Shown: positions 1-64,000 of the stretch, one piece after another
Layout: the number at the start of each line of letters is the position of its first letter
Numbering within the stretch: the first letter of the stretch is position 1
DNA from: Treponema brennaborense
GTDB lineage: Bacteria; Spirochaetota; Spirochaetia; Treponematales; Treponemataceae
Direction of reading: 5' to 3'
Assembly: GCA_023666275.1 (NCBI GenBank)
Contig: JAMPCJ010000002.1
Coordinates: 186,001-250,000 of the forward strand
Length of the DNA stretch: 64,000 nucleotides
Notes under the pieces: generated by a model
The model's database searches: none
What the model was told of the DNA's origin: nothing
The model's input: the letters and a program-made list of their open reading frames with translations, nothing else
Translations under genes and position numbers: made by a program

Positions 1-758
1 CGAATCCAAAACGAACCGCGCAAATCCGATATGCGCTTCAAAAGCAAAGACAGCGGAGATGCGCCGTTTTCATAAACCGCGCCGGAGGTTTCCGCGGCGT
101 AATGCGCGACGGAAATATCTTCGTTTTCAAAGCCGGCAAACGATTCTTCGCATCCGTATGCGGCAAGATCCTGCCCGACAAGGTTTATTTCGTATATGCC
201 GCGCTCAAGCAGTTCTTGTATTTCTTCTATAATCCGCGCCGGAGCACGGCTCCGCAGCCTGCCGCGGATTTGCGGAATAGCGCAAAACGAGCAGCAGTTA
301 TCGCAGCCTTCGGTTATTTTTACATACGCAGATCCGGGCAAATTCAGCAGTTCCGTCCGCTGCCCCTCACACACGCCGCGCTGCGCAGGCAAAACAGCGG
401 TTCGGTTTCCCTGTTCGACAGAAGCAAGCGCATTTTTTAATTCGGAAATATTTCCGTTGCCGAAAAAACCGTCCGCTTCAGGCAGCGATTCAAGAAAAAC
501 GCTGCCGTAGCGCTGGACAAGACAGCCGGTCAGCATGATTTTGGCGGCGGGATACGTTTTCCGCGCAGAAAGCAGAGAATCGATTGATTCCTTTTTTGCC
601 TGTTCGATAAAGCCGCAGGAATTGACAATTATCAGCGAAGCCGCTGCCGCGTCGTCAACCCGCACCCAGCCGGCATTTTCCATTTCCGCGATGATCAATT
701 CGCCGTCCACTTGGTTTTTGGCGCAGCCGTGCTGATCGAGAAAAAACGTTCTAGTCAA
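1..758 (-). CDS. rimO: Ribosomal protein S12 methylthiotransferase RimO (3' end beyond window)
   Basis: Radical-SAM enzyme that methylthiolates an aspartate of ribosomal protein S12. The reading frame opens with a TTG codon (758-756) and gives the N-terminal UPF0004 cysteines in HGCAKN, NSCGFI and TGCLVQ, then the radical-SAM cluster motif GCDNCCSFC (Cx3Cx2C), followed by NLVGQDLAAYG, all typical of RimO rather than MiaB. An in-frame TAA just upstream of the TTG leaves no earlier start, and the next ATG lies after the first catalytic cysteine, so TTG is the only sensible start. It overlaps the end of the RodZ-like gene by 8 bases, implying translational coupling. About 252 residues are present; the C-terminal half including TRAM lies outside the window. 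Confidence 0.88.
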   Translation of the reverse strand, partial: MTRTFFLDQHGCAKNQVDGELIIAEMENAGWVRVDDAAAASLIIVNSCGFIEQAKKESIDSLLSARKTYPAAKIMLTGCLVQRYGSVFLESLPEADGFFGNGNISELKNALASVEQGNRTAVLPAQRGVCEGQRTELLNLPGSAYVKITEGCDNCCSFCAIPQIRGRLRSRAPARIIEEIQELLERGIYEINLVGQDLAAYGCEESFAGFENEDISVAHYAAETSGAVYENGASPLSLLLKRISDLRGSFWI

Positions 759-1863
759 CGTCCGTTACCACCAGTTTATAGCGTCCGTCTGTGTCGCGGA
801 TCCATTTTATATCGTTGACGGAAACCTGCCCGCCGTAACCTATTTCCAAATCATAGGAATGCCCCGCATCGCCGATAACGCGCAGCTTTACCATATTTGC
901 GTCGGACATCCAAATGCGCACGCCGCTGTTTCTCGCCTGAATATTCAGCGTATTGCCCGCCGTGTAATAGGCTTCGACCGGTTCGCTGCGGTCCGAGCGG
1001 TAGCGGAATAAGCAGGCGCCGCGGAAAGTCGCGGTTACGGTAATAGGATACGCATACGTGCTTTCAAAAACGACAATTTGTTCGCCGCTTTTTTTCACAA
1101 AAGACGGGGAATCGGCGGTTTCTTCGGCATTTTCGTCGCGCTCCGGCATAAGAGAGGGAACAGCCTGCTCCGCGGCGGCGGTTTTCAAAAACATGCGGAC
1201 TTCCGCACCGAAAGACGCATCGGAAGTCGATATATCGGATACATAAAATACGGCATGCGTATTTGCGGAACCGTCGGCATCGATTTCGGCTTCTTCGCCG
1301 AGCTGAATATACTGCAAACCGGCAGAAGTCATGAGCGCAAGCTCCGTATGAGTTTCATGCACCGTCAGTTCCGTTTCATGTTCTCCGGGAATAACAATGA
1401 CATCCCCTTGATAAATGCGTTTTTGTACGGGCTCCGCCGAAAGCACATAGCGCGCAGCTTTCACCCCCGAATCGACAACCGCGTCCGGCGAAGTTTTTTC
1501 CTGCGGGAAAAAACAATGATACAAAAACGCTCCTGCCCCGAAGACAACGCAGCAGACAGCCGTGACAACGACAGGAATCCATTTTCCGGAAGATTTGTCT
1601 TTCAAAAGACCTTCGGGCACGGGAGCTTCCTGAATCTTTTTTGCGCGGTACAAAGAAATCATTTTGTCCGCGTCAACGCCGAGATACTCGGAATAATTTC
1701 TCAAAAAACCGATAAAATACGGCTCGCCGGGAAATATATCCGAGCGTTCGGCTTCAAGCGCATCGAGGAATTCCAGAGAAATGCTTGTTTCCCGTTCCGC
1801 TTTCGATAAATCGATTTGTTTTTGTTCACGCGCATTACGCAATATTTCGCCAAAACTTTCCAT
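751..1863 (-). CDS. RodZ-like helix-turn-helix membrane protein
   Basis: 370 aa. Residues 1-75 form an XRE-type helix-turn-helix of the RodZ kind (FGEILRNAREQKQIDLS... then FIGFLRNYSEYLGVD). A single transmembrane helix follows at about 94-115 after a basic segment, then a long periplasmic part with a DUF4115-like beta domain at the C-terminus. RodZ proteins link the MreB cytoskeleton to the cell wall machinery. It lies 21 bases after lolA and overlaps rimO, so the three are probably cotranscribed. Domain architecture supports the family; a role in cell shape here is inferred from the family. Confidence 0.8.
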   Translation of the reverse strand: MESFGEILRNAREQKQIDLSKAERETSISLEFLDALEAERSDIFPGEPYFIGFLRNYSEYLGVDADKMISLYRAKKIQEAPVPEGLLKDKSSGKWIPVVVTAVCCVVFGAGAFLYHCFFPQEKTSPDAVVDSGVKAARYVLSAEPVQKRIYQGDVIVIPGEHETELTVHETHTELALMTSAGLQYIQLGEEAEIDADGSANTHAVFYVSDISTSDASFGAEVRMFLKTAAAEQAVPSLMPERDENAEETADSPSFVKKSGEQIVVFESTYAYPITVTATFRGACLFRYRSDRSEPVEAYYTAGNTLNIQARNSGVRIWMSDANMVKLRVIGDAGHSYDLEIGYGGQVSVNDIKWIRDTDGRYKLVVTDVD

Positions 1864-1884
1864 ACAATCTATATACCTTATATC

Positions 1885-2568
1885 TCATTCCGAAAACAAA
1901 AAATTATTATAATTATTCGCTGATGCCGGCGCATCATATAAAAAGCGGGTATCCGGAATATTCTGATTCAGTGCGTAGCCGGAAAAAGTAAATGAAAACA
2001 ATTCACCGGAAGAAGAAACAGCTTCTACGCGGCGGATCAATTTCAATTCCGCGTCCACGGAAAGAGTAATCGTCCGGAATTCTTCCGACGAACTTTTCCG
2101 CGATAAAATCAATTTGACAACCTGAATCGGAGAATCTTCTTCCAGCGGGACGGGATCCTGCCCTGTTTCATACGCAATAGTGTAATATCTGTTTAAAAGC
2201 TGAAGTCCCTGCGGCGTTGCCAAATTCATTCCCGAAGAGCCGGAATCGCCGGAACTTTGTATGCCCTGCTGCAGCGCGGCGCGCGGTCCCGGCAGATAAA
2301 TCGTCAGCAAATCGCCGTTAAAAACAATGACCTGTCCCGCAGGATTGGAAAAATCTATGCGCAGAAGATTCGGGCGCTTAAAAGAAACATGCCCGTTCGC
2401 ATCCGTCCTTCCGATCTGCATGGAAATATCGGCTTCGTAATCCCGTATTTTGCCGTATCGTTCCGACACCGATCGAAAAAATTCGCCGGCTGTCAATATT
2501 TGATTTTGAGCCATTGCCGAAAACATCACAAAACAAAGCGCAATGGATGAATAAAATCTTTTTTTCAT
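1885..2568 (-). CDS. lolA: LolA-like outer-membrane lipoprotein carrier
   Basis: 227 aa from the ATG at 2568, which is followed by a signal peptide (MKKRFYSSIALCFVMFSAMA) and has AAGGAAAAG about 12 bases upstream; an in-frame start 60 bases earlier would place non-signal residues before it. The mature part fits LolA: FFRSVSERYGKIRDYEADI, then LRIDFSNPAGQVIVFNGDLLTIYLPGPR, a beta-rich fold that shuttles lipoproteins through the periplasm. The partner LolCDE-type exporter is encoded at 10029-13358 in the same window. No LolB is visible, as expected in spirochaetes. Confidence 0.8.
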   Translation of the reverse strand: MKKRFYSSIALCFVMFSAMAQNQILTAGEFFRSVSERYGKIRDYEADISMQIGRTDANGHVSFKRPNLLRIDFSNPAGQVIVFNGDLLTIYLPGPRAALQQGIQSSGDSGSSGMNLATPQGLQLLNRYYTIAYETGQDPVPLEEDSPIQVVKLILSRKSSSEEFRTITLSVDAELKLIRRVEAVSSSGELFSFTFSGYALNQNIPDTRFLYDAPASANNYNNFLFSE

Positions 2569-2738
2569 AGTGATTGTCTTTTCCTTTTGATATAGTAATT
2601 CAGATAGAAATAAAATGCAACACTGCACGGCGGCCGCGGCAAAAGCGCCGCAGACTTTGCAGGCGAGTGAACAAAAATGCCTGTCTGCGCCGCATCATCG
2701 ATGCCGAATCGATTTTCATTTTCCGCAGCGGACAATGA

Positions 2739-2767
2739 TTGCTCTGCCGTTCGAAATTCTGTATACT
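2739..2767 (+). promoter_or_regulatory. Predicted sigma70-type promoter of argH
   Basis: TTGCTC (2739-2744), a 17-base spacer, TATACT (2762-2767). A transcript would start near 2774 and give a leader of about 73 bases. A 9-bp inverted repeat (TTTTGCCGC 2767-2775 / GCGGCAAAA 2798-2806) overlaps the -10 end and leader and could be an operator or leader hairpin. Prediction only. The rest of the 2569-2846 gap shows nothing I recognise. Confidence 0.45.
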
Positions 2768-2846
2768 TTTGCCGCTGCTCGAAAGTCCGCATATTCTGCG
2801 GCAAAACACAGCGGCACACTCCGAAGCAAATACAAGGACGACAGTC

Positions 2847-4271
2847 ATGGCGGAAAAAGAAACAATTATCGGCAGCGGCAATCACGCGGCGTTGTGGCAC
2901 GGCAGATTCAAGGAAGGTCCCGGCAAAGAAGCGCTGGAATTCGAAACATCGATACATGACGATGCGCGGATGGTTTTCGACGATATAGCGGGAAGCAAGG
3001 CGCACGCGGCTATGCTCGGAAAAACGGGCATCATTTCCGAAAATGAAGCGCAGAGCATCGCGGAGGAACTTGACTGCATCGCAGACGACATACGATCCGG
3101 CACGCTTCGGATAGACAGCGGCGCAGAAGATATTCACTCGTTTATAGAACATGTACTGACGGACCGTCTCGGCGAAACCGGCAAGAAAGTTCATACCGGA
3201 CGCAGCCGCAACGATCAAATCGCGCTCGACGAACGCTTGTACCTGCGTCATGCGGTCTCGGAACTTTGCGGCAGCATTTCCGCACTTATCGCGGTGCTCG
3301 GCGATATTGCGTCCCGCCATACGGAATCACTTGTTTCCGGATATACGCACATGCAGCGCGCGCAGCCGGTAACGCTTGCGCATCACTTGTGCGCCTGGGC
3401 TTGGATGCTCGTCCGCGACAATGAGCGGCTCAAAGACGCCCTCAAACGCATCAGTTTGTCTCCGCTCGGCGCGGGAGCGCTTGCCGGCAGTACGCTTCCG
3501 CTGGACAGAAAATATACCGCGCAGCTGCTCGGTTTTGACGGAGAAACTCCCAATTCCCTCGACAGCGTTGCCGACAGGGATTACTGCCTGGAACTGGCGT
3601 CCGCTTTTGCCATTTTGCAGGGACATTTATCCCGTTTCTGCGAAGAAATTGTTTTATGGTCAACCGAGGAATTCCGGTTTATCCGGCTGTCGGAAAAATG
3701 GTCTACCGGATCGAGCATTATGCCGCAGAAAAAAAATCCCGATTTTGCGGAACTGATTCGCGGAAAAACAGGCCGCGTATACGGGGATCTTGTTTCGCTG
3801 CTTACCGTCATGAAAGGTCTGCCGCTTGCCTACAACCGCGACATGCAGGAAGACAAGCACAGTTTATTCGACGCATACGATACGGTTTTATCATGCGTGC
3901 GCGTATTTACCGGCATGATAGAAAGCGCCGAATGGAACACGGAAAAAATGAAAGCGTCCTGTCACGGCGGACATGCCAACGCAACGGATGTGGCGGATTA
4001 TCTTGTCAGGAAAGGAATGCCGTTCCGAACCGCGCATGAAACCGCGGCAAAAGCCGTGCGGATCTGCCTGGAACGCGGCTGCAATATCGAAGATCTTCCG
4101 CTTGATGTGCTCAAAACCTGTTCTCCGCTCATAGATGCCGATTTGTATGAAAAAATTACGCCGGAAGCCTGTGTTTCCGGACGGAAAACCGCAGGAGGTC
4201 CGGCAGCCGCCTGCGTTCGGTCGCAAATCGAACAGCTGCGCAGTTACTGTGCCGGAAAAACTTGCAATTGA
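2847..4271 (+). CDS. argH: Argininosuccinate lyase
   Basis: 474 aa, normal for the family. Splits argininosuccinate to arginine and fumarate in the cytoplasm. The fumarase/aspartase superfamily signature is clear (TGSSIMPQKKNPDFAELIRG), as are HTGRSRNDQIALDERLYLR and SGYTHMQRAQPVTLAHHL. The ATG at 2847 is preceded by AAGGACG and starts MAEKETIIGSGNHAALWHGRF, the expected ArgH beginning; the frame is open further upstream but carries no homology. No other arginine gene (argG, argF) is nearby, so its pathway context is not shown in this window. Confidence 0.95.
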   Translation: MAEKETIIGSGNHAALWHGRFKEGPGKEALEFETSIHDDARMVFDDIAGSKAHAAMLGKTGIISENEAQSIAEELDCIADDIRSGTLRIDSGAEDIHSFIEHVLTDRLGETGKKVHTGRSRNDQIALDERLYLRHAVSELCGSISALIAVLGDIASRHTESLVSGYTHMQRAQPVTLAHHLCAWAWMLVRDNERLKDALKRISLSPLGAGALAGSTLPLDRKYTAQLLGFDGETPNSLDSVADRDYCLELASAFAILQGHLSRFCEEIVLWSTEEFRFIRLSEKWSTGSSIMPQKKNPDFAELIRGKTGRVYGDLVSLLTVMKGLPLAYNRDMQEDKHSLFDAYDTVLSCVRVFTGMIESAEWNTEKMKASCHGGHANATDVADYLVRKGMPFRTAHETAAKAVRICLERGCNIEDLPLDVLKTCSPLIDADLYEKITPEACVSGRKTAGGPAAACVRSQIEQLRSYCAGKTCN

Positions 4272-4318
4272 CCGCAGCGCGCTTTACAGCACGGATATTC
4301 CCGCTGTAAAATGTGCCT

Positions 4319-5506
4319 ATGAATAATTTTGAATACTACACACCGACAAAAATCGTATTCGGCAAAGGCGCGGAAAATGAAACCGCCCGTCTCGTAAAAG
4401 AACAGGACTGCAAAAAAGTTCTCGTGCATTACGGCGGCGGCAGCGTAAAAAAATCGGGACTGCTCGACAAAATTCTTTCTCTGCTCGGCGAAGAACAAAT
4501 CGAATATACAGCGTTAGGCGGCGTAATGCCGAATCCGAGACTGTCGCTTGTGCGGAAAGGAATAGAGCTCGGCAGACAGGAGTCCGTGGATTTTATTTTG
4601 GCTGTGGGCGGCGGCAGCGTCATCGATTCCGCAAAAGCAATCGCCTACGGGCTTGCCAATTCATGCGACGTTTGGGACATTTATTTGAAAAAAGCAGTTC
4701 CTGTTTCCTGCCTGCCGATAGGCGCAGTGCTGACTATCGCCGCGGCAGGAAGCGAAATGAGCAATTCTTCCGTTATCACCAATGAAGAAGGATATTTAAA
4801 ACGCGGATACAATTCCGATTTATGCAGATGCCGATTCGCCGTCATGAATCCGGAAATCACCATGACACTGCCGGATTATCAGACAAGCTGCGGCTGCACA
4901 GACATCATCATGCATACTCTGGAACGATATTTTGCGCCCGGCCGCGAACAGGCAGCTTTAACCGATGCGCTTGCGGAAGGATTGATTAAAACAGTCATCA
5001 AAAACGCCGCCGTGCTCCGTCAGGATCCGCATAATTATAATGCCCGAAGCGAAATAATGTGGGCAGGAAGCTTATCCCATAACGGCCTTACCGGCTGCGG
5101 CGGGCAAGGAGATTTTGCGACACATCAGCTGGAACACGAATTAAGCGGCATGTTCGATGTGACGCACGGAGCGGGACTTGCCGCCATTTGGGGCAGCTGG
5201 GCACGCTATGTATGCCCCCGCAACCCGCAGCGGTTCGCCGCATTCGCGGAACGTGTTATGGGAATTGTTCCGAGCGGCACGCATCCCGACGCCGAAAGCA
5301 CGGCAATGGAAGGCATAAAAGCTATGGAATCGTTTTTTGTTTCCATCGGAATGCCTGTTTCAATCGGCGCCTTGGGCATCGACCTCAGCGAAGCGCAGAT
5401 AGAAGAACTTGCGGAAAAATGCAGCTTTAACGGCACGCGGACAATCGGTTCTTTTCCGCCGCTGAATAAAGCCGATATGGCGGCGATTTACCGCCTTGCA
5501 CGCTGA
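4319..5506 (+). CDS. Iron-containing alcohol dehydrogenase (butanol dehydrogenase-like)
   Basis: 395 aa, group III metal-dependent alcohol dehydrogenase of the BdhA/YqhD kind, probably NAD(P)H-dependent reduction of aldehydes in fermentation. Seen: the start MNNFEYYTPTKIVFGKGAEN, nucleotide-binding GGGSVIDSAKA, and the metal-binding histidine region with D/H residues around CTDIIMHTLERYF and THQLEHELSGMFDVTHGAG. I chose the ATG at 4319; a GTG two codons earlier (4313) is possible, and neither has a clear ribosome-binding site. It follows argH by 47 bases on the same strand and could be cotranscribed. Substrate is not inferable. Confidence 0.88.
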   Translation: MNNFEYYTPTKIVFGKGAENETARLVKEQDCKKVLVHYGGGSVKKSGLLDKILSLLGEEQIEYTALGGVMPNPRLSLVRKGIELGRQESVDFILAVGGGSVIDSAKAIAYGLANSCDVWDIYLKKAVPVSCLPIGAVLTIAAAGSEMSNSSVITNEEGYLKRGYNSDLCRCRFAVMNPEITMTLPDYQTSCGCTDIIMHTLERYFAPGREQAALTDALAEGLIKTVIKNAAVLRQDPHNYNARSEIMWAGSLSHNGLTGCGGQGDFATHQLEHELSGMFDVTHGAGLAAIWGSWARYVCPRNPQRFAAFAERVMGIVPSGTHPDAESTAMEGIKAMESFFVSIGMPVSIGALGIDLSEAQIEELAEKCSFNGTRTIGSFPPLNKADMAAIYRLAR

Positions 5507-5515
5507 AAAACCGTC

Positions 5516-5562
5516 AAAAAACGCCGCCGGTGCCGCGCATGAAAATCCGCGCGGCGACGGCG
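5516..5562 (-). terminator. Rho-independent terminator of the clpC operon
   Basis: Arms 5525-5538 (CGCCGGTGCCGCGC) and 5549-5562 pair with one 2-base internal mismatch around a 10-base loop. On the minus strand the hairpin is followed by a run of six T (A-run 5516-5521 on plus). It sits between the convergent alcohol dehydrogenase and clpC genes. Confidence 0.6.
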
Positions 5563-5629
5563 CCGGACAAAATACTTTCATTCGGATTTTGCAGGATTGC
5601 ACGGCGCTTTCGGGATATTTCCGCGCGGT

Positions 5630-8224
5630 TTAACATAATTTCATCGTTTCAATCTGCGCGCTTGAAGCAGAACGCTCCGCTTCGTCGGAAGATTCCTGTC
5701 CGGAAGCATCCTGTTTCTTTCCGGAAACACGGATAATGATTTTTTCCGCGCGGCAGTCAACAATCACGGTACAGCCGGCACTGCATGCCCCTCGCAGAAT
5801 TTTTTCGGCAATCGGATTTTCTATTTCCCGCTGCAAAAGCCGCCGCATCGGACGGGCGCCGAAAGCGGGTTCGTAGCCGTGCGCAATAAAATATTCCCGT
5901 GCCGCCGATTTTACGCGCAGCGAAATCCCCTGCTCCGCAACGCGATCGGATAATTCGCCGAGCTGAATCGAAAGAATCTGCGAAATTTCATCATGAGACA
6001 GCGCGGAAAACACAACGATATCGTCTATGCGGTTGATGAGCTCCGGATTCATGATTTTTTTCAGTTCCGCAAGCGCGCTTTGCTTCATGTCATCGTAATT
6101 AAGGAGCGTTTCCGATTCGGAAGAAAAACCGAGCTTGTTTTCATTGGTAATCTGCCGCGCGCCCGCATTGCTTGTCATAATAATAACCGTATTGCGGAAA
6201 TTGACGATATGGCCGAGATTGTCGCTCAGTTCGCCTTCTTCGAGAATTTGCAGCAGCAGATTAAACACGTCGGGATGGGCTTTTTCTATTTCATCGAGCA
6301 GGATTACCGAATACGGACGGCGGCGGACTTTTTCCGTCAGCAGCCCGCCTTCATCATAGCCGACATAACCGGGCGGCGCACCGACAAGCCTGCTTGCGGA
6401 ATGTTTTTCCATGAAATCGCTCATATCGACGCGGATGAGAGAATCTTCCGTTCCGAACAGGAAACGGGCAAGCGTTTTCGCCAAAAGCGTTTTTCCGACG
6501 CCGGTCGGACCGAGAAAAACAAACGAACCGAGCGGTCTTTTGGAGGAAGCAACGCCTGCACGGGCACGGCGCACGGCGGAAGACAGCAGCCGAACCGCTT
6601 CATTTTGCCCGATAATTGTTTTATGCAGTTCCGCTTCAAGGTGCACAAGCCGCTGAGATTCGGCGGCATCAAGCTGTTCCACGGGGATGCCCGTCATCGA
6701 CGAAACAACCGTGCATATATCGGAAAAACCGACGGCATTCCGTTCCGATTCCACGGCGGACTGCCAGCTGCTTGTCAGTTCTTTGAAACGTTCCCGCAGC
6801 AGCCGCACTTCATCGCGGACATCCGCTGCGAGTTCGTAATTCTGCGTCTGCACAAGCTGCTGTTTCCTGCCGGAAAGTTCCTCGATGCGTTTTTCGAGTT
6901 CCATAAGTTCGGCGGGACGCTTATCGCTTTCGATTTTTTTCATTGCGCCGGCTTCATCAAGAATATCGATAGCTTTATCCGGCAGAAAACGTTCCGTAAT
7001 ATACCGGCGTGAAAAACGCACTGCCGCTTTAATTACGTCGGGCGCATACGTAACTCCGTGATAGTCTTCATAGCGCTTTTTTATGCCCTCAAGTATCAAA
7101 ACCGTCTGATCGTCGTCAGGTTCATTCACCTGCACTATTTGAAAGCGGCGCTCCAACGCGGAATCTTTTTCGAAATATTTACGGTATTCCTTGAGCGTGG
7201 TGGCACCGATGCACTGCAGTTCGCCGCGTGAAAGCGCCGGCTTCAGCATATTGGATGCATCCATTGCGCCTTCCGCACCACCGGCACCGATAATCGTATG
7301 CAATTCGTCGATAAAAAGAATAATGGAGCGGTCTTCGTTTATTTCTTTTATGATGCGTTTAATCCGCTCCTCAAATTCGCCGCGGTATTTCGTTCCGGCA
7401 ATAACGGACGCGAGATCCAGCGTGAGGATGCGTTTTTTCAGCAAGTTATGCGGAACATCTTCCGCAACGATGCGCTGCGCGAGTCCTTCTACGATAGCTG
7501 TTTTTCCGACGCCCGGCTCGCCGACAAGAACCGGATTGTTTTTCGTGCGGCGCGAAAGAATTTGTATCAGCCGGCGGATTTCCGCATCGCGGCCGATGAC
7601 GGGATCCAGTTCGCCCTTGAGGGCTTTTTCCGTAATGTCGCGGCTGTATTCCCGAAGTACGGAAGCCGGCTGCTTTTGCTGCGCGGAAGAACGCTTCGCC
7701 TGCTGCTGAGACATGCCGTCCGAAGGATTGCTTTGCCCCTGGCTGCCGCGCTCCATGATATACGGAATGTCGGCGGCTCCGGAAGTGCCCATTTGCAGCA
7801 GCTCGATGAGCGCCCCGCGCGCGGAATCGAGAGGAATCTGCTGCTGTTCGCAGAATTTATACATAGCGCTCTGTTCCTCGCTCATCGCGGCAAGCAGAAT
7901 ATGTTCCGTCCCGATATGATCGCAGCGGAACGCGCGGGATTCTGCGGCGGCCGTATCAAGCAGGATTCTCAGCCTGACAGACGGTGGAATATCGCCGGCA
8001 AGCGGCGCGGCTGCCCGCATCGGTATATTTTGTTCCAAAAACAGCTGCATGGTAAGAATATTGACATTCAAATACATTAAAATATCGTATCCGAAGCCTT
8101 CCGCCATTTTCAGCAAACCGAGCATAACATGTTCGGGCAGAAGCTGTTCGCTGTTGCAGCGGCGCCCTTCATCCTGCGCGTACACGGTCAAAAGCTGCTG
8201 AGCTCTCAGTGATAAACTTTTCAT
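5630..8224 (-). CDS. clpC: ClpC-type AAA+ unfoldase
   Basis: 864 aa, class I Hsp100. An N-terminal Clp domain of two repeats (about 1-145), AAA-1 with Walker A GEPGVGKT (about 235-242) and Walker B FIDE (about 304-307), a UVR-containing middle domain (about 440-480), AAA-2 with GPTGVGKT (about 572-579), and a ClpP-docking loop NKLGFSS. The UVR-bearing short middle domain marks ClpC rather than ClpA or ClpB. It should feed unfolded proteins to ClpP. ATG 8224 has GGAGA 9 bases upstream; a GTG at 8239 is less likely. It is the last gene of mcsA-mcsB-clpC, 21 bases after mcsB; in Firmicutes McsB and McsA act as adaptors of this ATPase. Confidence 0.92.
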
Positions 8225-8245
8225 TAAAACATTCTCCACAGAATT

Positions 8246-9340
8246 TTACGCAACAAGACGGATATCCGACAACGCATTTTGAATAACAAGCGTTCTCAGC
8301 CGTTCTATGCGGAGATCATCCGTCGTTATATCTTTTTCATATTTCAATTTGCTTGTCCGAAGCACAAACTGCAGATGCGCATTTTGAATGCGGTACTGCA
8401 AGGCAAGCAAATCCGCATCATCAATGCCGGTTACCAAACCCAAATCTTTTCCCCACTTCACTTTGCTGATCAAATCAATTCCTTCCTGAAGCCCCATGAG
8501 GCGGCTGTATTTGATAATTGCAATGGCGCGGCACACTACGTCAAAGACGGCAGTCGGCTTGTTTTCGGCAAGTTCGCGGCGCAGTTTCCGTTCGAATTCA
8601 ATGCAGCTTTTCATTGCCGACAGCATATCTGCAATCTGCGATTCTTCGCTGCCGGCAAACGACGAAGCGCTGCTGACAAGATAATACGCGCCGGCGGATT
8701 TTCCTTTGCCGGAATTTGTCCCGTAAAAACCGGTTATCGCGTAATTGCGCGCCATAAGTTCTTTGAAAATCCGTTCAAGCTGTCCGGCGGCGGACGCAGA
8801 CGAAAGATGAAGGAGAAAAGAAATTTTCATCCCAGTTCCGAGCGCACGCAGCGACGCGGTTAAAAATCCGAAATCAGCCGAGGCGGCAAACTGCAAATAA
8901 TTCTGAAGCGCAATGTCAACTTCATGCGCCGCCGCAAAAGCTGTTTCGGGACTGCATCCCGCGGCAAACGACGCGATGCGCAGATGATCCAGGCAGTTAA
9001 CCGCGCAGGAAATATGTCCGTCGGTTTTTACCGTAATTCCCGCCATCGGACAGGATATGCTGTCAGGCGAAATTATGCCGCGTTCGGTCAAAATCCGCCG
9101 TCCGAGCGGTTCCAATTCGGAAACGGGAAGCGACTGATAGCCCGACGCATTATGCAGGCGCGAAAAAGCTTCGAAAACAAGCGTGCGGACGCGTTCGGCA
9201 TCGTCCGTTCTGAATTTATTGGGAAACTGAAAATTCGCCAGATTCCGCGCAAGCCGAACTCTTGTTGAAAGCACAACATCATTATCCGCGCCGGGAAGCG
9301 CATACCATATTTCCTGGGAACCGGAAGAATTTTCAGTCAT
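8246..9340 (-). CDS. mcsB: McsB-like guanido phosphotransferase, catalytic residues lost
   Basis: 364 aa, same length as McsB protein-arginine kinase. The family is recognisable from DVVLSTRVRLARNL (22-34), DHLRI (118-122) and GTG (168-170). In active McsB the motif NEEDH holds the catalytic acids; here it reads NCLDH (115-119). The active-site Cys motif TSCPTN is TASLRA (161-166), GTGLRAS is GTGMKIS (168-174), and RGIYGEGS is TGFYGTNS. The C-terminal RDxxRA phosphoarginine-binding motif is also degenerate. So it is an intact frame that probably cannot phosphorylate arginine. ATG 9340 has GGAGG five bases upstream and overlaps mcsA by 8 bases. A scaffold or adaptor role for ClpC is inferred. 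Confidence 0.85.
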   Translation of the reverse strand: MTENSSGSQEIWYALPGADNDVVLSTRVRLARNLANFQFPNKFRTDDAERVRTLVFEAFSRLHNASGYQSLPVSELEPLGRRILTERGIISPDSISCPMAGITVKTDGHISCAVNCLDHLRIASFAAGCSPETAFAAAHEVDIALQNYLQFAASADFGFLTASLRALGTGMKISFLLHLSSASAAGQLERIFKELMARNYAITGFYGTNSGKGKSAGAYYLVSSASSFAGSEESQIADMLSAMKSCIEFERKLRRELAENKPTAVFDVVCRAIAIIKYSRLMGLQEGIDLISKVKWGKDLGLVTGIDDADLLALQYRIQNAHLQFVLRTSKLKYEKDITTDDLRIERLRTLVIQNALSDIRLVA

Positions 9341-9905
9341 CCGCACCTCCGCGCATTATATCGGCATCGGCGTTTTCGTTTGTTTCATCGTCAGACGCGG
9401 CGGCTTCCGTCCCGCACGCATACAGTCCCTGTTCCAGCAGGCGCAGCTGATCGCGGAAAACGGCCGCACTTTCGTAATCTTCCACGGCGACAGCTTGTTC
9501 CAGCTTTTTTTGCAGCTGCATTCGGTCGGAAAGAACGTCTTCCGAAGCATGCGATACGTGCGGCAGAGAACCCGAAAATGTTCCGGATATGCCTTCGGCG
9601 CGGAGCACGGAAAATATTTCGGATTTGAATGTTTTGTAGCATTCGGGACATCCGCAGCGTTTTTGTTTTTGCAGTTCTTCCAAAGTCATTCCGCAAACGG
9701 CGCATGATTTCAGCTGTTTCTGCGCCGCACTGCCGAGCAAACCGGAGAGCAAACCGCCGAGAGACATTTCTATTTTTCCGTCGGACGCAGTTACGCCCCG
9801 TTTTTTCGCGCACAGCACGCATAAATGCAAATCGACAGGTGCAGAAGCAGATATCTGCCTGACAAATACGGCAGCTTCCCGTATTTTGCAAACATCACAT
9901 TTCAT
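9333..9905 (-). CDS. mcsA: McsA-like zinc and UVR-domain protein
   Basis: 190 aa. Four CxxC pairs (C3/C6, C29/C32, C68/C71, C86/C89) form two probable zinc sites, and a UVR (UvrB/UvrC-like) motif lies at about 140-175 (KLEQAVAVEDYESAAVFRDQL). This is the architecture of McsA, the activator of McsB and ClpC in Firmicutes. ATG 9905 starts MKCDVCKIREAAVF, has AAAGGA upstream, and excludes 38 unrelated residues of the longer open frame. First gene of mcsA-mcsB-clpC; no ctsR-like repressor gene precedes it and I see no CIRCE element in the 123 bases upstream. Confidence 0.85.
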   Translation of the reverse strand: MKCDVCKIREAAVFVRQISASAPVDLHLCVLCAKKRGVTASDGKIEMSLGGLLSGLLGSAAQKQLKSCAVCGMTLEELQKQKRCGCPECYKTFKSEIFSVLRAEGISGTFSGSLPHVSHASEDVLSDRMQLQKKLEQAVAVEDYESAAVFRDQLRLLEQGLYACGTEAAASDDETNENADADIMRGGADD

Positions 9906-10028
9906 CGAATCAGTCCTTTGTTCGGAATGCGGAATTTTTCCGCGCATCGGCAGACGCCGAATATCGCCGAACATTCGCATAGCAAAGCGCATCGCACAGA
10001 AATCCGTTTTTATCGGCAAAACGAAAAA

Positions 10029-11351
10029 CTATACTTTGCGCAAAATGGAAAGCGGTTTTTCTTTTCCGGCACGGATCGCCGGAACGACGGAAACGCAAAG
10101 CGACAGCACAAGCGTTAATGTGCTTATCGCAAGCAATTCCCCGAACGGTATCGCAACCGGGATTTTTTCCAAATAATATCCGGGATCCATCAATTTTACG
10201 GCAGTAAAACCTTCTTTCCGTACTATACTATAACCAAAAAGCATAAAAAAGTTTACTGTTTTTTCCGCAAAAGTTATAATTTCATTGATATTTACGGAAC
10301 AGACAAGCCCCAGCGGCATGCCCAGCAGCACGCCGAGCACGCCGATGCATGTTCCGACGCACAAAAACGACACGGCAATGCCGCTGCCGGATGCGCCGAT
10401 GCTTTTCAATATGGCAATTTCCTTGCTGCGTTCCATAATAAGCATAACCAATGCGGATGAAACATTCACCGAAGCAACCAGAACAATGAGCGACATTATA
10501 AGCAAAAGAAGCGTCTTTGTTGACGAAAAATTTTCAAACTGCGAAGCGTTCAGATCCTGCCAGCGGTACAACTGATAATTATCCGGCAAAGCATTTTCCG
10601 CGTTCCGATAAACTGCCTGAAATTCATCGGAAAACGGCGACGCGGTTTCAATTCCGATAATCGTGCGGGCTGATTCGCGGGCAAACACAGACGATGCATC
10701 ATCAAGCGGAATAAAAACCCACAGCGCGTCAAGTTCCTGGTATCCGCATGAAATAACGCCGCTTACGGTGAAACGCGAAATCTTGGGAATCGGTTTTCCT
10801 GATTTTCCGGGAAGCACGCTGATAAGCCGGAGCGTATCGCCTGCCGTCAGCTGAAGTATTTCGGATAACTTTTCCCCGATGAGCGCGGTTTTCGGGCGGG
10901 AAATATCCGCGGATCCGGCAGCAACGGAAATCAATGAACAGAAAGCGGCATCGGAAACAAATATATCGGGATCGACTGCGCGGACAGCTGCGCCGGTACG
11001 TCCGTTTTTGCCGGCGGCGAGCACCATTCCCTGCTTTTCAATATATGCAGCGCGGACGCCTTCCGTATTTAAAAGTGCACTGCGGCATAATTCGATATCT
11101 TCAAAGTCTTTTTCATCGGAAAGAAAATAATTCGAACGGACAGCCTGCAAATGGTAGCTGGAAAGTCCGATAATGCGTTCCGTAATTCCTTCTATCATGC
11201 TGTTTGAAACAACCGATACTACGATAAGCGGCACAAGACTCAGCGCGATGCAGACGACAGCGCCTGCCATGCTTTTGCGCGCGTTGGATACGGCGGCGTT
11301 TTTCGGCAGCAAAACACGGAATGCAAACAGTATTGACGAGCGGAAATTCAT
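10029..11351 (-). CDS. lolE: LolC/LolE-type ABC transporter permease (second)
   Basis: 440 aa. An N-terminal transmembrane helix (about 32-53), a large periplasmic MacB-PCD-like domain (about 55-270) and a C-terminal FtsX domain with three helices (about 270-435), the LolC/E plan. It would extract lipoproteins from the inner membrane and pass them to LolA. ATG 11351 overlaps the lolD stop by four bases (ATGA), which fixes the start; the 12 codons upstream lie inside lolD. Which of the two permeases is LolC and which LolE cannot be told from sequence alone, so the symbol is tentative. Confidence 0.78.
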   Translation of the reverse strand: MNFRSSILFAFRVLLPKNAAVSNARKSMAGAVVCIALSLVPLIVVSVVSNSMIEGITERIIGLSSYHLQAVRSNYFLSDEKDFEDIELCRSALLNTEGVRAAYIEKQGMVLAAGKNGRTGAAVRAVDPDIFVSDAAFCSLISVAAGSADISRPKTALIGEKLSEILQLTAGDTLRLISVLPGKSGKPIPKISRFTVSGVISCGYQELDALWVFIPLDDASSVFARESARTIIGIETASPFSDEFQAVYRNAENALPDNYQLYRWQDLNASQFENFSSTKTLLLLIMSLIVLVASVNVSSALVMLIMERSKEIAILKSIGASGSGIAVSFLCVGTCIGVLGVLLGMPLGLVCSVNINEIITFAEKTVNFFMLFGYSIVRKEGFTAVKLMDPGYYLEKIPVAIPFGELLAISTLTLVLSLCVSVVPAIRAGKEKPLSILRKV

Positions 11352-12031
11352 ACGCGTTCCAGCTTGCCGCCGGTCAGGCGGTAGCAAATATCGGCTCGTC
11401 CCGCAAGTCCGTGATCATGCGTTACCAGCACAAGCGTTTTGCGGTATTTTTCTACCATCGAAAAAAGCACGTCGCTGACTACGGCGGCATTTGCGGGATC
11501 CAAATTTCCGGTAGGTTCGTCGGCAAGAATGAGTTCCGGATTATTTATAAGCGCGCGGGCAACCGCGGCACGCTGCCGTTCGCCGCCCGATAACTGGGAC
11601 GGCAGATGATGCATCCGCTTTTCAAGCGATACATCGCACAGCAGCTGTTCCGCACGTTCCAGCGCTTTTTTTTTCGGCATTCCGTTCATATACGCCGGCA
11701 GAAACACATTTTCCAGCGCGGTGAAATCTTTCAGCAAATAATGGAACTGAAATATCAATCCCAAAAAACGGGCGCGGTATTCTGTCAATCCGTTTTCGTC
11801 GAGCGACGATACCGGATACGATCCCGCGCGCACGGAACCGGCACTCAGCGTATCCAGTCCGCCGATAATATTCAGCAGTGTCGATTTTCCACAGCCCGAT
11901 TCGCCGGTTATGATGTTTTTTGTTCCGGCATCGACCGTCATATCAAGATTTTTAAGAATCGTCAGCGATTCGGCAGTGCCTGTGTATGTTTTTTCCAGAC
12001 CGCGAACAGTCAGCAGCGCAGAATCATTCAT
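11348..12031 (-). CDS. lolD: LolD-type ABC transporter ATPase
   Basis: 227 aa, the usual LolD/MacB ATPase size. Walker A GESGCGKST, Q-loop FQFHYLLKDFTALENV, signature LSGGERQRAAVARAL, Walker B LILADEPTGNLD, and H-loop VTHD are all present. ATG 12031 overlaps the upstream permease gene by 8 bases (ATGAATGA); the 93 codons of open frame before it have no ABC homology. Flanked on both sides by FtsX-type permeases, so it energises a LolCDE complex. Confidence 0.9.
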   Translation of the reverse strand: MNDSALLTVRGLEKTYTGTAESLTILKNLDMTVDAGTKNIITGESGCGKSTLLNIIGGLDTLSAGSVRAGSYPVSSLDENGLTEYRARFLGLIFQFHYLLKDFTALENVFLPAYMNGMPKKKALERAEQLLCDVSLEKRMHHLPSQLSGGERQRAAVARALINNPELILADEPTGNLDPANAAVVSDVLFSMVEKYRKTLVLVTHDHGLAGRADICYRLTGGKLERV

Positions 12032-13358
12032 CCCGCAAAACCTCCGCAATAACAAGATTGAGCATTTTTCGGCTTGCAAGCCAGGACGCAGCCAGCGAAG
12101 CGAAAATTCCGAACAATGCAATGCACAATGTTTCTCCGAAAAAAGGATGCGCGGGAATTTTCGCGTAAAACAAATACAGCATATTCTGGCGCACGCCGGC
12201 GGCTGTTTCGGGAGAAAACAGCATCGCAAAAAAGAGCTGCGCGTTGTACAGCGCGGACGAAAACAGCGTAAAAACAGCATCGATGCGGACGGAAAGCAAA
12301 AGTCCCGCAATCAGTCCGGGAAGAGCACCGCAGACGCCGGTAATCAGCCCGCGGAGAATGAATATTCCCTGAACAGACGACGGAGAACCGCCGAGCGCCG
12401 TCAGCACGCAGATTTCTTCTTTCCGTTCATACACCATCCGCCGCATGCCGTTGAATATATTAACGCCGACCATCAAAAAAATCAAAAACACAAGCAGCAT
12501 CAGAATATTTTTTTCGACCCGAAGCGCGCCGAAAAACGATCGATTGAAAGAACGCCAGGATTCAATCGTCATTCGGGGAAATAATCTGCCGAAGTCGGCG
12601 GCAAAAACGGCGTCTTTTTCGGCATCCGCCAACTTTATGCCGTATATCAAGCGCGAATCGGCGCCGAACAAGTCTTTTCCGGTTTCCAGCGGAATAAATG
12701 CGTATGAAGAATTTATTTCCGCATATCCGCAGAAAAAAACGCCGGCAACGGTAAAAACACGGTTGTCCGAAAAAAGATCGACATCCGCGCCGCCCGAAAG
12801 CGCAAAAATATTGACGGCATCGCCGACACGCACGCGCAGCTGCTTTGCAAGCTCATAGCCTAAAACGATGTTTTCCGGCGAGTACAAATCAAACGAACCG
12901 CTGTACAGTTTTGCTTCACGCGCAAAGCCGCTGTCGATTTCCGAAATATCCGCGGGAACCGCGCGGATAATCGCGGCACACTGAGCCGCGTATTTGCCGG
13001 AAAGAAGTCCCTGCGCTTCATAAAACGGCGTTACGGATTTTACGCCGGAAACGGCGCGTATCCGTGCGGCGGTTTCATTGCCGGAAAACGCCGAATCGTG
13101 CCCTGCCGATGCGGACGAAACAGCATCCGAATCGGCAGACATACGTATGTGATACGAGCTGATTTCGAGAATGCTGTCTATGGAGCCGGACTGAAATCCG
13201 TTCATGACAGCCATGATGACAACAAGAGCCATAACGCCGAACGCGATTCCCAGCATCGGCATAAAGCCCGCCGCCGAAAAACGGCTGCCGGCATCGACGC
13301 GGGAAAAGCGGCGGGAAACGTAATATATCCATTTCAGATCCCGCAGGATTCGGGGCAT
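12024..13358 (-). CDS. lolC: LolC/LolE-type ABC transporter permease (first)
   Basis: 444 aa with the same plan as the permease at 10029: an N-terminal helix (LGIAFGVMALVVIMAVMNGF), a periplasmic domain, and a C-terminal FtsX region with a cytoplasmic loop (MRRMVYERKEEICVLTALGG) typical of this family. The start ATG 13358 shares one base with the upstream TGA (TGATG), a strong sign of translational coupling. Forms LolCDE with the next two genes. Confidence 0.8.
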   Translation of the reverse strand: MPRILRDLKWIYYVSRRFSRVDAGSRFSAAGFMPMLGIAFGVMALVVIMAVMNGFQSGSIDSILEISSYHIRMSADSDAVSSASAGHDSAFSGNETAARIRAVSGVKSVTPFYEAQGLLSGKYAAQCAAIIRAVPADISEIDSGFAREAKLYSGSFDLYSPENIVLGYELAKQLRVRVGDAVNIFALSGGADVDLFSDNRVFTVAGVFFCGYAEINSSYAFIPLETGKDLFGADSRLIYGIKLADAEKDAVFAADFGRLFPRMTIESWRSFNRSFFGALRVEKNILMLLVFLIFLMVGVNIFNGMRRMVYERKEEICVLTALGGSPSSVQGIFILRGLITGVCGALPGLIAGLLLSVRIDAVFTLFSSALYNAQLFFAMLFSPETAAGVRQNMLYLFYAKIPAHPFFGETLCIALFGIFASLAASWLASRKMLNLVIAEVLRDE

Positions 13359-14206
13359 CAAAACACAGACCTCCTGATTTCTCTTCCGTCTGCCGCATAA
13401 ATTTCTTCTGTTTTGATATTATTTTCGTATCTGCTGCTGACAGTCTGCGCCGCGGAAAAATATATTGTTTCCGTATATGCGGCGTCCGATTCCCGCACAA
13501 GCCGGCGTTTAAGCATGTCATTTTCATAATATGCTTCATCCGGCTTTGACGAACGCTCCGAATAATAATACTGTGTCAAAACGTTTCGGGAGTCCCGCGA
13601 TATTTTTTCGGACACAAGTCGATGTGCTTCATCATACGTCCATTCGGCGGCGGAAATAATTTCTTCAACGGGAACAGAAAGATTTTCAATCTGTTCCGTG
13701 TTTTCAAAAGATGCATTGTCCGCATTGTCTGCGGCGGCAGCTTCCCGATTCTTCTGCGGAACATTTATTCGGTATTCGGTTTTCTTCGCCGGAAGCCCGA
13801 AAGAAGTGTATTCCGTCACAATTTTGGAAAAACTTCCGGGATTCTCTTCTGTTTTGCTGGCAGGAAAAAAATTGTTTCCCTCGTACACGTAAGAAACGGA
13901 TTCCGAAATATTATCTTCGCCTTTTTTCCAGATGCTTTCGTGCAAAAGCCTCATGCGCTCATCGTACTTTTTTAAAGTAATTTTTTCGTCATCGGTGCGT
14001 GAAACGGAATTGATGCCGTTCCGCGAGTGCGACAAAAATACCAAGCCGCCGTCCTCTTCCGCACAGCGCACCAATCCGGCAGAATCGTGCTTTTCCGAAA
14101 AAACGGCTTCCTGTGCAGACAGCGCGGTGCAGCAGTTCCGGTGCAGTACAAAGAGCGCCGCCGCAAAAGCAATTCCGCGGCGGAAAAAAAACGAAGCGTG
14201 TTTCAT
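13358..14206 (-). CDS. Exported protein of unknown function
   Basis: 282 aa. A basic N-terminus plus hydrophobic stretch (RRGIAFAAALFVLHRNCCTALSA) reads as a signal peptide. The rest has repeated short elements with the pattern KKYDxxxRLLHES and YTSFGLPAKKTEY, reminiscent of YD/MORN-like antigen repeats, but I do not recognise the family. It overlaps the ftsY stop by four bases and is coupled to lolC by TGATG, so it belongs to the ftsY-lolCDE transcription unit; a periplasmic or envelope role is inferred only from the signal peptide. Confidence 0.65.
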   Translation of the reverse strand: MKHASFFFRRGIAFAAALFVLHRNCCTALSAQEAVFSEKHDSAGLVRCAEEDGGLVFLSHSRNGINSVSRTDDEKITLKKYDERMRLLHESIWKKGEDNISESVSYVYEGNNFFPASKTEENPGSFSKIVTEYTSFGLPAKKTEYRINVPQKNREAAAADNADNASFENTEQIENLSVPVEEIISAAEWTYDEAHRLVSEKISRDSRNVLTQYYYSERSSKPDEAYYENDMLKRRLVRESDAAYTETIYFSAAQTVSSRYENNIKTEEIYAADGREIRRSVF

Positions 14207-15078
14207 TCGGGATTTCCCGTAAACGAACGAACAAAACTATCCGGATTGAAAAGCGCAATATCATTATAGCTTTCTCCGGAGCAGATAAATGCCAGCGGAA
14301 TGCCCAATTCCCTGCCGAGCTGAACCGCAGCGCCGCCTTTTGCCGTGGAATCGCATTTCGTGATCACCGCCGCATCGACACCGACCGCTTCATGAAATAC
14401 TTCCGCCTGCCGCAGCGCATTCTGACCTGTCGTAGCGTCCAGCACCAGTATTTTTTTGCAGCAGCCGTCCGACGCTTTTTGTTCCGCGACGCGGCAGATT
14501 TTTTGCAGTTCTCTGACCAAATTTTCTTTATTATGAAGCCTGCCCGCGGTATCCGCAATGACAAGTCCGCTTCCTTTTGATGCAATTGCCGCCGCCGCGT
14601 CAAAAACAACAGACGACGGATCCGCGCCGTGCTGATGCGCGACGACACGCACGCCGAGACGGCTTCCGTGCATTTGCAGCTGCTCGATTGCCGCGGCACG
14701 GAATGTATCGGCGGCTGCCAAAGCAATGTGTTCGATTCCCTGCTTTTGATAAAAAGCCGCCAGTTTTGCCGCGGTAGTGGTTTTTCCGGCACCGTTCACG
14801 CCGAGCAGCATATATATGGAAATTTTCCCTTGTTCGGGGGCAAGCTCCGTTTGCTTAATATACGAAAGCAATTTCTGCTGCAGCACGGGGATGATTTTTT
14901 TTTCGTCGTAAATACGCCCTTTTTTGCATTCCGCTTCCAATTCGTCCGCAATTTCAAACGCCGTCTTTGCCCCGATATCGCCTTCAATGAGAATATCTGT
15001 CAGTTCCTCGAAAAAATCCGCGCCGCGGTCATGCCGCATGCCGAACAATGCTTTTATTTTATCGGCAAAATTACTCAT
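14203..15078 (-). CDS. ftsY: Signal recognition particle receptor FtsY
   Basis: 291 aa; lacks the long acidic A domain of E. coli FtsY, as many FtsY do. NG domain with G1 GVNGAGKTTTAAKLA, DTFRAAAIEQL, G3 DTAGRLHN, G4 TKCDSTAKGG and the closing box ICSGE. It guides SRP-bound nascent membrane proteins to the translocon. Overlaps the preceding PEGA gene by 8 bases. Confidence 0.95.
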   Translation of the reverse strand: MSNFADKIKALFGMRHDRGADFFEELTDILIEGDIGAKTAFEIADELEAECKKGRIYDEKKIIPVLQQKLLSYIKQTELAPEQGKISIYMLLGVNGAGKTTTAAKLAAFYQKQGIEHIALAAADTFRAAAIEQLQMHGSRLGVRVVAHQHGADPSSVVFDAAAAIASKGSGLVIADTAGRLHNKENLVRELQKICRVAEQKASDGCCKKILVLDATTGQNALRQAEVFHEAVGVDAAVITKCDSTAKGGAAVQLGRELGIPLAFICSGESYNDIALFNPDSFVRSFTGNPE

Positions 15079-16705
15079 ATTTTTCCTCCCGAATCATTTC
15101 CGCGTCGGAATAAGCTTCAGCGCTTAAGTCCGGCGGCACATTGCCGGAACGATTTTTGCCGGCAGACAGCGCTGCTTTCTGCGGCAGAACTTTTCCCGCC
15201 GCCTGCACATAGCGGAACAGACGGTACACCATAAACGAAAGACACGCCGCCGTAACGCAGCCCGAAATCACAATGGCTGTTTTTGCGCTGTCTATGTCTT
15301 CGAGCGGAATAGACGTGCCCGTGCGCCGCGCATTAACTTTCGATTCATACTGACCGAGCGAATAAAAAAGGAACGGCAGCGATATAAGCACGGCTCCGTA
15401 TGAAGTATACAATTTTCTGCGGCTGCGTTCAATGAGCTCGGAAATATCTTCCTGAAACGGACGCACGGAATACAGAAGCGCTTCCGAAGTTTCCTGCGGC
15501 GGATTAAGCAAAAAATACGTGGCGGCTCCGTTTTCCGTTACGATTTCGCCTATATACCGCGAATTGTTGATGACAATTTCCGCGGGAACGGAACCGAGAT
15601 ACAGCGAATTCAAATACAGCGCCCCGACAGTTCCGTCGGTGCTGCGGATAAATGCCGGCATTTGCAATTCCGGACGCAGACGCACGGATACGAAAAAATC
15701 CCTGCTGCCGGAAAAATCATAAGAAAAAGAAACCGTTTTGAAACCCGGCGCACCGATCCGCAGCGTATGAATGCCCGACTGAATTTCGGCAGCTGCTTCG
15801 CATCCGCGGAAAACCTGTCCGCCGACATTAGTCGCCGCATCTGCATCGGCAGGTTCAATCTGCACATGAATGCAGACCGGCGGCGCATTATATAAAGTTT
15901 CCGCAAGCCGTGAAGCAAGATTTTTTGCGATGCTTTCCGCATTTGCCATTGTGCCGGCGTCAGTCACTGTTTTGAGAACCGTATTTCCCGGATATTCCGT
16001 AATGCTGATTGTTACACTGATAAAATTCCCGTAAACTTCCAGCGTGCCGCCGATAAGTCCGCGGATTTTTTCCCGCACCACAGCCTTTTGAAAGGCAACG
16101 CTTCCTTCTTCAATGCCGCCGGAAACGGAAAACAGCGAAGAACTGTCATTTTTCCACAGCGTAATTTTTTCGGGCAAAAGCGTGTGCCGCGGTGATTTTT
16201 TTTCGGCTTCGTATTCGGGAATCAAATTCGCTTCCTGCTCGAAACTGCCGTTTATATCGTTTTCCAGTTCCGCTATTTTTTTTTCAGATTCTTTTTGCTT
16301 TTCCGAAAGCTCGGAAGCGGAATTTCTCGAAAACAGCAAAGCATCCCGCGATTGAATTTGTTTTGTCATGCTCGAAAAAAGCGCATTCCATTTTTCATGC
16401 AGTTCATACGTCCGGCGGGCGATTATTTCGTCATCGCCGAGCGTTCGGACGGAATCCGCCGCAAGATACTCGATAATCAAGCTCGGAATGAGAGAAGCAA
16501 TGTGTTCCGCCGCAGAATCCGCTGCCGCTTCGCCGTACTGCGTTGTTTTCAGCGCAGACGCCGCGAGGATCCAAGTGTCGTTTGAAACGGCAGATTCTTC
16601 GGCAAAAACATGCGGATCGGCTGCCGTCAAAAACAGCGAAAAAAACAGAAAGACCGCGCATCGGTTCTGCCGGCGGACGATTCGCCTGCACGGCAGCGGC
16701 GGCAT
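15071..16705 (-). CDS. PEGA-domain exported or membrane protein
   Basis: 544 aa from ATG 16705, which shares one base with the prfB stop (TGATG). Signal peptide or anchor at about 15-36, a coiled coil around 130-165 (SEKQKESEKKIAELENDI), a conserved middle part, then two PEGA-like beta domains (about 285-355 and 360-415), and two transmembrane helices near the C-terminus (YGAVLISLPFLFYSLG and AIVISGCVTAACLSFMVY). PEGA domains are usually surface or envelope modules. Function unknown; the tight coupling to prfB and ftsY says it is stably cotranscribed. Confidence 0.72.
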   Translation of the reverse strand: MPPLPCRRIVRRQNRCAVFLFFSLFLTAADPHVFAEESAVSNDTWILAASALKTTQYGEAAADSAAEHIASLIPSLIIEYLAADSVRTLGDDEIIARRTYELHEKWNALFSSMTKQIQSRDALLFSRNSASELSEKQKESEKKIAELENDINGSFEQEANLIPEYEAEKKSPRHTLLPEKITLWKNDSSSLFSVSGGIEEGSVAFQKAVVREKIRGLIGGTLEVYGNFISVTISITEYPGNTVLKTVTDAGTMANAESIAKNLASRLAETLYNAPPVCIHVQIEPADADAATNVGGQVFRGCEAAAEIQSGIHTLRIGAPGFKTVSFSYDFSGSRDFFVSVRLRPELQMPAFIRSTDGTVGALYLNSLYLGSVPAEIVINNSRYIGEIVTENGAATYFLLNPPQETSEALLYSVRPFQEDISELIERSRRKLYTSYGAVLISLPFLFYSLGQYESKVNARRTGTSIPLEDIDSAKTAIVISGCVTAACLSFMVYRLFRYVQAAGKVLPQKAALSAGKNRSGNVPPDLSAEAYSDAEMIREEKYE

Positions 16706-17833
16706 CAAATATCCTCTGCGGCATCTTCCGCAGAAAACCCTTTCCATTTCGCCTGCAAATACGATTCTATGAAAGAATCTATTGCGCCGTCCATTACCGC
16801 CGCGATATTTCCCGTTTCGCACTTTGTCCGATGATCTTTTACCATTGTATACGGCTGAAACACATACGAGCGTATTTGATTTCCCCAGGAAATATCTTTT
16901 TTTTCCTGCGCGAACTTCGCGTTTTCTTTTTCTTTTTCCTGCCGGTAATATTCATACAGGCGCGCGCGAAGCATGCTCATTGCCGTGGCGCGGTTCATTG
17001 TTTGGCTGCGTTCCGTTTGGCAGGCGACAACAATTCCCGTGGGCAAATGTGTAAAACGCACGGCGGAATCGGTTTTATTGACATGCTGCCCGCCTGCGCC
17101 GCCGGAACGGTATGTATCAACCCGCAAATCTTCCGGCCTGATTTCGACTTCGATTGTGTCATCGAGCACCGGAAATACATACACGGACGAAAACGATGTA
17201 TGCCGGCGCGCGTTTGAATCGAACGGACTGATGCGTACAAGACGGTGCACGCCTGCTTCGGATTTCAAATATCCGTAAGCATACGCGCCCGATATTTGAA
17301 GCGTTACCGATTTCAAGCCGCCCTCCGCTTCCAGTTCGTCAACGGTTTCGATTTTGTAGCCTTTCTGCTCCGCCCAGCGCGAATACATGCGGCACAGCAT
17401 CTGCGCCCAATCGCAGGCTTCCGTTCCGCCGGCGCCCGCATGAACGGTAAGGAACGCATCGTTTTTGTCGACTTCATCGGAAAGCAAATTGATAATGCTT
17501 AATTTTTCGTACGCCGATTTTGCGTTTTCGTATTCGCCGGCAATTTCCGTTTCCAGAGAAACATCGCCGCTTTCTTCCGCAAGTTCGTACAAAGCTTCAA
17601 GATCATCTGCGGTTTTCAGCAGTTCGCGCCAGGGCTCGATTCTGCTTTTCAATAATTTTATTTCGGAAAGTACTTTTTCCGCTTTTGCGGGGACAGCCCA
17701 AAAATCTTCCGCACCCGCAGTTTTTTCTTTTTCGGCGATTTTTGCTTCGACAGAAGGGACGTCAAAGACGCCCCCAAACATTCCGAATATCTTCTTTTAA
17801 CGCCGCAATGGGCATTTTATAGTCTTCTATCAT
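16705..17833 (-). CDS. prfB: Peptide chain release factor 2, programmed +1 frameshift
   Basis: RF2 recognises UGA and UAA. Translation starts at ATG 17833 (GAGG seven bases upstream) and reads 23 codons to an in-frame TGA (17764-17762) in the context TGG GGG CGT CTT TGA C; shifting +1 at CTT continues as GAC GTC for 352 more residues, 375 aa in all. The frameshift cassette matches the classic RF2 one: a G-rich Shine-Dalgarno-like run just before CUU UGA C. The tripeptide SPF (in RISPFDSN) and GGAGGQHVNKT confirm RF2. Annotating only the long frame loses the first 23 residues. Confidence 0.95.
17762..17778 (-). promoter_or_regulatory. RF2 autoregulatory frameshift site
   Basis: On the minus strand the run TTTGGGGGCGTCTTTGAC holds an internal Shine-Dalgarno-like GGGGG three bases before the slippery CTT and the UGA stop. 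When RF2 is scarce, UGA decoding is slow and ribosomes shift +1. Spacing equals the E. coli site. Confidence 0.9.
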
Positions 17834-17869
17834 AGAGTTCCTCTCGCAAATAATATAATAGGCAGAATA

Positions 17870-18151
17870 TTAGCGGTTTTCCGGACGCAGCAAGAACCTT
17901 TTCCATTTTTTTCGATGCAGCTCCGAAACCGCCATTACTCCCTGCACCGGATATTGATACAGCCGCACCGAATCGTAATAATCGGTAACGCGGTCTATAT
18001 CCTTTTTCAGAAACGGAAGCTGTTTTTCCGGAAGCGCCGGATTTTCCCAGCAGGACCGCTGCATTTTTCTGAAACCGTAGCGGACAAGCAGCGACGCAAG
18101 ACTGCGCGCGGTATCGGTTTCTCCGGGATCAAGGACTGCGGAAACAAACAT
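17870..18151 (-). CDS. Orphan Cas2-like small protein
   Basis: 93 aa starting MFVSAVLDPGETDTARSLA. The pattern of a short beta strand ending in an Asp, a helix, then LLVRYGFRKMQRSCWEN and a later VRLYQYP strand resembles the ferredoxin-like fold of Cas2/VapD proteins. The Asp of the first strand (Cas2 catalytic position) is present as D8. No cas1, other cas gene or repeat array is seen in the window, so a CRISPR role is unlikely. A longer frame upstream (to 18229) exists, but the Cas2-like start and a good promoter ending six bases before 18151 favour this start. Family assignment is by eye and moderately sure. Confidence 0.6.
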   Translation of the reverse strand: MFVSAVLDPGETDTARSLASLLVRYGFRKMQRSCWENPALPEKQLPFLKKDIDRVTDYYDSVRLYQYPVQGVMAVSELHRKKWKRFLLRPENR

Positions 18152-18157
18152 GTTTAC

Positions 18158-18186
18158 AGCATAAAATAAAGATAGTATCTTGTCAA
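18158..18186 (-). promoter_or_regulatory. Sigma70-type promoter of the Cas2-like/prfB unit
   Basis: On minus: TTGACA (18186-18181), spacer of 17, TATGCT (18163-18158). The expected transcription start falls on or next to the A of the ATG at 18151, so the message would be leaderless; no ribosome-binding site is present. Confidence 0.6.
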
Positions 18187-18205
18187 ACAAATAAAATTGC
18201 ATCAC

Positions 18206-18211
18206 TATAAT
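18206..18211 (+). promoter_or_regulatory. Perfect -10 box before the exported-protein gene
   Basis: TATAAT lies seven bases before the ATG at 18219. The -35 is poor (TTGTCA at 18180-18185 with a 20-base spacer). No ribosome-binding site precedes the ATG; the transcript would be leaderless or nearly so. It is divergent from, and shares its -35 region with, the promoter of the Cas2-like gene. Confidence 0.45.
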
Positions 18212-18218
18212 AACCGTT

Positions 18219-19160
18219 ATGAAGCACATAATAAGCCGCCTCGCACTGTTTTTTGCAGCCGTTTTTTCCGTTTCCGCGGCGCCGACTGTTGCGGGAATAC
18301 ATATCGAACTTATCGCGCATCCGGACAGGGATGCAAAAACGATTCATATAACATGGGAAAAACCGGATTCGCCGCAAACGCTGCGGGAAGCGGCATACTA
18401 TTTTTTATATCGGGATACAAAACAAATTCTGCGGCCGGATATTGCGGCGCTCACGCCTGCCGCCAAAATTCCCGCCGACTTTACATCATACATCGACGAC
18501 CCCGCGGCGGATTTTCCCGATATGAAAGCGGGAACGGCTTGGTATTATGCTGTTCTTCCCGGCGGAAATGACGGAATTATCTCCGATGTAATCATTCCCG
18601 CCGTGAACGCATCCGTTATCGGCGCAGTACCGGTTCTGCCGCGGCAAAAACCGCTGCCGTCTGCTCCGAAACGGACCGGTGCGGATTCCGCTCCGAACCG
18701 AATGCTTATTCCGCTGCCGTACCTGAATATGACGGCGGAAACGCAGTTATCCGAAGACAAAACGCTTTCGCCGGAAGCCGTGCAAAGCATCGCTTCGCTC
18801 AAGCCCGCTCGCGCGAGTTCCAAAAAACTTTTGAAGCCGCATATTTTCGACGAAGAAAAACAATCCGGCGCGGTCGGCGAACAATACCTGCTCTCCGATA
18901 TAGCAACGGGATCGTTTTCCGCAGGCGACTGGATTACCGCGGAAAACGAACTGAAAAAATTTTTGCAGGTAAACAGAAGCAGCGCTGTCGTAAATCGCGC
19001 CAAATTTTATTTGGCGGAAGTGCTTTACTATAAAGGATATTACAGAGAAGCGCTGACGTTATTGATCGAAGCAGAAGAAATTTCTCCGACGCTGACCCAA
19101 AAATGGATACAAGCCGTCCTTGATATAATGCCTGCCGTACCATCCGCAGGCGGCAGGTAA
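18219..19160 (+). CDS. Exported protein with C-terminal TPR-like region
   Basis: 313 aa. Signal peptide at 1-21 (LALFFAAVFSVSA), an N-terminal beta domain resembling fibronectin type III (IHITWEKPDS...YYFLYRD...YYAVLPGG), a proline-rich linker (about 130-165), and a C-terminal helical part (about 215-300, AENELKKFLQVN...RAKFYLAEVLYYKGYYREALTLL) that looks like one or two tetratricopeptide repeats. Function unknown; probably periplasmic. It stands alone on the plus strand between two minus-strand operons. Confidence 0.7.
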   Translation: MKHIISRLALFFAAVFSVSAAPTVAGIHIELIAHPDRDAKTIHITWEKPDSPQTLREAAYYFLYRDTKQILRPDIAALTPAAKIPADFTSYIDDPAADFPDMKAGTAWYYAVLPGGNDGIISDVIIPAVNASVIGAVPVLPRQKPLPSAPKRTGADSAPNRMLIPLPYLNMTAETQLSEDKTLSPEAVQSIASLKPARASSKKLLKPHIFDEEKQSGAVGEQYLLSDIATGSFSAGDWITAENELKKFLQVNRSSAVVNRAKFYLAEVLYYKGYYREALTLLIEAEEISPTLTQKWIQAVLDIMPAVPSAGGR

Positions 19161-19187
19161 CGCTTTCCGCAGACGCTTCCGCGCGCG

Positions 19188-19219
19188 AAAAAAAACGGCA
19201 GGCAATAATGCCCGCCGTC
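19188..19219 (-). terminator. Rho-independent terminator after flgE
   Basis: ACGGCAGGCA / TGCCCGCCGT arms (19195-19204, 19209-19218) with one mismatch and a 4-base loop, followed on the minus strand by eight T (A-run 19188-19195). It lies 26 bases past the flgE stop and closes flbB-fliK-flgD-flgE. Confidence 0.85.
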
Positions 19220-19244
19220 TGCTTAAACCGTAAATAACATTACG

Positions 19245-20636
19245 CTACCGTTTTAAATTCATAACAGTATCAAGCAGCGTATCGGCAGTCTGAATTGTTT
19301 TCGAACTTGCCTGAAATCCGCGCTGCGTTACGATCATGTCGGTAAACTGTTCGGTAAGGTCGACATTTGACATTTCGAGCGCGCCCGCAAGCAAGCTGCC
19401 CTTTCCGGCGATTCCCGACGTACCGACATTTGCCAAGCCGGAGTTATTCGACTCCACATACGTATTATTGCCGGCTTTTTCGAGTCCGCCTTGATTGGAA
19501 AAACTCGCCAGCGCAATTTGTCCGAGCGTCCGATTTGTTCCGTTTGAATACACGCCGGTAATAACGCCGCTTTGATCTATTTTGAAATTATCAAGATAAC
19601 CCATTGTATATCCGTCTTGATAAAACGCTTTTGTGGAACTTGCGGACGCACTCTGCGTTATCGTATTCTTCATGCTGCCGATTGTTCCCAAATTTATATT
19701 CATCACCTGGCGTTCGGGATTGCCGTCCGCATCGGGATTCGCACCGGCGACATTAAACGACGCTTGAATCACGATTTCTCCTTCCGGATTGGTTACGTTT
19801 CCGGCGGAATCAACGACAGACTGCAAAGTTCCGAAATTATCGAACGTTACGGTGAATGTATTTTCCGTGCCGTCCGTTGTTCCGAGTCCGACGCGGGTCT
19901 GCGTGTCCTCTGCCTGCTCCGGATCCACAAGCACTGTCGCCTGCCACTGATTATTTGTATCGGGGACTCTCGTGAAAGACACCGCAAGATTATGCTCGTT
20001 CCCGAAACTGTCATACACTTTGAATTCCGTCGACCAGGTTCCTTTTGCAATATCCGCGTCGCTTGCCCCCTGCTGAATTTCCGGCGTGTTCTTATTCAGG
20101 TTGCAGGCAAAATTAACATTCTGCGTAGCTTTCGCGGGATCTTTTGTTCCCACGGGAATAATAAGATCTTCCGTGTAGCCGGCTGTATTGATAATCATTT
20201 CACCGTTTAATTCACGCGCCATATATCCCTGCACCCGCAAACCGTCCGCAGGATTGACCAGCCGGCCGTCGCTGTCCAAACCGAACGCGCCGGAACGAGT
20301 ATAAAACGTTTCTTCGCCGTTCTTCAAAATAAAGAAACCGTTGCCCTGAATTGCTACGTCGGTTGCAACTCCGGTTGACTGCAAATTGCCCTGTGTATGA
20401 ATCGTATCTATAGAAGCAATTTGCATGCCGAGACCGACTTCTTTCGGATTCACGCCGCCGACTTCTTCCGTCGGACGCGCGGCACCGGAAAGCTGCTGCG
20501 AAATCATATCCTGAAAATTCACGCGACCTCGTTTAAATCCGGTCGTATTGACATTCGCAATATTATTGCCGATAACATCAAGCCGTGTCTGGTGGTTCTG
20601 CATTCCGGAAACTCCGGAATAAAGCGATCTCATCAT
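19245..20636 (-). CDS. flgE: Flagellar hook protein FlgE
   Basis: 463 aa. N-terminal rod/hook motif ([42 protein letters not shown]) and the C-terminal partner ending in [16 protein letters not shown]165, C178 and N179 are present in [20 protein letters not shown], the residues that form the lysinoalanine cross-link between hook subunits in T. denticola, at the same numbers. It builds the periplasmic flagellar hook. GAGGG seven bases upstream supports the first ATG (20636). Twelve bases after flgD. Confidence 0.95.
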
Positions 20637-20648
20637 ATCTATACCCTC

Positions 20649-21095
20649 TTAATTATATGCGTTGTATATGCGTTTAATTTGATCCATTGAATACAGCACG
20701 CCGTTTACCTGCACCTGCGGATTATTTCCGCGCGTTGCGGCTTCCACAGTACCGGTTAAAACCGCATCGCCGGAATCGATGTCAACTGTTTTGCCGATGG
20801 AATTGACGGCTTCGGAAGATGTAAGCATTGCCGACATTTTCGCAAATTCGGTGTTCATATTCGTCATTTGCTCAAGCGACGAAAACTGCGCCATCTGCGC
20901 GATAAATTCCGTGTTTTCCATAGGACTTGTCGGATCCTGATTCGCAAGCTGTGTCAGCAATAATTTCAGAAAATCATCTTTGCCGAGCTGCTGGCTTGCG
21001 GTGCGCCCGTTTACGGCAAGTGTTTTGTTGAAATTTTCCGTCTGCAGCTGAACTTTTTTTTGTTCCGCCGCGCTCATCGTCGCATTGAATTCCAT
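20649..21095 (-). CDS. flgD: Flagellar hook scaffold FlgD
   Basis: 148 aa, a short FlgD without the long C-terminal Ig domains of enteric FlgD. Signature GKDDFLKLLLTQLANQDPTSPMENTEFIAQMAQFSSLEQM. ATG 21095 has AAGGAG eight bases upstream; the frame before it is not conserved. The C-terminal 50 residues (GTVEAATRGNNPQVQVNG...MDQIKRIYN) are the usual small beta part. Acts as the cap for hook assembly and is lost in the finished filament. Confidence 0.93.
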   Translation of the reverse strand: MEFNATMSAAEQKKVQLQTENFNKTLAVNGRTASQQLGKDDFLKLLLTQLANQDPTSPMENTEFIAQMAQFSSLEQMTNMNTEFAKMSAMLTSSEAVNSIGKTVDIDSGDAVLTGTVEAATRGNNPQVQVNGVLYSMDQIKRIYNAYN

Positions 21096-21146
21096 CAGGC
21101 TCTCCTTCCTCATTCAATTAGTCTGCACATATCGTTTCGGCACCGA

Positions 21147-22532
21147 TTACGCCACGATATTCACCGACGCATTGCGGAAATAATTTCCCGCGTCATTTCC
21201 CGATTCCGCAGCAACAACTCCCATGGCTTCGGAATATTTTCCGCCGTGCATATTTTTCGCATGATACTGTCCGGATCCGTTTTCGCCGGAAGCGCCCGCG
21301 TCGCCGCCGGCACCGGAACCGCCCCAAGACACATCGAATCCGGCATCGGCAAAACCGCCGGAAACAAAAGAATCTTTTATAGTCTGCAAATTCGCTTTAA
21401 AGGCATTGTAGGCTTCTTCGCTCGATACGATAATTTTGCCGGCTATTACTTTGTCGGTAAGTTCAAGCTGTATCTTTACATTTCCCAATTCTTCAGGATG
21501 CAGCACCAAATTGATTGTTCCGCGGTTATTATCCTTGAGGATAATCGAGCCTGCCCGCACGAATTGATCCGCGCCCGCTTGAATCTGGCGGGAAAGCAGC
21601 GAATCAAACTGCGGAGCCGCGGAGGAAGAAGTGCGCGCATGCGAAGAACCGTCAAGGGCAAACAGCGTTTTGCTGCCGCCGTTTTCCGCCGCAAGATGCA
21701 TTTCTATTTCCGTCTGCTGCGCACCGTCCGCGCGGACAATTTCGGTTTCGGCATGCAGTTGCGGCGCCGAAGTCCGTTCGTCACGCACCGTGATCAGCGC
21801 GTCCTTTGCAGGTGCTTTTTTCCCCGAAACAATTCTGCCGCCGGATACATCGGCGTCAGCCGGCAAAGCGGCAAACCCGCTTCCGGCGGGAATTTCCTGT
21901 TCGGCAAACCGATACGCTGCCGCAAGCAATTCACTGTCGGCGGAAATTTCCTGTCCGTCCTTTGCGGATGCGTTTTTTTTGTCGTTGTGTTTTTTGGAAA
22001 ATACGTTTTTCGGTTCTTCGGAAAACCGAGGCGCATCCGCGGCGAGCGTTTCTGCGGCAGTATCATCGTTATTCAAAGCGCGCACGGAAAAAACCGCGTC
22101 ATACTTTTCGGCTTCGTCATCTGCCGCCGGAAAAACAGACGCGTCAAACACAGCCGTGCTCTCCGAAGCAGGCGCTGCTTCATCGGCAGCAAAAAACGCG
22201 TACACGGAATTCCGCGTTCCGTCCGTTTCTCGGCGCGGCTTGCCGTCAGATACAGGCAGCTCGGCAGCTTGCACTTCATTTTCATTAAGGATTTCCCGAT
22301 TTTCATCAGACGGCGCGCCGTATTTTGCTTCGGCAGCAATGTTATCCTGCTGCGCATTCCGAGCCGTGCTCGGCGAATCGGTTTTTGCCGTTTCGTATTC
22401 TTTTTGAACTGCCTGCAGTTTTTCATAAAAAGGAACGTCCGAGACGGCATCATTCGCCGCACGGCGGGATATCGGATTTACGGGAGCATTCAGCTTTGCC
22501 GGCTGTTCCATCCGAATACTCGATGTCTGCAT
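21147..22532 (-). CDS. fliK: Flagellar hook-length control protein FliK
   Basis: 461 aa. Long Ala/Glu/Asp-rich variable N-terminal ruler region and the conserved C-terminal FliK/Flg_hook domain (about 340-425: GTINLVLHPEELGNVKIQLEL...EAYNAFKANLQTIKDSF), ending in a Gly/Ala-rich tail. Switches the export apparatus from hook to filament substrates. Gene order flbB-fliK-flgD-flgE supports the call. Confidence 0.85.
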   Translation of the reverse strand: MQTSSIRMEQPAKLNAPVNPISRRAANDAVSDVPFYEKLQAVQKEYETAKTDSPSTARNAQQDNIAAEAKYGAPSDENREILNENEVQAAELPVSDGKPRRETDGTRNSVYAFFAADEAAPASESTAVFDASVFPAADDEAEKYDAVFSVRALNNDDTAAETLAADAPRFSEEPKNVFSKKHNDKKNASAKDGQEISADSELLAAAYRFAEQEIPAGSGFAALPADADVSGGRIVSGKKAPAKDALITVRDERTSAPQLHAETEIVRADGAQQTEIEMHLAAENGGSKTLFALDGSSHARTSSSAAPQFDSLLSRQIQAGADQFVRAGSIILKDNNRGTINLVLHPEELGNVKIQLELTDKVIAGKIIVSSEEAYNAFKANLQTIKDSFVSGGFADAGFDVSWGGSGAGGDAGASGENGSGQYHAKNMHGGKYSEAMGVVAAESGNDAGNYFRNASVNIVA

Positions 22533-22577
22533 TCATACCTCCGCAGCATCGTATACGCAGAACAAGCCGAAAACGCG

Positions 22578-23219
22578 TTATTCTATGGAAGCCGGCTTCC
22601 CTGCCATTTTCCGGTTTAATTCCGCAACGCGTTCAGCCGGCATCAGAGACAGCCAATAAGACACCATAGAATTCGTCCCGGCAGCTTTGGCAATTTCATC
22701 TGTTTTGCGAAGAACATCGATAACGTCCTGATCATCCATCGCAAGCATAATGTCAACCGCTTTTGCCGGCGGCATTCCTGTCAAATTCTGCGCGTTCTGC
22801 ACGATGTTTACTTCTCTATCATCGTACTTTTTGACGGCATTGTTGAATGTTTTTTCTCGTTCTTCCTGAGATTTTCTGCGGTCTTCCAAATCCTGCATAA
22901 TCTGCTGATTTTTCGCTTCCGAAAGCGCAATTTCGCTTTCGCGCCTGTCCAATTCCTGTTCGCGCAAATCGAGTGCAGCAAGCCGTTTCGCAAATCGGTC
23001 GCTGTCGAGATCCGCAGGAATAAAATCAGCATCGGCATGCGACACGGAAATCTGCGGTTCCAAGCCGAACAAGCGGTATACCGGCGCGAACAGTTTTTTA
23101 GCCTGAATAATTCCGAGGTAATCAAACCACAGCGAGCCTAAAAGAGCCATAAGTATTACAAGAAAAAGCAAAACGAATGTTTTTCCCAAACCTTTTTTTG
23201 CAGACACAGCAAACTCCAT
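22578..23219 (-). CDS. flbB: FlbB-like periplasmic flagellar collar/MotE-type protein
   Basis: 213 aa. One N-terminal transmembrane helix (about 13-33), a periplasmic coiled coil (about 75-130), and a C-terminal MotE/MgtE-N-like domain (LTGMPPAKAVDIMLAMDDQDVIDVLRKTDE). In Borrelia the gene before fliK is flbB, whose product anchors the spirochaete-specific collar and stator; position and architecture agree. ATG 23219 has a promoter at 23233-23261 but no clear ribosome-binding site. Confidence 0.78.
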   Translation of the reverse strand: MEFAVSAKKGLGKTFVLLFLVILMALLGSLWFDYLGIIQAKKLFAPVYRLFGLEPQISVSHADADFIPADLDSDRFAKRLAALDLREQELDRRESEIALSEAKNQQIMQDLEDRRKSQEEREKTFNNAVKKYDDREVNIVQNAQNLTGMPPAKAVDIMLAMDDQDVIDVLRKTDEIAKAAGTNSMVSYWLSLMPAERVAELNRKMAGKPASIE

Positions 23220-23232
23220 TTATTCTGGTTTG

Positions 23233-23261
23233 ATTATATACACAGAAAGCAAAACTGTAAA
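23233..23261 (-). promoter_or_regulatory. Promoter of flbB-fliK-flgDE
   Basis: On minus: TTTACA (23261-23256), 17-base spacer, TATAAT (23238-23233). The leader would be about 7 bases, with no Shine-Dalgarno sequence. The rest of the gap to 23396 shows no gene. Confidence 0.6.
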
Positions 23262-23396
23262 CTGTCAATGAGCCGCACAGCGGCGGCAAGCAAGAACGCT
23301 TTGACAACCCGCGCGGCGTGATGTTCCCGCTTTCTGTCCGTTTTCATGCCATGCGCACATAATCAAGCAGAAAAAAATAAATATGAAGTATGATTT

Positions 23397-23663
23397 TTAC
23401 GAACAGCGCAAGGGGAAGCGCTGCGGCAGGCGCAGAGCTTCAAGTTCGATATCTGCGTCAAGCGCAGCCCAGTGCAAATTCCCAAGGCAGTCTGAGTGAA
23501 CATCGGCAATATCCTTGAGCGCCGCGTTTTCAAAGACAGGATAATCCGTGTACGGCACGAAATATTCATTTCCGTCCGCAGCGATAAGCCAGATTCCGAA
23601 CGGAGAAATGTTCGTAACTTCGGCGTTATTTGTTTTCTCCGAAATGCTTGTTCCAGAACGCAT
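23397..23663 (-). CDS. DUF2442 family protein
   Basis: 88 aa from ATG 23663, which has AGGAGG six bases upstream. EVTNISPFGIWLIAADGNEYFVPYTDYPVFENAALKDI... is the DUF2442 core (about 20-75). This family is small, often sits beside DUF4160 and turns up in accessory regions and integron cassettes. Its start overlaps the end of a possible DUF4160 remnant (23626-23770). Function unknown; a toxin-antitoxin-like role has been suggested for such pairs but nothing here shows it. Confidence 0.7.
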   Translation of the reverse strand: MRSGTSISEKTNNAEVTNISPFGIWLIAADGNEYFVPYTDYPVFENAALKDIADVHSDCLGNLHWAALDADIELEALRLPQRFPLRCS

Positions 23664-23770
23664 TGATTTCCTCCTGCCGCTTTTTGACAATTTCAAGGAT
23701 TTCGTTTACTTCCTGCACGGAAAGATTGACAATCCGCGCGGCGGCAAGCCGCTTTCTTTTTCGTCAGTTC
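23626..23770 (-). pseudogene. Possible truncated DUF4160 remnant
   Basis: An open frame without a start codon, translating to KRLAAARIVNLSVQEVNEIL then EIVKKRQEEINAFWNKHFGE and a stop. The last part resembles the C-terminal helix of DUF4160 proteins, which normally precede DUF2442. It begins right after the stop of the chemoreceptor gene, so the 5' part is missing. Weak call based on a short match and on gene order. Confidence 0.35.
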
Positions 23771-23784
23771 CGCCTGCGGCGCGG

Positions 23785-25775
23785 CTATTTGGAAAACTCG
23801 TCTATCTGGCTTCCGATTTTGGTGATGACGCCGCGCATTTTCTCCGTCATTGAATCGAGGGCAGTTCCCGCGCCGTTGATTTTTTCCGTTCCGGCGCTCA
23901 TTTCGTTCATGCTGTCGTTCATGGCGACGGTTACTTCCTTGAGCAGGCGCACCTCTTCGAGAATCGCTCGGTTGCCCGCGCTCATTTCATCGGCAGCGCT
24001 GCGCACTTCGGCGGTGCGGTCGTTCATCGAGCCGAGCGCGCCCGTAATCTGCTGCGAATCGGAGCGCTGGCTTTCCATTTCGCCCTTGATTTTTGCGATG
24101 AGCGAATCGGTGGCGGAAACCTGCTTCGAAACAGACTCGAACGCCGCGCAGGAATCTGCCGATATATGCGCCATTTCTTCGATGGAATTCTTGATGCTGC
24201 CGAGCTGTCCGCCGATTGTCTTTGACTGCGCGGTAGATGTTTCGGAAAGCTTTCTGATTTCATCGGCAACAACGCTGAATCCTTTTCCTGCCTCGCCGGC
24301 ATGCGCCGCTTCGATTGCCGCGTTCATGGCAAGCAGGTTCGTCTGGCTTGCAATTGCCGCAATCGTCATGTTCGCCTCCTGAAGCATTTCCGACTGATCC
24401 TCGATTTTCTGAATAAGCTCGTTGACTTCCTGTTGTTTTTCTATGCCCGTCTGCATCGTATTTTGAAGCGCACTGAACGACGACGACATCGATTCGACAG
24501 ATCCGTTCACCGATTCGATGCTGCCGATCATCTGTCCGACTGCCGCGCTCGCTTCCGAAACGCTGTCCGACTGCGATGAAATCATGCGGCCGAGGCTTTC
24601 GATATTCGAGGCAATCTGGCTCACGGCGCCCGCCGTTTCTTCCACGCTGGAACTTTGGCTTTCAATCTGCCTGCGCACGCCGCCGATTCTGTCAATCATT
24701 TCGGAAATCGCCGATTCGGTATCATGCACGCTCGCAGCCATGCCGTCGCCGACCGTGCCGAGTTCGTCTTTCGACTGCGTAACGCCCGAAATTACGCTGC
24801 GGATTTTTTCCATTTTCACCGAAAGCGTTTCTCCGAGTTCGCTCGCTTTCGCCTGCATTCTGTTGATGATGACCAGGTAGAAAAACAGGCAGAACGAAAT
24901 CAGCACGACGAGCACCGAGATGACAATCAGAATGCTTCTGCGGAATGCGCCGGTAAAGTCGGAAACGGGACCGCGCGCGACAACGTACAGCGGCGTGCCT
25001 TCGATCGGAGTGCTGGCATAGTACATTCCGCCCGCAAGCTGCGTGGTTCCGAGATGCTCCGCAAATTCTCCGCGGCTGATATTCATCTCGTCAAAATAAT
25101 TTGCTTTCATGATTTTGCCGGCGTCCTTGTTTGTGATATAGCCGCCGTCTGTTTCGATGATGAAGACTTCACCGTTTTCGGATACGGCGATTTCCGCCGT
25201 AATTTCCGCCAAATCTTCAAGCCCGATATCGAAACCGGTGATAGCGGTCATGTTCCGCCGGTCGTCGAATACCGCTTTAGTGAAAGAAATGCAGTACGCG
25301 TTCGTTCTGACGTTCAGATACGCATAACAGAAGAGCTCTCCTCCCCCCCCCGTGCGCCGATGAACCAGGGGCGCGTTGTCTGATCCCACTGTGCGTCCGG
25401 CGGCGCCCAGTCGTAGCTCATGACGAGCGTTCCGCCTTCCGGAAGCGGCGTCATCGTTGCCCAGTAGAACTGCGCCGAGTCATACTGCCCTGCGATGCGG
25501 CGCAGCAGCGTGCCGACAAACTGCGTATCCTGATTGTCCTTTGTCAGTTCCGCAATCGAATGCAGGTTGGCGATAACCGGATCGAAACAGCCCATAATTT
25601 GGGTTTTCACGATTTCCATCATCGAGTCTGCTTTTTCGACAATATTTTCGTCAATCATGCGCTGCGTAATGGTGATAAACGATATGCTGGTAACGGCTGC
25701 GACTGCCGCAAGCGGAGTAAAAATCACCGCAAACAGCAGCGGCGTGAGCTGGATTTTCTTTTTAACCGATGTCAT
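23785..25775 (-). pseudogene. Methyl-accepting chemotaxis protein, frame broken at a homopolymer tract
   Basis: Starting at ATG 25775 (MTSVKKKIQLTPLLFAV), the product has a transmembrane helix (about 8-32), a dCache-like periplasmic sensor, a second helix (RRSILIVISVLVVLISFCLF), and a cytoplasmic signalling hairpin with the highly conserved tip (IAAIASQTNLLAMNAAIEAA). Translation from 25775 ends at 25314 because nine G on the coding strand (25343-25351) put the rest out of frame; seven or ten G would give one protein of about 663 residues. All other residues are intact, so it may be a phase-variable gene in its OFF state or a sequencing error. A promoter lies at 25786-25814 with almost no leader. 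Confidence 0.85.
25343..25351 (-). repeat. Nine-base C/G homopolymer in the chemoreceptor gene
   Basis: Nine C on plus, nine G in the coding strand, in the middle of the periplasmic sensor. The frame upstream requires the number of G to be 1 modulo 3 to join the downstream frame. Poly-G tracts are known phase-variation sites in Treponema pallidum. Confidence 0.9.
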
Positions 25776-25785
25776 AATGCAAAAA

Positions 25786-25814
25786 AATATATCAAAAACG
25801 GGCAGAACAATCAA
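25786..25814 (-). promoter_or_regulatory. Promoter of the chemoreceptor gene
   Basis: On minus: TTGATT (25814-25809), 17-base spacer, TATATT (25791-25786). The ATG at 25775 is only about 4 bases past the expected start and has no Shine-Dalgarno sequence. Confidence 0.5.
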
Positions 25815-25971
25815 TACAGCTTGTCCGCACAGCGCCGGCCCATAGCGCCACAAACCGCGTGCCCATTCCCCGCCGAAAGCGCCGTCTGCCGAAAAAACGC
25901 AGTTCACACCCCGAAAAATTTCCCGCGCAATACGGCGGCTGTGTGCCGTGCAGTATTATGTTTCTTTATGT

Positions 25972-26005
25972 GTCATCGCGAGCCGACTTGACGACGAAGC
26001 AAGCC
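25972..26005 (-). repeat. Short dispersed repeat, copy C
   Basis: Minus-strand sequence begins GGCTTGCTTCGTCG and ends GGCTCGCGATGAC. It shares the layout of the two copies at 27688-27714 and 28510-28537 (GGATCGCTGCGC...CTCGCGATGAC and GGATTGCTTCGC...CTCGCAATGGAC). Similar GGATTGCTTCG...CTCGCAATGAC elements occur in intergenic DNA of many unrelated bacteria. Confidence 0.55.
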
Positions 26006-26054
26006 TTGCGCGGTGCGGCGGATTTCAGATGCTTACCCTCACATGATAAAATTC

Positions 26055-26222
26055 CGCAAATTTTTTTCATTTTGCGAAAAAAAGGAACGTTTAAAAGCTG
26101 CGTCTGAAATATCGCCGCAGCTTTTAACTCGAGTTTCTGCAAGAAACTCGCTCATTTATTGCAGTTTCCGTCGGAAACTGCGTTTTCAATAACTCAAAAA
26201 TCGAAATTTTTTTCGTTATTGA
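26055..26222. repeat. Cluster of five consecutive inverted repeats
   Basis: Arms: 26055-26060/26071-26076 (CGCAAA), 26093-26102/26116-26125 (AAAAGCTGCG), 26130-26138/26142-26150 (CGAGTTTCT), 26161-26170/26172-26181 (GCAGTTTCCG), 26186-26193/26215-26222 (TCAATAAC). All pair perfectly. They lie about 200-365 bases upstream of a lipoprotein start, so they may be DNA sites, an untranslated RNA structure, or a terminator array. Confidence 0.7.
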
Positions 26223-26420
26223 AAAAAAAGGAACGTTTTTTTCGCAAAATTGTGATATAGTTGGAAAACAGAAAATTGCGCAAAAAAGCTTAAAACTGCA
26301 CTGAAAAACAAGGAAAACTGCGCTTTTTTGTGCGTTTCAAAGGAAAAATCGGCAGGCGCAAAAATCGAAGTTCGCGCGTGCCGTTTCGCGATTTAAACGT
26401 TCGTTTTTAAGGAGAAAATT

Positions 26421-27593
26421 GTGAAAAAAACAACACGGATTGCCGCGCTTTTGACAGCCGCGGTGCTTATTTTCGGAGGATTGTTCTATTCGTGCTCGGA
26501 CCCTGCCGATGGCACCGGCGGCGGTACGGGCGGTAATTTGAACGGGAACAGCGGCGGCAATGGCAGCAACGGCGGAAACGGGAGCGGCTCAGACGGCAAC
26601 AGCACCGATGACGGCGCACCAAACCCGGCACTTCCCGCAAGCGTCGGCGAAAATCCCGTAACCGCAGCTGCGGGCGGCACCGCTTCCGCGGCACGGGAAA
26701 TCAAACTGATTGAAGACGACGACATCGGCGATGACAATCCCGACTATCTTGTTCTGAAAACCGACGGCACGGCGGAGTACCACAACGCATGGAGCAAGGG
26801 AGATGAAATAGAGTATACATACAAATATACCTGGAACACACAAAAGCAGGAAATCTACATGACTGTGGAAAAATTACAAGTTACTCCTGAAGACACTACT
26901 TTGTATACCTACAGCGAAGCAATAAAAAACCTTGAGCAGATACTGCTGGCTAATGAGAAATACGAATACAACGCGGAAAAAAAAGACGATGCGGATTTCG
27001 CGAAAAACTATCCTACTTTTGAAGACTATAAAAAACATCTTGTCGAATCTGGTGGCTACAACTCGTTCGATGAGTATCTTGCTGAATACAAAGAATCTGT
27101 AACCGGAGCTCTGAATGTGCTGTTCGGTGCTACGATAACCTACGGATACGAAATAAACGGCGGCAAAATGACGCTTGCCGAAAAATTTACCGGCATAGAA
27201 AACCTTGAAACGAACTCATACTTCAGTCATCGAGAAAGCGAAACAACAGAAGATGGTGATGTTAGGATTGGTATTGATATTGAATTTGAAATTTGGAACA
27301 CCAATGTCTTTTATAATTATTATTATAGGTATAGTGCCAAGCATTACTCTGATGCCGGTAGCTGGTGGAGCACCGAGTCCAAATCTGCGGACTACGACGG
27401 AGAAATAAACTCGGAAAACAAAACCATAGCTTTTGAGCTTAACTATAAAAATCCCGATTCCGCCGAGTTCCCCGAAAAATTTTCCGCTTCATACACCGAA
27501 GACTTCGCGGCAGAAACCGTAACGGTAATAATCGGCGGCAAAAACTATGTCTGTGAACTTTATAGGAAAAAAACATTCACACAGACAGACTGA
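26421..27593 (+). CDS. Lipoprotein with Gly/Asn-rich linker
   Basis: 390 aa, start GTG 26421 with AAGGAG seven bases upstream. Lipobox-like FYSC after a typical signal peptide (IAALLTAAVLIFGGLFYSC), then a Gly/Asn/Ser-rich linker (about residues 30-68) and a mature domain of about 300 residues rich in Tyr, Glu and Asp with no family I recognise (e.g. YTYKYTWNTQKQEIYMTVEK, FEIWNTNVFYNYYYRYSA). The linker would hold the domain off the membrane. Multi-copy Tyr-rich lipoproteins of this style are common in treponemes. A hairpin terminator inside repeat copy A follows. Confidence 0.75.
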   Translation: MKKTTRIAALLTAAVLIFGGLFYSCSDPADGTGGGTGGNLNGNSGGNGSNGGNGSGSDGNSTDDGAPNPALPASVGENPVTAAAGGTASAAREIKLIEDDDIGDDNPDYLVLKTDGTAEYHNAWSKGDEIEYTYKYTWNTQKQEIYMTVEKLQVTPEDTTLYTYSEAIKNLEQILLANEKYEYNAEKKDDADFAKNYPTFEDYKKHLVESGGYNSFDEYLAEYKESVTGALNVLFGATITYGYEINGGKMTLAEKFTGIENLETNSYFSHRESETTEDGDVRIGIDIEFEIWNTNVFYNYYYRYSAKHYSDAGSWWSTESKSADYDGEINSENKTIAFELNYKNPDSAEFPEKFSASYTEDFAAETVTVIIGGKNYVCELYRKKTFTQTD

Positions 27594-27606
27594 CAGCAAA
27601 CAGCGC

Positions 27607-27754
27607 ATCGGCGCGGCTTGCTGTGGAATGCAAAAAAAGGCGGAGCACATCGCGGTGTTCCGCCTTTTTTTGCGCTGTGCGGCGCACGGATCGCTGCGCT
27701 GCGCTCGCGATGACATACGGGCACATCGCGGCTTATAATCCCGTTAAAAGCCCG
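27607..27754 (+). repeat. Long direct repeat, copy A
   Basis: About 148 bases, from ATCGGCGCGGCTTGC through the terminator hairpin and the short dispersed repeat to CCCGTTAAAAGCCCG. The last ~40 bases are nearly identical to copy B at 28436-28577 and also encode, on minus, the final residues GLLTGL and stop of the metallopeptidase gene that ends in copy B. Confidence 0.8.
27632..27671 (+). terminator. Bidirectional terminator hairpin in repeat copy A
   Basis: GGCGGAGCAC (27639-27648) pairs with GTGTTCCGCC (27655-27664) with one wobble, flanked by seven A and seven T. Follows the lipoprotein gene by 38 bases. Confidence 0.85.
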
Positions 27755-27793
27755 TGCCGCACCCGAAACAAAGTAAATGCGGGGGCGTCTTTG

Positions 27794-27823
27794 TTGTCCG
27801 AAAGGAAGATTATGTATTATAAT
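27794..27823 (+). promoter_or_regulatory. Promoter of the DUF4160-DUF2442 pair
   Basis: TTGTCC (27794-27799), 18-base spacer, TATAAT (27818-27823); leader of about 12 bases containing AAGGAG before the ATG at 27842. Confidence 0.55.
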
Positions 27824-27841
27824 CGAAAGCAAGGAGAAAAA

Positions 27842-28102
27842 ATGCCAACGATAAGTATGTTTTACGGAATTATCATAAGAATGTTCAATAACAACGAGCA
27901 TAATCCGCCGCATTTTCATGCAAGTTACGGCGAATTCAAGGCGATTTTTCTTTTGGACGGAACGCTTAAAGAAGGGGCGATGCCGCAAAAACAAACGCGG
28001 CTTATTCAAGCCTGGACGGAAATACATCAGGAAGAACTAAAGGCAGATTGGGAACTTGCAAAAAACGAAGAAGCGTTATTTAAAATCGAGCCTTTGAAAT
28101 AA
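27842..28102 (+). CDS. DUF4160 family protein
   Basis: 86 aa: MPTISMFYGIIIRMFNNNEHNPPHFHASYGEFKAIF..., with the family's HNPPHFHA histidine motif (about 20-27) and the C-terminal W-x-L-A-K-N..LFKIEPL. AAGGAG is seven bases before the ATG. DUF4160 is a small cytoplasmic protein usually paired with DUF2442, as here (16 bases apart). Function not established. Confidence 0.85.
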   Translation: MPTISMFYGIIIRMFNNNEHNPPHFHASYGEFKAIFLLDGTLKEGAMPQKQTRLIQAWTEIHQEELKADWELAKNEEALFKIEPLK

Positions 28103-28118
28103 GGGCTATCGAGGGAAC

Positions 28119-28400
28119 ATGCGGAAATATTACGATGAAAAAATAAAAGACACTGTTTTTGCCGCTTCTGAAATAATATACGCAAAGAGTGTCAAACCGC
28201 TTGAAAATTACAGACTTTTGGTTTCGTTTTCGAACGGCGAAGAAAAAGTTTACGACGCAGCTTCGCTTTTGGAAAAGCCGACTTTCGCTCCGCTGAAAAA
28301 CAAGGCGTTTTTCAATACGGCAAGAGTTGAGGGCGGAACCGTCGTTTGGAATGACGAATTGGACTTGTGTCCGGAAGACTTGTGGGAAGCGTCAGTCTGA
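28119..28400 (+). CDS. DUF2442 family protein
   Basis: 93 aa: SVKPLENYRLLVSFSNGEEKVYDAASLLE...FFNTARVEGGTVVWNDELDLCPEDLWEASV, the full DUF2442 pattern. ATG 28119 has GAGGG five bases upstream. Forms a bicistron with the DUF4160 gene; the pair is bracketed by direct repeats A and B and a terminator follows. A second, divergent DUF2442 lies at 23397. Confidence 0.85.
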   Translation: MRKYYDEKIKDTVFAASEIIYAKSVKPLENYRLLVSFSNGEEKVYDAASLLEKPTFAPLKNKAFFNTARVEGGTVVWNDELDLCPEDLWEASV

Positions 28401-28435
28401 ATCGGAAGCTGCTGTAAAAAACACAATCGGCGCGC

Positions 28436-28577
28436 TTGCTTTGGAATGCAAGCGGGCGGAGCACATCGCGGTGTTCCGCCTTTTTTGTGTGCGGCAGCTC
28501 TGTTGCGGCGGATTGCTTCGCTTTGCTCGCAATGGACACACGGGCACATCGCGGCTTATAATCCCGTTAAAAGCCCG
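28436..28577 (+). repeat. Long direct repeat, copy B
   Basis: About 142 bases with the same order as copy A: terminator hairpin, short dispersed repeat (28510-28537), and the shared end CCCGTTAAAAGCCCG. It overlaps the 3' end and stop codon (28556) of the metallopeptidase-like gene. Confidence 0.8.
28455..28486 (+). terminator. Terminator hairpin in repeat copy B
   Basis: GGCGGAGCAC (28455-28464) / GTGTTCCGCC (28471-28480) with a 6-base loop and six T. Follows the DUF2442 gene. The upstream A-run of copy A is replaced by AAGCG, so here it should work only for the plus strand. Confidence 0.8.
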
Positions 28578-31500
28578 ACGGAATACGTCATGCGGTTTTC
28601 TTTTCCGGGATTGAAATGATATTGCACCTCCGCGCCGATTTTCAAAACATTGTTTAACAAATAACCTCCTATGCCGGAACAGTCTGCACCGATTTTCAGC
28701 GACACATACTGGCGCAGCAGCAAGGTTTCCGTCGGAACCGCAAACATTTTTTTCAGGCTGCTGTACGGCATGGTTCCGCCTGCGGGCAGCAGCTGCCAAT
28801 TATACGACACGGAACACGTCAGCCGCTGTGCGTACAATACCCAAACACCGCGCTGAATCTCCTGAGAAAACAGCACCGCAGCGCAGTTTCCCGCCGTAAA
28901 AATATCTTTATTATCGGAAGTCGATTCCGCCGGAAAAAGCGAACACGATGCGAACAGCGGCATATTGATTGTTTTTCCCTGCGGATTTTTGAAGGGAAGC
29001 AGACGGGGAAGCGCAGCGGAAACCGAAAACACGGGATGCACATACCGCGTCACAGCATACGGGTATCTTGTTTCGTCAATAAAACGCAGACACATTCGCG
29101 CGCCGGCAGACACGGAAAAGCCCGAAGTTTCATAGGCGCCGAGTCCCACCATATGGAAATCGGAAAACGAAACAAGCAATGTGTTTAACAATTCGTGTCC
29201 GTCAAAAATACTGCTCTGACGCGTGTCCGGCGAAATATCGGCGTATGTATACGAAAAAGCATTCTGCACGGATATTGCCGAATGATTTTTTAATAACTGA
29301 TATGTTTTTTGGATAAGATACAATCCGTCAAAAACCACGTCGTCTTCAAAGTCGGAATCAACGGCGAACTGCACCGCCTGCTCAAGCCGCGGCGTTGAAT
29401 GCCCTATTTGCAGCAATGCGCCGTAATAATCGGACTTTATATCAATTCCGAATTCCGACAACAGATACCAGGTTTGCGTAGGATCCATCGTAAAATACGA
29501 GAGTACCGTTTTATCGGACATCAAACGGCCGCCTGTTCCGAAACCGTCGGACAGCGACAGCGGAACAAGCATGCCTTTGCGCAGGTTTAAAAGCGCATGA
29601 AAACGCTTTTCGCTTTCGATCGGCGAATGCACCGCATCGCTCACGTGTTCTCTCGATGAAAAAATCAAAGCATCCGCGCCGCTTTTATCGGCATGCGGCG
29701 CAGCAATCGCATTGCCGGCCGAAGCAGCGCATGGTTCCAAAGCAGCGAACGGAGCATATAACGCGGCGGCATCCGGCAGCGCATGTATTTCATCGTACTC
29801 ATATTTTTTGGTAACAAAAAAAAGCTTCGAAGTTTCTGCTTCCCCGTTTGCGGCACTGCCGCTGCGCATAAGCGCCGGATAAAAAGAACCGCCGGAAAAA
29901 ATATTTTGCTGTTCGGAAATCATGCAGACAGGATCCGTTCCGATGCCGCTCAGCATAATGCGCATGCTGCGGGTAACGGGAATCGGTTCTTTCAAAAATC
30001 CCGTATTGCCTTCCGCGGAAGCCGCCGTCGCAGGATGCCATTCGCATATAAATTCCGCCGATGCGGAAAAATCGTTTCGGCTTTCGGCGGGAATGCGCTG
30101 CAAAGCCGCCGGTCTGCCGCGCGGAATTTCCCAGGAATGCTCCGAATCATCCGCAGGATTCCACAGCGAAAAAAACCAGCGCGCATTGCGTTTTTCCGAA
30201 TACACAAGATTTCCCGCAGAAGCGCCGCAAAGAGCATATGGAACATTGCCGTAAGCGAATACTTTCGAAAATACGGGAGCTGTTTTTTCGGTTCCGTAAG
30301 CGCATATATCGGCAAGCCGATACAATCGTATTTCCGAATATTGCGAGAAAACCGCAACTCCGGCAAGATATTCGTTTCCGTCCGCAAGCGCAACGATGCA
30401 GGCATCTCTGATACCTCGCAGAGGTTTGCCGATAAATCGGCGCTTGTTCATATCGAAAACGCGCACTTCGTTTTTTGCGGTGCCGGATTTCTGCGTCGAA
30501 TGCGTAAATGCCAAATATGCGCCGTCGGCGGAAAAAGAAAGCCGTTCCGCGCCGAGGTCGCTGCGAAACAGTGTTTCGGCTTTCCGCTTTGCGGCGCGCG
30601 TATTCAATGACGTTTGCGGCAGCCAGCGAACTTTGCCGCTTACAGTTTCTATCCAGGCAATACCTTGCGGACAAGCGGCAAGCGATTTGTATAATCCGCG
30701 TTTTTGAATGCTTTCGGATTCCCGTATATGTTCGACATCGGCACTCTCCGGCAGCGGAATAGAATCACGGAAATTATTCCATTCGCGCGAAAGCGAAACG
30801 CCGTACACTTTTTTGAAAATGCCGGGCGCAAGCTTGAAAAACTGGATTTTGCCGCATTCATGCCAATATTTCGCATAGGCAGACATGCCGTATTTTTGCT
30901 GCAAATATGCCGCGAACGCGCCGCCGAACATATACGGCGGCACCCCGGCAGGATATATATTGCGCGCGCCCGAAACCTGCTGCCATGAAGGGAATTTTCC
31001 TTCGCGTTTTGCCTGCTGCAAAACATGCAGCGCGCCGGAATCATTCAGCCGTCCGTATCCGTCCGCGCTTTCAAACGAAACCGTTACGCCCTCGGCAAAC
31101 GAAGTCGGCAAATATATTCCCAAGGCGAGGTTTGCCACATCGCCTGCTACGGCACTGACCGCAGACATGACGGGGCTTTTTATATTCAGAGAAACCGCAT
31201 GTACAAGTTCATGATAAAAAACGGAAATAAACGTATCTTCATAAGACGTAAGCGAATCTGCGTCTTCCGGCAATGTGTCATACAAAACGATTCTATTATA
31301 GGGCAAGCTCGTATAATACGCGTTCAATTCATCCGTGTCGGGCGTAATGACAACCGGCATTCGGAAGCGGACAGTTGTTTCGAATTTCGAACAAGCAGCA
31401 CGGTACAAATCGTCGGCTTTTTCGGCCAGCAGTTCGGCAGAAAGCGTCGATTCCCACGGATAGATAATATCGAAATATTTTGTTTGCAGAACATACAATG

Positions 31501-31600
31501 TTCTTTGATGTGTGTATACGCCGCCGAAACAAACAGCGCTCACATGCAGCAAAATAAGAATCGGAATAAAAAAACGTTTTCGGTTCAGACACGCACCCAT
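28556..31600 (-). CDS. Large exported HExxH peptidase-like protein with propeller and beta-rich C-terminus
   Basis: 1014 aa. Signal peptide (KRFFIPILILLHVSAVCFGG); a gluzincin/peptidase-MA-like domain with HELVH at about 130-134 and a candidate third ligand Glu in SFAEGV at about 170; a middle TolB-like propeller (LSFSADGAYLAFTHSTQ); and a long C-terminal beta-rich part (about 700-1014) ending in alternating residues (MTYSVGLLTGL) that could form an outer-membrane barrel. ATG 31600 is three bases past the hexokinase stop region (TGATTATGG). A surface or periplasmic zinc protease anchored in the outer membrane is inferred; no substrate is suggested. Confidence 0.7.
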   Translation of the reverse strand: MGACLNRKRFFIPILILLHVSAVCFGGVYTHQRTLYVLQTKYFDIIYPWESTLSAELLAEKADDLYRAACSKFETTVRFRMPVVITPDTDELNAYYTSLPYNRIVLYDTLPEDADSLTSYEDTFISVFYHELVHAVSLNIKSPVMSAVSAVAGDVANLALGIYLPTSFAEGVTVSFESADGYGRLNDSGALHVLQQAKREGKFPSWQQVSGARNIYPAGVPPYMFGGAFAAYLQQKYGMSAYAKYWHECGKIQFFKLAPGIFKKVYGVSLSREWNNFRDSIPLPESADVEHIRESESIQKRGLYKSLAACPQGIAWIETVSGKVRWLPQTSLNTRAAKRKAETLFRSDLGAERLSFSADGAYLAFTHSTQKSGTAKNEVRVFDMNKRRFIGKPLRGIRDACIVALADGNEYLAGVAVFSQYSEIRLYRLADICAYGTEKTAPVFSKVFAYGNVPYALCGASAGNLVYSEKRNARWFFSLWNPADDSEHSWEIPRGRPAALQRIPAESRNDFSASAEFICEWHPATAASAEGNTGFLKEPIPVTRSMRIMLSGIGTDPVCMISEQQNIFSGGSFYPALMRSGSAANGEAETSKLFFVTKKYEYDEIHALPDAAALYAPFAALEPCAASAGNAIAAPHADKSGADALIFSSREHVSDAVHSPIESEKRFHALLNLRKGMLVPLSLSDGFGTGGRLMSDKTVLSYFTMDPTQTWYLLSEFGIDIKSDYYGALLQIGHSTPRLEQAVQFAVDSDFEDDVVFDGLYLIQKTYQLLKNHSAISVQNAFSYTYADISPDTRQSSIFDGHELLNTLLVSFSDFHMVGLGAYETSGFSVSAGARMCLRFIDETRYPYAVTRYVHPVFSVSAALPRLLPFKNPQGKTINMPLFASCSLFPAESTSDNKDIFTAGNCAAVLFSQEIQRGVWVLYAQRLTCSVSYNWQLLPAGGTMPYSSLKKMFAVPTETLLLRQYVSLKIGADCSGIGGYLLNNVLKIGAEVQYHFNPGKENRMTYSVGLLTGL

Positions 31601-31602
31601 AA

Positions 31603-32952
31603 TCAATTATTTATATCATTTGAAAACAAGCTGACAGCCGCAGCAGCAGTACCGGCAGCAACCGCATTATCGAAAGCAACAAACTGATAATACAAATGAT
31701 AGCGCACAGTCAGCACGTTGTCCAAATATTCGGCAATCCGTTTTTTCAGGCGATATAAACTATGAAATGTCGTTCCCTCGCACAGCACGCACACCGGCTG
31801 TTCCGGAAGCAGCCCCTGCCCGCTTTTTATCACAACAGCAGCGACAAGCGCAGCCGTCAGCCGCGCAGTTCTGTCAATGACTGCATCGAGCAGCCGGAAT
31901 ACAGTGTCTTTGTCTGCGGCTGTTCCGGAATTCAGTATTTTTCCCAAAAGCGTTTTTTCATCGCACATATCGAATAAAAATTCGTCGGCATCCTGCAAAG
32001 AAAATGCGGCTATAGACCGGATTTGTCCGCAGACAGCATCCGAAAAAAGCTTATCCGCAGCGGCAAATTTCAAAACGGTCAGCATAAGTCCGCCGAGATA
32101 CGCGCCGGCGCACATTTTTTCGAAAACATACGAACCGGCGGAAAGCGTTGTTTCGTCGAAATCGATATCGAAGCGGGAACGCGGCAATTTATCGAACATT
32201 CCGCTTTCGCAGACAATTATCTGGCTTGCCGGATTGTGCGCGCAGTCCGCAATTTTCAATACGGGCTTTGACTCGATGTATGCGATATTCATGCCCGTAC
32301 CGAGAATCAGTCCCGCATACGAACTGTATTTCTTTCCGCGGGGCAAAGCGGCTGCATACAAAGCGGCTGCCGTATCATTCAAAACCGCAATACGGTCGAT
32401 TTTTTCCCAGCCGCGCCGAAAAAGCGCGTCCGCCAAACATGCGCCCGCATGTTTTCCCTGTATGTCCGATACGCACAATTCTTTTGCCAGCGATAATATT
32501 TTTCCGTCGCCGTTTTGAAGTATTTCAAGCGCGTACGAAAAACAAAAGCCGATTATCCGGCTTTTCCCTTTCAGCCTGTCTATATAAGAAGCCATCGCAT
32601 CAAAGAATTCGCCGCACGAATATTCGCGATCCGTGCCGGGCATCGGCTTTTTTTCGAAGTCGGAAATATGCGGCACCGCAGCGGAATCAAACGTTATAAG
32701 GCAGGAACGGAAATTCGTGCCGCCGGCGTCTATTACGATAACCGGCGTGTCCGGCGGAATATGCTGCGGCGGAAGCCGCCAATTCGGATACATTCCCATA
32801 GACGCGTCGGAAAATCCCGCCGGAAATTGCAGTCCCTTTTCCATATCGGCAAGCATACTGTCTGTGACCGCATTTATATCGAGAGATTTGAACGGGAAAT
32901 CATATCGTGAAAAGAACGAAGCAATTTTATCTGTATCTGCAATCATCTGCAT
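31603..32952 (-). CDS. Hexokinase (eukaryotic-type family)
   Basis: 449 aa. Phosphorylates glucose at the start of glycolysis. VIDAGGTNFRSCLITF is the phosphate-binding site, FCFSYALE corresponds to the sugar-binding segment, LNDTAAALYAAAL carries the catalytic Asp, and LGTGMNIAY is the second phosphate loop. This long two-domain hexokinase is the form used by treponemes. ATG 32952 has AAGGA four bases upstream; a more upstream ATG at 32976 lacks one. Confidence 0.88.
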   Translation of the reverse strand: MQMIADTDKIASFFSRYDFPFKSLDINAVTDSMLADMEKGLQFPAGFSDASMGMYPNWRLPPQHIPPDTPVIVIDAGGTNFRSCLITFDSAAVPHISDFEKKPMPGTDREYSCGEFFDAMASYIDRLKGKSRIIGFCFSYALEILQNGDGKILSLAKELCVSDIQGKHAGACLADALFRRGWEKIDRIAVLNDTAAALYAAALPRGKKYSSYAGLILGTGMNIAYIESKPVLKIADCAHNPASQIIVCESGMFDKLPRSRFDIDFDETTLSAGSYVFEKMCAGAYLGGLMLTVLKFAAADKLFSDAVCGQIRSIAAFSLQDADEFLFDMCDEKTLLGKILNSGTAADKDTVFRLLDAVIDRTARLTAALVAAVVIKSGQGLLPEQPVCVLCEGTTFHSLYRLKKRIAEYLDNVLTVRYHLYYQFVAFDNAVAAGTAAAAVSLFSNDINN

Positions 32953-33029
32953 AGTTTCCTTCCCGCTGTCTGTCATCGGCACATACACATTACACGGGAA
33001 AAACGGCGTGCGGCGCTTTAAACAGCGGA

Positions 33030-35078
33030 TTATTTTATTTTTCTGATCATCTCCAGCAGTCGGGGCAGCGTGCGTTCCCGAAAGTCAGTCATGCGCGATG
33101 TTTCGTCCGACAAATTGTCGGAAAGCGACTGTTCGGCGCTGTCGTTCCGCACACGCGAAGACAAAATAAGTTCATCGCCGATATTCGTCATATCGTAAAA
33201 TCCTGCCTGCTGCAGTTCTCCCTGCGCAATGTCTTCATTTACAGCGGTAACGGTTACGGTTCCGAGAACGGCATTTTTTTCGTATTGCATCTGCGTTCCG
33301 GAATCAGCCGAACGCATTTCGCCTTTTTTTACGACGGTGAATACATCGCCTGCGGAAACGCCGTCGGAAACTCCCGAATCAAGCAGCACCAAGGAGCCTT
33401 TGCGCGCAATGATGCTCGAACGCACGGGAAATGCTTCCGCTATGGAAAGCACAACCTTCCGCACGGCGTCCGCATAGCGTCCGTTTCCGGTTCTGAATAC
33501 CGAAAAAGAGCAGGCTTCGTTTCCCGTTCTGCCGGAATATACGGCAGCGCCGACCGTTGCATCGCGTGAATTTTCAGAAAAAGAAACAAGCGCAAAATAA
33601 TCCGCGCCGTCACGTCTTGCGCGGGAAAACGCTTCCGCATAGCCCGAAACAATTTCATTTTCGGCAGACACCGCAAAATACGGAATCGCGGCAAAATATT
33701 GTTCCATAAGCTGTGCTGTGCACAATTCGGCGCCGGGATGCAGCAGCTGCTTTTCGCCGCTTACCGCGTACAAATTGAGTTTGAGGCGCGTTTTTTCAAG
33801 GTAAAACGGACGCACATTCCATCTGGAAGCAAGGCTTTTCCGTAGCAGCGACTGGTACGCTTCGACGGCGTCGTCGATATTCCGGTTTGAAACGCCTTTC
33901 GACTGGATAAAGCGAAGATTGGCGATATACGCTTCGGGACAGCCGTCATTCAGCAGCATTTGGGCATACGATATTCTGGCGGATATATTAAGCGGATATA
34001 TCGTCAGTGCGCGCCGATATTCGAATTTCGCCTGAACCGAAAAATATTTTTCGGCAGCCGCAGCCGCAAGGTCCGCATGATATTTCGACCAGCCGTCGCG
34101 GCGGGAATCTTCCACATCGGTTTTCCGCAGAACCAGATGTTCAAAAGCCGTCCGCATCACTTCGTCGTCCGGCGCGATTTCCAATCCCGTCTGATAGGCA
34201 AAAAGCGCATCGTCGGTCAAGCCGAGCTTTTCATACGAGCAGGCTTTCAAATACCAGGCGGCGGCGCAGAAGCGATTTATTTTTATGCGGTCATCGCATG
34301 CGCGCACCGCGCTTTGATAACGCCCCGCTTCGTATAAAATCAAGGCAAGCATTTCCAGCGCGGAGTCATGCGTGCCGTTAAGCCGAAGCGCCGCCCGCGC
34401 GTAGCCTTCCGCTTCTTCCAAGCGTCCGTCCTGCCATGCGATATACGAAGCAAAGTAATATACGTCGGCATCGCCGGAATGATACTGCAGCGCTTTCTGC
34501 ATATATTCGCGGACGGCATCGTCTTTTCCCGCTTCATGAGCGAGAAGCGCAAGAGAAAGCAGCGCCCGTCTGTTTTCCGGTTCGCGGCGAAGCGCGTCGG
34601 AATATTGCCGTTCGGCGCCCGAAGCGCGTCCGTCGAACAAATCAAGCTGAGCTATCCCGAAGCGCGCATCGATGTCGTTCGGGAACAGCGAAAGCACTTC
34701 GGCAAAAAGCGCGCGGGCTTCATCGGTTCTGCCGAGCCCTATCAGACAAAATCCCTTTAAATTCAGGATTTCGCCGCTGTTCTTTATATATTTCTGCGCG
34801 TTTTCCACATACTGCAGCGCCAATTCATATTCTTCGAGCTGATACGAACATGACGCCAGCAAAAACCAGGTATCGCCGGATGCAGGATTGCGCCGGACTG
34901 ATTCCTGAAACATTTCCACTGCTTCATAATAGCGCTGTTCCTGCTGATAATCTTTTCCGAGCCGGTAATATTCCAAGGCGGAAAGCTGCCGCCCAGAATC
35001 GGCGGAACGCTGCGCATATACCGCCGAAAAGCCCGCAGCGAAAAAAATCAGCAAAGCAACCGCGTATTTTCCGTTCAC
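33030..35078 (-). CDS. Exported TPR-repeat protein
   Basis: 682 aa from GTG 35078, which overlaps the corC-like stop by four bases (GTGA). Signal peptide (YAVALLIFFAAGFSAVYA), then about ten tetratricopeptide repeats to residue 330 (LGKDYQQEQRYYEAVEMFQES, FLLASCSYQLEEYELALQYVE and so on), and a C-terminal half with a beta segment (SLVLLDSGVSDGVSAGDVFTV) like the FlgA/SAF-type domains seen in envelope proteins. Scaffold role in the periplasm is inferred; the family is treponemal and uncharacterised. Confidence 0.75.
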   Translation of the reverse strand: MNGKYAVALLIFFAAGFSAVYAQRSADSGRQLSALEYYRLGKDYQQEQRYYEAVEMFQESVRRNPASGDTWFLLASCSYQLEEYELALQYVENAQKYIKNSGEILNLKGFCLIGLGRTDEARALFAEVLSLFPNDIDARFGIAQLDLFDGRASGAERQYSDALRREPENRRALLSLALLAHEAGKDDAVREYMQKALQYHSGDADVYYFASYIAWQDGRLEEAEGYARAALRLNGTHDSALEMLALILYEAGRYQSAVRACDDRIKINRFCAAAWYLKACSYEKLGLTDDALFAYQTGLEIAPDDEVMRTAFEHLVLRKTDVEDSRRDGWSKYHADLAAAAAEKYFSVQAKFEYRRALTIYPLNISARISYAQMLLNDGCPEAYIANLRFIQSKGVSNRNIDDAVEAYQSLLRKSLASRWNVRPFYLEKTRLKLNLYAVSGEKQLLHPGAELCTAQLMEQYFAAIPYFAVSAENEIVSGYAEAFSRARRDGADYFALVSFSENSRDATVGAAVYSGRTGNEACSFSVFRTGNGRYADAVRKVVLSIAEAFPVRSSIIARKGSLVLLDSGVSDGVSAGDVFTVVKKGEMRSADSGTQMQYEKNAVLGTVTVTAVNEDIAQGELQQAGFYDMTNIGDELILSSRVRNDSAEQSLSDNLSDETSRMTDFRERTLPRLLEMIRKIK

Positions 35079-35881
35079 TTTTGAACATCCCCGTTTTCGC
35101 GGCGGATAATTTTTATCAGATTCACCCGATGACCTTCCATATCCTGCACGATGAAATCGAAATTTTCCCAAGACGCTTTTTCGTATTTGACCGGAATTTT
35201 CCCGAACAAATCGAACACAAATCCGCCGAGCGTATCGAATTCCTCATTCGGAAAAGCGGACTCGATTGTTTTATTCAAATCGTCCAAATTAACGCGGGCG
35301 TCGCAGAGCCACATATTCGGTCCGATATTCAAAATATCGGCGCGCTCATTGTCGAATTCGTCCTGAATATCGCCGACAATTTCTTCTATTATGTCTTCCA
35401 TGCAGGCGATGCCGGAAATTCCGCCGTATTCGTCAATCGCAACGGCAATATGAATGTGCCGCCTTTTGAATTCCCGCAGCAGCGCATTTATCCGCTTCGA
35501 TTCCGGAACAAAATACGGTTTCCGCACGATTTTTTCGAGATCGACCGGTTCATGGCTTGCGAATGTTTTTATCAAATCTTTTACGTACAGCACGCCGATT
35601 ACATTGTCTATGGACTCGCTGTACACGGGGAAGCGGGAATGTCCGCTTTCCGCGATTTTTTCAAGCAATTCATCCTGCGGCGTGCCGACGGACAAAAAAT
35701 CGACATCGATGCGCGGAATCATTACTTCTTTTACGGAAGTTTCGGATAAATCTTCAATGCCGCGAATCATATCCTGTTTTTCTTCATTGAGAATTTCTTC
35801 CTGCAGGCGCACCGAATCGATTTCCGCGGAACGGTTTTTTTCATCTTGTTTTTTGCCGAATATTTTTGTCAGTAAATTCAT
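35075..35881 (-). CDS. CorC/HlyC-type CBS-domain protein
   Basis: 268 aa. Two CBS domains (about 50-175: VMIPRIDVDFLSVGTPQDELLEKI... and VRKPYFVPESKRINALLREFKRR...GGISGIACMEDIIEEIVGDI) followed by the CorC_HlyC C-terminal domain (about 185-262). Lacks the DUF21 membrane part, so it is the cytosolic CorC form, next to ybeY as in many bacteria. Role in ion homeostasis or ribosome maturation follows from the family. Confidence 0.85.
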   Translation of the reverse strand: MNLLTKIFGKKQDEKNRSAEIDSVRLQEEILNEEKQDMIRGIEDLSETSVKEVMIPRIDVDFLSVGTPQDELLEKIAESGHSRFPVYSESIDNVIGVLYVKDLIKTFASHEPVDLEKIVRKPYFVPESKRINALLREFKRRHIHIAVAIDEYGGISGIACMEDIIEEIVGDIQDEFDNERADILNIGPNMWLCDARVNLDDLNKTIESAFPNEEFDTLGGFVFDLFGKIPVKYEKASWENFDFIVQDMEGHRVNLIKIIRRENGDVQK

Positions 35882-35905
35882 GCGATTTCCTTGTGCGATT
35901 CGTAA

Positions 35906-36421
35906 TTATGCTATAATGTTTTCATCCGCGAAGCTGCGCAGAATCGTTTCCTGAAGCGACAGCATTTCGTCCCTGTCCCGATCGCCGCCGCAAGCGGGAT
36001 TTGCTTCATAAGCCGCATCGTCGTTCAGCACCGCCGTGTGATCCATGCCGCTCAAATGCAGTATTCCGTGAATAAGCAGGCGCTTTAATTCCTCGTCCTG
36101 CGGTACGGAAAAATCGGCGGCGTTTTTTTCGAGCATGTCAAGACTGATTACAATGTCGCCCGCGGAAAAACGCACATCGCCGTCATCATCGATATATTCA
36201 TCGCCCTGCTCGAAAGACAATACATCCGTCGGCGCATCGACATTCCGGTACTGCTTGTTTAATTCCGCGATAAAAGGATCACGGCAGAACAGCACAGACA
36301 AATCCCAATTTTCGATTTTCCGAAGCGCAAGCACATTCAAAACAAACGGTTCTATTTTCGCAATCCACTGCGGTTCTTCGCAGTTTTCCGCAGCCGAGAC
36401 CAGTACCGAATTTCCTTTCAT
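35906..36421 (-). CDS. ybeY: Endoribonuclease YbeY
   Basis: 171 aa. Zinc site HGILHLSGMDH (about 124-134) is complete. After it there are about 15 extra residues (TAVLNDDAAYEANPACGG) before DEM. Needed for 16S rRNA 3' maturation and ribosome quality control. Overlaps the pgpH-like stop by four bases. Confidence 0.9.
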   Translation of the reverse strand: MKGNSVLVSAAENCEEPQWIAKIEPFVLNVLALRKIENWDLSVLFCRDPFIAELNKQYRNVDAPTDVLSFEQGDEYIDDDGDVRFSAGDIVISLDMLEKNAADFSVPQDEELKRLLIHGILHLSGMDHTAVLNDDAAYEANPACGGDRDRDEMLSLQETILRSFADENIIA

Positions 36422-38193
36422 TCCGCATCCTTTTCCGCGCGAGTTTTTTTTGCATTGCGGCTTTCTTCCGTTTCCGGCGCATCGGCGGCATCCGCGTTTT
36501 TTTCCGGAATATGATTTTCCGCCGCTTTTGCGGAATCGGCGGGCGGCAGTTCATCGGGATCTTTTTGATTCGGATATTCGATTCGCGAATGATAATAGCC
36601 CGCAAGAATTGTTACAAACGAAGCCTGAATGGTATTTATATCGCGGAACGTTAATCCGGAACCGTCAAGCTGCCCGTGTTCATACTTTGCCATGATAAGC
36701 TGGCGGATAAATTTTTCGAGACGGGACACCGAGGGCTTGTCAAGCGTGCGGCAGGCAGCTTCAACCGTATCAGCCAGCATCACGACGGCAGCTTCCCTGC
36801 TCGACGGAAGATCGCCTATATACGAATATTCTTCCGGAGAGGTATTTTCGTCAAGTTTTTTTGCTTCGTTGTAAAAATACGAAATAACGCTGTTCCCGTG
36901 ATGCTGCGCGATAATATCGATAACTTCCTGCGGGAAATGCATCTGATGCGCTTTCTCGACGCCTTTTTTTACATGCCGGCGGATGACGGACACGGAAAGC
37001 CGCGGATTTATTTCATCATGCTTGTTGCCGCCCGCCTGATTTTCGACAAAATATTCCGGCTGTTCCATTTTGCCGAGATCGTGATAATACGCCCCGACTC
37101 TTGCCAGCAGCGGATTTGCGCCGATGTCGCTGCACGCGCTTTCCGCCAGCGTCGCCACAAGCATGGAATGATTATACGTTCCCGAAGCGGTAAGAAGCAT
37201 CCGCTTCATTATCGGGCTATTTAAATCGGACAAATCCATAAGACGGAATACCGACGCCGTATTCAAAATAGGTTCGAGCGGCGTCATAAAGCCGAGCGCC
37301 AAAATGCCCGAAATAAATCCGTTGAAAGCGATGCCTGCCGCATATAACGGACTGAAAGAATGATGTTCGCTGCTGAAAATAACGCAAAGCGCAAGCATGA
37401 ATACCGCATCAAGCAGCGCAAGCATCAGCGAAGCGATGACAAGATCTATGCGCTTTTCCATTTTGCGGACGATGCGCACCGCCGCGATGCCGGAAGCGAG
37501 TACAAACAGCGCGGGAATCGGATCAAAAGACGATATATATAAAACCGCCAGCGTCATAATCAAGGTCATATACACCGCGTCAAGCGTTCCGAACAAAAGC
37601 GCCGCAAGAATAACAAACAGCGAAGAAGGAATAATTATCGGCAGAGAAAACGGATCCGAAAAAGAAGGAATTTTTATCCCGAATGACACTATCAAATACA
37701 GCAGAACAAATAAAACGGAAATAAAAATCAATTCTTTCAGCGGTATTTTTTTACCGATAACCGGCGGAGAAAACAGAAAAAACGAAAACGCCGAAAGCAG
37801 AATCAAATACAGCATGGAATTGGCAAACGAGCGGTAATCGACATACGAGGGCGTTTCGGACATTTTCTGCAGTTTTGCAAAATCATCTTTTGTTATCGGG
37901 AATCCTTTTCTGATGATTTTTTCGTCCTTTTCTATCGACACAGGATTTTCAACTGTCGGCGGAAGCGTTTTCACCGCGACTATCGTGCGGTCGGCAATTT
38001 GCCCGATTTCGAATTCAGACAGCGGGAATGACAGCACCGTATCGCTGCCCGCTATATCAAAAAAAGAAATCGTCAGTGTGGTTAAAAACGCGGCGGCAAA
38101 AACAGTCAGAATTTTCCAGTTCTCAAACAGCCTGTTTTTTACGGAACTGAAAAGCGCGGTCGGCTGCATAGCATCAGAATCTGTATTACTCAT
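36418..38193 (-). CDS. 7TM-HD (PgpH-like) membrane HD phosphohydrolase
   Basis: 591 aa from ATG 38193. An N-terminal helix, an extracytoplasmic loop, seven transmembrane helices (about 105-320), and a cytoplasmic HDIG domain with YNHSMLVATLAE and YYHDLGKMEQPEYF. The 7TM-HDED/7TM-HD family includes the c-di-AMP phosphodiesterase PgpH, so it probably hydrolyses c-di-AMP. GAGG lies 12 bases before 38193; the ATG at 38211 has none. The gene sits in phoH-pgpH-ybeY-corC order, as in many Gram-positives. Confidence 0.85.
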   Translation of the reverse strand: MSNTDSDAMQPTALFSSVKNRLFENWKILTVFAAAFLTTLTISFFDIAGSDTVLSFPLSEFEIGQIADRTIVAVKTLPPTVENPVSIEKDEKIIRKGFPITKDDFAKLQKMSETPSYVDYRSFANSMLYLILLSAFSFFLFSPPVIGKKIPLKELIFISVLFVLLYLIVSFGIKIPSFSDPFSLPIIIPSSLFVILAALLFGTLDAVYMTLIMTLAVLYISSFDPIPALFVLASGIAAVRIVRKMEKRIDLVIASLMLALLDAVFMLALCVIFSSEHHSFSPLYAAGIAFNGFISGILALGFMTPLEPILNTASVFRLMDLSDLNSPIMKRMLLTASGTYNHSMLVATLAESACSDIGANPLLARVGAYYHDLGKMEQPEYFVENQAGGNKHDEINPRLSVSVIRRHVKKGVEKAHQMHFPQEVIDIIAQHHGNSVISYFYNEAKKLDENTSPEEYSYIGDLPSSREAAVVMLADTVEAACRTLDKPSVSRLEKFIRQLIMAKYEHGQLDGSGLTFRDINTIQASFVTILAGYYHSRIEYPNQKDPDELPPADSAKAAENHIPEKNADAADAPETEESRNAKKTRAEKDAE

Positions 38194-39136
38194 TTGATTT
38201 CGAATCCTCATAGGCTTGTATAATCTTTTTTACGAGCTGATTTCTCACGACATCCGAGTTTTCCATGCGGATAATTTGTATTTCCTCGATTTTTCGAAGA
38301 ATACCCAGCGCATGAATAAGCCCGGAAGGTATGCGTCCGGGAAGATCAGTTTGCGATATATCTCCTGTTATAAACATTTTTACATTATCGCCCATACGCG
38401 TCAAAAACATTTTCATTTGCTCGCGCGTTGTGTTCTGCGCTTCGTCCAAAACGACTGCGCAGTCAGACAATGTCCTGCCGCGCATATACGCCAGCGGAAC
38501 CGTTTCTATTATCCTAGATTCCGTCAATTTGCGCAACAAGCCGGACGGCAGCAAAGTTTCCATAATATCAAACAGCGGCAAAAGATACGGATATATTTTC
38601 TGCTCGAAATCGCCGGGCAGAAAACCGAGATTTTCGCCGGCTTCCACGATAGGCCGCGTTAAGATAAGCCGCTTTGCTTTATGATTCAGAAGCAGGCAAA
38701 GCGCCGCCGCCACGGCAAGAAATGTTTTTCCGCTGCCGGCAGGACCTTCCAAAAATACAAGCTCATGGCGCATCATGGCTTCGACGGCTTTTTTCTGTCC
38801 GAATGTTTTGGGATACACCGATTTATTCCCGCCGGGGATGCATAATTTCAGCGGCGGCACGGAAGTTTCTTCGCAGCCGGCAGCGTTCATCACGGAAAGA
38901 ATCATATCTTTTCCGGGGAATTCTCCCGCCGATATTTCATCCGCAATACGGTCGATAATATATTTGAATTTATCCTGAATATCCGGACGTTCGTCGTCTA
39001 TCGAAAGTTCATTGCCGCGCACAAAAACAGGCGTACCCAAGAATGTTTCGATAAGCTTCAAATTATTGTCATTTGTCCCGCATAAACAGGAAAGCGTTTC
39101 GACATCAGGTACTACAATAGTATACAACGAATTCAT
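38186..39136 (-). CDS. PhoH-like ATPase
   Basis: 316 aa. Walker A EGPAGSGKT (about 130) and VVLDEAQNTTREQMKMFLTRMG (Walker B and sensor) are the PhoH hallmark, with TGDISQTDLP following. N-terminal KH-like part at about 1-70. Likely RNA-related ATPase acting with YbeY. Three bases after fliJ. Confidence 0.92.
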   Translation of the reverse strand: MNSLYTIVVPDVETLSCLCGTNDNNLKLIETFLGTPVFVRGNELSIDDERPDIQDKFKYIIDRIADEISAGEFPGKDMILSVMNAAGCEETSVPPLKLCIPGGNKSVYPKTFGQKKAVEAMMRHELVFLEGPAGSGKTFLAVAAALCLLLNHKAKRLILTRPIVEAGENLGFLPGDFEQKIYPYLLPLFDIMETLLPSGLLRKLTESRIIETVPLAYMRGRTLSDCAVVLDEAQNTTREQMKMFLTRMGDNVKMFITGDISQTDLPGRIPSGLIHALGILRKIEEIQIIRMENSDVVRNQLVKKIIQAYEDSKSNE

Positions 39137-39139
39137 ATT

Positions 39140-39565
39140 TTATCCAGAAAAACGGCCGGTTACTATATCGTCAACCGTATTTTCTTCCTCTTTTGAAAGC
39201 TGTTTTTTATACACCGCAATTTTTTTGTCTTTCAATGAATCAAGCGCTTTCCGCCGGCTTGCCGCATCCGCATACGCCGCGCGTTTTTCTTCCGCAGCGA
39301 GCTCCGCCTGCGCCAGTTCCGACAGCAATTCTTCCCGCCGCGAATCAAGCACCGCAATGTAATTATCTATCGCGATAAGCGCCGCCACATTCGTTTCTCC
39401 GGAACGAAGATTTGCCGAACTTACGCGGCTGCGGGCAATTTCCGACAATTCCCGATTGATGCGGGAAATTTCAGCGACGGACGCTGCAAGCGCTTCTTTT
39501 GCCTCGTTTTCTTCAAATTCGCGTAAATCAAGAATTTTCTGAAGCCGGAACCGGAATTTTTTCAT
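39140..39565 (-). CDS. fliJ: Flagellar export chaperone FliJ
   Basis: 141 aa, almost entirely coiled coil (FRLQKILDLREFEENEAKEALAASVAEISRINREL), as FliJ is. Directly follows fliI by 15 bases. Works with the FliI ATPase and FliH at the export gate. Confidence 0.88.
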   Translation of the reverse strand: MKKFRFRLQKILDLREFEENEAKEALAASVAEISRINRELSEIARSRVSSANLRSGETNVAALIAIDNYIAVLDSRREELLSELAQAELAAEEKRAAYADAASRRKALDSLKDKKIAVYKKQLSKEEENTVDDIVTGRFSG

Positions 39566-39579
39566 GTCTGCGGCGCGCC

Positions 39580-40980
39580 TTATTCGGAATTTTCCTGCGG
39601 CGGGGGCGGCACGGAAACCGAATTGCGCTCCGTTTCCGCATCATTCGCAGCATCCGAAAATTCCGATTCGGGAATATCGACATGCGCCGCTGCGCCGAGC
39701 TTTTTCAGCGTTTCGGAAAGCGGGCAATCTTCGAATTCTTCCTGCGTCAGCAATGCTTCGATATCCTCATGCGCGTCAATCGCGGCGTCAATAGCGGGAT
39801 TGGAACCTTTTTGGTAGGCGCCCACGGAAATCATATCTTCCGCGCCGGCATACGCCGCCATCAAACGGCGCACGGCAGCGCAGGCTTCCTGCGTTTTTTT
39901 GCCGGAAACCCGCTTGGAAAGTCTGCTCACGCTCGCAGGTATATCTATTGCCGGATAGTGATATTCCTGCGCCAAACGGCGGCTCAGCACGATATGCCCG
40001 TCAAGCGTGCCGCGCACTTTATCGGCAATCGGTTCATCCATATCGTCGCCGTCCACAAGCACCGTATAAAACGCGGTTATGGATCCGTGTTTATTGGTGC
40101 CGCTGCGTTCGAGCAGCTTGGGAAGCAAATCAAATACGCTCGGCGGATAGCCGCGCTGCGCCGGCGGTTCCCCTGCAGCAAGACCGATTTCCCGCTGCGC
40201 ATGAGCAAAACGAGTTACCGAATCGAAAAGGAGCATTACGTCCTTCCCTTGATCTCTGAAGTATTCGGCGACCGCCGTTGCCGTATATGCTCCGCGAAGC
40301 CGCGCGACAGACGGCTGATCCGAAGTTGCCGCAACAACGACGGAACGCTTCAATCCGGCTTCGCCTAAATCTCTGTTGATAAAATCCATAACTTCACGGC
40401 CGCGCTCGCCGATCAGCGCAATGACATTGACATCGGCATTTGTATTCCGGGCAATCATGCTCATAAGCGTTGACTTTCCGACTCCGGAACCGGCAAAAAT
40501 TCCCAAGCGCTGACCTTTTGCGACGGCAAGCAGAGAATCGATGGCGCGCACGCCTGTTACAATGCGCTTATTCTGCGGCGTCCGTTCGAGCGGACTGGGA
40601 GCGGGAGCCTGCGCCGGATATTTTTTCGCGGAAGCAATCTCGCCTTTGCCGTCATACGCGTGTCCCGTAGCATCGATTATTCTGCCGAGCAGTTCGTCGC
40701 CGACGGGAATCATCAATCCGGAACCGGAAGCGGTTACTTTGCCGCCGATCTCGATGCCTTTTGTTTCGCCGTAAGCGGTAAGCTGAACAAGCGTTCCGTC
40801 CAGTCCGACTACTTCCGCAAGCACCGAGGCGCCGTCTTTCAGCTGTATCATGCAAATTTCGCCGATTACAGCCTGAGGACCGCGGCTTTCCACAAGCATT
40901 CCCTGAACCCGCGTTACCCTGCCGGTGCAAAGAATCGTTTCGGTATTTTTTATCGTATCAATGTATTTTGAAAACAGCAT
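39580..40980 (-). CDS. fliI: Flagellum-specific ATPase FliI
   Basis: 466 aa. F1-like ATPase with P-loop FAGSGVGKST (about 162-171), VIALIGERGREVMDFI and VMLLFDSVTRFAHAQREIGL, the FliI/YscN signatures. The C-terminus has a Pro/Glu-rich tail (about 440-466). Drives the flagellar protein export. Confidence 0.96.
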   Translation of the reverse strand: MLFSKYIDTIKNTETILCTGRVTRVQGMLVESRGPQAVIGEICMIQLKDGASVLAEVVGLDGTLVQLTAYGETKGIEIGGKVTASGSGLMIPVGDELLGRIIDATGHAYDGKGEIASAKKYPAQAPAPSPLERTPQNKRIVTGVRAIDSLLAVAKGQRLGIFAGSGVGKSTLMSMIARNTNADVNVIALIGERGREVMDFINRDLGEAGLKRSVVVAATSDQPSVARLRGAYTATAVAEYFRDQGKDVMLLFDSVTRFAHAQREIGLAAGEPPAQRGYPPSVFDLLPKLLERSGTNKHGSITAFYTVLVDGDDMDEPIADKVRGTLDGHIVLSRRLAQEYHYPAIDIPASVSRLSKRVSGKKTQEACAAVRRLMAAYAGAEDMISVGAYQKGSNPAIDAAIDAHEDIEALLTQEEFEDCPLSETLKKLGAAAHVDIPESEFSDAANDAETERNSVSVPPPPQENSE

Positions 40981-40985
40981 GTTCG

Positions 40986-41921
40986 TTAAATATCGGAAAC
41001 CGCATCCGACAGTTTTGTCACATTTTTAATGGGAGCGATTTCAAGTATTTTCTGCTCAAGTTCATTCAGCTGGCTTGAAATGCGTGCGTCAATTGCGCCG
41101 AAATCGGTTTCGACAATGCAGCCGCCTTTGCCGACCGTTGTATCTTCCACAACCGTTATATCTTTTACGCTTTCGACAGCTTTAATAAAATCCTGAATAT
41201 GTTCCGAAGTCAGCTTGACATCCGCGAAATTGACGCGCAGCGTTACTTCGCCGCGGCCTTTTACTTTGCGCAGCGCATGGACAATATTGGTCATGACCAC
41301 ATTCCGCTGGCTTTCGGACATTACTTTCACGACTTTCCGCGCCATAAGCAGCACCAATTCGACAATCTGCTGTTCCGTTTCGTCCAGAATTTCGGTGCGC
41401 CGTTCCATCGTTTTTTCGATTACCGTATGAAGCCTGCCGATAAGCCTGTCCGATTCCGTTTTTCCGGCGGCAAAACCGTCTTCGACGCCTTTGTCATATC
41501 CGGCGCGGTACGCATCATCCGATATTTGCTTTGCCTGCTCATCCGCCTTTTTCAAAATATCTTCGGCGTGCGCTTCCGCATCTTTTTTGAACTGTTCCGC
41601 TTTTTCCGAAGCTTCCGTCTGCATCACTTGAATTTGATCGCTTTTCTGGCGGATTTCATCAAATGCGGATTTCTTGGCATCCTGCACGATTTTTTCCGCT
41701 TCCGCTTTTGCTTCGTCAAGAATCCGCTGCTTATCGATTTCCCACTGCTTTTTGAATTCCTCCGCTTCGCGCCGCAAATCCTCGGCTGTCGGCCCTGTAT
41801 ATTCCGGTTCGGCGACTTCCGGATTTTCTTCTTCCGGCGGCGCAAACGAATGAGATAACTGAAGCATTACTTTGTCATTGGTTTTTGTAATTTCCGTCGG
41901 TTTAAAAATAGCTTTTGCCAT
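40986..41921 (-). CDS. fliH: Flagellar assembly protein FliH
   Basis: 311 aa. Long coiled coil in the middle (about 45-130), including Glu/Lys/Ala-rich heptads, then the FliH/V-ATPase E-like C-terminal domain ([20 protein letters not shown]...[21 protein letters not shown]). Binds and regulates FliI. GGAG is nine bases before ATG 41921. Confidence 0.93.
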
Positions 41922-41941
41922 ACCGTTTCTCCATTACGCGG

Positions 41942-43003
41942 CTACACGACAAGCTCGTCTTCGCCGGAACGGGCGATAACGATTTCACCGGAATCTTCAA
42001 GCCGTCTGATTGTGGAAACAATTTTCTGCTGGGCTTCTTCCACGTCTTTTAAGCGCACCGGTCCCATAAATTCCATGTCTTCTTTCAGCATGCTTGCCGC
42101 GCGTTTAGACATATTGCGGAATATTTTGTCCTGAACCTCGGTATCGACTGCTTTCAGCGCTTTTGCAAGTTCCTGCGTGTCAACTTCACGCATAACTTTT
42201 TGAATCGCGCGGTCGTCCAGCATGACAATATCCTCGAAAACGAACATGCGCTTTTTGATATCTTCCGCAAGATCGGGATCTTCTTCTTCAAGCGATTCGA
42301 TAATCGACTTTTCCGAAGAACGATCGACCAAGTTCAATATTTCCACGATGCTTTCCACGCCGCCCGCGGTAGCGTAATCTTCGCTTGAAAGCGTTGAAAG
42401 CTTTTTTTCCAGAACGCGCTCTACTTCGCGCAGAACATCGGGAGAAGTTCTGTCCATAAGCGCAATGCGGCGCGCAACCTCGCTTTGAATTTCATCCGGC
42501 AGATTCTGCAAAATAACCGACGCTTTGTTCGGTTCCAAATACGAAAGAATGAGCGCGATTGTCTGCGGATGTTCCTGCTGGATGAAGTTCAAAAGATGCG
42601 CCGGATCCGTTCTGCGGATAAAATCGAACGGACGCACCTGCAGCGAGCTTGTGAGCCGGTTGATTATATCGATTGCTTTTTGGCTTCCGAGTGATTTTTC
42701 CAGCAATTCGCGCGCGTAATCGATGCCGCCCGACGTGATAAAATTCTGGGCTGCCATCAATTCCTGGAATTCTTCGAGAATCGCTTCTTTAAATTCCGCA
42801 TCGACGGTTTCGAGCCGCGCGATTTCAAACGTCAGCGTTTCGATTTCGTCTTCCCGCAAATGCTTGAAAATTTCCGCGGAAAGTTCGGAACCAAGCGATA
42901 CAAGGAAAATCGCGGCTTTCTGGCGTCCGTTCAGGTTCTTATAATCTTTCGGTTTTTTCGATCCGGACGACGCAGCCGGTTTTTTTGACGCGGTTTGGGG
43001 CAT
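41942..43003 (-). CDS. fliG: Flagellar motor switch protein FliG
   Basis: 353 aa. NLNGRQKAAIFLVSLGSELS at the start, EHPQTIALILSYLEPNKASVI in the middle domain, and the C-terminal torque domain (FEDIVMLDDRAIQKVMREVDTQELAKALK). A poly-Lys/Ser N-terminal extension of about 25 residues precedes the conserved part. GGAGGAAT before the ATG. Spirochaetes may carry a second FliG elsewhere. Confidence 0.96.
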   Translation of the reverse strand: MPQTASKKPAASSGSKKPKDYKNLNGRQKAAIFLVSLGSELSAEIFKHLREDEIETLTFEIARLETVDAEFKEAILEEFQELMAAQNFITSGGIDYARELLEKSLGSQKAIDIINRLTSSLQVRPFDFIRRTDPAHLLNFIQQEHPQTIALILSYLEPNKASVILQNLPDEIQSEVARRIALMDRTSPDVLREVERVLEKKLSTLSSEDYATAGGVESIVEILNLVDRSSEKSIIESLEEEDPDLAEDIKKRMFVFEDIVMLDDRAIQKVMREVDTQELAKALKAVDTEVQDKIFRNMSKRAASMLKEDMEFMGPVRLKDVEEAQQKIVSTIRRLEDSGEIVIARSGEDELVV

Positions 43004-43007
43004 AGCT

Positions 43008-44714
43008 TTATTCCTCCGTTAGCCAAGTGCGGATAAGCATCGCGACATCTTCCGGATGCTCTTTCGCCATCGTGATAGCGTTTTCCTGCAGCTCCGCGCG
43101 CCGGCGCTCTTCGACAGACATGGTAACTTCCATGCCCATGTCTTCCGCCTGCGCAAGTACGCGGTCGCGTTCCGCCTGGCTGCGGCGGAGCAGTTCTTCT
43201 TCTCTGAGCCGTCGGCGGCGGTCCAGCTCGCGGCTGATAAACCGGAATATGATGAACGCAAGCAGCACAACGGCAATGCTGAGCAGCACAAGGAATATCG
43301 TCTTTTTTGTCTGCTGGCTGCGGATAAAAGCAAGATCTTCTTCTTCAAACTGTCTTGTTCTGTCAAAACGAATATTATGAACCGAAACGGAATCATTGCG
43401 GCTGCGATTATATCCTATTGCATTCTGCACAAGCCTTGTCGCGTCGGCAAGTTCTTCCGGCGGAATAGGAACGTATTCCCGATCGATCGAACCGTTCGGC
43501 AGCATGACCAGCTGTCCTTTTTCGTCATATTTGCGCCGCCAGGTACCGTCGATATTCACGGAAACGGTGATGCGGTCTATGGACGGACTTTTTTCTTCTT
43601 CTATCTGCTTGGTGTTGACGACTTCGTTCCGTTTTACGCCGGTTTCTTCCGAAGTTCCGTACAAATTGGACATATCGGAATATACCGGCGGATTCTGTCC
43701 CTCGACGCCGGCGGGACCTTCCGGATTATAGCCGGTACCCGTCCATTTTTTGCTGACGGTTTCTGAAGAAAGCGTTATGGACTGCACGAGTTCCGAATCA
43801 TCATACGGCGTATCGGGATTATCCGCCCGTATCACAATAGGGGAATATTCTGTCGCCGCCTCGCGCCGTTTTGACATGTTCATATCGATTTTCACATTTA
43901 AGTCGCGGACACGATCGGATGTGAATGTTTCCTGCAGCGCGGCGAGTACTTTTGCACGGTACTGCATTTCAAGCTGCGCGATAAGCTTCTGTTCCTTCGC
44001 AATAATATCAACGCGCTCTATATCCTGCATTCCCTCGAAATCGTTGAGAATATTTCCCGCGGAATCCGCTATCGTAATGTTTTCTTCACGCAGTCCCTCA
44101 ACGGCTTTTAAAAGCAGCTTTTGAATTCCCTGTATTTTTCTTTTGTTTCCGGCAATATCGCTGCCGGGCTTGGGATAAATGATAACGCTTGCCGTTACCG
44201 GATTTTGATCCGCGGCGAACAGTTCCCGTTCCGGCATGGTAACGACGACGTTCGCTTTATCAACATCGTCAAGCGCTTCGATATGCCGCGTTATCACATC
44301 GGTGATGGATCTGCGCAAATTGACGTTTCTTTCAAAATCCGTAATCGTCCAGCGCTCCGTATCGAACAGCGCCCAGGGATCCATGTTTCCCGGAACAAGA
44401 TCTTCTCTGATGAGGATTGACCTCATGCGCCGCGCCGTTGCCGCATCCTTTACGGAAATGATTCCCGCGGCATTCACGTATGCATCGACATTTTCCTGTG
44501 CAAGGCGGTATACAATATTATCCCGCGCCGTTTCATCCGTTACGGCTACGTTAAACAGCGGAACAGTTGTCGGTCTCGAAGAAAGAGAAAAAACCAAAAT
44601 AATCGCGCCGATGACCGCCGCCGCAATACCGGCAAGAATAAGTTTTTGGACTAAAGTCCATTTCGCCCATAAACCTTTCAGTACGGAAACAAGCTTTTTG
44701 AGCCATTCGTTCAT
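43008..44714 (-). CDS. fliF: Flagellar MS-ring protein FliF
   Basis: 568 aa from ATG 44714 (GGAGG four bases upstream). Two transmembrane helices (about 24-44 and 445-465), YscJ/FliF domain with VAVTDETARDNIVYRLAQENVDAY and the conserved MPERELF...ASVIIYPKPG. Forms the membrane base on which FliG sits. It is the first gene of the fliFGHIJ-phoH unit; about 240 bases of regulatory DNA separate it from the divergent LuxR-type gene. Confidence 0.95.
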   Translation of the reverse strand: MNEWLKKLVSVLKGLWAKWTLVQKLILAGIAAAVIGAIILVFSLSSRPTTVPLFNVAVTDETARDNIVYRLAQENVDAYVNAAGIISVKDAATARRMRSILIREDLVPGNMDPWALFDTERWTITDFERNVNLRRSITDVITRHIEALDDVDKANVVVTMPERELFAADQNPVTASVIIYPKPGSDIAGNKRKIQGIQKLLLKAVEGLREENITIADSAGNILNDFEGMQDIERVDIIAKEQKLIAQLEMQYRAKVLAALQETFTSDRVRDLNVKIDMNMSKRREAATEYSPIVIRADNPDTPYDDSELVQSITLSSETVSKKWTGTGYNPEGPAGVEGQNPPVYSDMSNLYGTSEETGVKRNEVVNTKQIEEEKSPSIDRITVSVNIDGTWRRKYDEKGQLVMLPNGSIDREYVPIPPEELADATRLVQNAIGYNRSRNDSVSVHNIRFDRTRQFEEEDLAFIRSQQTKKTIFLVLLSIAVVLLAFIIFRFISRELDRRRRLREEELLRRSQAERDRVLAQAEDMGMEVTMSVEERRRAELQENAITMAKEHPEDVAMLIRTWLTEE

Positions 44715-44824
44715 CAATCCTCCCGCCAGGAGTGCCCTCCCGTGAACGAACCCGCGGCGCCGCTTCTGCGTTTGCATAAAACGGTGCCGACTGCATAGTT
44801 ATACATATTATATTATACAATAAT

Positions 44825-44844
44825 AACGCATAACAACGCATAAC
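44825..44844. repeat. Two tandem 10-bp direct repeats between fliF and the regulator
   Basis: AACGCATAAC twice in a row (44825-44834, 44835-44844), located next to an AT-rich TATAATATAATA stretch on minus that would act as the fliF promoter -10. Could be a transcription-factor site; no known consensus matched. Confidence 0.5.
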
Positions 44845-44916
44845 CGCAAGTACATAAAAAAAATCGATATGCGCCGTTCGGGAAATCATGACGGTTCATA
44901 TTGACGCTTGGAACGC

Positions 44917-44946
44917 TTGCTTTTTTTCCCGCCGAAAGAATATAGT
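44917..44946 (+). promoter_or_regulatory. Promoter of the LuxR-type gene
   Basis: TTGCTT (44917-44922), 18-base spacer, TATAGT (44941-44946). The ATG at 44953 lies six bases after the -10 box, with no ribosome-binding site, so the message would start at or beside the ATG. Confidence 0.5.
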
Positions 44947-44952
44947 ATTGCC

Positions 44953-45633
44953 ATGACTACGGAAAAAGATTTTTCGGCCCTGTACGGCGTGCTGTTTTCG
45001 GGAGCGGCGGCGTTTTTTACGTTTTTTTTATTTTTTTTGGGAGAAAAAACGTATCTTGCGCGTCCCGCATCCGCAAGGCTGTTCCCCGCAGAATATGTTT
45101 ATCAATTTTTCTGCGCCGCGCTGCTGTATGCATCATGCTGCCTGCTGTATTTTTCCGTAAAAACTGCGTGTGCCGCCTGCCGCCGCATCTCCAAAAAGAT
45201 AGTTTTTTCCGCGGCGGTGTTCCTGCCTTCAGCCTTGTATGCCGCGGCATCGGCTGCGGCATTTCCGTTCGGTACATTGCAGCGTATTTCCGCAATACTC
45301 ACTGCCGTTATATGGCTTGCCAGTCTATGCTTCCTTGCCGCCGCCATACGCAATGCTGCCGCATGCCGCGCAAAGCTTCCGTCCCAAAAAACGGAAGCGG
45401 CACAGAACATGCGCGCGCCGCAGGATTTTCCGCTGCAAAAGATGCTTTCTCCGAGAGAAACAGAAGTAGCAAAACTTCTGCTCGGCGGAAAAACCACCGC
45501 CGAAATAGCCGACGAACTCTGCATATCGCCGTCGACGGTAAAAAGCCATTTGAAAAGCATTTACGAAAAAACAAATGTTCACAGCCGCATGGAATTCGCC
45601 GCAAATATCAGGACGGATACTTTCCGAAGCTGA
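44953..45633 (+). CDS. Membrane-anchored LuxR-type regulator
   Basis: 226 aa. Four predicted transmembrane helices (about 10-150: [78 protein letters not shown]), then a LuxR/GerE helix-turn-helix at about 165-220 ([15 protein letters not shown]...[15 protein letters not shown]). The organisation suggests membrane-held one-component sensing. It is divergent from fliF, so a flagellar or neighbouring target is possible but not shown. Confidence 0.8.
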
Positions 45634-45949
45634 AAGATACCGAAGCGGCGGAAACTGCGGATTTTGTTCGCGGCGCGGTATTTCTTTTTCGGCGGCAGGA
45701 TAAAAACATCGGCATCAGACAAAAGAGCGCATCTTGCTTATTCAAATGCAAAAAAGGATTTTTGCCGATGAATAAAATCAAAAAATTTCGGGAATTTCGG
45801 CAAAAATCCCCCTTTCGGGTGATACCAGCGCCGAGTGATTCAGGCGTATACTGCGCATGATGCAGCTATGATGAATGTTCATGCGCTGCATTTTCCGATA
45901 TCACGTATGCTTTCTCTCCAATCGGGGAAGCGTTTCACAGGAGGAAACC
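45634..45949. other. Intergenic stretch with a long inverted repeat
   Basis: No gene seen. GGATTTTTGCCG (45756-45767) and CGGCAAAAATCC (45798-45809) are a perfect 12-bp inverted repeat with a 30-base A/T-rich loop. AGGAGG lies at 45939-45944, seven bases before the next start at 45950. Confidence 0.6.
45756..45809. repeat. 12-bp inverted repeat
   Basis: GGATTTTTGCCG / CGGCAAAAATCC with a 30-base loop. No T-run in the expected direction right after either arm, so not an ordinary terminator; a structured RNA or protein-binding site remains possible. Confidence 0.5.
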
Positions 45950-46999
45950 ATGTGCACACGTATCCGCGGAATAATTCCGTTTGCCGCAGTGTTTATAATG
46001 TTATTCGGTTCGATTGCCGCGTCATGCATTGCACGGAACGGCACATCAAACGCAAATGTATTTGTAAATACCGGTCCCGATGAAGACGGAACAGTCTGCA
46101 CGCTGAGAATCATGCAGTCAATATCATCTGTCATGATCATAAATATGCAAAAACCCGTTCAGCGCACCGTATTGAAAAACGATCAATGGCGGTATGATCC
46201 GCAGACGACGCAAATCACGTTTGCGCAGCCGATGCCGTATCCGCAGCCGGTCGTACATATAGAAGGCATTCCTGTGCGGCCGGAAACCTGGATTCTGCGC
46301 GGTTTTTCCGGCACCGCGGACGAGCTGCTGGTTTTGCTGGACGGACGCGAAGCTTCCGACGGCTTTGATTACATATTCGATGCGCAAAACAACACGCTTG
46401 CTTTCAGGGAAGATATTCATCCGGAAGACGGCAATTACTGCATACAGTATCCCCTGAAAACAGCTGCCGGCGAAGGCGTCCGCTGTTTTTCAAACTGGAA
46501 AAAGAAAGACCTTGACACGCTTGCGGAAATGCAGGCAAAACATCTGCAGAAGCTGCACGGAGGTCCGCTTGTCGTCGTAAAAAACCGCAGCGGATTTTCA
46601 CGGCGGCAGCTGCGAAAAGAAACCGGAATTGCATTTTCACTGCCGAACGCGGACAGCATCTTTTTGATTGAAACGGCGGAAAACGGAACGAAACAGACGA
46701 GCATCCATTGCGAATACGGAGATTTGACCGTTGAATGTTCGGCAGAAGAATCGGCGGAAAAAAATATCGCTTCAGAATCAGCTGATGAACAAAAGCAATT
46801 GTTCATGCAAAATCCTGCCGTGTATCGGCAATATACGAAAGGGCTCGGCGGAACGCCGGAAAATCAATTGCAGACGGAATTCGTCGTGTATACCTGGAAC
46901 GAAAAAGGCGTATCGTACCGGCTGACAGCGCAGACGGATCAGCAAGATCAGGCAGAAAACCTTTTGGAAAAATGCACGCGCACACGCATGCCGAAATAA
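45950..46999 (+). CDS. Probable lipoprotein of unknown function
   Basis: 349 aa. ATG 45950 with AGGAGG five bases upstream. Signal peptide ending IAASC (lipobox-like, Cys about 26), then a globular domain with no family I recognise (TLRIMQSISSVMIINMQKPV, ITFAQPMPYPQPVVHIEGIP) and a Glu/Ser-rich C-terminal part. Its stop is 21 bases from the convergent fliE stop. Sits between two flagellar blocks but shows no flagellar motif. Confidence 0.7.
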   Translation: MCTRIRGIIPFAAVFIMLFGSIAASCIARNGTSNANVFVNTGPDEDGTVCTLRIMQSISSVMIINMQKPVQRTVLKNDQWRYDPQTTQITFAQPMPYPQPVVHIEGIPVRPETWILRGFSGTADELLVLLDGREASDGFDYIFDAQNNTLAFREDIHPEDGNYCIQYPLKTAAGEGVRCFSNWKKKDLDTLAEMQAKHLQKLHGGPLVVVKNRSGFSRRQLRKETGIAFSLPNADSIFLIETAENGTKQTSIHCEYGDLTVECSAEESAEKNIASESADEQKQLFMQNPAVYRQYTKGLGGTPENQLQTEFVVYTWNEKGVSYRLTAQTDQQDQAENLLEKCTRTRMPK

Positions 47000-47008
47000 C
47001 AGCGCAAA

Positions 47009-47022
47009 AATCCGCGCGGATT
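47009..47022. repeat. Palindrome at the convergent gene end
   Basis: AATCCGCGCGGATT, a 14-bp perfect palindrome overlapping the fliE stop codon, preceded by five A on plus. It may be a weak terminator for fliE on minus, since that strand then has five T. Confidence 0.4.
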
Positions 47023-47368
47023 AACGCGTAGTGGTAACTTCGTTCCAGCCCTTGATTAAACGATCGATGACTGCCTGCGCTATGTTGAGGGATAAACTTG
47101 CTTCTGCCATAGCGATAGTTACATCATGCACATCAAGGGAATCGGGATCCGTTATCAGCTGCTGAGCCGCCGCGTCGCTTGCATTCTGTTTTTTGTTGAC
47201 ATACTGCATTGCATCAAGCAGATAATTTTCAAAGGAATCTTTTGTTTTGGCTGCGGTTCCGGCAGACGAAGTATCCGGCGGCGCATCGGAAATTCCCGAA
47301 AGAGTCTTCAGCGGCGCGCTGCCGATATGAGCAGGATGCGTTCTCAAAAGCTGCAATGTGCTAATCAT
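47021..47368 (-). CDS. fliE: Flagellar hook-basal body protein FliE
   Basis: 115 aa. Conserved C-terminal part (SFENYLLDAMQYVNKKQNASDAAAQQLI...VHDVTIAMAEASLSLNIAQAVIDRLI). Joins the MS ring to the rod. Last gene of hslV-hslU-flgB-flgC-fliE on minus; 47 bases after flgC. Confidence 0.94.
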   Translation of the reverse strand: MISTLQLLRTHPAHIGSAPLKTLSGISDAPPDTSSAGTAAKTKDSFENYLLDAMQYVNKKQNASDAAAQQLITDPDSLDVHDVTIAMAEASLSLNIAQAVIDRLIKGWNEVTTTR

Positions 47369-47415
47369 AAAACATTTCCCTCCCCGTTTTATTTTTCCGC
47401 ACGGCGCCGATTTTA

Positions 47416-47871
47416 TTATTTACCGATTTCCAGCGCGCGCATGAACATTTCTTTTGATCCCTGTATTACCGACGAATTCGCTTCATACGCTCTGGACGCG
47501 GAAATCAAATCAACCATTTCCGTAACGATATTCACGTTCGGATATTCGACATAGCCTGCGCGCGGTCCGGAAAGGATTGCATCGGGATGTGTCGGATCAT
47601 ACACAAGGCGGCCTTCCGACTCGTCTTTTGCTATTTTCAGTACACGGACACCGCGTCCGGCGTCGTTTTCATGCCCGTCAGGCACAAACGGATGCCGGAA
47701 TGTCGGATTTTCGGCAATCGGCGCAAGAACGACGCGGGAACGTTTGAATCTTCCGCCGTCCTGCGTTCTGGTAGTACTTGCATTTGCAATATTATCAGAT
47801 ATGACATCGGTTCGCAAGCGTTCGGCGCTCATGCCGGTCGCGGCAATGTTTATACTCGAAAAAAGTCCCAT
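47416..47871 (-). CDS. flgC: Flagellar basal-body rod protein FlgC
   Basis: 151 aa. N-terminal MGLFSSINIAATGMSAERLRTDVISDNIANASTT and C-terminal SRAYEANSSVIQGSKEMFMRALEIGK, the rod-protein end motifs. Thirteen bases after flgB. Confidence 0.96.
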   Translation of the reverse strand: MGLFSSINIAATGMSAERLRTDVISDNIANASTTRTQDGGRFKRSRVVLAPIAENPTFRHPFVPDGHENDAGRGVRVLKIAKDESEGRLVYDPTHPDAILSGPRAGYVEYPNVNIVTEMVDLISASRAYEANSSVIQGSKEMFMRALEIGK

Positions 47872-47884
47872 ATTTTTCTCCTAT

Positions 47885-48298
47885 TTAGCGCAAAACTTGT
47901 TTTACTTGCGAAAATTCAAAATTCTGAAGCTGTGTGAGCAGCTGATAATTCATCTGGATTTTCAGGATTTCCATTGCTTCCTGCTCGGCATCTACATTGT
48001 TTCCGTTTGCCTTTACAGTGGAAAGATAATCCACCACGCGGCGCGGCTGAACATCGCGGTAATCTCTGGGAACAGCGGATTGTATATGGCGGCTGTCGTT
48101 TGTAATCATACGGAATGAATCGCGCGCTTCCGCTTCGCTTTTGAGTGCACGTTTTAATTCGCTTTCGAAATTGACAGATGTTCGTTTGAAATTCGGAACT
48201 TCCGCATTCGCAAGATTATTAGCAGTCGTTTGATAGCGCAAAGTACTGACATCCATCGCGCGATGAAGCATATCAACTGATCTGGAAAAACTATTCAT
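47885..48298 (-). CDS. flgB: Flagellar basal-body rod protein FlgB
   Basis: 137 aa from ATG 48298, with GGAG about nine bases upstream; the open frame before it (to 48424) overlaps the end of hslU and is not conserved. VDMLHRAMDVSTLRYQTTANNLANAEVPNFKR and MEILKIQMNYQLLTQLQNFEFSQVKQVLR are the FlgB ends. Confidence 0.95.
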   Translation of the reverse strand: MNSFSRSVDMLHRAMDVSTLRYQTTANNLANAEVPNFKRTSVNFESELKRALKSEAEARDSFRMITNDSRHIQSAVPRDYRDVQPRRVVDYLSTVKANGNNVDAEQEAMEILKIQMNYQLLTQLQNFEFSQVKQVLR

Positions 48299-48386
48299 CT
48301 GTATTTTCTCCGCAAAAATATAACAGGAAATGCGGGCGGTTTTCACGGCAAATCCTATTATATTTTCGGCGGCGCTGAAAAAAAGT

Positions 48387-50039
48387 TTACAAGATATATT
48401 TGGACAAATCCTGATCCTGCACAATATCCTTTAAACGCTCGTCCACGTATGCTTCCGTGATTTCGATTGTTTCGCCGGCATGCTCATCCGCGTCAAACGA
48501 AAGCTCTTCCAGCAGCGTTTCCATTATTGTATGCAGGCGCCGCGCACCGATATTTTCCATGCGGGAATTGACATCGGCGGCAAGCATGCTCATGCGCTCG
48601 ATGGCTTTTTCGGAAAAAACGACGGAAACATTTTCCGTCGAAAGGAGTTCCTTGTACTGGCGGGTCAGCGCGTTTTTCGGTTCCAGCAAAATGCGTTTGA
48701 AATCAGCCGCATTCAAAGAATCGAGCTCGACACGCAGCGGAAAACGTCCCTGCAGTTCGGGAATAAGATCGCTCGGCTTGGATAAATTGAACGCGCCTGC
48801 CGCAATAAATAAAATATGCGTCGTGTCGACAACTCCGTACTTTGTATTTACATTCGAACCTTCTACGATAGGCAGAATATCCCGCTGCACGCCTTCCCTT
48901 GAAACATCCTGTCCGGAATTATGTCCGCCGGAAACAGCGATTTTATCGATTTCATCGATAAAAATAATTCCCATCTGTTCAACGCGTTTTTTTGCTTCTT
49001 CCGCAACTTTATCCGCATCCGTCATGCGGTCGAGATGTTCGGTAAGCAGTATTTCCCGCGCTTCGGCTATCGTTACCGTTTTTTTTCGGGAACGGTTTCC
49101 TCCGGAAATCATGGCAGAGATTCCCTGCATAGCGGATTCTATATCATCTATGTTTCCGCCGACGAACATTTCCATCGACGGCATTTTTTGGCGGCGGCTG
49201 ATTGTAATTTCGACTTCGCGGTCTTCGAGTTTGCCATCCCGAAGCAGCTCTCTGATTTTTTCACGGGCGGCGCTGAAATCCGTTCCCGCAGCGGAATTTC
49301 CGTTGTCTTCCGCAGGATTTTCCGCAGAAAGCGCATTTTTTCCCGCAGCGGAATCACCGGCGGCATCGTTTCCGGATACAGCGGCAATGTTTCCCTGCTG
49401 CATAATAATTGACGCGCCGGGAACGCCCTGAAAAACATTCAATAATGATGAAAAATCCGGCAGCTTGCCTGAGGAAGCAAGCGAAGAATCATGCTGATTT
49501 TTCAGCGCTTCGGCGGAATTATCCGCAGTCCGGCGGCTTTCATCGGCGGCGGAATCTTTCGTTTTTTTTGATGACTTATCCGAACTGCCGGGGACAAGCA
49601 GATTCAGCAGATCTTCTTCAACCCGCGCGGCGGCGGCGGTTTTCATTTTTTCATGCATTTCTTCCTGCACCATGGTAAAACCGACTGCCATCAGATCGCG
49701 TATCATCGATTCGACATCGCGCCCCACATATCCGACTTCGGTGTATTTAGTCGCTTCGACTTTCAGAAACGGCGCGCCGCATAATTTCGCGAGACGCCGC
49801 GCAATTTCCGTTTTTCCGACGCCGGTCGGTCCTATCATCAGTATATTTTTCGGCGCTATTTCTTCGCGAATATCTTCGGCAAGCTTGAGCCGGCGCGTGC
49901 GGTTGCGCAGGGCAATGGCAACCGATCGTTTGGCTTTTGCCTGTCCGATAATATACGTGTCCAGCGCGGCGACAATTTGCTTCGGCGTAAGTTCTTCGAG
50001 TTTTTGTTCATGCGTTTTTTTTTCATCGTGTCCGTTCAT
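48387..50039 (-). CDS. hslU: ATP-dependent protease ATPase HslU, with enlarged I domain
   Basis: 550 aa against the usual ~445. AAA+ with Walker [10 protein letters not shown] (about 69-77), GYVGRDVESMIRDL, Walker B IFIDEIDKIAVSGG, ELQGRFPLRVEL, and C-terminal KDIVQDQDLSKYIL, which inserts into HslV. About 85 extra, Ser/Ala/Asn-rich residues sit in the I domain (about 135-245: GSSDKSSKKTKDSAADESRR onward), which projects from the ring and helps select substrates. ATG 50039 has GAGGA upstream. Confidence 0.94.
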   Translation of the reverse strand: MNGHDEKKTHEQKLEELTPKQIVAALDTYIIGQAKAKRSVAIALRNRTRRLKLAEDIREEIAPKNILMIGPTGVGKTEIARRLAKLCGAPFLKVEATKYTEVGYVGRDVESMIRDLMAVGFTMVQEEMHEKMKTAAAARVEEDLLNLLVPGSSDKSSKKTKDSAADESRRTADNSAEALKNQHDSSLASSGKLPDFSSLLNVFQGVPGASIIMQQGNIAAVSGNDAAGDSAAGKNALSAENPAEDNGNSAAGTDFSAAREKIRELLRDGKLEDREVEITISRRQKMPSMEMFVGGNIDDIESAMQGISAMISGGNRSRKKTVTIAEAREILLTEHLDRMTDADKVAEEAKKRVEQMGIIFIDEIDKIAVSGGHNSGQDVSREGVQRDILPIVEGSNVNTKYGVVDTTHILFIAAGAFNLSKPSDLIPELQGRFPLRVELDSLNAADFKRILLEPKNALTRQYKELLSTENVSVVFSEKAIERMSMLAADVNSRMENIGARRLHTIMETLLEELSFDADEHAGETIEITEAYVDERLKDIVQDQDLSKYIL

Positions 50040-50040
50040 A

Positions 50041-50580
50041 TTATAATTCCTCAACTGTGATATGATGATTTGTGTATATGCAGATACTTCCGGCAATTTT
50101 CAGGCTCCGCTCGGCAATTTCGCGGGCAGTTAAATCGGACGATTCCAAATACGCAAGCGCCGCGGCATACGCATAATTGCCGCCGGAACCGATTGCCAGC
50201 ACATCATTTTCCGGTTCGACGACATCGCCTGTCCCGGAAATCAGCAAAATTTTCGACGGATCGGCAACGAGCAGGAGCGCTTCAAGGTTTCGCAGTGCTT
50301 TGTCCGTCCGCCATAATTTCGCAAGTTCCACGGCGGAACGGGTTAAATCGCCGCCGAATTCCTTCAGTTTCATCTCGAATTTATCGAACAAATTGAAAGC
50401 ATCGGCTGTGGCGCCGGCAAATCCGGTCAGCACTTTTCCGTCATACACGCGGCGGACTTTCCGCGCGTTTCCTTTCATGACCGTATTTCCCATAGTAACC
50501 TGCCCGTCGCCGGCCATGGCGATTTTTCCGTCTTTCCGCACCGCAATTACTGTTGTGCTGCGTATTTGTTCGTATTCCAT
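50041..50580 (-). CDS. hslV: ATP-dependent protease subunit HslV
   Basis: 179 aa from ATG 50580 (AGGAG upstream). N-terminal threonine-protease region [31 protein letters not shown]; the active Thr would be T8 or T9 after processing. Its N-terminus carries the short extra MEYEQIRS. Forms the HslUV protease with the following gene. Two bases separate the two genes. Confidence 0.94.
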
Positions 50581-50792
50581 AATAATTCTCCTGTAAAAAC
50601 CAATGGGAAACAGCAATTTTCAAAGTATCTGAAAGCCGATTCCGAAATAAATCGCGCCGGAAGCAGCCGTTTTGCAGAAATTCACAGCATAAAATCTGCA
50701 ACGCAGCCATCCATGCAGAATTCGCATAAAACATCACCGCTTTCGGCAGTGTATCCGCACATCATAATATGCAGAAAATTGCATCCGCGGAA

Positions 50793-51722
50793 TTACGATG
50801 TGCTTCCGCCTCCGTGCGGATGGGACCTATTATAAATATCCACCAAACGTGCGGTGGTTACGTGCGTATACCGCTGCGTTGTCGAAATACTTTCATGCCC
50901 AAGCAGTTCCTGAACAACGCGTACATCCGCGCCGTTTGACAGCATGGATGTCGCAAATGTATGCCTGAATGCGTGAGGCGAAACAGGTTTATTTGTTCCT
51001 TCCGCAGAAGAATAGCGCGCGACAATATACCAAATTCCCCGTGCCGAAAGCCTTGTGCCTCGGCGGTTCACAAAAAGCGCGGAAACATTCTGCCGCCTGC
51101 ATTCGACAAGCAGTTTCGAACGCTCCGGCAGATAGGAACGCAGTGCGCAGGCGGCCGCATCGCTGAAAAAAACCCTACGCTCTTTGTTCCCTTTTCCCAG
51201 CACCACTGCGGATTTCAAATCGGCAGAAATATCGCGGAGCAGCAGTCCCGCGACTTCGCTGACACGGCAGCCGGAAGAATACAATATTTCAAACACGGCA
51301 CGATCGCGCACCGCCCAGAGGAGTTCTTTTTTTTCCGGAAAAGCGCACAGCGCATGAACTTCCGCCGGAGTCATAAAACGCGGTATTTTTCTCGGCATTT
51401 TCACGCTTTTTATTTCAAATGCCGGATTCGATGAAATATAACCTAAACGGCGGCAATAAGAAAACAGCTGCCGCACCGCCGCAAGAAAACGATTTATGCT
51501 TGCCGGCGCACGCTTTTGCTTTGTCTGCATTCCGATACAGGCACGGATATCCTCCGTTGTAACGGCGGCAAGATTTATGTCATCGGTTTCGTACAGCGCC
51601 GACAAATATTCCCTGAACAGCCGCAAGTCATTGCGGTATCCGGACAGCGAATGTTCGGATAAATTCCGAATGCCGGATTGATATACTAAAAATTCTTCGC
51701 ATGCATCGTTCAGTTTTTCCAT
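50793..51722 (-). CDS. xerC: Tyrosine recombinase (XerC-type)
   Basis: 309 aa. SAM-like N-terminal core-binding domain and a C-terminal catalytic domain with R in SGCRVSEVAGL, HxxR in SPHAFRHTFATSML, H in LLGHESISTTQRYTHV, and Y in TQRYTHV. A second recombinase is encoded at 55847. The pair probably serves chromosome-dimer resolution; which of the two is XerC is a guess from sequence position. The 212 bases on its 3' side before hslV show nothing I can name. Confidence 0.8.
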   Translation of the reverse strand: MEKLNDACEEFLVYQSGIRNLSEHSLSGYRNDLRLFREYLSALYETDDINLAAVTTEDIRACIGMQTKQKRAPASINRFLAAVRQLFSYCRRLGYISSNPAFEIKSVKMPRKIPRFMTPAEVHALCAFPEKKELLWAVRDRAVFEILYSSGCRVSEVAGLLLRDISADLKSAVVLGKGNKERRVFFSDAAACALRSYLPERSKLLVECRRQNVSALFVNRRGTRLSARGIWYIVARYSSAEGTNKPVSPHAFRHTFATSMLSNGADVRVVQELLGHESISTTQRYTHVTTARLVDIYNRSHPHGGGSTS

Positions 51723-51725
51723 AAA

Positions 51726-53942
51726 TCAGTTATCGGCATCCATTGCAGGCGAATCTTCTGCCGTATGCAAATATCCGCAATCCGGATTTATGCAGGATTT
51801 ATATGTTCCGTGTTTTTTATCGTATTTTTCCACTAAAAACCATCCGCATTCCGGGCAATATTGATTTATCGGCTTAAAATGACTGATAAAATCGCATTCC
51901 GGATAATTCGTACAGCCGTAAAATTCTTTGCCGCGCCCTTTCGTTTTGCGCGCAACGATTTCTCCGCTGCAGTTTTCCCGCGGACATTTTGCAAGCGGAA
52001 TAGAACGCGTATTGTGACACTCCGGAAAACCGGAACAAGCCAGAAAAAAACCGAATCTTCCCAGCTTTTTGATCATCGTTTTGCCGCATTTTTCGCATAT
52101 TTTGTCAGTCGGCTCATCCATAACGCCTTTGTAACTTTCAAGCGTAAGCATTACTTCGTCGACATGCTTTTTAAACGGAAAAAAGAAATCGCCGATCATA
52201 GACTGCCAGCGGCATTTATTTTCTTCGATTTGATCAAGCTGCTGTTCGACATCGACAGTAAAATTTTCATTTATAACATCCGGAAAAGATTCGACCAAAA
52301 TATCATTTATCATTCTGCCGAGCTGTGTCGGAACAAGCTGCTTATTGCTGCGGCTTACATAGTAACGGTCAAGCAGAACAGAAATAATCGGCGCATACGT
52401 TGACGGCCGGCCGATGCCTTTTTCTTCCAGCATTTTCACAATCGAAGCATCCGTATAACGCGCAGGTCCCTGCGTAAAATGCTGTTCCGGCTGCAATTTT
52501 TCCGCATGCAGTTTTTCCCCTGTTTTCAACGACGGAAGCATTCCGGAAAAATTTTCTTTTGCGGACAGCGTTTTTATAACGTGATAAAATCCTTTTTCCG
52601 CAATTTTTCCTGCGGACACGCGGAAAAGAGCGTCGCCCGCTTTTATATCGACACTGACCGTCCGGCTTTTCGCTGCCGCCATTTGGCTCGAAACAAAGCG
52701 TTCCCAAATAATCGAATACAGCCGCAGCTGATCCCGCGTCAAATGTTCTTTCAGCGAATCGGGCGTATACTGCGTATATGTAGGACGGATGCCTTCGTGC
52801 GCGTCCTGCGCTTTTTTCCCGACCATATATTCTACCGGCTGCGCCGGCAAATCCTGCGGATAATTTTTTGCAATCCAGCCGCGCACATCATCAAGTGCGG
52901 ACTGCGCAATGCGGACAGAATCCGTTCTCATATAAGTAATCAAACCGACGCGGCCGGAACCGATATTGACGCCTTCATACAGCTGCTGCGCAATCTGCAT
53001 CGTTTTTCTGGAAGTAAAGCCGAGCCTGTTTGCCGCTGTCTGCTGCAACGTAGATGTTGTAAACGGCGGCTTTGGTTTTAAGGTTTTTTCGCTTTGCCGT
53101 ATATCGCCGACTTCGCAGACGGAATTTTTAATTTCATCGATTATGGCATTTACTTCGCTTTCGCTGTGCAGATTGGGCTTTTCGCCTTTGTATTGAACCA
53201 GCTGTGCGGTAAATTTCGATTTTCCTTTTGCAAAATCCGCTTCCAAACTCCAGTATTCTTCCGGAATAAAATTCTCGACTTCTTTTTCGCGCTCACAAAT
53301 AAGGCGCAGCGCGACAGACTGCACCCGTCCGGCAGAAAGTCCGTTTTTCACCTTCTTCCACAAAAGCGGCGAAAGATTATAACCGACAAGCCTGTCGAGA
53401 ACACGGCGCGCTTTCTGCGCATTGACTTTTGATTCGTCGATTTCTCCGGGATTTTTTACAGCTTCATTTATCGCCTGCGGAGTTATTTCATTGAACACAA
53501 TCCGTTTTATGGGATTTGTCATTTTCAGTTCAAATGCATGTTTCAAATGCCAGGCAATAGCTTCTCCTTCACGGTCATTATCGCTTGCCAGCAGCACTTC
53601 ATTCGCTTTTTTCGCATCATGCTGAAGTTCCTTCAGAATTTTAGCGCGTCCGCGGACAGTAATATATTCCGGCTCAAAGTCGTTTTCAACGTTAATCGCA
53701 ATCCGTGATTTCGGCAAATCGATGAGATGCCCCATTGATGCTTTTACCGTATATCCGGCGCCTAAATATTTTTCGATAGTTTTTGCCTTTGCCGGCGACT
53801 CCACCACAACAAGAACCGATTTTTTCTGTTTCCCCGAAGAACTGCTTTTTTGTTTCGACTTTTTTGCTTCGGCCGTTTTTATATTCTGCATATCGGTATC
53901 TTTTTCGGATGAAGAATTTATTGTTTTTTTTGTTTCCGCCAT
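51726..53942 (-). CDS. topA: DNA topoisomerase I
   Basis: 738 aa. After a Lys/Ser-rich N-terminal stretch (about 1-42) come the TOPRIM start LVVVESPAKAKTIEKYLG, DNDREGEAIAWHL, the active-site Tyr region GLITYMRTDSVRIAQ, and C-terminal zinc fingers (CEKCGKTMIKK..., CPRENCSGEIVARK..., CPECGWFLVEKYDKKHG). ATG 53942 has GGAGG ten bases upstream; the 115 codons of open frame before it are not conserved and overlap the dprA end. Relaxes negative supercoils. Confidence 0.95.
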   Translation of the reverse strand: MAETKKTINSSSEKDTDMQNIKTAEAKKSKQKSSSSGKQKKSVLVVVESPAKAKTIEKYLGAGYTVKASMGHLIDLPKSRIAINVENDFEPEYITVRGRAKILKELQHDAKKANEVLLASDNDREGEAIAWHLKHAFELKMTNPIKRIVFNEITPQAINEAVKNPGEIDESKVNAQKARRVLDRLVGYNLSPLLWKKVKNGLSAGRVQSVALRLICEREKEVENFIPEEYWSLEADFAKGKSKFTAQLVQYKGEKPNLHSESEVNAIIDEIKNSVCEVGDIRQSEKTLKPKPPFTTSTLQQTAANRLGFTSRKTMQIAQQLYEGVNIGSGRVGLITYMRTDSVRIAQSALDDVRGWIAKNYPQDLPAQPVEYMVGKKAQDAHEGIRPTYTQYTPDSLKEHLTRDQLRLYSIIWERFVSSQMAAAKSRTVSVDIKAGDALFRVSAGKIAEKGFYHVIKTLSAKENFSGMLPSLKTGEKLHAEKLQPEQHFTQGPARYTDASIVKMLEEKGIGRPSTYAPIISVLLDRYYVSRSNKQLVPTQLGRMINDILVESFPDVINENFTVDVEQQLDQIEENKCRWQSMIGDFFFPFKKHVDEVMLTLESYKGVMDEPTDKICEKCGKTMIKKLGRFGFFLACSGFPECHNTRSIPLAKCPRENCSGEIVARKTKGRGKEFYGCTNYPECDFISHFKPINQYCPECGWFLVEKYDKKHGTYKSCINPDCGYLHTAEDSPAMDADN

Positions 53943-54004
53943 AAAGTCAAAACCTCCATTTTTCAGCGATGCACAATATAAGCCGAATTTCTGCTGCCGG
54001 AAAA

Positions 54005-54934
54005 TTATTCGCGCGGCAATGAAATTCCGGCGGCACAGACAGCTTCCGCAAATGACGAAACGACAGGCGCTCCGTCGGAAACATACCAGTCTGCGCATCC
54101 CGGCGGCGGATTTTCGTCCTGCGGCTGCCGGTGTTTTTCCAGGGCAGAAGCATGGAACAAAAGTTCCCGATTTTGTTCCAGCGCGAAATCCGCCGTTATC
54201 AAAGCACCGGATTTGGGCGGAGCTTCCGCAATAAGCGTCATCTGCGAAAGTCCGGAAATAATTCTGTTCCGCGCAGGGAAGCGCCATTTTTTAGGCGATT
54301 CTCCGGGCGCATATTCGCTTACGATGCAGCCGCCGGACTGAAGCAGTGCCGCGGCAAGTTTTTTATTTGCCGCCGGATAAATCCAATCGGCACCGCAGGC
54401 AAGCACTGCCGCCGTACTGCCGTGCGCTCCCGCGGACACAGCGGAAAGCGCGCCTTTATGTGCACAGGCATCAATTCCCATTGCCAGTCCGGAAACAACG
54501 GTATATGCATTTTCTGCCGCTTCTTTTGAAAATTCAAACGCCGCTTTCATGCTGTCAAGGCAAGGTTTCCGCGTACCGACAACGGCGCAGCAGTTTTTTT
54601 TCAAGACGCGCAAATCCCCGCGGCAAAACAGCGCAAACGGCGGATCGTGAATTTCGGCAAGCAGCGGCGGATATTCCTCGGAACCGAACGGAACAACGGA
54701 AATATCATAGGCACGAAGCAGCGAAGCATCCCGCAGCACCAACGCGTTAACGGCTTCTCTGCGCCACATCTTTGTTTTTAAGCTGCGGCCGATAATTACA
54801 GAAATGTCTTCTATAGAAAGTAACGCAAGGTCTGATATATTGTCAAGATTTTCCGCTAATATCATTTTTTCCCGGCAGGATAAGAATTCAAGACGGGAAA
54901 CAGCGATTGTCAAATCATTGGCGTTACTGCGCAT
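54005..54934 (-). CDS. dprA: DNA-processing protein DprA (Smf)
   Basis: 309 aa. Rossmann-like DprA core: FGSEEYPPLLAEIHDPPFALFCRGD, AVVGTRKPCLDSMKAAFEFS, VVSGLAMGIDACAHKGAL, FPARNRIISGLSQMTLIAEAPPKSGALITADFAL. Loads RecA on incoming ssDNA in competent bacteria; also found in non-competent ones. ATG 54934 overlaps the TPR lipoprotein by 11 bases, with GGAG four bases upstream. Confidence 0.9.
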   Translation of the reverse strand: MRSNANDLTIAVSRLEFLSCREKMILAENLDNISDLALLSIEDISVIIGRSLKTKMWRREAVNALVLRDASLLRAYDISVVPFGSEEYPPLLAEIHDPPFALFCRGDLRVLKKNCCAVVGTRKPCLDSMKAAFEFSKEAAENAYTVVSGLAMGIDACAHKGALSAVSAGAHGSTAAVLACGADWIYPAANKKLAAALLQSGGCIVSEYAPGESPKKWRFPARNRIISGLSQMTLIAEAPPKSGALITADFALEQNRELLFHASALEKHRQPQDENPPPGCADWYVSDGAPVVSSFAEAVCAAGISLPRE

Positions 54935-55664
54935 ACTGCTCCGCATACATGGCATCAAGCACCGTTTTTTTGTTTTTTTCCGCATCGCTTTTTTTCTCAG
55001 GCGCAGTGGTTGTCCGTATAATTGCATCGTACATATCGGCAGCGTTTTGAAAATCATGTTCCATAAAATATGCGCGCGCCAAAACGAACATAGCATCTGT
55101 GTGCTTTTTTTCGATTGAAAGCAGTTTTACAAGCGGCGGAATCGCTTTTGCGCCGTCCATAAAATCAAATGCGTACAATACGCCCAGACCGTAAAGCGCG
55201 CGCGCGTACCCCGGTTCCAATTCCAAAGCACGCAGGTATGCGGATTCGGACAGCTTCAAGTAATTCTGCTTTTTTGCATCGCTGCCGGAAGCAGTGTAAT
55301 CAAGTTCCGATTTTGCCATATAGCCTGCGCAAACGCCTATATAATAATACAAATTTTGATTTGCAGGATAATAACGAACAGCGTTTTGCAGCGAATCAAG
55401 CGCTTTGCCGTACATTTTATTATCGATATACCGAGTTGCCAAAATTTTATACCAAATTCCTATTTGATTTTCCGCTGCCATAATATCTTCGACACGGTTT
55501 TCATATTTTTTGATAGCCTCCGTCAGTTCCGCGGCGGACTGCGGCTGAGAAACATTCTCTTCCAGCGACTGAACGCGGCGTATATAATTAACATTCGGAC
55601 CGCAGCCGACAAATAATAATAGGCACGGAATCGGCAAAAATACCGCAAAACATTTTTTTTTCAT
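54924..55664 (-). CDS. TPR-repeat lipoprotein
   Basis: 246 aa. Signal peptide with lipobox LFVGC (Cys 20-21), then TPR-like repeats (ALDSLQNAVRYYPANQNLYYYIGVC, AYLRALELEPGYARALYGLGVLY, DAMFVLARAYFMEHDFQNAADMYDAI). ATG 55664 with AGGAGGAA upstream. Conserved genus-level lipoprotein of unknown task. Confidence 0.78.
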   Translation of the reverse strand: MKKKCFAVFLPIPCLLLFVGCGPNVNYIRRVQSLEENVSQPQSAAELTEAIKKYENRVEDIMAAENQIGIWYKILATRYIDNKMYGKALDSLQNAVRYYPANQNLYYYIGVCAGYMAKSELDYTASGSDAKKQNYLKLSESAYLRALELEPGYARALYGLGVLYAFDFMDGAKAIPPLVKLLSIEKKHTDAMFVLARAYFMEHDFQNAADMYDAIIRTTTAPEKKSDAEKNKKTVLDAMYAEQYAQ

Positions 55665-55846
55665 ACTTTCCTCCGCAAAAAAAAACATGCCGTTCCGGCA
55701 GCATCAATCAAACAATACTAACATGCTTTGATTGCCGCATGCAACTATAAAAAATACAGGAAAACAATCGAATAACAAGAATCGCTTTTCATTGAAATTA
55801 TTTTTTGAAAATACCGCGCTGCTTTGCAAAATGCAAATTCCCTGCG

Positions 55847-56734
55847 TTAATCGGGAAAATAATCGTCATGATATTTTTGCAGCGCTTTGCTGTCGATATG
55901 CGTATATATTTGCGTGGTTGAAAGATCCGAATGTCCGAGCAGTTCCTGAACGGAACGCAAATCAGCGCCGCCCGCGAGAAGATGCGTGGCGAAAGAATGG
56001 CGCAATGTGTGAACTTTCGCTTCGATTCCGGCAAGCGCCTCGATTTCTTTGAAACGCTTCCAAATGCCTTTTCTCGAAAGCGGATTCCCCCGAAAGTTGA
56101 CAAAGACTGTTCCGACGCCGCCGCGGACAAGCTTCGGGCGTTCGTCGGAAATCCATACAGTCAGCCAGTGCGCAGCTTTCCCGCCGAACGGGACAAGCCG
56201 TTCTTTTCCGCCTTTTCCCTGAACCCATAAAATTTTTTCCTGCATATGCACGTTTTGAAGCAGCAAAGACGCGGCTTCGCTGATACGCAAGCCGCATGAA
56301 TATATCAGTTCAAACAGCGCCCTGTCGCGAACGCCGAGCGGATCGGAAACATCGATTACGGCAAGAAGCGCATCTATCTGCTCCAGGGAAAGAACGCGCG
56401 GAAGGGAACGTTTTGCACGCGGCCGTTCCAAAAGCATCGCAATATTTTCTTTCCAGATATTGCGGCGCACAAGAAAAGCTCCGAAAGAACGCAATGCCGA
56501 AATATCTTTCGCAATTGTACGTTCATCCGTTCCACATGTTTTTCTGCGGACGAGAAAATATATCAGATCCTGAACCGTTAAATTTTCATAAGCTTTTTCG
56601 TTTTCGGCACACCAGCCGAGCATAGCATCGATAACAGCCGAATAAGTTTCCGCGGTGAGAGCCGCGCGGCGTTCTACGGATATTAAATCATCATAATATT
56701 GTGCAAGAATGCCGCGATTATTTTTTTGTCCCAT
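55847..56734 (-). CDS. xerD: Tyrosine recombinase (XerD-type)
   Basis: 295 aa. Catalytic residues in SCGLRISEAASLL, VHTLRHSFATHLL, LLGHSDLSTTQIYTHID. LIYFLVRRKTCGTDERTIAKDISALRSF is the N-terminal core-binding part. With the recombinase at 50793 it likely resolves chromosome dimers at a dif site (not in this window). Starts 35 bases after ftsZ with no strong Shine-Dalgarno sequence. Confidence 0.82.
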   Translation of the reverse strand: MGQKNNRGILAQYYDDLISVERRAALTAETYSAVIDAMLGWCAENEKAYENLTVQDLIYFLVRRKTCGTDERTIAKDISALRSFGAFLVRRNIWKENIAMLLERPRAKRSLPRVLSLEQIDALLAVIDVSDPLGVRDRALFELIYSCGLRISEAASLLLQNVHMQEKILWVQGKGGKERLVPFGGKAAHWLTVWISDERPKLVRGGVGTVFVNFRGNPLSRKGIWKRFKEIEALAGIEAKVHTLRHSFATHLLAGGADLRSVQELLGHSDLSTTQIYTHIDSKALQKYHDDYFPD

Positions 56735-56769
56735 AAAACCGAAACAGCCGCCGAATTATTCAAGCCGCA

Positions 56770-58011
56770 CTATTGTTTATCGCTGTCCGCGCCGCCTGTT
56801 GTGTATTCGGAAGCAAGATATATCTTTTTTTGCCGCAGTACGGCGGGAATCTCAAGATTTTCCTGATTCCGCGTTGTCAAATGCATCGGAAGATGCGAAT
56901 CGCCGCGGGTTTTCGCAGCAGGTTTTGCGGAAATTTTGCTGTTAAAACTATCAATTGAAACGAAGTCGCCGTTTTCTTCATCAAACCGAGCGGATGCAGC
57001 TTCGCGCGCAGCGGAATGTCCGCTTAACTGCGTTTTTTCGACCCGCTTGTTTTTGAAACCGGTGGCAATTACCGTTACTTTCATCTCATCCTGAAAAGAT
57101 TCGTCAATAGTGACGCCGTAAATAATATGCGCGTCGGGATCCGCTTTTGCAATGATGATATTCATAATTTCGCTGGTTTCTCCCAACGAATAATCTTTGC
57201 CGCCGGCAATATTGACAAGAATATTTTTCGCGCCGTCAATATCGGAATCTTCCAAAAACGGATTGTCAATGGCGCCCTGCGCGGCATCAACCGCACGTTT
57301 TTCGCCGCGGCCGATACCCACACCGAGGATAGCGTCTCCCGCGCCCTGCATTGTTGTTTTTACGTCGGCAAAGTCGATATTGATATCGCCGTGCTTTGTA
57401 ACAAGGTCGGAAATTCCCTGCACGCCATGCCGCAAAACATCGTCCGCTTTGAGAAAGGCTTCGCGGATAGGAAGTTTTTTATCCACTTCTTTCAAAAGGT
57501 GCTGATTCGGAATTACGATCAGCGTGTCAACCGCAGTACGAAGTTTTTCAATTCCGGCTTCCGCAAGTTTCATCTTGGTTCTGCCTTCAAAATCAAACGG
57601 CGTTGTTACTACGCCGACTGTCAGTGCGCCTTGTTCCTTGGCGATTCTTGCGATAACAGGAGCTGCGCCGGTGCCGGTACCTCCGCCCATTCCCGCAGTC
57701 ACAAACACCATATCTGCGCCTTTCAGAACGTTAGCAATGGCTTCCTTGTCTTCTTCCGCAGCCCGCTCGCCTACTTCAGGTTTCCCGCCGGCACCGAGAC
57801 CGCCGGTAAGTTTCGATCCGATTCCTATTTTTTCCGGCGCATCGGAAAAATTCAAAGCCTGCAAATCCGTGTTTGCAACAACGAATTCGACATTTTCCAG
57901 ATGACTGGAAATCATCCGATTCACTGCATTTGATCCAGCGCCGCCCGCACCGATAACTTTTATCACAGTTGGGCAGAGTGCCTTTTCACCGACAACAGAA
58001 ATGTCTATCAT
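56770..58011 (-). CDS. ftsZ: Cell division protein FtsZ
   Basis: 413 aa. GTP-binding signature [19 protein letters not shown]-terminal [18 protein letters not shown]7 loop NIDFADVKT. The C-terminal peptide that usually reads DIPAFLR is here EIPAVLR followed by 19 further residues, an extended tail. GGAGGG before ATG 58011. Forms the Z-ring. Confidence 0.97.
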
Positions 58012-58141
58012 TTTTCCCTCCCACTATGGAAAATAAACAATCTATCCGTTTTTCGGCTGATTTCAGCGCGGCAGAACAATTTTTCTGCCGGCAATGAAAT
58101 TCTCAAGCATAAATGATGCCTGCCGTGCCGAGAAACGCTTA

Positions 58142-59377
58142 TCAAAAAAATTCGCGGAGAAAATCGCCTATTTTTTTCGCGAAGCCTTCTTTCTTTTCGG
58201 AATTCCCCTTATCGGAATTCAAGCCGGGCGCATTCCCGATCACCAAACCCGCAACTGTCGCGTATTCGGGCATACGGTATTGGGGATCGATTTTGCCTAA
58301 ATTGACCGGCAGACCGATCCGCACCGAATCCCTGCCGAAAACATTTGCCGCAAGTTTTGTTACGCCGGGAAGCGCCGCGCCGCCGCCGGTAATAACCACA
58401 TTCCCGAAAAGCTGCGTCAAACTTATTTCCTGCACGATTTTATCGCGCGTCATGGCAAAGATTTCCTCCATGCGCGGCTGGATAATTTCACACAAGTCGC
58501 TGCGCGAAATAGATTCCGGCGGCCGTCCGCCGACACCGGGAATAATAACTTCCTCATTGGAATCTTCAACAAGTTCCGCCCAGCAGGCACCCGAACTTAT
58601 TTTTATTTTTTCCGCAGTATCCGCGGAAATTCCGCGGACAATCGAAATATCTTTTGTTACATTTATTCCGCCGAGCGGTACCGATCCGGTAAAAATCGGC
58701 GCACCGTTTTGCAGGACAAGAATATCCGTCGAACCGCCGCCGAGATCTATCAAAATCGAACCTAATTCTTTTTCTTCTTCCGTCATAACAGCATGCGTGG
58801 CGGCAAGTGTTTTTGCCGTAATTTTCGAACAGCGATACCCTGCGATTTCCACGCACTTTTCAAAATTTCGAAGCAGCGTTTCCGACGCGGTAATGATATG
58901 AACATTAACTTCAAGCCGGCTGCCCATTGTATCAAGCAAATCATCTTTGTGGACAAGCTGGTCGTCGACTTTATACATCTGCGGAATTATGGCGAGAATT
59001 TCCCTTCCCATCGGAAAATTGATGGCGGCAGCAACCTCGATGGCACGGGAAATATCGTTTTGCTTTACGACTTTGTTGACGCCGGCTGTACTGGAAATAG
59101 ACGCAACTCCGACGGAATTGCGCCCGCCTATTTGAGAACCGCCGACACCCAAAAAGCAGGAAACAACCGCATGTCCCGCAATCATTTCCGCAGCTTCGAT
59201 CGCTTTATTTACTGCGCTGATTGTGGCTTGAATATTGACAACAGCTCCGTTCCGAATGCCGGTGGAAGGATATTTTCCTATTCCGGTAATTTCCACCGTA
59301 TTGTTTTCGGCTATTTCTCCTATCGCCGCCCTAACGAAACTCGTACCGATATCCAGCCCAACAATTATATCACTCAA
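58142..59377 (-). CDS. ftsA: Cell division protein FtsA
   Basis: 411 aa. Actin-like ATPase: VGLDIGTSFVRAAIGEI, SILIDLGGGSTDILVLQNG, NVVITGGGAALPGVTKLA; C-terminal amphipathic helix (GFAKKIGDFLREFF) that tethers FtsZ to the membrane. The 130 bases to ftsZ contain only the ftsZ ribosome-binding site and no visible promoter. Confidence 0.96.
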   Translation of the reverse strand: MSDIIVGLDIGTSFVRAAIGEIAENNTVEITGIGKYPSTGIRNGAVVNIQATISAVNKAIEAAEMIAGHAVVSCFLGVGGSQIGGRNSVGVASISSTAGVNKVVKQNDISRAIEVAAAINFPMGREILAIIPQMYKVDDQLVHKDDLLDTMGSRLEVNVHIITASETLLRNFEKCVEIAGYRCSKITAKTLAATHAVMTEEEKELGSILIDLGGGSTDILVLQNGAPIFTGSVPLGGINVTKDISIVRGISADTAEKIKISSGACWAELVEDSNEEVIIPGVGGRPPESISRSDLCEIIQPRMEEIFAMTRDKIVQEISLTQLFGNVVITGGGAALPGVTKLAANVFGRDSVRIGLPVNLGKIDPQYRMPEYATVAGLVIGNAPGLNSDKGNSEKKEGFAKKIGDFLREFF

Positions 59378-59395
59378 CGCTGCTCCTCCATCATT

Positions 59396-60205
59396 TCATT
59401 GCGGCTGTGTTTTGTAAGACACAGAGCCGTAACGCAAATCCACTTCCGTTACATGCAAATCCATAGAATTAATCGCATCAATAACGATCATCATATACTT
59501 TAATGACTCTTCATTCAATGTCTTGTCGGTGTATATTTTTATATGAGAATGCGTGGGATATAAAATAAGTTCGTAATTGCCATAATTTTTCGGCAGAATT
59601 TTTATTTCGGAAATTACGGAAAAATATTCGGGGCAGTTTTTTTCGATAATTTCGATTTGCTCCATGAGTTTTCGGTCTCTTTGCAGCAGCCGCATTCCTT
59701 CTTCAGGTTCGGAAAAAGACAAGCCGGACACAAGCGGCACGCTTTTTTCGGGGATGCCTTTATTGACCGCAAACACGACGCCGCTGCGGTCGATTTGCAC
59801 CGGCACGGTTTTTCCGCGAACTGTGGCAAGGCTCATTGCTACCGGAGTCCGCTCGGTAACAGAAAACAAAATTTGATCCGGAAATTTTTTCTCCGCGGAA
59901 ATATCCGCAATCGCAGCACTGGACATCAAAAGCGAAGTCGCTCTCACGGTATCAAAGCGAATCCAGGACTGACCGGCCAGCGGACTCAAACGGTAATACA
60001 ACTGTTCGGCGGTAACATCGGAAACGCCGGAAAAACTGACTCGCGCAGGCGAAAAGCACGGCATGACAGCGAAATACAGCAATGCTTCCGCACCGAGCAC
60101 AACCGAAAGCAGTATGACAAGAACTTTTAATACGCGCAGCCGAATGTCGGCGTGTGTTTCCTTTTTTTTCGGTGCAAGTGAATGAACAATAAATCCGTCA
60201 CTCAT
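59396..60205 (-). CDS. ftsQ: Cell division protein FtsQ/DivIB
   Basis: 269 aa. Cytoplasmic N-terminus, one helix (VLVILLSVVLGAEALLYFAV), then a POTRA domain (ARVSFSGVSDVTAEQLYYRL) and the FtsQ domain (PDQILFSVTERTPVAMSLATV). Overlaps ftsW by 8 bases. Confidence 0.9.
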   Translation of the reverse strand: MSDGFIVHSLAPKKKETHADIRLRVLKVLVILLSVVLGAEALLYFAVMPCFSPARVSFSGVSDVTAEQLYYRLSPLAGQSWIRFDTVRATSLLMSSAAIADISAEKKFPDQILFSVTERTPVAMSLATVRGKTVPVQIDRSGVVFAVNKGIPEKSVPLVSGLSFSEPEEGMRLLQRDRKLMEQIEIIEKNCPEYFSVISEIKILPKNYGNYELILYPTHSHIKIYTDKTLNEESLKYMMIVIDAINSMDLHVTEVDLRYGSVSYKTQPQ

Positions 60206-61343
60206 AATAATTCCTCATTGCGCCGTTGTTCCGCGACACATTTATAAGATATCCGCACATACACATTGTAACCAAAAGCGATGAGCCGCCGGCTGAAAAA
60301 AACGGCAGCGGCAGTCCTGTGGAAGGAACCGCGCCGCATACGACGGCGCAATTTATCATCATTTGAAGCGCTATGGCTGAAATCATACCGAATGCGGAAA
60401 AACTTTTGAAGTTATCGCAGCAATTCAAAGCAATGCAATATCCGCGGAAAACAAAATATCCGACCAATAAAAAAAACAGGATGACGCCCAAAAATCCCAT
60501 CGCTTCCGTCCAGCCGGCAAATATAAAATCAGCCTGAACTTCCGGTATTCCCGCAACGCGGCGCAGGCCTCCGCCGATTCCCTGTCCCCAAAATCCGCCG
60601 GAAGCAATCGCCCGCCGCGCAGCATTCATCTGATAATTTATGCCGTGCAGATCAAATGACGGCTTCAGAAACGCAATCAAACGATTTATCCGATAAGCTT
60701 TTGTGAAAATAAAAAGCACTGCGACCGGCATAACAAACAGAAAAAACACAAGAAACCAATACAGCGGAACGCCGGCAATAAAAAACATCAACGCGCCGAT
60801 AAGCATAATAAAAAACGCGGTTGAAAAATCATTCTGCATGAAGACAACCAGCACAAATACACACAAACCTATCGCGGCAGGGAAAATCGGGATTTTCGCT
60901 GTATCGGGATTATCTTGTTTTTTTGCAAAAAGATTAGCCAGAAACAAAATAACGGCAAATTTTGCGATTTCCGAAGGCTGCAGTTTCATAAAAGGCAGCT
61001 TAATCCAACGGCGGGCACCGTTCACTTCTTCCCCGATGCCCGGCACAAAAGTCAAAAGACACAACAGCAATGAACCGATTACAATAAACGGAAGCATTTT
61101 TCTCAGCGCAGCAAGATTGACGCAGGAAAACAGCAGAAAACATCCGAGTCCGAGAATACAAAATACGAGCTGCCGCTTAATGAAATAAAGCGGATCTCCG
61201 AACACACGATTTCCCGACGATAAAGAACTTGCGTACAATGTTACCAATCCGAGTCCCAAAAGCAATATAATAGAAATTATAAAACCGGAATCGGCTTTTT
61301 CGCTTTCAATCGGCCGTTCCGCAACAAGAGATATTCTATTCAT
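60198..61343 (-). CDS. ftsW: Lipid II flippase/polymerase FtsW
   Basis: 381 aa. SEDS family with about ten transmembrane helices; EEVNGARRWIKLPFMKLQPSE and STGLPLPFFSAGGSSLL are the typical motifs. Makes septal peptidoglycan with a class B PBP. No ftsI precedes it in this block. Confidence 0.93.
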   Translation of the reverse strand: MNRISLVAERPIESEKADSGFIISIILLLGLGLVTLYASSLSSGNRVFGDPLYFIKRQLVFCILGLGCFLLFSCVNLAALRKMLPFIVIGSLLLCLLTFVPGIGEEVNGARRWIKLPFMKLQPSEIAKFAVILFLANLFAKKQDNPDTAKIPIFPAAIGLCVFVLVVFMQNDFSTAFFIMLIGALMFFIAGVPLYWFLVFFLFVMPVAVLFIFTKAYRINRLIAFLKPSFDLHGINYQMNAARRAIASGGFWGQGIGGGLRRVAGIPEVQADFIFAGWTEAMGFLGVILFFLLVGYFVFRGYCIALNCCDNFKSFSAFGMISAIALQMMINCAVVCGAVPSTGLPLPFFSAGGSSLLVTMCMCGYLINVSRNNGAMRNYYE

Positions 61344-62829
61344 AGGTATTTCTGCTCTCCGTTTTCACAATGCGGTCATTTCCCTGCACAAAACCGCCGG
61401 AAGTCATTGCGTCCAAACTCGCCGCGATGCGTTCCAAATGCATGCCTCTGGAACCTTTAAACAGCACAATATCGCCCTGCCGCATCCAAGCAAAAAGCCG
61501 CGCCGCAGCATCTTTGACATTGCTGTCTGATTTATACGCCCATATTTCCGGCAAAGAAGCATCCGCACCGGCAGCCGCGGCGCCCGCAGCATCCGCAGCG
61601 GCTTGCATTTCGTCGCCCCAAAATACCGCTAATGCGCAATCGGTTTTACAAACATGTTCTCCGATCTTTTTGTGTTCTTCCGCGGATTTGCTGCCTAATT
61701 CAAGCATATCGCCCAATACAAGAATTTTTCTGCCCGTTTTCCAGGAAAGCTCATTGATAAAAGAAACAGCAGCTTTCATGGAATCCGGATTTGCATTATA
61801 GCAGTCGCGAATCACGGTGAAGCTTCCGCGCTGTATTTCCATGCGGTCGGGAACGGCACGCATGGATTCAAGCCCTGCCTTTATTTGTCCCGCGCTTAAT
61901 CCCATTGTTTTGGCAAGCGCCGCAACCGCGGACATATTTTCGGCATTATATTTTCCGCACAACGGAAACATAATTTCAAGCCCGTCCAAAACAAAGCGTG
62001 TCCCGGAAAGTCCGCAGTCGCAAACATTTCCCGCGCCGAGCGTTGCTTCTGTGCCGTAGCGGATAATCGTTCCGGCAGTGTCCTCCGCGAGAAAATCGGC
62101 AAATTCATCGTTTGCCGGAATAAAACCGGTACATTTTTCCGAAAAATACATGAAAATATGTTTTTTTTCTTCAGCGATCGCCTCTTTTGAGCCGAGAATT
62201 CCGATATGGGCGGTACCGATGTTTGTGATTATCACATAATCGGGAATAAGCACCGACGCAAGTTCCGCTATTTCTCCGGAACGATTCATTCCCATTTCAA
62301 AAATGCCGACTTGATGCTTTTCGCGGATTTTAAAAACGGAAAGCGGCAGTCCGGTTTCCGAATTCAAATTGCCTTCATTTGCCAAAACTTCGTATTTCTG
62401 CGACAATACGGCAGCCGCAATCTCTTTTGTCGTTGTCTTTCCGCTGGAACCGGTGATGCCGATCTTTATCAATGACGGAAATTTCTTTACGTATGCTTTT
62501 GCCGCACGCTGCAGCGCCGAAAGCGTATTGTCCACAATGATAATGCAGCACGATTCCCGCTCAAGCTCATCGCAATGCCGCGATGCATATTGTTCTGCGG
62601 CAAAAACAACAGACGCTCCTTTTTTTACTGCATCAGGGATAAACGCATGCCCGTCCTGATGCGTTCCGATCAGAGGCACAAAAAGGCTTCCTTTTACGAC
62701 ATTGCGGCTGTCCGTTGCGACCGACGTAAACGCAGGCATTTTTTTTTCGGCAGTATTTTTCCCGCAAAGAATCTTTCCGGCAACTGCGGCAAGGAGCTCT
62801 TGTTCTGTCAGCAATGATTCAAGCGGCAT
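61336..62829 (-). CDS. murF: UDP-MurNAc-tripeptide-D-Ala-D-Ala ligase MurF
   Basis: 497 aa. Mur ligase ATP site GITGSSGKTTTKEI, EMGMNRSGEIAEL, and C-terminal ligase domain (DCYNANPDSMKAAVSFI, ILVLGDMLELG). Adds D-Ala-D-Ala to the peptidoglycan precursor. Overlaps ftsW by eight bases. Confidence 0.96.
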   Translation of the reverse strand: MPLESLLTEQELLAAVAGKILCGKNTAEKKMPAFTSVATDSRNVVKGSLFVPLIGTHQDGHAFIPDAVKKGASVVFAAEQYASRHCDELERESCCIIIVDNTLSALQRAAKAYVKKFPSLIKIGITGSSGKTTTKEIAAAVLSQKYEVLANEGNLNSETGLPLSVFKIREKHQVGIFEMGMNRSGEIAELASVLIPDYVIITNIGTAHIGILGSKEAIAEEKKHIFMYFSEKCTGFIPANDEFADFLAEDTAGTIIRYGTEATLGAGNVCDCGLSGTRFVLDGLEIMFPLCGKYNAENMSAVAALAKTMGLSAGQIKAGLESMRAVPDRMEIQRGSFTVIRDCYNANPDSMKAAVSFINELSWKTGRKILVLGDMLELGSKSAEEHKKIGEHVCKTDCALAVFWGDEMQAAADAAGAAAAGADASLPEIWAYKSDSNVKDAAARLFAWMRQGDIVLFKGSRGMHLERIAASLDAMTSGGFVQGNDRIVKTESRNTYE

Positions 62830-62838
62830 ATTTTTGCT

Positions 62839-63135
62839 TCACCTTTTTATTTCCACGCGGACTATTTCATCGCTGTCCGCCGGACGCATGCCGAATTTTT
62901 CGACAACAATTTTTTCAATTCTTTCCGAACTGCCCAAAAGACTTATTTCCGATATCAATTGCTTGTTGTTTTCTATGAGTTCCTGCTGCTTTTTTTCCAT
63001 TTGGCGCAACTCGCTTTCACGCGAAACATACCGCCATGATTGAATTCCCTGAACGGCGAGCAGCAGCGGAATACCGGCCGCAACCGCAGCTAATTTTATT
63101 TTGTAACCGAAAGCCTGTTTTTTCAATTTTGCCAC
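62839..63135 (-). CDS. ftsL: FtsL-like division protein
   Basis: About 98 aa. One transmembrane helix (LAAVAAGIPLLLAVQGI) followed by a leucine-heptad coiled coil (LRQMEKKQQELIENNKQLISEISLLG) and a short C-terminus (FGMRPADSDEIVRVEI). Typical FtsL shape, in the usual place between rsmH and the mur/ftsW genes. GTG 63135 or, better supported by its ribosome-binding site (AGAGGTGG), TTG 63126; the choice shifts only three residues. Confidence 0.8.
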   Translation of the reverse strand: MAKLKKQAFGYKIKLAAVAAGIPLLLAVQGIQSWRYVSRESELRQMEKKQQELIENNKQLISEISLLGSSERIEKIVVEKFGMRPADSDEIVRVEIKR

Positions 63136-63139
63136 CTCT

Positions 63140-64000
63140 CTACGCTGTTTTTCGGATTACGCGCAGCTTTGCGCTTCTTGACGGAGAATTCTGCCGGATT
63201 TCTTCTTCCGACGGCAGCACAGCTTTTCTTGCAAGCAATACTGCTTCAGCTTTCCCTCTACAAGTACATATCGGCTGTTCCGGCGGACAAATACACTGTT
63301 TTGAAAGCATCCTGAAATAATCTTTTACGATTTTATCTTCCAAAGAATGAAATGTAATGACGCCGAGTTTCCCTTCCGTTTTTAAAACCGAAAAAGCCGA
63401 TTTCAGCGCCGGAAGCAGATGTTCAAGTTCGCCGTTGACGGCAATGCGGAGTGCCTGAAACGTTTTTGTTGCCGGATGAATTGCTCCGTGCCGATAAGAA
63501 GCGGGAACCGCGCGATATATAATATCCGCCAGCATTTTCGGGGATGAGATTCTTGCATTCCCGCGCGCTTCGATTATCGCACGCGAAATACGCCGGCTGT
63601 ATCGTTCCCCGCCGAACTGATAAATCAAATTTGCCAGTTTTTCTTCATCGAGCGTGTGAATCAGCGTTTCGGCGCTTTCTCCGGCATTTTGGTTCAGCCG
63701 CATATCGAGATGCCCGTCCTTTCGAAAAGAAAATCCTCTGTCTGATTTTTCGTAATGAAACAAAGAAATTCCCAAATCAAATAAAATAATATCGGGACGG
63801 GGAATTTCCGCAGGATACGCCGCGTAAAAATCATTGAACCACCCCGAATAAAAAGCCATTCTATCGCCGAAACGGGCAAGACGCTCCTTGGCCCGCGCCT
63901 GAATTTCGGCATCCGCATCCACGCCTATCACACGCAATGCATTAAACTGCGAAAGGAACGCTTCGGAATGACCGCCCTCGCCCAATGTCGAGTCAACCAT
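63140..64000 (-). CDS. rsmH: 16S rRNA m4C1402 methyltransferase RsmH (5' end beyond window)
   Basis: 286 aa visible, lacking about 20-25 N-terminal residues because it runs off the window. The SAM site DSTLGEGGHSEAFL, LFDLGISLFHYEKSDRGFSF, and HPATKTFQALRIAVNGEL with ITFHSLEDKIVKDYF identify RsmH (MraW). The last base of the window lies on an internal ATG, not necessarily the start. First gene of the division cluster here. Confidence 0.95.
   Translation of the reverse strand: MVDSTLGEGGHSEAFLSQFNALRVIGVDADAEIQARAKERLARFGDRMAFYSGWFNDFYAAYPAEIPRPDIILFDLGISLFHYEKSDRGFSFRKDGHLDMRLNQNAGESAETLIHTLDEEKLANLIYQFGGERYSRRISRAIIEARGNARISSPKMLADIIYRAVPASYRHGAIHPATKTFQALRIAVNGELEHLLPALKSAFSVLKTEGKLGVITFHSLEDKIVKDYFRMLSKQCICPPEQPICTCRGKAEAVLLARKAVLPSEEEIRQNSPSRSAKLRVIRKTA

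Follow-up and report, generated by a model that had tools for sequence, protein, structure and literature searches.

A predicted McsB pseudokinase in the mcsA-mcsB-clpC operon of Treponema brennaborense and across its family

Does a McsB homologue that lacks the catalytic residues of a protein arginine kinase, encoded between mcsA and clpC, still act as a kinase, or is it kept for another use? The question is raised by a 64,000-nucleotide stretch of Treponema brennaborense DNA (contig JAMPCJ010000002.1; hereafter the window), in which mcsA, mcsB and clpC lie nearly gapless on the minus strand. The mcsB homologue (8246..9346) encodes a predicted pseudokinase of 366 aa from a GTG start, or begins at an internal ATG at 9340, in agreement with the span of 8246-9340 first proposed for it. 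Upstream, mcsA (9333..9905) encodes 190 aa with four CxxC pairs and a UVR motif and matches NCBIfam NF053706 (E 4e-25), PDB 8wtb_B (E 2.6e-22) and also the McsB-bound segment 8gqd_E; its ATG at 9905 was preferred to a TTG at 10019 in the open reading frame list, which is a mechanical extension. Downstream, clpC (5630..8239) encodes a Clp_N domain, two AAA modules with Walker motifs, a UVR motif and an LGF ClpP-type loop; clpP is also present. With all three genes identified in this order on one strand and the zinc motifs of McsA intact, the operon is as complete as the sequence-only reading had claimed. Directly upstream of mcsA, LolCDE-type ABC transporter-like genes (two permease-like ORFs and an ATPase; 10029-13361, minus strand) lie 123 bp from the mcsA start. 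No CIRCE heat-shock element was found within the window, where sigma-70-like promoters and terminators gave matches only at chance level and were not retained.

The window protein is homologous to McsB over its whole length. It matches Pfam PF00217 (E 2.5e-32) and, among PDB sequences, 6fh1 (E 1e-40), at ~ 24-28% identity to known McsB kinases. Its AlphaFold (AF2) model has a pLDDT of 94 and a pTM of 0.91, the lid loop being the least certain folded part, and among solved structures Foldseek matches it best to McsB of B. subtilis and Geobacillus (6tv6/6fh3), with a TM-score of 0.84-0.85 on query length over ~ 350 columns, dimerisation domain included. Both the ATP:guanido phosphotransferase domain and the C-terminal dimerisation domain are thus present, and the model and its matches bear out the full length and fold landmarks noticed earlier. 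Against NCBIfam NF002194 (protein arginine kinase), however, the score of 213 bits is far under the 385-bit cut-off, and the protein falls short at equivalog level (213 vs 385 bits; 194 vs 500 bits). A profile search of the window genome (2.35 Mb, 97.7% complete) returned no second PF00217 protein, hence no sign of the second active McsB that had been named as an objection. Among the controls, B. subtilis, which is known to carry both a PF00217 gene (mcsB) and ctsR, is missed by the PF00217 and CtsR searches, and these controls therefore give no sensitivity measure there.

In the numbering of Limulus arginine kinase (E225, C271 etc., C271 being C167 in McsB), five catalytic positions of the window protein are changed, namely E225 to Leu, C271 to Ser, R280 to Lys, R309 to Thr and E314 to Thr, and R124, R126, D226, H227 and R229 are kept. 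On the minus strand, STRVR (9254..9268) holds the phosphate-side arginines R124 and R126; NCLDHLR (8978..8998) has Leu for catalytic E225, with D226, H227 and R229 retained; TASLRA (8843..8860) has Ser for the catalytic Cys; GTGMKIS (8819..8839) has Lys for R280, this Lys being 95% conserved in the family; and TGFYGTNS (8711..8734) is a degenerate form of the lid motif RGxYGEGS that lacks R309 and E314. In the protein's own numbering the lost sites include L119 (E225), S165 (Cys) and T210 (E314), so that neither the acids E225 and E314 nor the reactive Cys of SCPTN, by which a protein arginine kinase is recognised, is found. These four altered motifs (NCLDH, TASLRA, GTGMKIS and TGFYGTNS) had been read correctly to the letter. 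When the protein was aligned with characterised Geobacillus McsB, as had been advised, they fell opposite NEEDHIR, TSCPTN, GTGLRAS and RGTYGEGS both in a profile-profile alignment (E 4e-64) and with MAFFT; because the two alignments agree on this placement, the motifs are not displaced. Furthermore, neither the alignments nor column conservation in the family revealed a relocated conserved catalytic acid, one of the findings named beforehand as telling against a pseudokinase. The phosphoarginine pocket, described beforehand as degenerate, is so only in part: in IERLR (8294..8308), the equivalent of RDxxR, R337 is Ile and D338 is Glu, but R341 is kept and position 338 is still acidic. R337 is mostly absent from kinase-type spirochaete McsB as well.

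The catalytic loss is family-wide and not peculiar to the window organism. A McsB homologue occurs in 174 of the 195 sampled genomes of the Treponemataceae-like family, and the family sequences form a single clade (SH-aLRT 98); in all 53 examined the catalytic Cys is missing and no more than two of the five catalytic residues remain, Glu or Asp standing at 225 in 16 of them. Elsewhere in the phylum (families f23, f28, f34, f39, f46, f48 and f50) most McsB keep 3-5 of the five, that of genome G206 (f28) being fully canonical with 5/5, and McsB is degenerate too in f25, f30, f37, f44 and several class-level lineages. Two McsB of f34 (L061 and L063), nested in the kinase-type clade, keep 0/5 (NDTDH/NDSDH, PNPAN), a loss that is an event independent of the Treponemataceae-like family. 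Within that family, R126 and R229 are gone from sub-lineage g15, and three genomes (G029, G039 and G166) with a very divergent or partial McsB (E ~ 1e-15) and an unconvincing McsA are possible intermediate stages in losing the mcsA-mcsB pair.

Strong McsA matches (E below 1e-8) were found in 169 of the 174 McsB-positive family genomes vs none of the 21 McsB-negative ones, with a Fisher p of 8e-24 that is overstated, the genomes being related, and with the negatives falling in several genera. ClpC is retained in 16 of these 21. Given this pairing and the persistence of ClpC, McsA and McsB are a pair accessory to ClpC, present or absent together. Nearly every McsA copy has all four CxxC pairs, including in the segment that is McsB-bound in 8gqd; in L084 and several g4 genomes (e.g. 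G092, G094, G102 and G103) the first zinc-finger half is apparently absent, the McsA HMM matches starting near profile position 55-75. Nearly all of the loci examined have the order mcsA-mcsB-clpC; in L074 and in a few distant ones mcsA-mcsB stands with no clpC within the stretch fetched, and likewise in L102 and L103 (f44) and L086-L088 (f25), where McsB is degenerate. Glu32 and Glu106 of the ClpC N-domain do not vary, whether the lineage has a kinase-type McsB or a pseudokinase, and the window ClpC keeps both. As a discriminator the phosphoarginine pocket of this domain proved uninformative, only T7 to Ser differing between lineage types.

The CtsR and YwlE arginine phosphatase that mark a McsA-McsB-ClpC system were not found in the window genome. 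CtsR was not found in the 297 phylum genomes, the search of the window genome with PF05848 (of limited sensitivity, 1 of 14 control genomes found) returned none, and no member of the LMW-PTP/YwlE family (PF01451) was found in the window genome, unlike in Firmicutes McsB systems. LMW-PTP is present in many relatives. Over the 297 genomes, the sole match of the YwlE P-loop pattern GNTCRSP shown inside an LMW-PTP gene is that of G206, and four LMW-PTP matches from other kinase-type families have the loop CTGNSCRSQ; with this one case, the pattern is suggestive only and was set aside. At the G206 locus (L131), the YwlE-type P-loop reads CTGNTCRSPMAE in a lineage whose McsB has 5/5 residues, which makes this lineage a candidate for a complete phosphoarginine cycle in a spirochaete.

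What kind of protein, then, is conserved here? When close pairs within the family are compared, dN/dS lies at 0.02-0.17, vs 0.04-0.08 in kinase-type lineages, with overlapping ranges, and mcsB is therefore not a decaying gene. Although mcsA and mcsB are entirely lost in some relatives, decay or an assembly artefact is scarcely credible for a full-length frame found in 174/195 genomes with a high-confidence fold, and for the family decay is refuted by dN/dS values well below 1. Within the family the catalytic columns are among the most variable of all columns (variability percentiles: E225 99th, E314 82nd, R309 80th, C271 72nd) while others are conserved (R124 14th, R126 24th, D226 4th, H227 0, K280 7th, S282 13th), R229 being conserved at 73%. 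Catalytic constraint is therefore gone and constraint on the fold and the phosphate side remains, so that lost catalytic motifs coexist with a persisting fold and purifying selection, as in a pseudokinase. An active arginine kinase despite these changes, perhaps rescued by McsA, would be in keeping with the tolerance of arginine kinase for some single substitutions, with Ser at the Cys position and with E225 kept in some relatives. It is nonetheless very improbable, as all five positions are changed at once, the genome has no arginine phosphatase family member and McsB C167S alone has been described as kinase-inactive (PMC7235348); kinase activity is very probably absent, as far as residues can tell.

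A remodelled site could instead transfer phosphate to another group or perform another nucleotide reaction. Pseudoenzymes with new chemistry are indeed known (PMC10211241), Lys at 280 is conserved, and a new Asp/Glu is frequent in relatives three residues past the lost Cys (Asp in 73%). In the window protein, however, that position is Ala, no acid near the site is both new and universally conserved, and the ex-catalytic columns vary without pattern, which leaves such an enzyme quite unlikely. Somewhat less unlikely is a negative regulator, in which McsA-McsB would keep ClpC inactive until released by stress: McsB of B. subtilis is bound to ClpC in normal conditions and is inhibited by it (PMC5506225), and ClpC persists where mcsAB is lost, but known ClpC adaptors are activators. 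More plausible, if still tentative, is a pseudokinase that would bind ATP/ADP through R29, R31, R123 and K174 of the protein, occupancy switching McsA-McsB on or off ClpC; the phosphate-side residues are selectively conserved, with a near-fixed Arg to Lys change, while the catalytic ones vary freely. Against it stand the loss of R309, the incomplete conservation of R229, the g15 sequences without R126 and R229, and the possibility that D226 and H227 are structural. This nucleotide-sensing proposal is a refinement of the explanation that we prefer.

We favour, with a probability of about 0.68, a clade-wide McsB pseudokinase that serves ClpC, jointly with McsA, as an adaptor independent of phosphoarginine. 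The pseudokinase already proposed by the sequence-only reading has withstood the objections that computation could address, with a single PF00217 protein in the genome, no relocated conserved acid, a full-length fold, purifying selection and strict pairing with McsA in a conserved operon; the scaffold or ClpC-adaptor role suggested along with it is the most probable use. On this view McsB is catalytically dead: both acids that grip the guanidinium are gone, as are the catalytic Cys and the arginine of the lid, but the predicted fold is still that of a phosphagen kinase, the C-terminal dimerisation domain is there, and so is the greater part of the phosphate-binding basic residues. It would form a complex with McsA, a step we hold highly likely; this complex would bind the ClpC N-domain and free ClpC from its resting state, and unfolded clients would be delivered to ClpCP without arginine phosphorylation. 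Operon structure and co-occurrence make adaptor action on ClpC reasonably probable, nucleotide sensing is a more speculative addition, and either nucleotide or the zinc thiols of McsA may exert control.

Several observations weigh against this adaptor. Single acid mutants of arginine kinase retain some activity, so that loss of one residue alone would not prove death; 16/53 family members still have Glu/Asp at E225; and the retained ClpC pocket glutamates would also fit recognition of phosphoarginine from another source. Moreover, ClpC stimulation by McsB in B. subtilis is reported to need kinase activity, the adaptor role being largely kinase-dependent (PMC5506225). In favour of the adaptor, the B. 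subtilis laboratory mutant C167S, which shares the Cys to Ser change, is kinase-inactive and yet still acts in part on MgsR turnover (PMC7235348), its adaptor effect thus being partly kinase-free; in the window protein the change is natural, fixed family-wide and joined by four more catalytic positions. In other bacteria MecA occupies the Glu32/Glu106 pockets of the ClpC N-domain (PMC12583610), and because it occupies these same pockets phosphoarginine is not the sole route to relieve the ClpC resting state. The non-kinase adaptors MecA and MdfA both bind this domain and relieve the resting state (PMC12583610); by analogy the window McsB, which is unrelated to them and whose ClpC binding is putative, would act likewise.

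The window protein shares the full fold, the C-terminal dimerisation domain and the mcsA-mcsB-clpC order with McsB of B. subtilis, G. stearothermophilus and S. aureus, and differs from these kinases at E225, C271, R280, R309 and E314. It shares the operon and full-length homology with the kinase-type McsB of other spirochaete families, most of which, unlike it, keep NEEDH and the Cys. Bacterial Ser/Thr pseudokinases have likewise lost catalytic motifs in a conserved fold, but that fold is unrelated, and the review describing them expressly excludes arginine kinases (PMC12599244). A search of openly readable literature returned no paper that treats phosphoarginine, or the activity of McsB, in spirochaetes, and no description of a family-wide dead McsB. 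The fullest version of our proposal, a phosphoarginine-free McsAB-ClpCP in Treponemataceae with the ex-kinase as nucleotide-sensing adaptor and at least one separate similar loss (L061/L063, f34), is doubtful as a whole. What McsB does as a kinase and what it does as an adaptor have been difficult to tell apart in Firmicutes (PMC5506225); with a McsB that lacks the catalytic residues naturally and throughout a family, and that is almost always accompanied by McsA next to ClpC, the adaptor role could be tested directly and by itself. Across the Treponema family, the label 'protein arginine kinase', and the phosphoarginine signalling inferred from it, are probably wrong.
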